From the IMG/VR virus record IMGVR_UViG_3300035665_000168, positions 1 to 31,978 of that record: a stretch of 31,978 nt of DNA, one strand, 5' to 3'. The translations under genes were made by a program, and so were the position numbers. Positions within the stretch are counted from its first letter, which is position 1. Each line of letters begins with the position of its first letter. This document shows positions 1 through 31,978 of this stretch, piece after piece. A model generated the notes under the pieces. It was not told the origin of the DNA. It did not search any database and was given only the letters and a program-made list of their open reading frames with translations. Source of the DNA: a virus.

Positions 1-35
1 ATGTAGCGGGCGGAACCCCCAGAGGATCGGACCCC

Positions 36-329
36 CTACCCCCTCGAACGCCTGGTCTTCCCGTGTCGCCGATGGCACGGAACACACAAGGGGCGGAGGT
101 TCGACGGGTGATCGGACCCGCCCAGGGAACGGGGAACGATGTGATCGACGTGAAGCGGAACACCGGCCGTGCCACATACCGCGCACCACGGGAACCGCTC
201 CCGTACCTCGCGGGACAACTGGGTCCAGGCGTAGCCGTAGCCCTCCCGCTTCCGATGGTCGGGGAGCGTGTGGATCTCGCACCGTGAACCCGCCGATGGT
301 CGCCCGCACTCAATACAAGGCCGCCGCAT
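36..329 (-). CDS. HNH endonuclease
   Basis: A 97-residue protein with an HNH nuclease core: a CAVC knuckle near residue 50, the HVDHIVPRSLGG segment, a central Asn (NLRPLC) and a closing CHRRHG. An extra CIEC pair lies near the N-terminus. The start at 329 is preferred because GGGAGG lies about 6 bases upstream; the frame stays open further upstream but that part looks like a shadow. In phages with HK97-type terminase and a P27-type small subunit, such HNH proteins usually sit beside the terminase and help the cos-cleavage or packaging complex. Here it would be just upstream of metK, terS and terL if the window ends join. It starts 12 bases from the divergent plus-strand gene. Confidence 0.85.
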   Translation of the reverse strand: MRRPCIECGRPSAGSRCEIHTLPDHRKREGYGYAWTQLSREVRERFPWCAVCGTAGVPLHVDHIVPRSLGGSDHPSNLRPLCVPCHRRHGKTRRSRG

Positions 330-396
330 ACAATCCCTCCCGTGATTCGTGTGATTGTTCCCGATGGTAAACCAGAGACGGCGACCCGCCGATGGT
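252..396. repeat. Repeated octamer CCGATGGT and a 19-base direct repeat around divergent starts
   Basis: CCGATGGT occurs at 252-259, 293-300, 361-368 and 389-396, with CCGATGGC at 69-76. Two of the copies lie inside a 19-base direct repeat (288-306 and 384-402) flanking the divergent starts at 329 and 342. The copies lie inside coding sequence. They could be binding sites for a regulator or replication protein; no function is shown. Confidence 0.45.
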
Positions 397-803
397 CGCC
401 CGTGATCGCGTTCACGAAGAGGATCGCGAAGGCCGAAGGGATCAACCTCGAAGAGATCCGCCTCCATCACCACCCACGGGGTTCCATCGCGTGCTTTGAT
501 GCGGAGGCATCCTGGGAGGATCACTGGGTGGCGTTCTGTGGCGGACAGAACCGGGAGACCGCGCTCCACGAACTGGCACACCTCGCCGCCGAGGACTACC
601 ACACGAAGACGTGGGCGATTGCGTTGATGGCACTCCATCGCGCCTACTTGCCACCCGCTCGATGCCGTCGGGCCGACCGTGTCCTTGCGATTGAATACCG
701 GGCGGCGCGGCCACTCTACGCGGCGAGATACGGGGAGAATCCGCCACCATTCAAGTCCGAGAGAACCGCGCGACGGAGGGCGCGAAGACCGCGAAGGTGG
801 TGA
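342..803 (+). CDS. HExxH metallopeptidase-like protein (only plus-strand gene)
   Basis: A 153-residue protein containing ALHELAHL near residue 78, the zinc-binding HExxH signature of SprT/WLM-like metallopeptidases, followed by a further His in DYHTKTW and a helix ending in LHRAYLP. This order resembles small phage metallopeptidase-like proteins. The C-terminus is Arg-rich. The start is a GTG with no clear Shine-Dalgarno site, so initiation could be leaderless or at the next GTG at 351. It is divergent from the HNH gene and convergent with the gene ending at 885. The substrate is unknown. The overlapping minus-strand frame is low-complexity and looks like a shadow. Confidence 0.7.
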   Translation: MIRVIVPDGKPETATRRWSPVIAFTKRIAKAEGINLEEIRLHHHPRGSIACFDAEASWEDHWVAFCGGQNRETALHELAHLAAEDYHTKTWAIALMALHRAYLPPARCRRADRVLAIEYRAARPLYAARYGENPPPFKSERTARRRARRPRRW

Positions 804-875
804 AGGCGGAGGGGAGTCGAACCCCTCGTGTCCTCCGTCAATCGTCCAGGATGACGGAGGCGACCGCGCGCCCTC
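798..875 (-). ncRNA. tRNA-like element lacking a normal D arm, or two terminator hairpins
   Basis: On the minus strand, GAGGGCG (875-869) pairs over 7 bp with CGCCTTC (808-802; one G-U), followed by A and CCA (801-798). Inside is a T-arm-like hairpin, GAGGGG-TTCGACT-CCCCTC (827-809), with the canonical TTCGA loop. The middle holds a perfect 9-bp hairpin, CCTCCGTCA/TGACGGAGG (860-852/840-832), with an 11-base loop in place of D and anticodon arms. Length without CCA is 75 bases, like a tRNA. It fills the gap between two convergent genes, so it may instead be back-to-back terminators or a remnant of a tRNA gene end. No normal anticodon arm could be drawn. Confidence 0.35.
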
Positions 876-884
876 GTTGAGATG

Positions 885-1367
885 CTACCACCGATCGGGG
901 TGTTCGATTGGGTTGGAACAGAGTGAGAGCGGCGAGACATCGCGGAGTGGGCATTGACGGTCCGGGCATCCGATCTCCTTCGCGGCCTCGTCCGTGTCGC
1001 CTCCCACGCACTCGCGGCACATCTTCCGAACCGCGACGCGGAACATCCGGAGTTCGGCGGAGGACTCCTCCGAGCGTTCGGGCGCGACGATGATCATCTT
1101 CCCGCCGTGGTACGGGTTGGACTGGGCCACCTCGATCAACCGTTCAAGGATCTCCAAGTCTCCCGCCTTCACTCGAATCCTCCCCGCGACGCGTTCACGC
1201 ATCCAGGAGGTGGGAAGCCCCAGGGAATCGTGGGCGAAGGCTACCCCCGACAGCGCGCGGGAATCACCACGCGCTCGCCGCACCATCTCCACGAAGATCT
1301 TGGCCTCCGGGGTGGTGAGGTTCGCCGCGCTCCGTTGATCTCTGTCCAGGCGATTTGGTTGAACCAT
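885..1367 (-). CDS. Phage protein with C-terminal Cys cluster
   Basis: A 160-residue protein. The C-terminal third has CREC, then C and CPL (KMCRECVGG ... IGCPDRQCPL), a spacing seen in small phage zinc-binding domains of unknown role. The N-terminal part is charged and helical, with KIFVEMVRRARGD near residue 25. The ATG at 1367 has no clear Shine-Dalgarno site; a Met at residue 28 is another possible start. It is the next gene after the secreted RlpA-like protein, about 30 bases downstream, and probably shares its transcript. Function is unknown; a structural zinc site is inferred from the Cys pattern. Confidence 0.65.
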   Translation of the reverse strand: MVQPNRLDRDQRSAANLTTPEAKIFVEMVRRARGDSRALSGVAFAHDSLGLPTSWMRERVAGRIRVKAGDLEILERLIEVAQSNPYHGGKMIIVAPERSEESSAELRMFRVAVRKMCRECVGGDTDEAAKEIGCPDRQCPLRDVSPLSLCSNPIEHPDRW

Positions 1368-1397
1368 AGGCGGAGAGGATACCGCGAACGGCGAAAG

Positions 1398-1901
1398 TTA
1401 GGGGAGGACCTCGACGACCACGGGTTGAACCCCGCGGGATAGGGGCGCGCCTCCCGCGATCTCCTTCCAGGCAATCGGGGCGAGGTCGATGAGTGAACCA
1501 CCCACACACGCGCACTCGTCCACCACCCAGGCGACGATGGCGATCCCTGTCTTTGGATTGGAGACGATCACCCGGTACGGCTCCCATCCCCACTTGAACA
1601 TTCGGACAGCGCGAAGACGGGGAGAGGCGGCCGCGTAGTAGACGAAGGGCGCGCCGTCTTGGTGATACTTCGCCGCATTCTTCCGCGGGGACTGGGTGAA
1701 CCAGGCGTGGTTCCGCGTCGCATCGTAGAACGTCGCGAACCCAGTGAGGGTGGGGAATGCGAGGGATGGGGTCGCCTCAACGATCGGGGTCGGGGTCGGA
1801 GTAGGGGAGGGCGTAGGGTCGGGCGTTGAGATCACCACGCGAGCGGTGAGGAGTGCGACAGAGACGGACAGCGAGAGAACCGCCGCCGCGAGTGTCCTCA
1901 T
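1398..1901 (-). CDS. Secreted RlpA-like double-psi beta-barrel protein
   Basis: A 167-residue protein with a signal-peptide-like N-terminus (MRTLAAAVLSLSVSVALL), a short Pro/Thr linker (residues 26-42) and a compact domain. That domain starts at GFATFYDAT and ends with VVDECACVGGSLIDLAP and a final beta strand (VQPVVVEVLP). The Asp-x-Cys-x-Cys ... IDLAP pattern matches RlpA/expansin-like double-psi barrels, some of which act on peptidoglycan or bind cell-wall glycans. No membrane anchor is seen beyond the signal segment. The start overlaps the upstream stop by ATGA. It may help host wall penetration, lysis or superinfection control. It lies far from the main lysis genes. Confidence 0.65.
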   Translation of the reverse strand: MRTLAAAVLSLSVSVALLTARVVISTPDPTPSPTPTPTPIVEATPSLAFPTLTGFATFYDATRNHAWFTQSPRKNAAKYHQDGAPFVYYAAASPRLRAVRMFKWGWEPYRVIVSNPKTGIAIVAWVVDECACVGGSLIDLAPIAWKEIAGGAPLSRGVQPVVVEVLP

Positions 1902-2101
1902 CGGATCTCCAACGGCCGATCATCTACGGCGCGACTTATCCCGTCGAACGCGCGAACGATGTCGATCGCGACCTCCATCGCCTCAACGAATCCCCGCTTG
2001 AACTCTGGGGCCTCTTTGAGCGTTCGCTCCGCAATCCCGCGCGCCTCGTGGAGCGCAATGATTACGTCCTCGCGTGTCTTCGGCCGTGGTTCACGTCGCA
2101 T
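1898..2101 (-). CDS. Small helical hypothetical protein
   Basis: A 67-residue charged, probably all-helical protein. The chosen start at 2101 has AGAGGAG about 8 bases upstream; longer in-frame starts would run deep into the resolvase-like gene. The end overlaps the start of the RlpA-like gene by ATGA, so the two are likely translationally coupled. No family was recognised. Confidence 0.6.
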   Translation of the reverse strand: MRREPRPKTREDVIIALHEARGIAERTLKEAPEFKRGFVEAMEVAIDIVRAFDGISRAVDDRPLEIR

Positions 2102-2480
2102 CGGTGGACTCCTCTGGGTTCCCGTACCACGCCACAAAGTCGTCAAGATCGAGAACGATGAGCGTCCGACGCTTGCCACCCGCCCCAGGCGAATCGCCCA
2201 GGATCACGGCGCGGAGTTGATCCGCACGGGATGGGAGAGATCTCAACCACCCGTCGATTCGTTCCGGGTAGGACCCCCCGACCTTACATTGGGCGACGAT
2301 CCACCCAGGGGCCTCAACGTCCACCTTCGTCCCCATCCAACCGGTACGGCGCGCGCCGCCTCCGAGACGGCGGGCCACTTCAAGTTCGAACGAGTTCCCA
2401 CGAGCGCGAGCGCGACGGCCACGGCGAGACTTCACCGCGTTCGCATCGTCGATGGCGAGGTCCTTCATCTTCCCCATCAC
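2091..2480 (-). CDS. Holliday-junction-resolvase-like PD-(D/E)XK nuclease
   Basis: A 129-residue basic protein. GNSFELEVARRLGG near residue 28 gives the N-terminal Glu helix, GTKVDVEAPGW gives the metal-binding Asp, and IVAQCKVG gives the core xxK. This order is typical of Hjc/RusA-like or VRR-type PD-(D/E)XK resolvases, which cut branched DNA before packaging or in recombination. The start is a GTG overlapping the next stop upstream by GTGA; an ATG at 2477 would also serve. It neighbours other nucleic-acid genes of the left arm. The exact subfamily cannot be fixed by eye. Confidence 0.65.
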   Translation of the reverse strand: MMGKMKDLAIDDANAVKSRRGRRARARGNSFELEVARRLGGGARRTGWMGTKVDVEAPGWIVAQCKVGGSYPERIDGWLRSLPSRADQLRAVILGDSPGAGGKRRTLIVLDLDDFVAWYGNPEESTDAT

Positions 2481-2668
2481 TGGCCACCCTTAGGGGTGCG
2501 GTCCTTCTTGGCCCATCCGCCGCCCTTGAACAGCACGGCGGGAGCACTCCAACGGATCACCATCTTCCCGCCACACTTCCAACAGGCCGGAACCGTGTCC
2601 GAGTTGAACGATCGAACGATGGTCTCCATCGTGTCGCACTTCGCACATTCGAACTCAAAGATGGGCAT
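2477..2668 (-). CDS. FmdB-like zinc-ribbon protein
   Basis: A 63-residue protein beginning MPIFEFECAKCDT, with a second knuckle CWKCGG near residue 35. This matches the small FmdB/CxxC-CxxC zinc-ribbon family, often called regulatory proteins, in which the MPxYEFxC start is characteristic. The tail is Lys/Gly-rich. Its ATG shares one base with the stop of the upstream gene (TAATG), indicating coupled translation. The longer open frame upstream has no family features. Role in the phage is unknown; a nucleic-acid or protein adaptor is plausible. Confidence 0.7.
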   Translation of the reverse strand: MPIFEFECAKCDTMETIVRSFNSDTVPACWKCGGKMVIRWSAPAVLFKGGGWAKKDRTPKGGQ

Positions 2669-2865
2669 TACTTGCCGCCCGCGAATAGGTGCGCGCGGTG
2701 AACCCACGTGTACCCCGAACGGCGAGCGGCATCCACCCACCAAATAGTCCGGAGACGAGACGCGTCCGCGCCCTTCTGGATCTCCTGGCCGCAAGACGCG
2801 CACGGTCGAACCGTCCACGTTGGAACCTTGCGCGGCCCGCCGCCTGTCTTCTTCACACCCGCCAT
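2668..2865 (-). CDS. Small basic hypothetical protein
   Basis: A 65-residue protein with one CASC pair (residues 22-25) and a Trp-rich C-terminal half. It sits between a DUF4313-like gene and the FmdB-like gene with tight spacing, which supports it being real. One CxxC pair alone cannot form a full zinc site. Function is unknown. Confidence 0.5.
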   Translation of the reverse strand: MAGVKKTGGGPRKVPTWTVRPCASCGQEIQKGADASRLRTIWWVDAARRSGYTWVHRAHLFAGGK

Positions 2866-2874
2866 TCGGCAATC

Positions 2875-3207
2875 CTACCCGACGATCCGATAGAGGGCGG
2901 GCGCGTGGTAGCCCGTGGTGGGTTCTTCCACGTATACGAGTTCCACAAAGTGGAGACGCGCGAAGATGTCCGCGATCTCCTTGTTCTCGCTCCAATACTT
3001 CAAGAAGAACTCGCCCGGTTCGAGATTATCCTCGGAGTTTGAGGACAGCGTGGCGAACGCCTCGCCCGTGTCCGAGATCACCGCACGGACGGCGGTGTTC
3101 CCGTTCGCGTAGCACCCGCGCTCAACTCGAAGGCGTACCCCTTCGGAATCGCCCGCGGCCTGGTAGACGAACTCGCCCAGTGGAACCCATAGACCTTCGT
3201 ACGTCAT
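2875..3207 (-). CDS. Hypothetical protein, possibly DUF4313-like
   Basis: A 110-residue acidic protein. The start at 3207 has a near-perfect AAAGGAGG 6-7 bases upstream, so the in-frame extension above it was discarded. The central part (NGNTAVRAVISDTGEAFATL) followed by a helix-rich segment (SENKEIADIFARL) recalls DUF4313, a phage and plasmid family of unknown role; this is a tentative match from memory. Its start overlaps the end of the winged-helix gene by ATGA. Confidence 0.65.
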   Translation of the reverse strand: MTYEGLWVPLGEFVYQAAGDSEGVRLRVERGCYANGNTAVRAVISDTGEAFATLSSNSEDNLEPGEFFLKYWSENKEIADIFARLHFVELVYVEEPTTGYHAPALYRIVG

Positions 3208-3542
3208 CGCGCGCCTCCTTTCACGGTGATCCCACGGGCCACCCCTGGGGTGTGTGAGATCTTCCCGTTCTTCGCGAGTTCGAGGATCGCCTTCTGGATC
3301 GTTGAATGCCCGCGCTCCAACTCCTTCGCGAGATCCCGAACCGTGGGCGCGTATCCCGTCCGCTTCACGAATGCCCGGATCGCGTCCAGGACTTCGCCCG
3401 TCGTTATTTCCGCCATCTTGTCCTCCTTCCAATACTTCGCCGCTCGCGTACAAGCGTCCGCGTCCGAGTGTACCGCCTCAACGCCTACCTCGTACATCAT
3501 CCCCAACGGGGTCCGACAGATTCGACAGCGCGCCACCCTCAT
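3204..3542 (-). CDS. LexA-like winged-helix protein with N-terminal Cys knuckle
   Basis: A 112-residue frame with two parts. Residues 1-42 contain CRIC, a His and another Cys, a possible zinc knuckle. From residue 43 a winged-helix domain resembles the DNA-binding half of LexA: TGYAPTVRDLAKELE, then STIQKAILELAKNGKI and an ARGI ending. The ATG at 3542 overlaps the upstream stop by ATGA. A strong internal Shine-Dalgarno site (GGAAGGAGG) lies 5 bases before an ATG at 3416, so a separate 70-residue wing-only product is likely. There is no LexA protease half. It is the best candidate transcription regulator in the window. Confidence 0.7.
   Translation of the reverse strand: MRVARCRICRTPLGMMYEVGVEAVHSDADACTRAAKYWKEDKMAEITTGEVLDAIRAFVKRTGYAPTVRDLAKELERGHSTIQKAILELAKNGKISHTPGVARGITVKGGAR
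3422..3440 (-). repeat. 19-base repeat carrying a Shine-Dalgarno site, copy 1
   Basis: On the minus strand the 19 bases read GCGAAGTATTGGAAGGAGG. An identical copy lies at 5060-5078, also just before a gene start. Here it serves the internal ATG at 3416 and encodes the residues AKYWKE. Confidence 0.75.
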
Positions 3543-3973
3543 TCGGGGTTCTCCCACATCCAATCCACGTCGATCCCCCAAGGCCGCGCCGGACGATCGG
3601 GGTGGAGGACCATTTCACGGGTCCAGTTTCCCTCCGCTAGTGCGAGGGTGATGATCGCGTAGTTCGCAAGATCAACTAGGGAATCGTGGAACGTGGCCAT
3701 CGCCTCCGCGCTCATTGGGTCCAGGACAATCTTCCCCGCCTCCACGCGTCCCGTAAGTTGAGCGGATGCCCGCTCGATCTTATTCCGTGCCTGTTCAAGA
3801 ACTCCGGCGATTCCCGCCTCCGCGATGTTCGTCGGACCGTACGCCCTCTGGCGTTCCACGAGTGTCGCGAAGGCCTCCGCGTAGTAGGGCCAGAGCAAAT
3901 ACTCGAAGAATGGCCGCCCTTGCGAGTCCATCAACATCGGGATTGCCTGGAAGTCTTTGAGTTCGTTCGCCAT
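3539..3973 (-). CDS. DUF1599/Nmad1-like protein
   Basis: A 144-residue protein with the pattern RQRAYGPTNIAEAGIAGVL, then ARNKIERASAQL, and DSLVDLANYAII near residue 107. This recalls DUF1599 (nucleotide modification associated domain 1) and all-alpha NTP-pyrophosphohydrolase-like phage proteins, which act on nucleotides or their derivatives. Assignment between these is uncertain. The start at 3973 has AAGGAGG upstream and is preceded by a 129-base gap with repeats and an AT-rich element, so it probably begins a local transcript that continues into the winged-helix gene. Confidence 0.65.
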   Translation of the reverse strand: MANELKDFQAIPMLMDSQGRPFFEYLLWPYYAEAFATLVERQRAYGPTNIAEAGIAGVLEQARNKIERASAQLTGRVEAGKIVLDPMSAEAMATFHDSLVDLANYAIITLALAEGNWTREMVLHPDRPARPWGIDVDWMWENPE

Positions 3974-4102
3974 TTTTTTGCCTCCTTGCCTATAAATAAG
4001 AATCTCTCATCTCTCATCTCTTGTCTCTCATCTCGTCCGTGATGCGGGACAAATAGGAGACGGGGTAAATCGTCCCAGGGACGGGACGAGGACGCTAGGC
4101 GT
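3974..4102 (-). promoter_or_regulatory. Intergenic leader with GAGATGAGA repeats and AT-rich element
   Basis: On the minus strand, repeats of GAGATGAGAGA (about 4003-4036) run into TTCTTATTTATAGG, a possible -10 region, then AAGGAGG before the ATG at 3973. Upstream are GTCCC/GGGAC inverted repeats, including CGTCCCTGGGACG (4073-4085). No good -35 was seen. It may combine a weak terminator for the gene ending at 4103 with a regulated promoter. Confidence 0.4.
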
Positions 4103-4663
4103 TCATCGGGACCTCCCCGCCCTTGCGATTGAGGAGAACGGGAGGAGTTCGTGGAATCGAACCGTCCACATCTCGCGCGTGGACGGACGGCCGCCGCCCA
4201 TAATCGTTCCGACCGGTTCGAAGTTGGCCCGTTCGACGAAGTCCAGGCGCGGGATGTACCCCACCACGTACCCCTCCTGGTAAGACCACGCGTCCGCCTC
4301 TGTCGCCTTTGGCCAGAGAGAGACGAAGGCGAGATGGTCCGCCTTCTGGAACTCCAACGCGGAAGCGGAGATCCCCGCGAAGAAGTTCGGACCGGGGCGG
4401 TAGTTCGTCGCCTTTGTCTTCACCTCAATCGTTCCCGCGTGAGTCTCGAAATCGTGGGTGATCAACTGGTTCCCCACGTATTCTTCGGCGAGGCCGATCT
4501 CCTTCGCGGCGGTTCGGAAGACCGCCTCCCCGAACGCCCCCACAATCGGGGCCTCAATGCCCAGGTCCGTCCGTGAATGATCCCGCCCGATGGGATAGAA
4601 CGAGCGCGCAAGTTCGCGCACCTCTGGGGTGATCTCCACCCGGTAGCCGTACGCCTCAATCAT
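4103..4663 (-). CDS. Restriction-endonuclease-like (PD-(D/E)XK-fold) protein
   Basis: A 186-residue protein. GAFGEAVFRTAAKEIG (near residue 42) and THDFETHAGTIEVKTKAT (near residue 69) match the Glu helix, Asp and E-x-K core of the PD-(D/E)XK fold. An aromatic segment (NYRPGPNFF) follows. The C-terminal half is mixed alpha/beta and ends basic. Start at 4663 overlaps the upstream stop by ATGA. It probably cleaves or processes DNA in replication, recombination or host takeover; it lacks a recognisable specificity domain. Subfamily is unknown. Confidence 0.6.
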   Translation of the reverse strand: MIEAYGYRVEITPEVRELARSFYPIGRDHSRTDLGIEAPIVGAFGEAVFRTAAKEIGLAEEYVGNQLITHDFETHAGTIEVKTKATNYRPGPNFFAGISASALEFQKADHLAFVSLWPKATEADAWSYQEGYVVGYIPRLDFVERANFEPVGTIMGGGRPSTREMWTVRFHELLPFSSIARAGRSR

Positions 4664-5052
4664 CGAACCGTCCTCCTAACAATCTCCGCGATCGTCTCCG
4701 TCGTACCCGTGCGGGGTGCGTGGATCGCCTTCACCTTCTCCCGATACCGGGCCGATCGTTCGGCCTTCGTGGGGTCGATTTGATACTTCGTCCATTTCGC
4801 CACGTGAATCCCACCGTCGGGATCAACCGCGAGGAGACCCTTCTCGATGAGTTCGGGAATGTTCGCCGCGACGGAGAACGAGACGCACGCGTGGAGGTGA
4901 TCGAGAGACTCGAACCCTCCTGGGTGGTCCTGTTCTTTCGCCGCAAGGATCACCACCACGAAGGCCCACCGCGCCGCGTCCGAGGTGAGCGTCGCCACCT
5001 TCGGATCGCGTGGGGTTCCCACGTCGAACTTTGCCCACGGTCGCCCTTTCAT
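4660..5052 (-). CDS. Phage replication-initiator-like protein (N-terminal wHTH type)
   Basis: A 130-residue protein. PWAKFDVGTPRDPKVATL, a central helical part, a Gly-Gly turn (DHPGGFESLDHL), IPELIEKGLLAV and HVAKWTKYQID follow the order of the N-terminal domain of DnaD-like or replisome-organiser phage proteins. It ends soon after a basic segment (ERSARYREKVK), so it is shorter than full initiators and lacks a second domain. The ATG at 5052 overlaps the methyltransferase stop by ATGA, with the repeated GGAAGGAGG just upstream. It likely binds the phage origin or loads a host helicase; this is inference. Confidence 0.6.
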   Translation of the reverse strand: MKGRPWAKFDVGTPRDPKVATLTSDAARWAFVVVILAAKEQDHPGGFESLDHLHACVSFSVAANIPELIEKGLLAVDPDGGIHVAKWTKYQIDPTKAERSARYREKVKAIHAPRTGTTETIAEIVRRTVR

Positions 5053-6380
5053 CCGTTCGCCTCCTTCCAATACTTCGCGTCCACGGCGACAATCCGCCGC
5101 CCAATGAACTCCGCCACTGGTGCGACCACCCCATTCCCGATACACCGGTATCGGTTGGAGTCCAGTCCAATCGGGTTGAGCGGGTCGTCGTCCTCCGCGA
5201 TTCCGTCGGGCGGAACCACGAAGTCCGAAGAGTCTCGTCCGATGCGGAGCGTCCGATGCGCCCCGTCCTCTTCGAGTGATTGGTTGAACCCGTCAAAGAA
5301 TGTCCCCGTCCGCAACACCGCGGGTGCGCCCGCACTATGCGCGAAAGATTGGGCGACCTCTTCTGTCGCCTGGGCGTTAGATCCGAACCGTGATGGGAAG
5401 GAGACCGCGGGTTCCCCGTAGACAAGTTCGTCCTTTGCGCGGCGTGCGTTCAACGTTGGGGCGATCGGTTCTTTGGGGAAGTCGTAGAGTTCAAAGTTCC
5501 CGACCCGCCGCGAATCTTCCACGCCTTCGCGATCGTCCACCCCTTCGGCCAACCCATCAACACCTCGCACTCCGCCGGCGTTAGGCGACGGATGGACGAT
5601 GAGGTTGTCCGTTCCATCTCCGCGCGCTCCGTTTCTTGCGGCCGAAGACTGGATGGTGTTGGCGACGATGTGTCCGGCCTCAACGGTGGAGTTGATTCCC
5701 TTCCCGTGTCTGGCAATGATTGCGTTCGCGACATCCGCGCCAAAAGTTCCAACGCCTTCACGAGGGCCGTTGGGAGTTTCTTCCCCCTTCGATTGGCCCG
5801 GCGCAAGATGCCCGCACACGCCTTCGCACTCAAAGAGAACCTCCGCGGCGCGCTCACCTCCAAGATTTCCGAAAGCGTCGTTTCGTGCGGCGACAATGAA
5901 GACTCTCCGCCGCCTTTGTGCGACCCCGAAGAATCGGGCATCAAGAGTTCGCCACGCGAGACCATACCCCAGGGCTTCCACTTCACGAATGAGTCGGCCG
6001 AAGTCGCGGCCGCGATTGGAAGAGAAGAGGCCAGGGACGTTCTCCAACACGAACCACCGAGGTCGTCGTCGTTCCACAATGTCCAAGAATCGGAAGGCGA
6101 GACTTGATCGAGTCCCTTCCGTGAATCCTCGTCGCGCTCCCGCGGTTGAGAGATCCTGGCACGGGAACCCTCCCGAATAGATTTCGGCATCTGGAACCTC
6201 CTCGTCTTTGATCTTCGTGATGTCCCCGAAGTTGGGAACGCCTGGGAATCTTTCGGCAAGTACGGCCGAGGCGTACGGCTCAAACTCGCATAGGCTCACC
6301 GTGCGGATACCCGCGTTCTCAAATCCAAGATCAAGGCCACCCACACCGGAGAAGAAGGAGGCGTGTCGGAGTTCGTTCAT
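5049..6380 (-). CDS. DNA C5-cytosine methyltransferase with a split-frame motif IX
   Basis: A 443-residue open frame. It has motif I FFSGVGGLDLG (9-19), motif IV with the catalytic Cys GGFPCQDLS (70-78), motif VI ENV (113-115), motif VIII QRRRRVF (155-161) and motif X RYRCIGNGV (about 410-418). It transfers a methyl group from SAM to cytosine in DNA. The expected motif IX is missing from this frame but is present in the overlapping +1 frame as IRRLTPAECEVLMGWPKGWT (5534-5593). A second family-like block, TLSEILE to VKALE, is in the same alternate frame (5747-5878), although the main frame there is also coherent. The gene may be frameshifted, decayed or dual-coding. Its start overlaps the preceding stop by ATGA. 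Confidence 0.85.
   Translation of the reverse strand: MNELRHASFFSGVGGLDLGFENAGIRTVSLCEFEPYASAVLAERFPGVPNFGDITKIKDEEVPDAEIYSGGFPCQDLSTAGARRGFTEGTRSSLAFRFLDIVERRRPRWFVLENVPGLFSSNRGRDFGRLIREVEALGYGLAWRTLDARFFGVAQRRRRVFIVAARNDAFGNLGGERAAEVLFECEGVCGHLAPGQSKGEETPNGPREGVGTFGADVANAIIARHGKGINSTVEAGHIVANTIQSSAARNGARGDGTDNLIVHPSPNAGGVRGVDGLAEGVDDREGVEDSRRVGNFELYDFPKEPIAPTLNARRAKDELVYGEPAVSFPSRFGSNAQATEEVAQSFAHSAGAPAVLRTGTFFDGFNQSLEEDGAHRTLRIGRDSSDFVVPPDGIAEDDDPLNPIGLDSNRYRCIGNGVVAPVAEFIGRRIVAVDAKYWKEANG
5060..5078 (-). repeat. 19-base repeat carrying a Shine-Dalgarno site, copy 2
   Basis: Identical to 3422-3440. It provides the Shine-Dalgarno site for the gene starting at 5052 and encodes AKYWKE near the C-terminus of the cytosine methyltransferase. 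Confidence 0.75.
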
Positions 6381-6610
6381 CCTCGCGCCTCCGCCTTCGC
6401 CAATGCGAGGACCGCGACCCCCATCGCCGCGATCACCGTCTCCAAACTGGCCGCCTCCGCGCGGATGACGTGGGGATGGTTGCGGTCGCGGGAGGGATAG
6501 ACCTCCCCGCTCCAACTACCCCCGACGAACCGCACCCGCGCACCCGATGGGTGGCCGGTGAGTTCTTCGAATGCCTGGACGATCTCCTCGATCCGCGCCT
6601 CCGCCGTCAT
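6377..6610 (-). CDS. Small hypothetical protein
   Basis: A 77-residue protein with an N-terminal helix (ARIEEIVQAFEELTG), a short beta segment and an Ala-rich C-terminal helix. It overlaps both neighbours by ATGA and so belongs to the same coupled group as the annealing-protein candidate and the methyltransferase. No family recognised. Confidence 0.6.
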   Translation of the reverse strand: MTAEARIEEIVQAFEELTGHPSGARVRFVGGSWSGEVYPSRDRNHPHVIRAEAASLETVIAAMGVAVLALAKAEARG

Positions 6611-7257
6611 CGTCCCGCCTCCTGGGATGCGATCCAGGACGGGGAGGGTTTCTCATCACACCACCCCTTGCGCGCCTCTGGATCACGCGCCCCGCAAGAC
6701 CAGAACGCCCAGGCCTTCCCGTTCGTCTCGCCCGTCTTGAACTTCCACGGGCGGGAATGCTTTGGGCATACCCCCGCCCCGCGCTCCTTGTCCGCCTCCG
6801 CGAACCCGATCGCCTTCGCCGCGAAGAGGATCGCCTCATCGTCGGAGATCGACTGGGTGGCGGCTACGGGCGACGGAGACGAGACCTCTGGCCCATCTCC
6901 TACCACGGATACCGCCGCGGGAGAATCGACCCGCTTCGCCCGAATCTCATCGGCCGAGGCGATCTTCTTGGATGCTAGTCCCGCCGCTACCAGGGCGCGC
7001 CCGATTGCGCTCGTCTCCGCGTTCTCCAACTCCGCGCCCTTCGTGTAGGGCGTGATGCCTGGGATCGCGAGGGCGGAATGTCCCGCCCCGGATGGGACAG
7101 CGTGGGCCGTCTCGCGATAGACCTCCGCCTTCACCACCACCCGCTTCTCCGTGAGTTCAACGATCGAGGTGATCACGCGACCGCCTGGATACTTCTCGTA
7201 GAACTCGCGGAGTCGATCCGCGACCTCCACATAGTTCGAGAGATCAAATCCCGCCAT
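6607..7257 (-). CDS. Candidate single-strand annealing/recombination protein with zinc-knuckle-like tail
   Basis: A 216-residue protein. The N-terminal domain has LREFYEKYPGGRV, beta strands, and the hallmark GAELENAETSAIGRALVAAG (residues 74-93), shared with ERF/Rad52-like phage annealing proteins and relatives. An Ala/Ser/Pro-rich linker follows, then a C-terminal block with CPKHSRPW and FWSCGA, a possible zinc site or ssDNA-binding Trp/Cys patch. GGAGGAGG lies upstream of the ATG. It sits beside a PD-(D/E)XK exonuclease-like gene, the usual pairing for phage recombination. Functional assignment is inference from these motifs and neighbours. Confidence 0.6.
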   Translation of the reverse strand: MAGFDLSNYVEVADRLREFYEKYPGGRVITSIVELTEKRVVVKAEVYRETAHAVPSGAGHSALAIPGITPYTKGAELENAETSAIGRALVAAGLASKKIASADEIRAKRVDSPAAVSVVGDGPEVSSPSPVAATQSISDDEAILFAAKAIGFAEADKERGAGVCPKHSRPWKFKTGETNGKAWAFWSCGARDPEARKGWCDEKPSPSWIASQEAGR

Positions 7258-8146
7258 TGTTCTCCTCCTCCTCGACGGCCATCAACAGGCCGATCGAACA
7301 TCCACCGAACCCCACCGCGGGGTTCGCCTTGTTCCACTCGCACGATCCACAGAACGAGGTGGTGAATCCCACCTCGTCCGCCGTCTCGCGCGCCACCACG
7401 GATTTCGTGGTTGCGATGTACGCCTCCGCGATTCGGAGGTGGGAAGCCGTCGCCTCCCCGGTGATGAACTGGAACCGCGGAACCTTCGTGCGGATGTAGG
7501 TGAGATACCCCACGTCCGGAAGATCGCCGCCCCACTTCTGGGCGTAGAGGTAGGCATAAAAGGCCATCTCCGCCGATCGGAGATCCTTCTCCGATTTAGC
7601 GCGCGCCCCACTCTTCAAGTCCAGGACAAGATCGCGACCGTTCGCGCGTGTCTTCCCAGAGATGATGAAATCGGGCGTGCCGATCACCTCGCCGAATGCC
7701 CGCGTCTCCACGCGGATCGAGTCCCCGTTGATTCCCTGGACGAGCGCGCCGTGGAAGTCCACGGCGGGCGGTTCGCCCAGGCCTTCGCGGAGGATGTCCG
7801 AGCGGAAGAGTTCCAACGCCACCCATAGGTCGCCCTTGAACTTCTCCCAGTCGATGTCGTCCCGATGTGGGCGCGTCATCGCGGCCTGGACTCCGAGGTG
7901 GTGAACCGTTCGAAGGTCCCACGGGGCGTTCTCGCGAATCGCCACCACGATCTCCAAGATCGCCTCATCCAACGCCGCCCCGAATGCGACCCGCTCCGGT
8001 GCGATGAGCGGGAGCCTCCCGCCGTCCGCCGTGCGGATCTTCTCCGCGAACCACCCCTTGCGATTACAGAGGGCGGTTGAGGTGATGAGGGACTTGGAGA
8101 TGCCCGTGCGCTTCGGGTCGATCGCCTTCGAGATCGACGCGCTCAT
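7244..8146 (-). CDS. PD-(D/E)XK nuclease, RecB/Cas4-like
   Basis: A 300-residue protein. Early CNRKGWF segment, FGAALDEAI (near residue 55), GTPDFIISGKT then DLVLDLKSGA (Asp ... D-L-K, the catalytic core), then QxxxY-like helix MAFYAYLYAQKWGGD. Late Cys residues (FCGSCEW, GGCSIG) together with the early Cys could hold an Fe-S cluster as in Cas4/AddB-type nucleases. The start at 8146 has GGGAGG upstream and overlaps the previous stop by ATGA. It probably resects DNA for the neighbouring annealing protein. Acidic tail ends EEEENNGGI. Confidence 0.75.
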   Translation of the reverse strand: MSASISKAIDPKRTGISKSLITSTALCNRKGWFAEKIRTADGGRLPLIAPERVAFGAALDEAILEIVVAIRENAPWDLRTVHHLGVQAAMTRPHRDDIDWEKFKGDLWVALELFRSDILREGLGEPPAVDFHGALVQGINGDSIRVETRAFGEVIGTPDFIISGKTRANGRDLVLDLKSGARAKSEKDLRSAEMAFYAYLYAQKWGGDLPDVGYLTYIRTKVPRFQFITGEATASHLRIAEAYIATTKSVVARETADEVGFTTSFCGSCEWNKANPAVGFGGCSIGLLMAVEEEENNGGI

Positions 8147-8304
8147 CGGGCCACCTCCCGAACGAAGACCACGGCCAGAATGAAGACCACGAGGACCGTG
8201 ATCGTCCACCTTGCGCGAACGTAGGCCGCCTCTCGTTCTTTGAGGCGGTAGAACTCCCGCCCAGTCTTCCCGTATGTTCCGACCTTCAATGCGCGCCTCT
8301 TCAT
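8143..8304 (-). CDS. Small single-pass membrane protein
   Basis: A 53-residue protein with a basic N-terminal half (MKRRALKVG, then FYRLKEREAAYVRARW) and one C-terminal membrane helix (TITVLVVFILAVVFV). It overlaps the primase-like gene and the nuclease gene by ATGA on both sides, which strongly supports translation. No family recognised; it could be a membrane-tethered accessory or host-interaction factor. Confidence 0.65.
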   Translation of the reverse strand: MKRRALKVGTYGKTGREFYRLKEREAAYVRARWTITVLVVFILAVVFVREVAR

Positions 8305-8789
8305 CGTGAACCTCCTTCTCCGACCTCAACGAACCACTCCGCCCCCGGTCGATGTTGAGGGACGAAATACGAATGACAAGGAGCGCGGAGAACATCCCCG
8401 ACCCCGAACTCTCCACGGAGAGCGTCATACCTCGCCGCCCAGTCCTCGCCCTTCACGGGTTCGGGTAGGCGGACGACGACGTGGAACCGCTCCGCCTCTG
8501 GGCGGTGCGAATGGGTGGAATACGCGACCCATTCGCGGCCGTCCAACCGTGGGCGAAGGGCGGCGTAGGCCGTCCCTCCGTCTACATCAAGGACGAGCGC
8601 GTTCACTGTTCCGACGGCCGCATTGCGACGGGTTCCACCTTCAACGAGTGAGACCGGGGACCACATCGCCGCGCGCTCTTTGTCGGGATTCTCGCGATGA
8701 TGCGACAGCATCCCCACGAGTTCCGTCCAGGATTCAACGGTGGCCTCTGGCCGTGTGTTGAACAGGGACGGATAGACCACGGCGATCAT
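8301..8789 (-). CDS. Minimal primase-polymerase-like protein
   Basis: A 162-residue protein. VNALVLDVDGGTAYAAL carries the Asp-x-Asp of archaeo-eukaryotic primase folds, followed by VAYSTHSHRPEAERFHVVVR and a later DVLRAPCHSYFVPQHRPG. This order (DxD, sThSh, Arg-rich strand, D...Y.P.) matches phage primase-polymerase and related domains, but no helicase or PriCT domain follows, so it is a minimal version. Start at 8789 overlaps the preceding gene by ATGA. It likely serves primer synthesis during phage replication; catalytic ability is unproven. Confidence 0.6.
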   Translation of the reverse strand: MIAVVYPSLFNTRPEATVESWTELVGMLSHHRENPDKERAAMWSPVSLVEGGTRRNAAVGTVNALVLDVDGGTAYAALRPRLDGREWVAYSTHSHRPEAERFHVVVRLPEPVKGEDWAARYDALRGEFGVGDVLRAPCHSYFVPQHRPGAEWFVEVGEGGSR

Positions 8790-8902
8790 CGCGCCACCAT
8801 CCCAGAACCCGCCGTGAAGATGAGGACGAGGATCGCCCACAATCCAATCACGGTGAACACCGCGGGAACAATCGCCGCCTTGAACTCCTCCCAACTCATC
8901 AT
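8786..8902 (-). CDS. Micro membrane protein
   Basis: A 38-residue protein (start MMSWEEFKAA; the second ATG at 8899 is also possible) with one hydrophobic helix, VFTVIGLWAILVLIF. It is joined by ATGA overlaps to the genes on both sides and has GGAGG upstream. Role unknown. Confidence 0.6.
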   Translation of the reverse strand: MMSWEEFKAAIVPAVFTVIGLWAILVLIFTAGSGMVAR

Positions 8903-9294
8903 TGAACCTCCTCGACCGTGGCCTCTGTAATGGTGAACGCTCCGGATTCGCCCAACTCCTCGCCTTGTAGATCTTTGGCGAGATCTTCGGCGGATTCGGT
9001 GAGCGCATCTTCCAACTCATAGCGTGGCGCGAACTTGCCCGCCACTCGTTCAATGACCACCTCAATCTCAACGATGTCGAATGCGTCGCGGTCCAGGACC
9101 TGGACGACCGTGGCCTCCGTGATCTCATACTCCGAATCGCCATCCGCGCCGATGCGGTCGATCGTCTCACCCGCCCACGCATCAACGCGCGCCGCGACCG
9201 CTTCGTGGATCAAGTGCGTCCGCATCTCTGGACTCGCATCGTCCAACTTCTGGACGGTGGTGATGTTGAGTTCAACCTTCACGGTGTGGCTCAC
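8899..9294 (-). CDS. Acidic hypothetical protein with repeated ITEAT motif
   Basis: A 131-residue strongly acidic protein. The pieces EITEATVVQVLD (middle) and TITEATVEEVQ (C-terminus) suggest an internal duplication of a strand-helix unit. The GTG at 9294 is chosen because GGAGGTG lies upstream and it forms a GTGA overlap with the preceding stop. High acidity could mean DNA mimicry or simply a small soluble phage factor; no family was recognised. Confidence 0.6.
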   Translation of the reverse strand: MSHTVKVELNITTVQKLDDASPEMRTHLIHEAVAARVDAWAGETIDRIGADGDSEYEITEATVVQVLDRDAFDIVEIEVVIERVAGKFAPRYELEDALTESAEDLAKDLQGEELGESGAFTITEATVEEVQ

Positions 9295-9518
9295 TTGGAC
9301 ACCTCCGCGCGAATCACCCACTCCATCGTCTGGGTGTCATAGTCCGCAACCGCTCCGCACGTGTCGCATCGACGCGCCGAAACTCCGGTCCAATAGTTGG
9401 CCCAGAACAGTTCGGGGTCGGGCGTGCCACACACGCAATACAAATCCTCGTGATCAACCCCGTCCCAATACATCACCGCGCGAATCGTTGGCGCGGTTGT
9501 CGTCTCTGTGTTCTTCAC
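9291..9518 (-). CDS. Small zinc-ribbon protein, first gene of the left arm
   Basis: A 75-residue protein with CVC near residue 28 and CDTCG near residue 50, a likely single zinc ribbon. The GTG start at 9518 has a perfect AAAGGAGG 6 bases upstream. It is the first gene after the promoter at 9562-9590 and so is probably made early and strongly. Function unknown. Confidence 0.65.
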   Translation of the reverse strand: MKNTETTTAPTIRAVMYWDGVDHEDLYCVCGTPDPELFWANYWTGVSARRCDTCGAVADYDTQTMEWVIRAEVSK

Positions 9519-9538
9519 TTGTGCCTCCTTTGTTCACG

Positions 9539-9550
9539 GGGGACATCCCC
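9539..9550. promoter_or_regulatory. Inverted repeat GGGGACATCCCC in the leader
   Basis: A 5-bp inverted repeat with a 2-base centre, just downstream of the predicted start of transcription. It may be an operator or a 5' leader stem; evidence is the symmetry and position only. Confidence 0.35.
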
Positions 9551-9561
9551 GATCTCCTTGA

Positions 9562-9590
9562 ATAGTACGCCCGTACGCGCCCCCCGTCAA
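9562..9590 (-). promoter_or_regulatory. Sigma-70-like promoter of the left arm
   Basis: On the minus strand, TTGACG (9590-9585), a 17-base spacer and TACTAT (9567-9562). This is close to consensus with ideal spacing. It lies between the strong terminator at 9609-9640 and the first left-arm gene at 9518, so transcription would start near 9555 and run left. The spacer contains two CGTAC copies. Confidence 0.8.
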
Positions 9591-9608
9591 TCCCCTATTT
9601 TGAGCGTG

Positions 9609-9640
9609 AAAACGCCCCCCTGGGCGGACCCAGAGGGGCG
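9609..9640 (-). terminator. Rho-independent terminator
   Basis: On the minus strand a 12-bp stem (CGCCCCTCTGGG / CCCAGGGGGGCG, one T-G pair) with a TCCG loop is followed by TTTT. It ends the right-arm transcript after the metallophosphoesterase gene and insulates the left-arm promoter. Confidence 0.8.
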
Positions 9641-9660
9641 AGATTGGGGCAAGGTTGGAG

Positions 9661-9691
9661 CGACCGCCGGGGGGAGGCACCCCGACGGTCG
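9661..9691 (-). terminator. Second hairpin of the double terminator
   Basis: CGACCGCCGGGG pairs with CCCCGACGGTCG (11 of 12 bp) around a 7-base loop. There is no T run, but it directly follows the stop at 9704 and precedes the terminator at 9609-9640. Confidence 0.5.
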
Positions 9692-9703
9692 CGGCCTCCG
9701 ATT

Positions 9704-10741
9704 CTACGGCGCGTCGTCTCCGAGGCGGATGAGGTACTCCGCGGAGAGTCCGTGTGCTGTCTGGAACAGCAACCATTGCGCGGGTTCACCCGATGCGGCC
9801 AACCATTCTTGCGCGTAGGTGTTGGATGATTCAATCGAACCCGACGCGAACGCGGTGATCTTTCCATCCGCCGCAACGAGTCGCGCGGGCGTGTGCCAGT
9901 GTCCGTGCGCCGCGTAGTCCATCCGCGCGGTGGAAATGTTCCACCCGCCGATCTTCTTGTTCAACGAGTAGAACGGGAATCCCATTGACGCTTTGAGTTG
10001 ATCGCCGTGAAAGAGGAACCACTTCTTGCCCAACACATCAACCACCTCGTTCCAGTGGCGTTCGCCCGCGGTGAAAGTTTCCTTCCAAGTGATCCTCTTC
10101 TCATCCGCCACCATCATTGCCGCCGTCCGGTACGCGATCGCATCGGCGTTGGATTCTGGCCGCGAAACTCCATAGCGTCCAATCCTTCCGTGGTTCCCAA
10201 TCACTCCCGCGATGTGGACCTTCTCAAAGTGCGACGCGAGCGATCGCGTCAATCCCGCGAGCATCTCCGCGGTGGAGAAGATTTGCGTGTAGATAGACGC
10301 GTCGATGAGGTGCGCCTGTCCTGGAAAGATGTCCTCGCCTTCAACGAGATCGCCCAGAAGAAAGACGTGGCACTCGCGCACCGGATGGTCCGCCCGTTGA
10401 ATCGCCACCAGGCGTTCAACCTTCGCCGCGAGTTTCTTGACGCGCGCCGCGGCGACCTCCGTGGAATAAGTGGGGGTCTTCTTTCCAACTTGCCAGTCGG
10501 CGATCAACAGAATCGCCACCTCTGGGGTCCCCTTGCGACGGTCCACCTTTGGAGTTGGGACGGGAGGGATTCGCATCCCCGCGGCCGCATCTTTGGCCGC
10601 GCGATAGACCGCCTCGACCATCTCATCCTGGGACCGCTTCACCTTGTCCAGTTGTCGAAGGACCCGATTGTGGGCCTCTCGCAAGTCGCGGAGTTGTTCC
10701 GATTCGACTTCTACCGCCAGTGCTTTCTCGATCTTCGTCAT
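9704..10741 (-). CDS. Metallophosphoesterase
   Basis: A 345-residue protein. After an N-terminal coiled-coil-like helix (residues 10-55) come the calcineurin-like motifs DWQVGK (82-87), GDLVEG (130-135), GNHGR (182-186), HGD (245-247) and HGHWH (279-283), which bind two metals. Similar phage proteins are predicted DNA or nucleotide phosphoesterases, sometimes Mre11/SbcD-like. ATG at 10741 overlaps the preceding stop by ATGA; the longer frame was discarded for this reason. It is the last gene before the terminators. The substrate is unknown. Confidence 0.85.
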   Translation of the reverse strand: MTKIEKALAVEVESEQLRDLREAHNRVLRQLDKVKRSQDEMVEAVYRAAKDAAAGMRIPPVPTPKVDRRKGTPEVAILLIADWQVGKKTPTYSTEVAAARVKKLAAKVERLVAIQRADHPVRECHVFLLGDLVEGEDIFPGQAHLIDASIYTQIFSTAEMLAGLTRSLASHFEKVHIAGVIGNHGRIGRYGVSRPESNADAIAYRTAAMMVADEKRITWKETFTAGERHWNEVVDVLGKKWFLFHGDQLKASMGFPFYSLNKKIGGWNISTARMDYAAHGHWHTPARLVAADGKITAFASGSIESSNTYAQEWLAASGEPAQWLLFQTAHGLSAEYLIRLGDDAP

Positions 10742-10995
10742 CGTTCGAACCTCCAACCACAAGAACAATCGCCGCGCCGGTGGCGGTCGATCGCATTCCG
10801 TCCCAGGCGTTGTCCATAGGCGGACTCAATCGCACGCGCGAGGGCGGTCGATGTAGTGCGCGGATACGCTTCCGGGTTGATGAGGGACAAGAGCGCGGCG
10901 CGCTCCTCCTCTGGGATGTTCGCGAGTAGGTGGCCCAACCCGCACGGCGGCCCCTTGATCGTCCGTTCGCGGGCGATCGCCTCCAAGATCTTCAC
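10738..10995 (-). CDS. Small helical, possibly DNA-binding protein
   Basis: An 85-residue protein. CGLGHLLANIPEEERAALL is followed by a helix-turn-helix-like part (TSTALARAIESAYGQRLGRN then AIDRHRRGDCSCGW). The pattern of a recognition-like helix followed by RHRRG and a Cys pair recalls small phage regulators or RNA-polymerase-associated factors; this is tentative. GTG start at 10995 with ATAGGAGG upstream. It is coupled by ATGA to the phosphoesterase gene. Confidence 0.55.
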   Translation of the reverse strand: MKILEAIARERTIKGPPCGLGHLLANIPEEERAALLSLINPEAYPRTTSTALARAIESAYGQRLGRNAIDRHRRGDCSCGWRFER

Positions 10996-11063
10996 CGTTC
11001 GCCTCCTATCCTCCGCCCAGGGTGGGCGGTTAGGGATACGCTACACCCCCAGGGCGGTCGCGT

Positions 11064-12233
11064 CTATCGAGCGCGTGATCCAATCGCGGCGACCTTCTCC
11101 GCGGCGCGTGCGGCCTTCGCACGGCCAACGCCGAACTTCGGATCGTCGGGGTTCAACGCCCGCACGATTACTTGAAGGGTGGCGGCAATCGCACCCGATG
11201 CGACCACGCGGAAGTCCTGGGTCGTCATCTCCAAGATCGGCGCGCCGGTGGCGAGCATTACGGCGAGACCCGTAGAGAGGCCCACGCGGAGGGCCTCCAA
11301 GATCGCCTCGTCGATTCCGGTGTTCGCAATCGTCCAGGCGATACTCGCCTTTACCTTCTCCATCGTTCCGCCTTTCACCCTCGCCCCCGCATCAAGGGCC
11401 GCGGCGAGGGATTTCCCCGCCTTATCGCCCACATTCGCCCAGTCTACTCGACCCAAAGCCTCGATTTCGGCCTCAATCCCCGTAGGGGCGGGTTTGCGCG
11501 ACGCTACGGGGTCGGGAGTCCTATTTGGGGTGATTACCTTCGGGGCGACTGGAACGATCGCCACGGGCGCGGGGATCGGGCTGTTGAAAACGGGATTTGG
11601 CGCGGCCTTCTGTTTGGGCCATTCCACGATGATCACGTGGCGATAATCGGGAAGTTTGTCCTTGCCCGCGACCCGCTTGGAGTCCGCGATCTTGCGAAGG
11701 TTCGCCTCCGAGATCTTCACGCCGAACGCTTCCGCGCCTCGACCCGAACGGGTCGGACAGGCCCAGTACCAGGTCCCCTCCTCAACGTCGAATCCCGCCG
11801 CCGTCATGTGGCCGTAGCCGGCGCGAAGGTGGGCCTTGTCCGTCTTCGCCCACCATTTCCCCCACTTGACGTGCCAGGCGGAGACCTCCTGGCCTTCTGG
11901 ATACCCGACCGGCTGTTGAACGTGAATGCCGATGCCCGCGCCCTTCTTGGCGGCGGCTACTACGTCATCCCAGGACTTCGCCCATCGCGCCTTCGCGCCG
12001 AATCCGTTCGCGACTTTGATGAGTTGGGCGAGGTTCGAACCATTATCGGAGACCCCATCGCGGTCCTTCTGGCCGGTGATCTTCGCCTTCATTGCGATCC
12101 CATCGCCCGCGGTTGGGTCGATCTCATAGGCGGATGCCCAGGCTACGAGAGCGGCGACAGAGGAGGGGCCGCAATCGTCGAGAATGCCGCCCTTCTCGAT
12201 GTGATCCAGTTGGGACTTTACGCGGAACTTCAC
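11064..12233 (-). CDS. C39-like cysteine peptidase with C-terminal hydrophobic region (endolysin candidate)
   Basis: A 389-residue protein. The N-terminal half holds DDCGPSSVAALVAW (catalytic Cys near residue 22) and GYGHMTAAGFD (catalytic His near residue 143), the order of papain-like C39 peptidases. A Pro/Val-rich linker (about 215-270) leads to a C-terminal part with hydrophobic helices (VGLSTGLAVMLATGAPIL, VASGAIAATLQVIVRAL) and a basic tail. It may cut peptidoglycan cross-bridges at lysis, with the C-terminal part working at the membrane. GTG at 12233 overlaps the upstream stop by GTGA; the Shine-Dalgarno site is weak. Next to holin-like genes. Confidence 0.65.
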   Translation of the reverse strand: MKFRVKSQLDHIEKGGILDDCGPSSVAALVAWASAYEIDPTAGDGIAMKAKITGQKDRDGVSDNGSNLAQLIKVANGFGAKARWAKSWDDVVAAAKKGAGIGIHVQQPVGYPEGQEVSAWHVKWGKWWAKTDKAHLRAGYGHMTAAGFDVEEGTWYWACPTRSGRGAEAFGVKISEANLRKIADSKRVAGKDKLPDYRHVIIVEWPKQKAAPNPVFNSPIPAPVAIVPVAPKVITPNRTPDPVASRKPAPTGIEAEIEALGRVDWANVGDKAGKSLAAALDAGARVKGGTMEKVKASIAWTIANTGIDEAILEALRVGLSTGLAVMLATGAPILEMTTQDFRVVASGAIAATLQVIVRALNPDDPKFGVGRAKAARAAEKVAAIGSRAR

Positions 12234-12451
12234 AGCGCGCTCGTCTTCTTCTCGTCCGCCTTCGGGCTGTATTTCTTCGAGTAGTGGGATTCCACCGCAC
12301 CACGCACGGTATCGAAGGCGTGCCAGAGGAGCACCGTCGCGCCAATGGTTGAGAGGCCCGCGACGATCCCCGTCGGGATGTTCACGAGATAGGCGAACGC
12401 GCTCCCGATTAGGGCGGCGATCGTGTAAACGATGATTGTCTCGCGGTTCAT
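12230..12451 (-). CDS. Holin-like small membrane protein A
   Basis: A 73-residue protein with two membrane helices (IIVYTIAALIGSAFAYLV and IVAGLSTIGATVLLW) and a charged C-terminus ending DEKKTSAL. Size, topology and place directly upstream of the peptidase gene fit a holin. Start ATG at 12451 with GGGGGA upstream. Confidence 0.65.
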   Translation of the reverse strand: MNRETIIVYTIAALIGSAFAYLVNIPTGIVAGLSTIGATVLLWHAFDTVRGAVESHYSKKYSPKADEKKTSAL

Positions 12452-12459
12452 TGTTCCCC

Positions 12460-12651
12460 CTATTCGCCCCCAACGCGGATCGGCATTGTCGCGATCCAGA
12501 CAACCGTGAGGACGGCAAGCGTCGCCCCGATTGTATCGCGGGTGGACCCGTCCGGACATAATGCCCACGCGATGGCGAGGCCGAAGATCACGAAGGACCC
12601 GTTCACGAGGTCCGAGATCCAGGGGCGGAGGGCGTTGAGGATGCGCTTCAT
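12460..12651 (-). CDS. Holin-like small membrane protein B
   Basis: A 63-residue protein with two predicted membrane segments ([15 protein letters not shown] and [15 protein letters not shown]). It starts in an ATGA overlap with the PPC-like gene and ends 8 bases before the next holin-like gene. It may be a second holin, an antiholin or a helper protein. Confidence 0.6.
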
Positions 12652-13673
12652 TGTGGTCCCTTTCGATGTCCTGGGCGGGTTCCGCCGGCATTCGCCGCGG
12701 CGACCGCCGCGCCTCCCACTTGCGAGATGATAACGGAGGCGATAACAGGGGCGGCCATCTCCTCGCGTTGAGCGGGCGAAAGATCCGCGCCCAGGTTCGC
12801 GTAGGCGGCCGCGACTTCCCCAACAGCGGCGACCGCCGCATCGACGGCCTCGCCTACGGCCGCGACTACCTCGTCGGGCGATGGGAGTTCGATGGGCGGC
12901 GCGGTAGGTTCCACGGATGGTGGTGGTTCCGTGGGCGTGGGTGGTGGTTCTGTCGGGGAGGGAGGCGGCTCCGTCGGAGATGGTGGCGGTTCCGTCGGGG
13001 ATGGCGGAGGTGGCGGCGTAGGCGATGGGGTAGCCGTGGGCGTAGGTGTAGGCGTTGGGGTAGGCGTAGGGTCCGGGGATGGGATCACGGAAGGTTCTGG
13101 GGACGGCGTGGGCGAAGGTTCTGGGGTGGGTTCTGGGGTTGGCGATGGAGTGGGTTCGGGAGTAGGCGAGGGCGTAGGTTCTGGGGTTGGCGACGGGGTA
13201 GGTTCGGGAGTAGGTTCGATCGACGGAGAGGGCGACGGTTCAACGGAAGGATCGGGAGAAGGCCCCAGGATGAGCGCGTCCGCGCTCGTCTCGATGTAGT
13301 ACGTCCCGCCTTCGTGCCACGTCGCGTCGGGATTGCCGCAACAGCGGCCCGCGCGGAGGCGATAGGTTCCCGGTGCGAGGTCGATGGTGATGGTTGAGGC
13401 TAGGGTCCACCCGTATTCGCCCGCGGAATCATCATTGGCGGCGAGGAGTTCGCCCGCCTCCGAGTAGATCCAGAGCATCGAATCGACGAGACCCGCGCAA
13501 GATCCGACGGGTTCTGGATAACAGAGGACCGTGCGAGCGGTGAACGTGGAAGGTTCAACGATCTCGATGAAGAGATCCGTGGGTGAGGTGATCGCGTTCC
13601 ACTGGGCGGCGGATACGCGCGGAACGAAGGAGGACGCGACGAAGATGGCGAGGAGTACCGCGGCGCGCCGCAT
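12648..13673 (-). CDS. Secreted PPC-like protein with long Pro/Ser/Thr/Glu repeats
   Basis: A 341-residue protein. Residues 1-22 form a signal peptide. Residues 25-135 resemble the bacterial pre-peptidase C-terminal beta sandwich: [44 protein letters not shown]. Residues 138-255 are tandem repeats such as PEPTPSPT and PPPSPTE, expected to be extended and possibly glycosylated. An Ala-rich C-terminal part ([18 protein letters not shown]) follows. It sits inside the lysis/surface group. It may be a virion or cell-surface adhesion fibre rather than an enzyme, as no catalytic motif is seen. Confidence 0.65.
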
Positions 13674-13674
13674 C

Positions 13675-13857
13675 CTATCTCTGGCCGTTCAACCAGGCGA
13701 GAATCCCGCCCAGTCCAGAGACCCCCAACAATGCGATGACGAACTTCGCGAGTTGATACGCGCCACGAGTTTCCGCCATCTCGACTTTGATCTCCGCTAG
13801 ATCCGACTCGATGCGGGTGAGGCGTTCCAGGATTTGGGAGACATCACGGGTCGTCAT
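13675..13857 (-). CDS. XhlA-like membrane protein
   Basis: A 60-residue protein with an N-terminal coiled-coil ([20 protein letters not shown]) and one C-terminal membrane helix ([18 protein letters not shown]). This is the layout of XhlA/hemolysin-type phage lysis accessories. It overlaps the tail fibre gene by ATGA and leads into the lysis group. Confidence 0.65.
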
Positions 13858-15569
13858 TCGACGGATTCTAGATGGGCGACCTTCGCCTCCAACTGTTCAA
13901 CCCGCGCGGTGAGTTCACGCACCGCGCCCACGAGGTACGGGATGAACTTTGCGGGATAGAGCATTTGATGAACGGGATCGCCGTTCTCATCGACCGCATC
14001 CTTCGCACCTTCCACGGCGTTGGGGATGACGGCCTGGACTTCGTGCGCGATGAACCCAAGAAGGTTCTCATCACCGGAACCCGTCTCCGTGTAGAGGACG
14101 GGACGGAGGTCGTTGATCTTCTCGACGAAGTTGATCTCATCCGACGCGTCGCGAACATCGGACTTCAATCGCCAATCGGAACCCGCGCCGAATGATGGCG
14201 CGGTGGTTGCGTTATTCGCGACGAGGATGTGGCCAGTTCCCGTGAGGGCGGTTCCGCCCACGGTGATCTTGCGGAAGAATCGCACCATTTGAAGATTGCC
14301 GTTGAAGTATCCCGACGACAAGAACAGAGACGCATCCGTGGCGGCGGAGTTCGGAGAGCGATCAACCCAGGCGAATCCGGCGGCCGCATCAAGCATCGCT
14401 CCCGGAGCGTCCACCTGGTTCACGGACGCGGACGTTCGACTCCCGACGACGAAGGCGTCGTCCGTTCGGAGGTTATCGGCCGCGTGTCGATAAAGGTTCG
14501 TATCGGGAACGGCGGCCGTTCCAAATAGAATCGTTCCCGCCCCGACAACGAAGGTGTCGTCCGTCTTCAAGGTATTCGCCGCGGGGCGGTAAAGGTTCGT
14601 ATCGAACGAACTTCCCGACGTCCCGAAGAGAACGGTTCCGCCGACCGTATCGCCGCCGATGCGAACACCGCCGGAGGTGATGTAGTAGTCCGCCGTGAGC
14701 GTTCCGTTGTTGAGGTTGATCGTGTTGGCCGTCGAGGTTCCGCCGCGCATCACGAGCGGAGTTCCGGCGGAGATGATTTGCCCCGCTCGGATTTGCGTGT
14801 AGATGCTCGGCGTGTTTACTTCTTGGACGCGGAGGAGTGGCGGCGTGCGATACAGCGAGACATCAATGATGTCGATCCAACGCTCCGTGGCGTTCGTGCC
14901 AGTTGTTGCGGCCGTGAACTCGTATCGCAAGAATGCGGCATTGGATGGCGGGAGGAAGTCTCCTAGTTCATACGTTTTCACACCCGCGCCAAGTTCCGAA
15001 AGGTAGTCCGCGAACTGGGAAGTCGGCGAGATCGCGAATGCGGTTCCCGCGATGGTGGTTCCATCGGCGGCGTAAAAGACCCCCGCGAGTGATAGGGTGC
15101 GATTCGTTGCGTTCGTTGCGGTCGCGTCAATGCCGACGGTGAGCGTGGACGAGAACCCAACATCACGCGACGCGTTCGCGCCTAGGGCGACCATTCGCGA
15201 CAGGATCGTTGTTCCACCGGTCGTCGCGCCCGCGGTGGCAAGGACGCGGAGTTTGAACCCCGACGGCGTTGTTGAATCTTCGACGGATTGAAATCCAATC
15301 GTTCCAGTTGATGGCGTGGCCACCGCCGAAGATCCCCAATAGGGGAGCGGGTTGTCTACGGTGGCGAAGTCCGCCGTTCCGATCGCGGCCGTGGGTTGGG
15401 AGAAATCGCCGTTCGTGATTCCAAAAAACACTTCGCGGAGGATTGAAGAACCCAACGGGTAGGACGATTCCCCATTGGAATCCGTCGAGATGATTGGGAA
15501 TCCGTCGTCGTTCTGGATCGTTCCCGTGGTGTCTTGAAGAACGATGCGCTCCGTTCCATAGTTCGCCAT
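13854..15569 (-). CDS. Tail fibre/spike with S74-type intramolecular chaperone
   Basis: A 571-residue protein. The C-terminal 110 residues form a peptidase S74 chaperone: GSDWRLKSDV (catalytic Ser about 464, Lys about 469), FVEKINDLRPVLY, LGFIAHEVQAVIPNAV and a final coiled coil. This domain trimerises the fibre and then cuts itself off. Ahead of it are two repeats ending LKTDDTFVVG and LRTDDAFVVG, and a beta-rich N-terminal region. It probably recognises the host surface. It is the last tail gene and is coupled to the XhlA-like gene. Confidence 0.85.
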   Translation of the reverse strand: MANYGTERIVLQDTTGTIQNDDGFPIISTDSNGESSYPLGSSILREVFFGITNGDFSQPTAAIGTADFATVDNPLPYWGSSAVATPSTGTIGFQSVEDSTTPSGFKLRVLATAGATTGGTTILSRMVALGANASRDVGFSSTLTVGIDATATNATNRTLSLAGVFYAADGTTIAGTAFAISPTSQFADYLSELGAGVKTYELGDFLPPSNAAFLRYEFTAATTGTNATERWIDIIDVSLYRTPPLLRVQEVNTPSIYTQIRAGQIISAGTPLVMRGGTSTANTINLNNGTLTADYYITSGGVRIGGDTVGGTVLFGTSGSSFDTNLYRPAANTLKTDDTFVVGAGTILFGTAAVPDTNLYRHAADNLRTDDAFVVGSRTSASVNQVDAPGAMLDAAAGFAWVDRSPNSAATDASLFLSSGYFNGNLQMVRFFRKITVGGTALTGTGHILVANNATTAPSFGAGSDWRLKSDVRDASDEINFVEKINDLRPVLYTETGSGDENLLGFIAHEVQAVIPNAVEGAKDAVDENGDPVHQMLYPAKFIPYLVGAVRELTARVEQLEAKVAHLESVE

Positions 15570-15572
15570 TTC

Positions 15573-17012
15573 TTACCCCTCCCCAAGGATGATTTCGCGG
15601 AGTCCTTTCTTCCGGAACTCCAACTCCAAATCGAGGTCGACGATCGAAGAACCCGTGCGGAATGAATAGGTGAGGGACTCGATGCGATAGAGGCCCGACA
15701 AGTTCAACGCGGGCGCGGTAAGTTTGATGTATTGCCCCGCGGTGATTGTCTTCGTGAGCGTATACGGCGAACCGCCGGTGTATCCCTGGACGAACCCATA
15801 GGAGAGATCGGGCGCGCTCGTAGCCGTTCCGATCGCCCCAGAGATTGAGACAGAGATGGTGCGCTTTGGGACGGCGTTGAGGGCGAAGGTCGCACCCGTG
15901 AAGCGGTCGATAAAATCGGCACGATTCGAGTTATTGAGGCCGCGGAACTGGGACATCTCGAACATCTTCTCCGAACGGGGACCGGTAGGACGCGCGAACG
16001 CGGTCCCTGGACCCGCGGGCATTGCGGAACCAGCCGTGCGAACGTACGGGTCCACGGTGTTCCCCGTGGTGTACGCCCCGGTTGCCGCTGTTCCACGGCC
16101 ACGGTCGAGCGTTGAATCGTAAGAGGCCGCACGCGTGAAGATTCGATCAACTTGCGAATCGTGGTCGAGGTTCACCTTGATTGAGTTCGCGAAGACTTTC
16201 GTGGTTGCGGAAGACGATCCAACCACTTGCGTCCCGGAGGTGATGATTTCCACGGGAGCGGTTGGATTGGCGGGAGCCGTTCCCGTGATCCCGTAGTTGA
16301 GAACGGCGTTGGCATCCACCCAGTAGCGGCGAATCTTGCCGTCGAATCCTTCGGCTAGTCCGCGCACGGTGTCGATCGCGGAGGCGAGAGTCTGCGGTTC
16401 GAATGTTTGGCGACCGTAGGACGGCGACCCCGCGCTCAACGAGGTCGCCGATCCCGCGTAGATTGGAGAGGCGGAAGCGTTGAAGATAAGGCGCGTGGCC
16501 GCGTCCTGGGTGTATGAGCCGCCGGCCGCACCGTTCACGATTCCGAGGATCTCCGTGATGATTCCTTGATCGGTGGTGTTCGTTGTCTTATACGGTCCCA
16601 CGTTCTGTTGAGTCGATCCAATCTTTCCGCGACGGAGGACGATCTTCTCCAACCAGGCGGTGGGATCGCTCGCACTTACTCGCGCGCGTGTTCCCTGTCC
16701 GGACGGGAGAAGTTCCGCCTCGATTGAGGTGATGAACCCCATCGCGATCGGAGTCCCTCCGGAGTATCTGGTGTCGAAGAATCGCACGCGGGAGTTGTCG
16801 GGGAAGATTGAGGTGGCGAACCAGGGCGTTCCGTTCGTGTTGGATTGGATCACCTCGAAGGAGATCGACGCGCCGCCACCGTTCGCGGCCTGGGAGATCG
16901 AGACGGATTCGGGGAGAACGAACGGAGTGGTCCCCGCGGAGTACGCGGGGAGCGTGAAGAGATCCGCCCCGGCATTGAGTGAATCGACGCGAAGTTCCCA
17001 CGGGGACGGCAT
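15573..17012 (-). CDS. Distal tail/baseplate protein
   Basis: A 479-residue protein directly after the tape measure gene, the usual place for distal-tail or Tal-like proteins. It is beta-rich and Ser/Thr/Gly-rich, with SISFEVIQSNTNGTPWF early, FDTRYSGGTPIAMGFITSI near residue 80, and a C-terminal strand pattern (YRIESLTYSFRTGSS). Such proteins form the tail tip and hold the fibre. No peptidase motif is apparent. Assignment rests mainly on order and composition. Confidence 0.65.
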   Translation of the reverse strand: MPSPWELRVDSLNAGADLFTLPAYSAGTTPFVLPESVSISQAANGGGASISFEVIQSNTNGTPWFATSIFPDNSRVRFFDTRYSGGTPIAMGFITSIEAELLPSGQGTRARVSASDPTAWLEKIVLRRGKIGSTQQNVGPYKTTNTTDQGIITEILGIVNGAAGGSYTQDAATRLIFNASASPIYAGSATSLSAGSPSYGRQTFEPQTLASAIDTVRGLAEGFDGKIRRYWVDANAVLNYGITGTAPANPTAPVEIITSGTQVVGSSSATTKVFANSIKVNLDHDSQVDRIFTRAASYDSTLDRGRGTAATGAYTTGNTVDPYVRTAGSAMPAGPGTAFARPTGPRSEKMFEMSQFRGLNNSNRADFIDRFTGATFALNAVPKRTISVSISGAIGTATSAPDLSYGFVQGYTGGSPYTLTKTITAGQYIKLTAPALNLSGLYRIESLTYSFRTGSSIVDLDLELEFRKKGLREIILGEG

Positions 17013-17015
17013 CGG

Positions 17016-18530
17016 CTACCGTCCGCCCTTTGGATTCACCGAATACTCGCGGGCGAGGATTGGAACCACCGCACCGGCTACCGCCGAACCGCCCACGTAC
17101 ACGTTGTAGGTTGGGGACGGGTTGGGATTCTGGGCGATGGCGGCCGCGATCATCTTGGGATCCATACCGGACACGGCCAGTTCTTTCACGCCCAACGCCT
17201 TCAACCCCAACGCGACCGCGAACGGGGCGGCGATTGCCGCAAGAACTGTTCCAAGTCCGAACCCGCCCACGGCGGTCGCCGCGGTCGTTGCCGCCGCGCC
17301 CGCGACTGGGAGCGCGCCGACCGGCGGGATGATCGGCGGGATTGAAGGTCCACCACCGCCTGGGATCGGAGTCGGGATCGTGGAGGCGACGATCATCCTC
17401 GCCTTGAACGCGGCGATGAGTGCGAGGGCGGCCTGGGACGCGAGACCTTCCGCAAGTCCCGCGAGGACGGCGGAGGATACCGCTCCGAGAAGGAGAGACT
17501 CGAATGGTCCGAGGCCTACATCGGAGAACCCCTTCGTGAGCGCGCCCGCGAGCGCGCCCTTCAATCCGCCGATCTTGAACCCGATCGCGGCGATGCCGGT
17601 GGTGATCAACCCATCGGGCCCCAACGCCTTCACCGCGCCATCGGAGAACTTGGTGGCCTCCAAGAAGAACGCCTTCACCTTGTCGATCAACGGCGGAAGT
17701 TCACGCTTCGCGGTGGCGACCCACTTTGGGATTTGTCGGACGAGTTTGTCCGCGATCGTATTGGCGAACTTCTCCAAGTCCGGGAGTTTCTTGTCGAGGT
17801 CGCCCAAGAGTGAATCAACGACGGGTTGGAGGGCCTTGAATACTTTCATCACGGCGGGAAGGAGCGCGCCGCCGATCGACTCCTTCGCCTCGTCGATCTT
17901 GATTCGGAAGATCTCGAACTGGGCGGATACGGTGTCCGCGTTCTTCGCCGCTACTCCGGCGAACTTGGAGTTGATCGCGGTGAGGACGGTGAGACCCTTC
18001 GCGCCTTTCTTTGTCTCGATTCCCAGGGACTTCAATCCCTTCGTGTTTCCCTGGTACGCCTTCCCGACGAGTGAGGTCGCCTCCTCCAACGAGATCCCCT
18101 TCGCGCGTGCTACATCCTGGGCGGTGGTGAGGATCTTCTGGGCATCCGCGAAACTCTTGGTGAACTGGGTGGCGGTTGCGATACCGGCGCGGATCTCGTC
18201 ATCCGTGAAGGCTAGGGCCTGGCCCGCGGTGATGAGTTGCTCAACAGCGGCGAGGTTCGCCTCTGTCGCCATCTTTCGCGCTTGAAGGACGGAGACGAGT
18301 TTCGTCTGGGCGGCGATGTCTTCAATGGCCGCCTGGACGAATCCTTTCGCGGCGTAAGCGGCCGCGCCGAATGCCGCGCCAATCGCGGCGATCCCAATGG
18401 CGATGCCTTTCCCGATTGTCTTCGCGACGCTTCCGAGGCCTTTGAGATTCCGCCCGATCGCGTTGATCGACTTCGAGGCGGCATCCTTCGCCAAGAATGC
18501 GAACGTGATTTGCGCCGATGATCCCGCCAC
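17016..18530 (-). CDS. Tape measure protein (short)
   Basis: A 504-residue protein, largely helical with hydrophobic segments (IGKGIAIGIAAIGAAFGAAA near 40; AAATTAATAVGGFGLGTVLA near 415). It has coiled-coil-like charged helices between, typical of tape measure proteins that fix tail length and fill the tube. Using the usual 0.15 nm per residue, a tail of roughly 75 nm is expected. Start is GTG at 18530. It follows the chaperone pair and gp10-like protein and precedes the distal tail gene. Confidence 0.85.
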   Translation of the reverse strand: MAGSSAQITFAFLAKDAASKSINAIGRNLKGLGSVAKTIGKGIAIGIAAIGAAFGAAAYAAKGFVQAAIEDIAAQTKLVSVLQARKMATEANLAAVEQLITAGQALAFTDDEIRAGIATATQFTKSFADAQKILTTAQDVARAKGISLEEATSLVGKAYQGNTKGLKSLGIETKKGAKGLTVLTAINSKFAGVAAKNADTVSAQFEIFRIKIDEAKESIGGALLPAVMKVFKALQPVVDSLLGDLDKKLPDLEKFANTIADKLVRQIPKWVATAKRELPPLIDKVKAFFLEATKFSDGAVKALGPDGLITTGIAAIGFKIGGLKGALAGALTKGFSDVGLGPFESLLLGAVSSAVLAGLAEGLASQAALALIAAFKARMIVASTIPTPIPGGGGPSIPPIIPPVGALPVAGAAATTAATAVGGFGLGTVLAAIAAPFAVALGLKALGVKELAVSGMDPKMIAAAIAQNPNPSPTYNVYVGGSAVAGAVVPILAREYSVNPKGGR

Positions 18531-18538
18531 TTATTCCC

Positions 18539-19099
18539 TCACTTGATCTTTGGGACTTTGATTCCGCCCTTCGCGGGGATGCCCGCCTGGATGATAGAGG
18601 AGAGGGCCTCGTTCCAGATACGCACCGCCGTGTTGAGGTTGCGCTCGACCGTATCGAAGACGAACCCACGCCCAGGGATCGGGTTCACGCGTTGGAACTT
18701 CTTCCCGATTGTGAGGACTCCGCCACTCGTGAAGAACATCGCCTTAGCCTTTCGGGGCGTGATGGTGTACGGGACGCGAGAAACACCCGCCGTGATAATC
18801 CACCGATAGTACGCGCCGCGGGTATCTCCGCGATTCTTGCCTGGCTTGATTCCCACGTACGCGCCCGGTCCGTTCTTCATTACCTTTTGAGCGTAGACAG
18901 CGCGACGGAGGCGACCCGTGCGAACGGGTGCGGCCTTGCGGACGGGTCCGACCATTGCGCGCGCCGTGGCCAGGGATGCCGCGTTGAGGGCCTTGTTGAT
19001 CCTCTTCGCGTCGAACCCTGTCTGGATCGACAGCGCGAGCGCGTCCAACTGTTGAATAGTCTTCGGGTCGATCGTGAAGTCCGACCGTTGGCTTGCCAC
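18539..19099 (-). CDS. HK97 gp10-like protein
   Basis: A 186-residue basic protein with AAPVRTGRLRRAVYAQKV (residues 55-72), the 'Pv-TG-L+rs' signature of HK97 gp10-family neck/tail-completion proteins, then YYRWIITAGV and a C-terminal helix (GFVFDTVERNLNTAVRIW). It starts at a GTG at 19099 directly after the chaperone stop. The position between chaperone and tape measure is unusual, since gp10-type genes normally precede the tail tube gene. It may act as stopper, as no other stopper was identified. Confidence 0.65.
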   Translation of the reverse strand: MASQRSDFTIDPKTIQQLDALALSIQTGFDAKRINKALNAASLATARAMVGPVRKAAPVRTGRLRRAVYAQKVMKNGPGAYVGIKPGKNRGDTRGAYYRWIITAGVSRVPYTITPRKAKAMFFTSGGVLTIGKKFQRVNPIPGRGFVFDTVERNLNTAVRIWNEALSSIIQAGIPAKGGIKVPKIK

Positions 19100-19560
19100 T
19101 TACTTTCTCCGTTCCTTCGGTTGAAGATCCGACATCAACATCCAGGCACGCATCACCGCGCCCGCGTCCGCCGATTCTACCTCCCAGGGTGGGATGCCGA
19201 ACTCCTTCCCGATGAGGTGATAGATGAGAAGAGGATGAGGCGAGACCGAACGGCCCAACGCGAGCCTCTGAGCGTCGAGCCTTACCGCGGGGGGAGTGCG
19301 GCGACCGCTTCTCCCCACTTGCCGATGAGGATTCCCAACGCTTCCATTGGCGCGTCCAGAATGTCCTCAACCTTGTTCCCGTCGCCATCCTCGAACTCGT
19401 GCGACACAACGAGTTTCCCCAGGGCGATCATTTGGCGTTCAACGTTCCCGGAAGAAAGTTCGATGAAGACGCGGGCGGAGATTCCGTCCGCCTTCATCGT
19501 CGCCTTCCATCCGTTCCATTCGCCGTCGAGAACTACCTCAACGGTGCGCGCGGTACTCAT
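19100..19560 (-). CDS. Tail assembly chaperone, -1 frameshift form (gpGT-like)
   Basis: Predicted about 153-residue fusion made when ribosomes slip -1 at C CCC CCG (19294-19288). The downstream frame (to 19100) adds a 62-residue T domain with LLIYHLIGKEFGIPPWEV and AVMRAWMLMSDLQ, typical of gpT-like domains that recruit tail tube protein. The extension has no own good start. This layout is conserved among long-tailed phages; here it is inferred from sequence. Confidence 0.8.
19282..19560 (-). CDS. Tail assembly chaperone, short form (gpG-like)
   Basis: A 92-residue protein directly after the tail tube gene and before the tape measure region, the position of lambda gpG-like chaperones. It contains a beta segment (VEVVLDGEWNGWKATM) and a helical C-terminus ending KWGEAVAALPPR. 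It ends at TAA 19284-19282, two codons after the slippery site. It coats the tape measure during tail assembly. Preceded by GGAGG. Confidence 0.8.
   Translation of the reverse strand: MSTARTVEVVLDGEWNGWKATMKADGISARVFIELSSGNVERQMIALGKLVVSHEFEDGDGNKVEDILDAPMEALGILIGKWGEAVAALPPR
19288..19294 (-). promoter_or_regulatory. Programmed -1 ribosomal frameshift site
   Basis: Minus-strand heptamer C CCC CCG in the gpG frame: both CCC and CCG can re-pair to CCC in the -1 frame. It lies just before the gpG stop and within the overlap with the T frame. Confidence 0.75.
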
Positions 19561-19589
19561 AGCGGCCTCCTTCGATTACGTCCGCCCGA

Positions 19590-20609
19590 TTACGGGAGGG
19601 CGGCGATCCCGTTCACGATGACGACCTGGATTACCTTCGCCGATGTTGGATCGTAGGCGAGGGTTCCGGTGATCGCCATCGTCGTCAATCCGTCCTCGTT
19701 CCCGGAGATAGGTTGAACATCCGAGACGATGATCGAGGCGTAGATGGTGGCGGAGTACGTCCCGTCTGTCCACGAGAGTCGCACGAACTTCTGGGAACCC
19801 AGAACCCACGCATCGTTCGCGGCCTTGTTCGACTGGACGGTGAGCGTGAGTTCCCCGCCGAACGCATCCGACTCCGCGTGTGTTGAGAACACCGTGGTCC
19901 CCGCGAGGTACGCCTGGCGCGTGATTCCGGTGTTGATTGTGAGACCGAAATCGAGCGCGTAGTTGTACGAGGTGAAGGTTCCGGTTGCGAGTGCGGTCCC
20001 CGTGGCGACTTGCCAGAGACGGCCCGACAAGAACTTCGAGGTGGGGACAACCGTGGCGGCCGCGGCGACCGCTGTGGATTGCGCGACATCCTGGGCGAAG
20101 AGATTCGCGGAGAGTGCGGTGAGACCCGAACGGTCCGCCGTGATTGAAACTTCGGTCGGTAGGCAATAGTTCAAGAGATAGGCGTTCCCACCGGCGGCGG
20201 TTCCACCCAACGCATCGAATGAAATGAACGAGTAGGAGGTCGGATTATTCGACGCGGTTCCCGTGGCCCAATCGTAGGTCCACGTGTACGGCGCGGCGGT
20301 TCCCGCGATGCTTGCGGCGGTCGTCATTCCCAACCATACGGAGAGTTCGTCGATCGAGACCGCGGGAACGGACACGGCGAGTTCTGGCTCCTTCGAGATG
20401 AGGGTGGCCGTGGTCGCGATGATTGGAGTCCGAAGGGCGACCGATCGGTCCTCGCCTAGATCCCAAGTCTGTCCGAGCGTGATGAGGCCCGTAGGCTCAA
20501 CGAGAAACTTTCGACCACCGGCGGCGAAGGATGGCGAAGTTCCCGCCGTGCCTTCGGACTTTCCGACGAGTCCAGAGAAGAGAATGTTCCCGCTGTTCGC
20601 GACCGGCAT
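19590..20609 (-). CDS. Major tail (tube) protein
   Basis: A 339-residue beta-rich protein located between the tail terminator and the chaperone, the standard place for the tube protein. It has an N-terminal segment NSGNILFSGLVGKSEGTAG, a central Ala/Thr/Ser-rich body and a C-terminal VSDVQPISGNEDGLTTM typical of tube-protein ends. Its length is above the 200-250 residues common in siphophages, so an added Ig-like or variable domain is possible. GGAGAA precedes the ATG. Confidence 0.75.
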   Translation of the reverse strand: MPVANSGNILFSGLVGKSEGTAGTSPSFAAGGRKFLVEPTGLITLGQTWDLGEDRSVALRTPIIATTATLISKEPELAVSVPAVSIDELSVWLGMTTAASIAGTAAPYTWTYDWATGTASNNPTSYSFISFDALGGTAAGGNAYLLNYCLPTEVSITADRSGLTALSANLFAQDVAQSTAVAAAATVVPTSKFLSGRLWQVATGTALATGTFTSYNYALDFGLTINTGITRQAYLAGTTVFSTHAESDAFGGELTLTVQSNKAANDAWVLGSQKFVRLSWTDGTYSATIYASIIVSDVQPISGNEDGLTTMAITGTLAYDPTSAKVIQVVIVNGIAALP

Positions 20610-20621
20610 CGTTCGTTCTCC

Positions 20622-21056
20622 TTATGCTGTCGGGGCGATTGCCTCGACCCCAGTGATCTCAATGTTAGCCGTGATGGTGATGAATGGAGCGTCTCCATAG
20701 TCCGAGGTGTCCGTGGTAGTGGAGACGACGGAGGCCTGTCCGACCCCATCGGTCCCGTTCAAGAGTACCGCATCGAGGAGCGCGTCCCGCATCCACGCAC
20801 GGAGGGTTGCGGTGCGGGCGTATTGGCGCGCGTATTCCACAAGCGGGAGGTATAGGATCGCCTGGACTTGGATCGTGGTGTTGCGACTGGCCGCCCCGTA
20901 GGAGACGGAATCCGATCCCTCGAATAGAACAATGGCGGGCGAGGCGGGGATGGACTCCACCGGATACGCGGAGACGAATCGAATCGTCTCGCCCGTGGGT
21001 GGTGTCTTGGCGACGAAGTGCGCGGCGATTGCGTTGAGGACGGTCGCGTCGTTCAC
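20622..21056 (-). CDS. Tail terminator protein
   Basis: A 144-residue protein in the tail-terminator position between adaptor and tube genes. Helical N-terminus (ATVLNAIAAHFVA), then beta strands (AIVLFEGSDSVSYG, TIQVQAILYLPL) and a C-terminal strand (FITITANIEITG) fit the terminator/neck fold that caps the tube at the head side. GTG start at 21056 overlaps the adaptor stop by GTGA. Confidence 0.7.
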   Translation of the reverse strand: MNDATVLNAIAAHFVAKTPPTGETIRFVSAYPVESIPASPAIVLFEGSDSVSYGAASRNTTIQVQAILYLPLVEYARQYARTATLRAWMRDALLDAVLLNGTDGVGQASVVSTTTDTSDYGDAPFITITANIEITGVEAIAPTA

Positions 21057-21661
21057 ATCGCCTCGCGTGTGGCGCGGTACGGTCGAAGCATCAACTCAAC
21101 ATCGGGATCGAGACGGGAGAGGAGTCGAATGATTCCGCCATCGGGTGAACCCGCCACGCCAAAGGGCGTTGCGCGACGAGCGTGGACGCGTACAGTTTGA
21201 AGGAGCGCGGCCTGGGCGACCGCGGCGGGGATTGCCGCCCATCCACGCGTTCCGATCACCTTCACGCCTTCCGTGATTCCAACGGGGAGGGTATGAGATC
21301 CAAAGGTGGTGATGATGATCCCGGTGGTGGGCCATCCAACGAAGTCCTTGTTGGTGTCGGGTCGATAGTCCAGGGTTGGAGAGAGGACGACGGACGGGGT
21401 TCCGCTGTTGTCGTCGTCGATGGTGATCGAGGTGATCGCGCTCCAATCGCCAGGAAGTTTGGCGTAGAGATAATCGGACGCGGTAAATAGAACCGTCCCC
21501 GCTGTTGAATAGAAGAACCGCCCGCAATAATCGTCAATGGTGCGCGAGACCGCACCGATCGCCGCCTCGATTTCGGCGGTGTCTGGGGTGAGCGTAGCCG
21601 TCCCCAGTCCGAGTGCGTTCTGGACATCGGCGGCGGTGGTGTATCCGTTCACTACGGCCAC
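21053..21661 (-). CDS. Head-tail adaptor (gp6-like)
   Basis: A 202-residue protein. GYTTAADVQNALGLG at the start, IEAAIGAVSRTIDDYCGRFF and the C-terminal VAQAALLQTVRVHARRATP match adaptor proteins that bind the portal ring. Beta-hairpin region (DWSAITSITIDDDN, LSPTLDYRPD) is also typical. GTG start at 21661 with AAGGAGA. It follows the glycosyltransferase rather than the capsid gene directly. Confidence 0.8.
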   Translation of the reverse strand: MAVVNGYTTAADVQNALGLGTATLTPDTAEIEAAIGAVSRTIDDYCGRFFYSTAGTVLFTASDYLYAKLPGDWSAITSITIDDDNSGTPSVVLSPTLDYRPDTNKDFVGWPTTGIIITTFGSHTLPVGITEGVKVIGTRGWAAIPAAVAQAALLQTVRVHARRATPFGVAGSPDGGIIRLLSRLDPDVELMLRPYRATREAM

Positions 21662-21718
21662 AAGGTTCTCCTTCTCATTGGGCGCGATTGCGCCCGCCTA
21701 TCCTACCGCGTCCCCCTG

Positions 21719-22951
21719 TTATTTCTTGCCCGCCCTCCGCGCGGCACGGTTCGCGGGGAGGGAGATGATCTTCGAAGGTTCCCGCACGAGCGTCTCCATC
21801 TTGGACAGAATGGGAACCCAGTGATCGGAGAACACCCGATCCGTAGCATACGGCGCGGCGTGGGCGAGGGCCTTCGCCCTCTCATCCGCGGCGGCGGCGG
21901 GATCGCCCTTCAACGCGTAGGAGGATTCGAGCGCGTTGAGGATCTCCTCCGTGTGGGGAACCTTCCAGAATGATCCCTGGAACTCATCCCATTCGAGTTC
22001 GCCCTCGACGGTCCAACCCGATCCGACGAGTTCCGGTTGAGCGGTCCAGTTCGTCGCAATAGCGGGGATGCCCGTCGCCTGGGCCTCCAATACGCCCAGG
22101 CCGAACCCTTCACCTCGTGAGGTTGAGAGGAGAACATCGGCGGCGCGGTAGAGGTCGCCCATTACCGCCGCCCCGATACCCATCCGGAGTTCGTACTGGG
22201 GAACGAGTCGCACCCGATCGAGCGGGGCCTTGAATCGTTCCAGGAGGCGTTCGATCCGAACCCCTCCCGCCATCCCCAGAACTTCCGTGTGGAGGTAGAG
22301 ATACGCGTCGGGGTGGCGATTGGCGAACGTCGCCCAGGCGAGGAGCATCTCCGGGAAACATTTCCGGATGGGCGTGTTCCCCTTATTCGCGGCGTTGATC
22401 ATCGTGAGATGGGCATCCTCTGGGATCGACATCTTCGCCCGCATCGTGGACGCGCCTGGATAGAACACGGACGGGTTGAACGAATGCGGCGCGTAGAAGA
22501 CGCGATCGCGATGGAGGCCAGAATCGAGGAGGGCCTTCTCCCCGGATCGGGACATTGCCAACGCCCACTTGCGCCCAGGGCGATCAAAGAAGGCGCGCAC
22601 CTCGTCGGGCGGGAGCGGACCGTGATCGACCGGAGTCCACGATAGGAGCGGGAGGTCGTCCCATTGCGGGGCTTTATACACCCAGACATCGAACAGGGTG
22701 ATCCCCAAGCCGTTCCCATCCTTGCCAATCCATTGGGAGATTTGGAACGGAGTGAGGTCGTTCGAATACCCGTCGATTCCTTGCGGCATTACTGGGACCC
22801 CGTTCCATTCAATCGTGGAACCAGAGAGGCCGTAGTTCGCCTGGATCGCCACCTCGTGGCCCGCCTCCTTCAACTTTGGAACAATCTCCGAAGTCTGGCC
22901 GCCGTATCCAGTACCGCACCACGGCGCATTCGATGTCCACGCGATTCGCAT
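21719..22951 (-). CDS. Glycosyltransferase, GT4-like
   Basis: A 410-residue protein with the GT-B layout: N-terminal MRIAWTSNAPWCGTGYGGQT, middle MINAANKGNTPIRKC, and C-terminal STSRGEGFGLGVLEAQATG, the E-x7-E-like donor-binding motif, followed by PAIATNWTAQPELV. It transfers a sugar from a nucleotide donor to an acceptor. It lies alone between a capsid terminator and the adaptor gene, which suggests a moron-like insertion and possibly glycosylation of capsid or tail proteins. ATG at 22951 preferred over a codon at 22966 because GGAGGAG is correctly spaced. Confidence 0.85.
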   Translation of the reverse strand: MRIAWTSNAPWCGTGYGGQTSEIVPKLKEAGHEVAIQANYGLSGSTIEWNGVPVMPQGIDGYSNDLTPFQISQWIGKDGNGLGITLFDVWVYKAPQWDDLPLLSWTPVDHGPLPPDEVRAFFDRPGRKWALAMSRSGEKALLDSGLHRDRVFYAPHSFNPSVFYPGASTMRAKMSIPEDAHLTMINAANKGNTPIRKCFPEMLLAWATFANRHPDAYLYLHTEVLGMAGGVRIERLLERFKAPLDRVRLVPQYELRMGIGAAVMGDLYRAADVLLSTSRGEGFGLGVLEAQATGIPAIATNWTAQPELVGSGWTVEGELEWDEFQGSFWKVPHTEEILNALESSYALKGDPAAAADERAKALAHAAPYATDRVFSDHWVPILSKMETLVREPSKIISLPANRAARRAGKK

Positions 22952-22976
22952 TCTTCTCTCCTCCAACTCTTGCCGC

Positions 22977-23016
22977 CAAATAGAACGGACCCCCCTGGCG
23001 AACCAGAGGGGTCCGT
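22977..23016 (-). terminator. Strong terminator after the capsid gene
   Basis: On the minus strand a 14-bp stem (ACGGACCCCTCTGG / CCAGGGGGGTCCGT, one T-G pair) closes a TTCG loop, followed by TTCTATTT. It lies between the capsid and glycosyltransferase genes. Its inner stem shares CCCCTCTGG/CCAGGGGGG with the terminator at 9609-9640. Confidence 0.85.
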
Positions 23017-23057
23017 TCGTTCCGAGTCTACCCGAAGGCGGACCCGTCCGCTAGATC

Positions 23058-24254
23058 TTAGGTGTTAGCGGATACCAGGATGCGCCCGGCGTTCGTGTCC
23101 GGGAGGTTCGCGTCGAAGTGGTACATCGTGCGAATGCCGATGCTGTTGAGTTCAAAGTACCGGTCGGCACTCTGAGCGACTTCAACACCACCCGCCTCGC
23201 GGATGTAGTACGACGGCTCGTGAAGGAGCGCGACGGACTTCGATGCGGAACCCACGGCGGCGAGGTTCACGTTCTCCTTGACGCGGTAGCCCAGGAGGGT
23301 TTCCGGCTGTCCGGCCGCGAGTGCCGGCTGAAGAAGGAACTGGCCCGTCGTGTCTTGGAGTTGGCGGATCTTCGAGATTGCGGTCGTCGATACGTGCCAC
23401 ACCGTGTTCGGGTTGCGGTACGAAGGAGCGAGTGCGTACAGAAGAGCGGCCAAGTCCGTCGCGGAGAAGAACGTTGGCGCGACGGCCGCGGTTCCACCCT
23501 TGGTGGCGGTGGTCGTCTTAGACGCGGCATTGAGTGCGGTGATGAAGCCGGTTGGCTCCGCCGTCCCCGTTCCGAGCGTACAGGCCGAACCCGCAAGAGC
23601 GGCGATCTGTCGCCCCGCGGCGCGGCCCACGTACTCAACCAGGTTGAACCCGGCCGAATCCACAAGTTCGCGCGATGCGAGCGTCAAAGTTGCGGCGTTG
23701 AATGCTCCGAGCGTGATGCTCGAAAACACTGGGTCCGCCGCGGCGATTGTTCCACCCTGGCCCACGAACGCGGCCGCCGGAGCGGTTCCAGCGACTACTG
23801 GGACGGTGAGGTTTCGGATGTCCGTGGTGCGAATCTTGGACGCGCCCTCATAGACGACGTTCCCTTCGACCAACTGTTCCACCACAAAATCGGCGAACGA
23901 GACCGGCGTGGTAGCCGTCGCGGTCGCGAGTGCGCGGAGGTTGAAGTTAGCCGAACGCTTCTCGCCCGAAAGTACGGCGCGAAGAAGGTCCGCATCGTTG
24001 TCGATCGTCTTCCCGGTGGCGACTTCAACAGTCTCCGCGAGTGCGGCGATCTTGACGGCGCGATCTTCCGACTTCTGAATGTCGTCGATCTTTGCCATCT
24101 TTGCGTTCATCGACTCGTTGAGGCGGGCATACTGTGCCTCCTCTTCGGCCGAAAGATCTCGTGCTTCACCCGCGGCGCGCTCAACGAGGGACTTTGCGGC
24201 CTCGAAGTCTACGCGGTACGCGGTGTGGAGCGTGTTGAGAAGAGCCTTGCTCAT
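23058..24254 (-). CDS. Major capsid protein, HK97 fold
   Basis: A 398-residue protein. Residues 1-100 form the charged, helical scaffold-like delta region (AKSLVERAAGEARDLSAEEE). The rest has HK97 capsid features: GASKIRTTDIRNLTVPVV, ASRELVDSAGFNLVEYV with GRQIAALAGSACTLG, VWHVSTTAISKIRQLQDTTG, and a final RTMYHFDANLPDTNAGRIL. The delta region is expected to be removed by the protease encoded just upstream. ATG at 24254 is preferred, 7 bases after AAGGAG; ATG at 24257 is an alternative. Confidence 0.9.
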   Translation of the reverse strand: MSKALLNTLHTAYRVDFEAAKSLVERAAGEARDLSAEEEAQYARLNESMNAKMAKIDDIQKSEDRAVKIAALAETVEVATGKTIDNDADLLRAVLSGEKRSANFNLRALATATATTPVSFADFVVEQLVEGNVVYEGASKIRTTDIRNLTVPVVAGTAPAAAFVGQGGTIAAADPVFSSITLGAFNAATLTLASRELVDSAGFNLVEYVGRAAGRQIAALAGSACTLGTGTAEPTGFITALNAASKTTTATKGGTAAVAPTFFSATDLAALLYALAPSYRNPNTVWHVSTTAISKIRQLQDTTGQFLLQPALAAGQPETLLGYRVKENVNLAAVGSASKSVALLHEPSYYIREAGGVEVAQSADRYFELNSIGIRTMYHFDANLPDTNAGRILVSANT

Positions 24255-24259
24255 CATCA

Positions 24260-24345
24260 AACTCCTTCCCCCAGGTGGGGGCCTACATTATCCCGCCCGG
24301 TGGTGCGCTCCGCGATGCCGCGCGCGCCCTTGCGATCTGGGACGG
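24260..24345 (-). promoter_or_regulatory. Possible capsid-gene promoter/leader
   Basis: The 80-90-base gap between the protease and capsid genes contains GGGATAATG, a possible -10 element, then CCCCCACCTGGGGG (a small hairpin) and AAGGAG. No convincing -35 was seen. Extra transcription of the capsid gene would fit its high dosage and the terminator after it. Confidence 0.3.
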
Positions 24346-25917
24346 TTATCGTACCGCGCGACGTGCGAGGGCGATTTGGCGTTCACGGATTGCGCGTGGT
24401 ACGGCGCGACCCGAGACCTCATCGGCGACCTCTTCGGCGACTGGTTCAACCACTGGTTCCGCGATCGGCGCGACCTCTTCCACCGGTGCGGCGGCGGGTT
24501 CATCGCCTGGGAACTTTGTCGGAACGCCATCAACATCGCGCGACGAGGCGGCGATGGCGGAGGCGAGGATGGCGGCGTGTCCCTGGGAGGCCTCGCCCGC
24601 AAGGAGGGCGGCTACCGCGTCGCGGAGTTCGTCCGTGTCCACGCCCGCCTTTGCCGCAAGTCCGCGAACGGAGACGAGGGAGACCGTGCCGGGATAGTAC
24701 GGCGCGAGTCCCGTGAGAGCGGAGACCTCGACGAGTTTCACATCGCGAAGTTCCCGTACCCCGTCATCGTTCACTTTATTTGCGGCGGTATTCCAGAACC
24801 CGAAGGACATCCCCAGGCTATTCCCCATCGACTTCACGATCGCCGCGAGGTCGCGATGGAACGAGATCTCTGGGTTGAGTTTGATCTTCGCGAGGAGTCC
24901 CTTCGCATCGGCGCGGAGTGATAGGGTTCCCGACTTTGTGGTTCCGAGGAGGAGTTTCGGGTCGTGGTCCTGGTAGGCGCGAACGTCCCACTCGCCGCGA
25001 TCGACAGCGGAGAGGGAACGATTGAACGCGGTGGACTTCACCACCTCCGGAACCGTTCCGTCCGCGGACGGCGAGTCCCAAAGTGCGGCGTATCCCTCGA
25101 ACTCCATCCCAGTTGAATCAACGGCGCGAAGTTCTACCTTCGCGGTTCGGAACTCGATTCCCATCTTGTCCTCAACGCTACGGGCCGCCCTTGAATCGTC
25201 GGCCTCCTGGATGATACTCGCCGCCCAGTCTCGACCGGCATCGCCACCCCATAGACCCCACGCGATTCGACCAGCGGACGGGAACCCGTCCTCGCCGCGG
25301 TTGAATCCTTCGGCCTCTTTGTCCACCTCGTGGCGGGCGAAGTATGAGGACATTCGGCGGATGGTGGTGAAAGGTAGGCGGCGACCGTTCGCGATGTCGC
25401 GAGCGCGGGCGACTCCCACGAGGGTCCCACCACGGGCGAAGACTCGCCTCCATTCCAGGGCCTGTTTAGCCTCCGCGACCATCTCGCGGTTGGGTTCGTA
25501 GCCTTCCGGGTCGATGGCGCGCTCCTCTGGATCAACGTCCGCGATGTATTCGTCGGGCGTGTAAACATCCAACCCAAGATCGGCATAACCTCGCCGAACC
25601 TCTGGATCGTTGTCGATCGCCTCCTCGATGTCGCGACCGTCCTGGATCAACAGTTCCGCCTTGTAAAGTTTGAACGCGACGGACGCGTTCGGACCTTCTG
25701 GGAAATCGGAGAGGTGGATTTCTTCAACGCCCGCGAGTCCGTGTTCTTGAATCCAGGCGCGGGCTTCTTCGAGGCGGTCGATGCTACGGCCGGAGATGAT
25801 GATGATCTCGTACTCCCCCGACATCACCTGGGCGTTGAGCGCGTCGATGAGTTCCACGTTCGGGCGGTCGCCCGATAGCACCAGGGTGTCGTCGAGATCG
25901 ACAATGATCGCGCTCAT
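24346..25917 (-). CDS. HAD phosphatase/unknown domain/prohead protease fusion
   Basis: A 523-residue three-part protein. Residues 1-125: HAD-type domain with AIIVDLDDTL, IIIISGRS and DNDPEVRRGY, like the 3'-phosphatase part of phage polynucleotide kinases. Residues about 145-245: a helical phage domain with LVGVARARDIANGRRLPF and SSYFARHEVDKEAEGF. Residues about 255-430: HK97-type S78 prohead protease with FEGYAALW, a His in YQDHDPKLLLG and a Ser in MGNSLGMSFGFW. An Ala/Pro/Glu/Val tail follows. It would mature the capsid; the role of the HAD part is unknown. ATG at 25917 overlaps the upstream stop. Confidence 0.8.
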   Translation of the reverse strand: MSAIIVDLDDTLVLSGDRPNVELIDALNAQVMSGEYEIIIISGRSIDRLEEARAWIQEHGLAGVEEIHLSDFPEGPNASVAFKLYKAELLIQDGRDIEEAIDNDPEVRRGYADLGLDVYTPDEYIADVDPEERAIDPEGYEPNREMVAEAKQALEWRRVFARGGTLVGVARARDIANGRRLPFTTIRRMSSYFARHEVDKEAEGFNRGEDGFPSAGRIAWGLWGGDAGRDWAASIIQEADDSRAARSVEDKMGIEFRTAKVELRAVDSTGMEFEGYAALWDSPSADGTVPEVVKSTAFNRSLSAVDRGEWDVRAYQDHDPKLLLGTTKSGTLSLRADAKGLLAKIKLNPEISFHRDLAAIVKSMGNSLGMSFGFWNTAANKVNDDGVRELRDVKLVEVSALTGLAPYYPGTVSLVSVRGLAAKAGVDTDELRDAVAALLAGEASQGHAAILASAIAASSRDVDGVPTKFPGDEPAAAPVEEVAPIAEPVVEPVAEEVADEVSGRAVPRAIRERQIALARRAVR

Positions 25918-26192
25918 CAAATGTCCACCGCGAAGTCGTAAACGTGAAGCGTTGTCGTTCCACTATCTACCACCGCGTGTAGGATGTCGCCGTCCGTGAT
26001 CTTCAACAATAGAGGCGGGTCGGTATTCTCCAAGTGGAACCCGTTCGCCGTTGATACGTCCGCACCGCCAATGTAGACCTTCTTCGCGGAGAAGTTTCCA
26101 ACGGTGAGTTCGTGAACCGTACCAGGCGCGGCCGTTCCAATCGCGACCGCGGCCGTTCCGATGGTGATCACGCGGACTTCATAGCGTGGCAC
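25917..26192 (-). CDS. Small beta-rich structural protein
   Basis: A 91-residue protein predicted as all beta. KKVYIGGADVSTANGFHLEN resembles small phage proteins found between portal and protease/capsid genes, possibly decoration or head-completion factors. GTG start at 26192 follows the portal stop at once. It ends in a one-base overlap with the HAD/protease gene. Role not proven. Confidence 0.6.
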   Translation of the reverse strand: MPRYEVRVITIGTAAVAIGTAAPGTVHELTVGNFSAKKVYIGGADVSTANGFHLENTDPPLLLKITDGDILHAVVDSGTTTLHVYDFAVDI

Positions 26193-27482
26193 TTATAGCC
26201 TCGCGATCCGCTTCGCTTCGGCGGGGTCCATACCCGCGCCAATGAGGAGGGCGTAAATGTCCGCCTTCTGTCGCGCACCGGCAAGCGTCGCGTCCGCCTG
26301 GTTGAGCGGTTGGCGATACGCGGAGGCGGCGGGATCGTCGATAGGCGAGAGGTCCTCGATCTTGCGGATGTCCGCGATCGACTCCCAACCCTCCTGGACG
26401 GCGATGCGGTGGGCCTCGTAGCGGTCGCGAAGATTACCGCGAAGGAGGGAATCCATTGACAATCGCACGAACGCGTCGGGGAGTGGGATGAGGGTGGACA
26501 GCGCGCGCTCAATCTTCTCCGCGAGTGGGCGGAGGGTGTAGGAGATAAACGCGGCGTTGAGTTCCGAGACCGATGAGAAACTCATCGAACCGGGGGTCGT
26601 CATTGCCAGGAGTGCGGGCGGGACGCGGAAGATTCGGGCAATCTCCGCCACGCCAAACTCGCGCGACGAAAGAAGTTGGGCATCCTCTGGGCGGAACGAG
26701 AGGGCCTTCCAGGACGCGCCGCCGCTCAACACTCCGACCGAGTAGGAGTTCGAACCCGTGTGGGCGCGCGCCCATCCCTCTTTCAAGTTGCGAATCTGTT
26801 CCGCCGTGAGCGGTTCACTCGTCTCGATCACGCCGGCGGGCGTAGATGCGGACGAGAAGAAGTTCGACGCGGACTCTTCCAGAGTGATCCCCAGGCCGAT
26901 CGTTCGACGAAGTGCCTCGATTGGGTTGATGCCGCGATCGGTTCCAGGGAATCGGATAAGCGGAATGTGGAGGATGGTGTCGGGTCCGAAGGAGACCCCG
27001 TTCACATTCTCGCCCGTTCGGACCACGTAGCGAATCTCCGCACCGGTGCGAACGATCTCGACGGCCTGGGGCGGAAGAACTCGAACCTCCAACGGTTCCA
27101 ATGTCTGGGGATCTTTCGGCGCGTAGACGAAGGCGTTCCCGTTCACGTACAGGGACACCACGATTTCGGAGAGGACGGACTGGACCCCGATGGCGGGTTC
27201 CGATGCGAGTGGGGTGATCAACCAGGACGGCTTTGATCCGCCTGGGCGATACGGTCGGCGTTGTCCGTTATCGCGAACGTAGGAGTCGATTGGCATCGTC
27301 GAGATTAGGTCGGAAAGTAAGGTGATACAGGACCACGCGGAGGCGAGGCCAATCGTGGACTTCTCATCCACGCGAGTCGCGCCAAAGATTGGCGCGCGGT
27401 CGAATGCCTGGGGAAGGAGTCCGAGGCCGTTGAGGTTGCGCGATTCGCTCCCAGTTCCAAGAACGCGGCGGAGGATGCTCAC
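26193..27482 (-). CDS. Portal protein, HK97 type
   Basis: A 429-residue protein with classic HK97-portal segments: STIGLASAWSCITLLSDLIS, VVSLYVNGNAFVY, FFSSASTPAGVIET, SYSVGVLSGGASWKALS and SREFGVAEIARIFRVPPALL. It forms the dodecameric channel for DNA at the capsid vertex. GTG at 27482 overlaps the preceding stop by GTGA. C-terminus ends in a basic helix (DPAEAKRIARL). Confidence 0.9.
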   Translation of the reverse strand: MSILRRVLGTGSESRNLNGLGLLPQAFDRAPIFGATRVDEKSTIGLASAWSCITLLSDLISTMPIDSYVRDNGQRRPYRPGGSKPSWLITPLASEPAIGVQSVLSEIVVSLYVNGNAFVYAPKDPQTLEPLEVRVLPPQAVEIVRTGAEIRYVVRTGENVNGVSFGPDTILHIPLIRFPGTDRGINPIEALRRTIGLGITLEESASNFFSSASTPAGVIETSEPLTAEQIRNLKEGWARAHTGSNSYSVGVLSGGASWKALSFRPEDAQLLSSREFGVAEIARIFRVPPALLAMTTPGSMSFSSVSELNAAFISYTLRPLAEKIERALSTLIPLPDAFVRLSMDSLLRGNLRDRYEAHRIAVQEGWESIADIRKIEDLSPIDDPAASAYRQPLNQADATLAGARQKADIYALLIGAGMDPAEAKRIARL

Positions 27483-27616
27483 TGGTTATCCTTTCGCGTG
27501 TAGCCGATGGCCATCAACACAATCCCGGCAAGTCCCACGATCAACGCGGGATGGACGAGGTACGCGGAGAATAGTAGCATCGCGAACCCCGCGACCTCCA
27601 AGACGTTCGAAATCAT
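27479..27616 (-). CDS. Small membrane protein between terL and portal
   Basis: A 45-residue protein with two hydrophobic stretches (VLEVAGFAMLLFSAYLV and ALIVGLAGIVLMAIGY) and a short charged tail (TRKDNQ). It is joined to terL by ATGA and to the portal gene by GTGA, which supports translation. Function unknown. Confidence 0.65.
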   Translation of the reverse strand: MISNVLEVAGFAMLLFSAYLVHPALIVGLAGIVLMAIGYTRKDNQ

Positions 27617-29142
27617 AAGGCGATGAACTCCACACTCCGGGCGGGTTTGTCCGCCTCGCCCGCATAATAGCGCGCCCGATCGAAGGCCATCACCATTGCC
27701 ACCGCGAGGTCAATCTTTCGAGGACTCCCGCGGTGCTCCTTCACGATGCGCGGACCGAAGCGGTCGATCTTCACCGCGGAGTTCGTGAGATGGCGAGTGA
27801 GTGCGGCGGATAGATGGGGAACGCCGCCCCAGTGAAGTTGATCTTGGGAGACCGCCTCGGCGACCCTCTGGCACGCGGCCACCATTCGCACCGGACTCTG
27901 GGCGTAGTTCACCACCCGCCCCGCATACGGTCCCTCTCGATCCAACGCCTCCAATGAGCGCGACCACCGGAACGGGTCCGCGGATAGTTCGAGGACGTTG
28001 AGACCACGAACCTCCACGAGGTCGCGGAGATCTTGCTCGACTTGCCCGATGTCCACTTGCCAATGGGGATCGTCGAGCGGGCGTTCATAGAGGAGGAGCG
28101 GTTCAACGAACCCGTCGAGGGTACAGGCCACCGCCGCGCTCGCGTCCAACTGGAACGATCCGTCCCAGGCGACCACGCACGGTTCGCCCGGTTGGATTCG
28201 TCGATCGGATTCCAATCGTTCCCACGCCCCGTTCGGTAGCCATTGCGAGGTAGTCGAGACCCAACGGTTCAACCGCTTCGTCTGGAACTCCACGGGAGAG
28301 ATTGAACGGGCCGCCGCCTCAAAGTCTTCGGGATCGAGAAAGTCCCCATAGGCGGGGTTCGCCATTTCCCACGCCTTCGGAGAATCCCACGCGAGGGATT
28401 CGGGCGCGTGGAAGTATCGGAAGAAGAACGCATCATCCACCACCTCGCCCGCCTGGATTCTCATCCCGTATTGCCAGAGGCGATAACACAGGGAATCTTG
28501 CCCACGCGCGTCCGTCTTTGATCCCGCTGTTGAGATGGCCAGAACGAGAGGATTGCGACGCGTACCCGATCCGAGGTTCACCGCGGACCATAGGCGGTCG
28601 TCGGGTTGAACGTGGAGTTCGTCGAAGATCACCATCGAAGGGTTCGTACCTTCGGCGCGTGATCCGTCGGATGAGAGGACGCGGAGAACCGAACCCGTCT
28701 CTGGGTATTCGATCACGTCGCGCATCACCACGAGTTTCTGGGAGAGGACTGGATCAAGTTCCACCATCCGAGCGCATTCGCGGAACACGATCCGCGCTTG
28801 TTGCCGGTCGCCCGCGCAAATCAACACTTCGGCCCCCACCTCCTGGAACAATCCGAACAGGGCGATCCCGGACGCGAGCGTGGACTTGCCGTTTTTTCGT
28901 GGGAGTAGAAGTAGGCCGCGCCGGTTCTTCCGCCTACCGTCTGGCCGCACCTCGAACAGTCCGTCCAAGATCTCGCGTTGCCAGGGTCGGAGCGCGATGA
29001 GTTGTCCCGCCTCGTCGCCTTTCGACGATCGACAGAACGTCTCGATGAACTCCGCGACGAATGGCCCGTCTGTCCTAGGCGCGGCGGGTCGCGCGGATGA
29101 TCGCGTCGAGTTTCGCGGTTGCCGAGTTCGCTTGTTCGCCAA
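27613..29142 (-). CDS. terL: Terminase large subunit
   Basis: A 509-residue packaging motor. ATPase: LLLLPRKNGKST (Walker A, about 77-88) and MVIFDELH (Walker B, about 170-177), coupling motif ISTAGS. Nuclease: AWDGS, ELSADPF and KIDLAVAMVMAFDRA supply the acidic residues. It cuts concatemers and drives DNA into the head. The only standard start is TTG at 29142, giving a 68-base overlap with terS; no ATG, GTG or TTG lies between the terS stop and the first conserved residues. Confidence 0.9.
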   Translation of the reverse strand: MANKRTRQPRNSTRSSARPAAPRTDGPFVAEFIETFCRSSKGDEAGQLIALRPWQREILDGLFEVRPDGRRKNRRGLLLLPRKNGKSTLASGIALFGLFQEVGAEVLICAGDRQQARIVFRECARMVELDPVLSQKLVVMRDVIEYPETGSVLRVLSSDGSRAEGTNPSMVIFDELHVQPDDRLWSAVNLGSGTRRNPLVLAISTAGSKTDARGQDSLCYRLWQYGMRIQAGEVVDDAFFFRYFHAPESLAWDSPKAWEMANPAYGDFLDPEDFEAAARSISPVEFQTKRLNRWVSTTSQWLPNGAWERLESDRRIQPGEPCVVAWDGSFQLDASAAVACTLDGFVEPLLLYERPLDDPHWQVDIGQVEQDLRDLVEVRGLNVLELSADPFRWSRSLEALDREGPYAGRVVNYAQSPVRMVAACQRVAEAVSQDQLHWGGVPHLSAALTRHLTNSAVKIDRFGPRIVKEHRGSPRKIDLAVAMVMAFDRARYYAGEADKPARSVEFIAL

Positions 29143-29560
29143 TCTCCGACCTCAATCCCACTCTGGCCGCGGGCGTTAGTCCCAACTCCCGCGCGTACTT
29201 TTTCACCGCGTCCGCATTATCGCGGACGATTTGGTGGAGCGGGTTCTTGACGAAGTTCCCGTCCCGCCCTTTGAGGAGCGGTCCAGTCTTCGACAGCATC
29301 GCCTCCGCCTCCTGGTATCGAACGAACGCTTCCGAGTATAGGCGGAGAAGGTCTTTGTCCGCCGATGTGAGGACACCGGTCGGACCCAGGGCGGCGACGA
29401 CGCGTTCCCAGACTTCGCGCGCTTCTGGCCGTAAGTCCGCGGGCGGCGTGAGCGGCCCACCGGCGGGGATAGGTTCGGCGTAGTTCACCACGGACGGCCG
29501 CGTCTCGCCCGCCAGAAGGCGGAGGCGGGTTGGCTTTGGTGCGGGTCCACGTGTTCCCAT
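29075..29560 (-). CDS. terS: Terminase small subunit, P27 type
   Basis: A 161-residue protein beginning MGTRGPAPKPTRLRLLAG, the typical N-terminus of P27-family small terminases, then LRPEAREVWERVVAALGPTG and LLRLYSEAFVRYQEAEAML. The end contains KKYARELGLTPAARVGL. It recognises packaging DNA and feeds the large subunit. It follows the methyltransferase gene directly and overlaps terL. Confidence 0.9.
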   Translation of the reverse strand: MGTRGPAPKPTRLRLLAGETRPSVVNYAEPIPAGGPLTPPADLRPEAREVWERVVAALGPTGVLTSADKDLLRLYSEAFVRYQEAEAMLSKTGPLLKGRDGNFVKNPLHQIVRDNADAVKKYARELGLTPAARVGLRSEIGEQANSATAKLDAIIRATRRA

Positions 29561-29561
29561 A

Positions 29562-30785
29562 CTACTCCTCGCGAACGGCCGTCTCTCCCGTTTGCTTTTC
29601 CAATCGGCGAACGATCACGTCCACATAGCGCGGATCAAGTTCGATCCCATAGCCTACTCGACCGGTGCGGGCCGCGGCGAGAAGCGTCGTACCAGAACCC
29701 GCGAACGGATCAACGATTACCACCCCATCATCAACCCAACGCTTGATGATGTCCGCAAGGAGTGCGATTGGCTTTTCGGTTGGATGTTCGCGCTCAAATC
29801 CTTCGGATTTATTGGTCGCAAAGGCCCCGACCCAGTGATGGCGGAGCATCACCATCCCGTGTCCCTTCTTCGACCATACGAGTTCAAAGTGGGATCCGAT
29901 TATCTTTTCGGAGTTCTCCGTTCGCTTATCCCAGACCATCCACGATCCGTCCATGTCCGACGGCGACATCGTTCTTCGATAATAGTTCGCTCCAAACCAG
30001 AACTGTTCGGCCGTCTTCTTGAAATACTCTTGATGAATAGAACCATCGTATCCATTTTGATCCCCGATCACCGGGCGATAGGCGTTCTCGTGGACGTTGA
30101 GCGCGTGGTCGCTGTCTGTCTTGCTGTTGATTCTTTGCCTCTTTTCATCATCAACAGTTCTGAACCCGCCGCCATAAAGGTCGATCCCATAGGGTGGATC
30201 GGATAGGACACACCCAACCTTTGATCCCCCAATGAGTCGATTGAGATTCTCAACATCCGATGAATCCCCACACAGGATTCGATGCGGCCCAATCTTCCAA
30301 AGATCGCCAACCTTCGTGATCGGATCCTTTGATGCGGCATCCAACTGTTCGTCCGTCCAATCCGGCTTCTCCCAGAATCCTTTCCCCATAGATTCAAAGA
30401 GATCCCGAACCGCGGGAGAACTCGTTGAGACCTCGGACAGGAGAGTTTCAAGTTGGGCCTTATCCGTCGCGGCCATCGCGCCGATTGGGTCGATGGTGGC
30501 CAGGACAAGATTCTCCTCCTCTGGGGTGAGTTCAACGTACACGACGGGGATGGTTGGCGTACCCTCGCGAAGTGCCAGGGAGACGCGAAGATGTCCATCA
30601 ACGAGGTTCCCGGTGGTGCGGTTCACGATGACGGATTGAACCCATCCGACCTCTTCAAGAACTCCCGCGAGCGCGTCCTGTTGGGCCTTTGGATGAATCC
30701 GCCAGTTCGACGGATTGGCGAGAAGTTGATCGGGGGCCTCTTCCCCGTGTCCCACGATTCGAGACCGAAAGATTGAATCGCTCAT
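29562..30785 (-). CDS. ParB-like nuclease/DNA N4/N6 methyltransferase fusion
   Basis: A 407-residue protein. Residues 15-110 are a ParB/Srx-like domain (LVDGHLRVSLALREG, ENLVLATIDP). Residues 155-407 are a DNA methyltransferase with DPPYGIDLY (196 on) before DPFAGSGTT (359-367), the order of beta-class N4-cytosine or N6-adenine enzymes, and HPTEKP before it. It methylates DNA with SAM. ATG at 30785 overlaps the metK stop by ATGA. The stretch about 29.7-30.4 kb looks richer in A+T than its neighbours, suggesting a separate origin. Confidence 0.9.
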   Translation of the reverse strand: MSDSIFRSRIVGHGEEAPDQLLANPSNWRIHPKAQQDALAGVLEEVGWVQSVIVNRTTGNLVDGHLRVSLALREGTPTIPVVYVELTPEEENLVLATIDPIGAMAATDKAQLETLLSEVSTSSPAVRDLFESMGKGFWEKPDWTDEQLDAASKDPITKVGDLWKIGPHRILCGDSSDVENLNRLIGGSKVGCVLSDPPYGIDLYGGGFRTVDDEKRQRINSKTDSDHALNVHENAYRPVIGDQNGYDGSIHQEYFKKTAEQFWFGANYYRRTMSPSDMDGSWMVWDKRTENSEKIIGSHFELVWSKKGHGMVMLRHHWVGAFATNKSEGFEREHPTEKPIALLADIIKRWVDDGVVIVDPFAGSGTTLLAAARTGRVGYGIELDPRYVDVIVRRLEKQTGETAVREE

Positions 30786-31897
30786 AGTGTCGCCACCCTC
30801 TCCCACGGAAGATCCAAGTCCCGGCGACCGAAATGGCCACCACGGGCGCACGGTTCATACTTCACGTGTGCCAATCCTAGCCGTTCCACGATCGCCGCGG
30901 GACGGAGGTCGATCGCCTCGATAATCCGCCCAGAGAGGGAATCATCGTCGGCATCCCCGAAGGTATCCACGGAGACGGCGACGGGTTCGGCGACTCCGAT
31001 GGCGTAGGCGATCTCAACTTCGGCGCGGCGTGCTAGACCCTGGGCGACAATACTCCGCGCGATCCACCGGGCGGCGTACGCTCCCGTTCGGTCCACCTTC
31101 GATGGGTCCTTGCCAGAGAACGCCCCGCCGCCGTGTCGAGATGCTCCGCCGTAGGTGTCCACGATGATCTTCCGCCCAGTGAGTCCCGCGTCGGCGACTG
31201 GGCCGCCGATCACGAACCGCCCCGTTGGGTTGAGGTGGAACGCGGTCGCGTCCGTGATGAGATCGGGTGGCAAGGTTGCGACCGCAAGGGCGCGAAGGTG
31301 ATCACGCACCTCGTCAATCTCAACCTCTGGCCGGTGTTGCGATGAGAGGACGATGCTCGTGATTCGAGACGGGCGACCGTCCTCGTAGACCACCGAGACC
31401 TGGGCCTTAGCGTCGGGCCGTAGCCATTCAACGGTTCCGCCTTCGCGAGAATCTCGCGCCGCCTCGATGAGATGACGGGCCAGAACGATCGGTGTGGGCA
31501 TCATCTCGATCGTCTCGTTCGTCGCGTATCCCACCATCAACCCTTGATCGCCCGCGCCCTGTTCCAACAGTGCGGACCGCTCAACGCCTCGCGCGATGTC
31601 GGGCGATTGTCGCGAGACGGAGACCCCAACAGAGACCGCGCCCGGATCAACGCCCAGGCTGTCCGCCTCGTACCCGTTGGATCGGAGAACCCGCTCAACG
31701 ATGCCAGGGATGTCGGGCGTGGCGGTGGTTGAGATTTCGCCGAAGACCCAGAAGCGGTCGCCCTTCGCCGCGGCCTCGACCGCGACGCGCGCGGTTGGAT
31801 CAACGGCCAGGATTGAATCGAGAACCCCGTCGCTTATTTGATCGCATAACTTGTCGGGGTGTCCGCCCGATACCGCCTCCGAGGTGATGAGTTTCAC
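30782..31897 (-). CDS. metK: S-adenosylmethionine synthetase
   Basis: A complete-looking 371-residue enzyme (usual length 380-400) that makes SAM from methionine and ATP. Key motifs: TSEAVSGGHPDK (5-16), ATP-binding GAGDQG (114-119) and the phosphate-binding loop GGGAFSGKDPSKVDR (256-270). It ends DLPWERVATL. GTG at 31897 with GAAGGAGG upstream. It heads the packaging operon and is coupled to a DNA methyltransferase gene, so it may raise SAM supply for phage DNA methylation. No riboswitch was recognised in the 81 bases upstream. Confidence 0.95.
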   Translation of the reverse strand: MKLITSEAVSGGHPDKLCDQISDGVLDSILAVDPTARVAVEAAAKGDRFWVFGEISTTATPDIPGIVERVLRSNGYEADSLGVDPGAVSVGVSVSRQSPDIARGVERSALLEQGAGDQGLMVGYATNETIEMMPTPIVLARHLIEAARDSREGGTVEWLRPDAKAQVSVVYEDGRPSRITSIVLSSQHRPEVEIDEVRDHLRALAVATLPPDLITDATAFHLNPTGRFVIGGPVADAGLTGRKIIVDTYGGASRHGGGAFSGKDPSKVDRTGAYAARWIARSIVAQGLARRAEVEIAYAIGVAEPVAVSVDTFGDADDDSLSGRIIEAIDLRPAAIVERLGLAHVKYEPCARGGHFGRRDLDLPWERVATL

Positions 31898-31916
31898 GGT
31901 CGCCTCCTTCGGGGAG

Positions 31917-31946
31917 ATCTTACACCGAACCGGTTCGGCCCACCAA
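31917..31946 (-). promoter_or_regulatory. metK promoter with palindromic operator in the spacer
   Basis: On the minus strand TTGGTG (31946-31941), an 18-base spacer and TAAGAT (31922-31917). The spacer holds a perfect 14-base palindrome, CCGAACCGGTTCGG (31925-31938), well placed for a dimeric repressor to block RNA polymerase. Transcription would start about 10 bases before the Shine-Dalgarno site. The regulator is not known. Confidence 0.6.
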
Positions 31947-31978
31947 ATCCAAATAACCCCCCCACGCGCGCACGCGCT

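Follow-up and report, generated by a model that had tools for sequence, protein, structure and literature searches.

The methyltransferase locus and its two reading frames

The analysed stretch of DNA (hereafter the window) comprises the 31,978 bases of a record from an uncultivated virus, whose genes include those for a large terminase, a portal, a tail fibre and an exonuclease. Its minus strand encodes in frame 0 the large catalytic domain of a C5-cytosine methyltransferase (α) and, nested in the +1 frame of the same gene, a putative small-domain protein (β) that holds motif IX (Table 1). A sequence-only reading of this DNA had described the main frame as open and as carrying motifs I, IV, VI, VIII and X, and the reading of the frames agreed with it; motif IX, sought in the main frame at 5049-6380, was not found there. 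The TLSEILE box, the two-helix segment and motif IX were located in the +1 frame exactly where they had been reported. Motif X had been considered unusually far beyond motif IX, and the distance was found to be approximately 125 residues in frame 0, as this frame has to cross the β-coding stretch to reach motif X; the crossing also accounts for its fast evolution there. The +1 frame is free of stops from 6283 to 5450 on the minus strand. In the window alone such a stretch is unremarkable (P = 0.25 by synonymous shuffling), and the proof of dual coding therefore rests on the relatives.

Table 1 Features of the α and β reading frames in the window
Feature	Position	Strand	Frame and remarks
α, C5-methyltransferase large catalytic domain	5049..6380	minus	Frame 0; 443 aa from the first ATG; motifs I-VIII and X, without IX
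Motif I	6321-6356	minus	Frame 0
Motif IV	6147-6173	minus	Frame 0
Motif VI	6030-6050	minus	Frame 0
Suppressed synonymous change in relatives	5757..5996	minus	Codons -26 to +53 about motif VIII
β, nested ORF, small domain with motif IX	5450..5986	minus	+1 frame; 178 aa from the probable start GTG 5986; alternative ATG 5965
KWxxxG box (W..SG in relatives)	5966..5983	minus	+1 frame; upstream of motif VIII; conserved
Motif VIII	5889-5921	minus	Frame 0
TLSEILE box	5858..5878	minus	+1 frame; corresponds to the in-frame post-VIII segment of ordinary C5-methyltransferases
Two-helix segment, LSxKAxxGILRRAxRRGKxLPxxLxxAL, in the window FSLSAKACAGILRRANRRGKKLP	5741..5839	minus	+1 frame; helices predicted by AlphaFold2
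Motif IX, IRRLTPAECEVLMGWPKGWT	5534..5593	minus	+1 frame; hardly varies across the 41 non-redundant relatives
Frame-0 reading of the motif IX DNA, HPSPNAGGVRGVDGLAEGVDDRE	5526..5594	minus	Frame 0; probably a linker toward motif X
Motif X, RYRCIGNGVVAPVAEFIGRR	5094-5153	minus	Frame 0

Complementary matches to methyltransferase families

The α protein carries motif I, the PC of motif IV, the ENV of motif VI and motifs VIII and X of a C5-cytosine methyltransferase (PF00145/TIGR00675), whereas motif IX does not join them in one continuous chain and occurs only in the +1 frame. It matched PF00145 at profile positions 2-165 (E 1e-52) and TIGR00675 at positions 2-164 (E 2.8e-54), and it aligned to M.HhaI (E 1.6e-24). 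The +1 frame matched PF00145 weakly at positions 260-296, under the curated cut-off (E 0.009), and its protein gave one continuous match to TIGR00675 from LSEILE through motif IX (positions 181-303 of 329, E 1.3e-4), which falls under the whole-protein cut-off of this family, as expected for a part. In solved methyltransferases, the large domain contains most of the motifs and the small domain contains the variable region and motif IX (PMC3404938). Together with this layout, the complementary profile matches indicate that the two frames split the enzyme at its domain boundary. The sequence-only reading had likened both translations to segments found in phage methyltransferases or their neighbours; with the +1 translation as the sole query, annotated C5-methyltransferases of phages were retrieved, with identities reaching 70%.

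Motif IX of β was weakly similar to residues 270-293 of M.HhaI, RKLHPRECARVMGYPD (E about 0.1). Fold and sequence searches of the PDB gave no significant match to β, and no family covering the two-helix segment was found in Pfam or NCBIfam. When β was modelled alone with AlphaFold2, two confident helices were obtained (block-mean pLDDT about 87-97) and the remainder was mostly unordered (mean pLDDT 65, pTM 0.35 for the whole model), as would be expected if the chain folds on a partner. A β protein from the wider family likewise gave two confident helices and little else. The best viral structure match of β was BFVD A0A8S5LZA8 from Podoviridae sp. ctDgT26, a cytosine methyltransferase of 521 residues (E 1.8e-4, 27% over 188 columns), which may be a fusion of both parts in one chain.

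Conservation of both frames in the wider family

To follow the overlap in relatives, 98 non-redundant genes were compared, with codons counted from the first Q of QRRRRVF in motif VIII. In the anchored relatives the LSxKAxxGILRR segment lay in the +1 frame relative to motif VIII, except in L007/L008, where an indel has shifted the frames jointly, and in one mis-anchored locus. It was in the +1 frame in 74 of the 77 usable viral loci picked by frame-0 patterns, in all 76 anchored loci from bacterial genomes, and likewise in viral loci picked by +1 patterns. Homologues with one continuous frame, the outcome that the sequence-only reading had named as speaking against its proposal, were sought and not found among several hundred loci, none of which had an ORF joining the +1 segment and motif VIII.

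The test of synonymous sites that had been suggested for homologues was run on the 98 genes and revealed overlapping conserved frames. In frame 0, identical synonymous codons exceeded expectation, not corrected for phylogeny, by 0.05 far upstream and by an estimated 0.13 or so at codons -62 to -27; the excess climbed to about 0.5 at codon -26, peaked at 0.8 and was zero after +56. The bacterial set repeated this excess (0.43 to 0.60 over -26 to -14 and +10 to +52; 0.05 from +54), and the set selected by frame-0 patterns had the same constraint profile. Furthermore, only 2 stops were observed in the +1 frame at codons -49 to +50 against 173 expected when synonymous codons were shuffled within genes, and 91 of 93 genes were free of +1 stops against 17 expected. 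The Twister-type and BanI-like enzymes described below failed as negative control sets because both conserve a +1 frame, and the working controls were thus internal: the synonymous shuffles, the flanking parts of these genes (where the excess was near 0 beyond +56 and near 0.05 ahead of -60, rising mildly from -62) and the +2 frame, which had 213 stops where the +1 frame had 5.

The +1 protein itself is conserved, with W at -21 in 91 of the 98 genes, G at -17 in 89, E at -3 in 88 and LP at +41/+42 in all 98. Since part of the loci were found via +1 patterns, conservation within LSxKAxxGILRR and at motif IX partly reflects how the loci were selected. Codons +34 to +52, past the helices, lie outside every search pattern and motif filter, and here the mean pairwise identity was 0.56 in the +1 frame versus 0.23 in frame 0; over the helices it was 0.87 versus 0.38, and the +1 identity exceeded that of frame 0 across +22 to +53. 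These values run against the earlier suggestion of a variable region in which frame changes are tolerated. Conserved dual coding, another of the options then raised, is supported by the suppression of synonymous change, the depletion of +1 stops and the recurrence in relatives, all of them features of the sequences.

No start codon common to the wider family was found, and 17 of the 98 genes had no ATG, GTG or TTG in the 24 codons preceding the onset of constraint. A conserved Shine-Dalgarno sequence and start directly ahead of codon -26 was considered and rejected as not universal. Many relatives hold motif IX in frame 0 and yet also conserve the +1 segment, which points to a role of β beyond supplying motif IX alone.

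Several loci depart from the common layout. In a side branch (L011, L016, L023, L039, L042, L049 and L163), frame 0 ends shortly past motif VIII and motifs IX and X lie in another ORF that shares 29-95 bases with its end, an arrangement reminiscent of M.AquI or of a frameshift. In the Omegaviruses Thibault and Schatzie (L172 829-2700; L179 1333-2856), an HNH-endonuclease insertion separates motif VIII from the LSxILE box; in Schatzie it is annotated as an intron with boundaries undetermined in the annotation, and in Thibault the +1 frame contains an annotated ORF, gp104. The annotated methyltransferase CDS of Faecalibacterium phage FP_Toutatis (L341 1572-2983) fuses motifs IV-VI with the +1 segment, and motifs VIII, IX and X run on in a frame other than that of the annotated CDS.

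Phages sharing the split of the window

A class of loci was assembled by scanning with an alignment of the +1 protein and adding the initial relatives; its members carry one frame-0 ORF with motifs I-VIII and X but no IX, and one +1 ORF with the helices and IX. Besides the window, 49 loci from uncultivated phages in many assemblies share this split (50 analysed including the window), and 41 of them, including the window, formed a non-redundant set at less than 92% nucleotide identity. The motif IX residues R, R, L, P, E, E, L, P, G, W and T of the +1 frame were each present in 41/41, whereas the frame-0 residues beneath them vary, and RRLTPTECERLMGWPDGWT was nearly invariant in the +1 frame. 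In this class the suppression of synonymous change reappears at motif IX, where frame-0 synonymous codon identity was above expectation, mostly by 0.4-0.8. The 41 relatives had no +1 stops from 25 codons before the start of motif IX to 25 after it, and stops accumulate from 26 on. Three loci (L009, L010 and L027) were doubly open over 190 to 290 codons (P 0.002 to 0.015 by synonymous shuffling).

A start at codon -23 (GTG/ATG) or -16 (ATG) was present in 38 of the 41, and GTG 5986 and ATG 5965 occupy these positions in the window; the ribosome-binding sites ahead of the candidate β starts are weak. Two near relatives, the contigs L007 and L008, come from different metagenomes; past LSEILE (about 2990-3130) both carry the same 2-base change relative to the window, which breaks frame 0 after motif VIII and leaves both downstream frames open.

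The +1 frame in known phages and in other enzyme groups

Searches recovered the +1 protein from 139 records of phages and from 531 of plasmids, the plasmid records being mostly P1-like. The +1 frame of P1 dmt gives MPNTSEWHNDADACLLSQVLEQTSIPQRYFLSSKACAGILRRGEKRRKSLPPLLQMALQSVAKA and then a stop, inside an intact frame-0 gene with its own motif IX, and the same holds for Vibrio phage 138, the low-G+C Streptococcus phage Javan422, Caulobacter phage DMCA, Roseobacter phage CRP-821 and Virus Rctr41k. No annotation of the +1 frame was found in P1 dmt or these five, only the frame-0 gene. The +1 frame was found in hundreds of genes from phages and prophages; its segment ahead of motif IX, unannotated, is conserved in many full-length methyltransferases of P1 (dmt), of Vibrio, mycobacterial and Gram-positive phages, and of prophages of many phyla.

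Two further groups were examined in less depth than the first. Twister-type enzymes read EPDVGRVANGVSKRVDRLRGLGNAVVPQ in frame 0, and their +1 ORF, from WPRSGMMRNG, ends in NPTWVEWLMGYPSGWTDL, a motif IX; 21 of the 24 loci were stop-free in the +1 frame against 3.8 expected, with 3 stops against 52. In this group (L345-L424, e.g. L380 and L387), the frame-0 pattern EPxVGRVAxGxPxRVDRLxxLGNAVVPQ is read in the +1 frame as NPxWVEWLMGFPxGWT (motif IX). BanI-like enzymes of Gram-positive phages (L425-L505) are full-length in frame 0 and have W.KSGMM.NG...SLSDILEDEVPEKYFLS in the +1 frame directly past motif VIII. This segment was in the +1 frame in 48 of 50 anchored loci and in any other frame in none, and +1 stops numbered 39 against 131 expected. 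The best PDB match of the BanI-like +1 peptide was a weak one (E 0.43) to residues 194-214 of DNMT2, SLESIIEEDVDEKFLVPEK, which are read there in the ordinary frame.

A putative two-polypeptide enzyme

We regard it as probable that the window encodes a methyltransferase of two polypeptides, the large domain α in frame 0 and the nested small domain β in the +1 frame, the latter likely from an internal start, which would assemble as M.EcoHK31I does. Frame 0 would supply α with the SAM and catalytic motifs I-VIII, a fast-evolving linker (the frame-0 reading of the inner stretch) and motif X. The +1 frame would supply β, of about 170-180 aa, with the W..SG box, the LSEILE box, the two-helix segment and motif IX, which together would make up the small DNA-binding part that α lacks. 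By analogy with M.EcoHK31I, the two chains may assemble into an active enzyme. Translation of β would probably be initiated within the α gene, at GTG 5986 or ATG 5965, and not by frameshifting.

Programmed ribosomal frameshifting, by which ribosomes would read frame 0 through motif VIII, slip into the +1 frame and produce a fused protein with LSEILE, the helices and motif IX, seems unlikely. The +1 LSEILE box does closely trail motif VIII, as in ordinary in-frame enzymes, and the overlapping IX-X ORF of the side branch would fit a shift. However, both the constraint and the conservation of the +1 protein start at codon -26, upstream of motif VIII and beyond the reach of a later shift; β is therefore not solely the product of a post-VIII shift, and an internal start is likelier. 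The codon tables of the constrained stretch show no evident conserved slippery sequence, and the fused product would be without motif X unless a second, backward shift occurred. The programmed +1 shift proposed in the sequence-only reading thus finds no support, as +1 coding precedes motif VIII, the conserved W at -21 included.

It is quite improbable that the enzyme consists solely of the frame-0 protein, its small domain having diverged, and that the +1 ORF encodes an unrelated small protein such as a regulator or an anti-restriction protein. In the wider family, frame 0 does carry motifs IX and X of its own, with the +1 ORF closing shortly after the helices, but in the class of the window the canonical motif IX is itself in the +1 frame and the +1 protein fits the methyltransferase profile from LSEILE to IX. 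Decay or sequencing error, with two compensating indels in a once continuous gene, is hardly credible and was ruled out by the 49 other loci with the split: frame differences do exist (L007/L008 and FP_Toutatis), but the same frames are both open in 41 non-redundant phages from many assemblies, +1 stops are nearly absent and the segment was never in frame with motif VIII among the loci scanned. A single indel was likewise rejected on the evidence of the relatives.

With the two-polypeptide reading preferred for the window, there is perhaps an even chance that out-of-frame coding of elements of the small domain is an old, general and overlooked organisation of phage and prophage C5-methyltransferases, in which the +1 product would be a separately expressed subunit that acts also on enzymes with their own motif IX. 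This general reading would cover at least four groups, namely that of the window, P1 dmt and its relatives, the Twister/Dcm-like enzymes and the BanI-like enzymes of Gram-positive phages. Common to the four is a +1 frame that begins just before motif VIII with W..SG, followed in most families by LSDILE.

As judged from the reading frames, the split noticed in the window follows the two domains of the enzyme, and the +1 conservation extends far past enzymes without a frame-0 motif IX. Long same-strand overlaps between genes, with conservation in both frames, are seldom seen in DNA phages or bacteria, and the overlap in the window divides one enzyme at a domain boundary. No description of this overlap, or of its conservation across hundreds of phage genes, was found in openly licensed papers. 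Should the organisation be general, hundreds of methyltransferases of phages and prophages, P1 Dmt included, would carry an unannotated second protein, and expressing such genes in one frame may yield inactive or altered enzymes. It also becomes directly testable whether the domains arose as two chains and whether subunit supply controls methylation.

Comparison with known methyltransferases

P1 Dmt and the annotated phage enzymes resemble the window in having W..SG, LSxxLE and mostly the two-helix segment in the +1 frame over motif VIII. They differ from it in that frame 0 has its own motif IX and the +1 ORF stops soon past the helices. M.HhaI, M.HaeIII and other one-chain enzymes contain the same motifs in the same DNA order as the window, but each of them is encoded in one frame as one chain, whereas the window uses two frames.

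Two polypeptides also form one enzyme in M.AquI (CYCGRG) (PMC3404938). Its small subunit carries motifs IX and X together, whereas in the window motif X is in frame 0 and IX in the +1 frame, an arrangement that is not of the AquI type. The side branch above (e.g. L011, L023 and L163), in which a separate ORF downstream overlaps the first and carries IX and X, resembles M.AquI in this. The small polypeptide of M.EcoHK31I is encoded inside the gene of the large one, in a different frame. In this YGGCCR-specific enzyme, the large polypeptide contains motifs I-VIII and X and the second polypeptide contains motif IX (PMC3404938). The window, known from its reading frames and likened by motif layout, has the same division, with I-VIII and X on one predicted polypeptide and IX on another; M.EcoHK31I belongs to a bacterial restriction-modification system, whereas the gene in the window belongs to an uncultivated phage.
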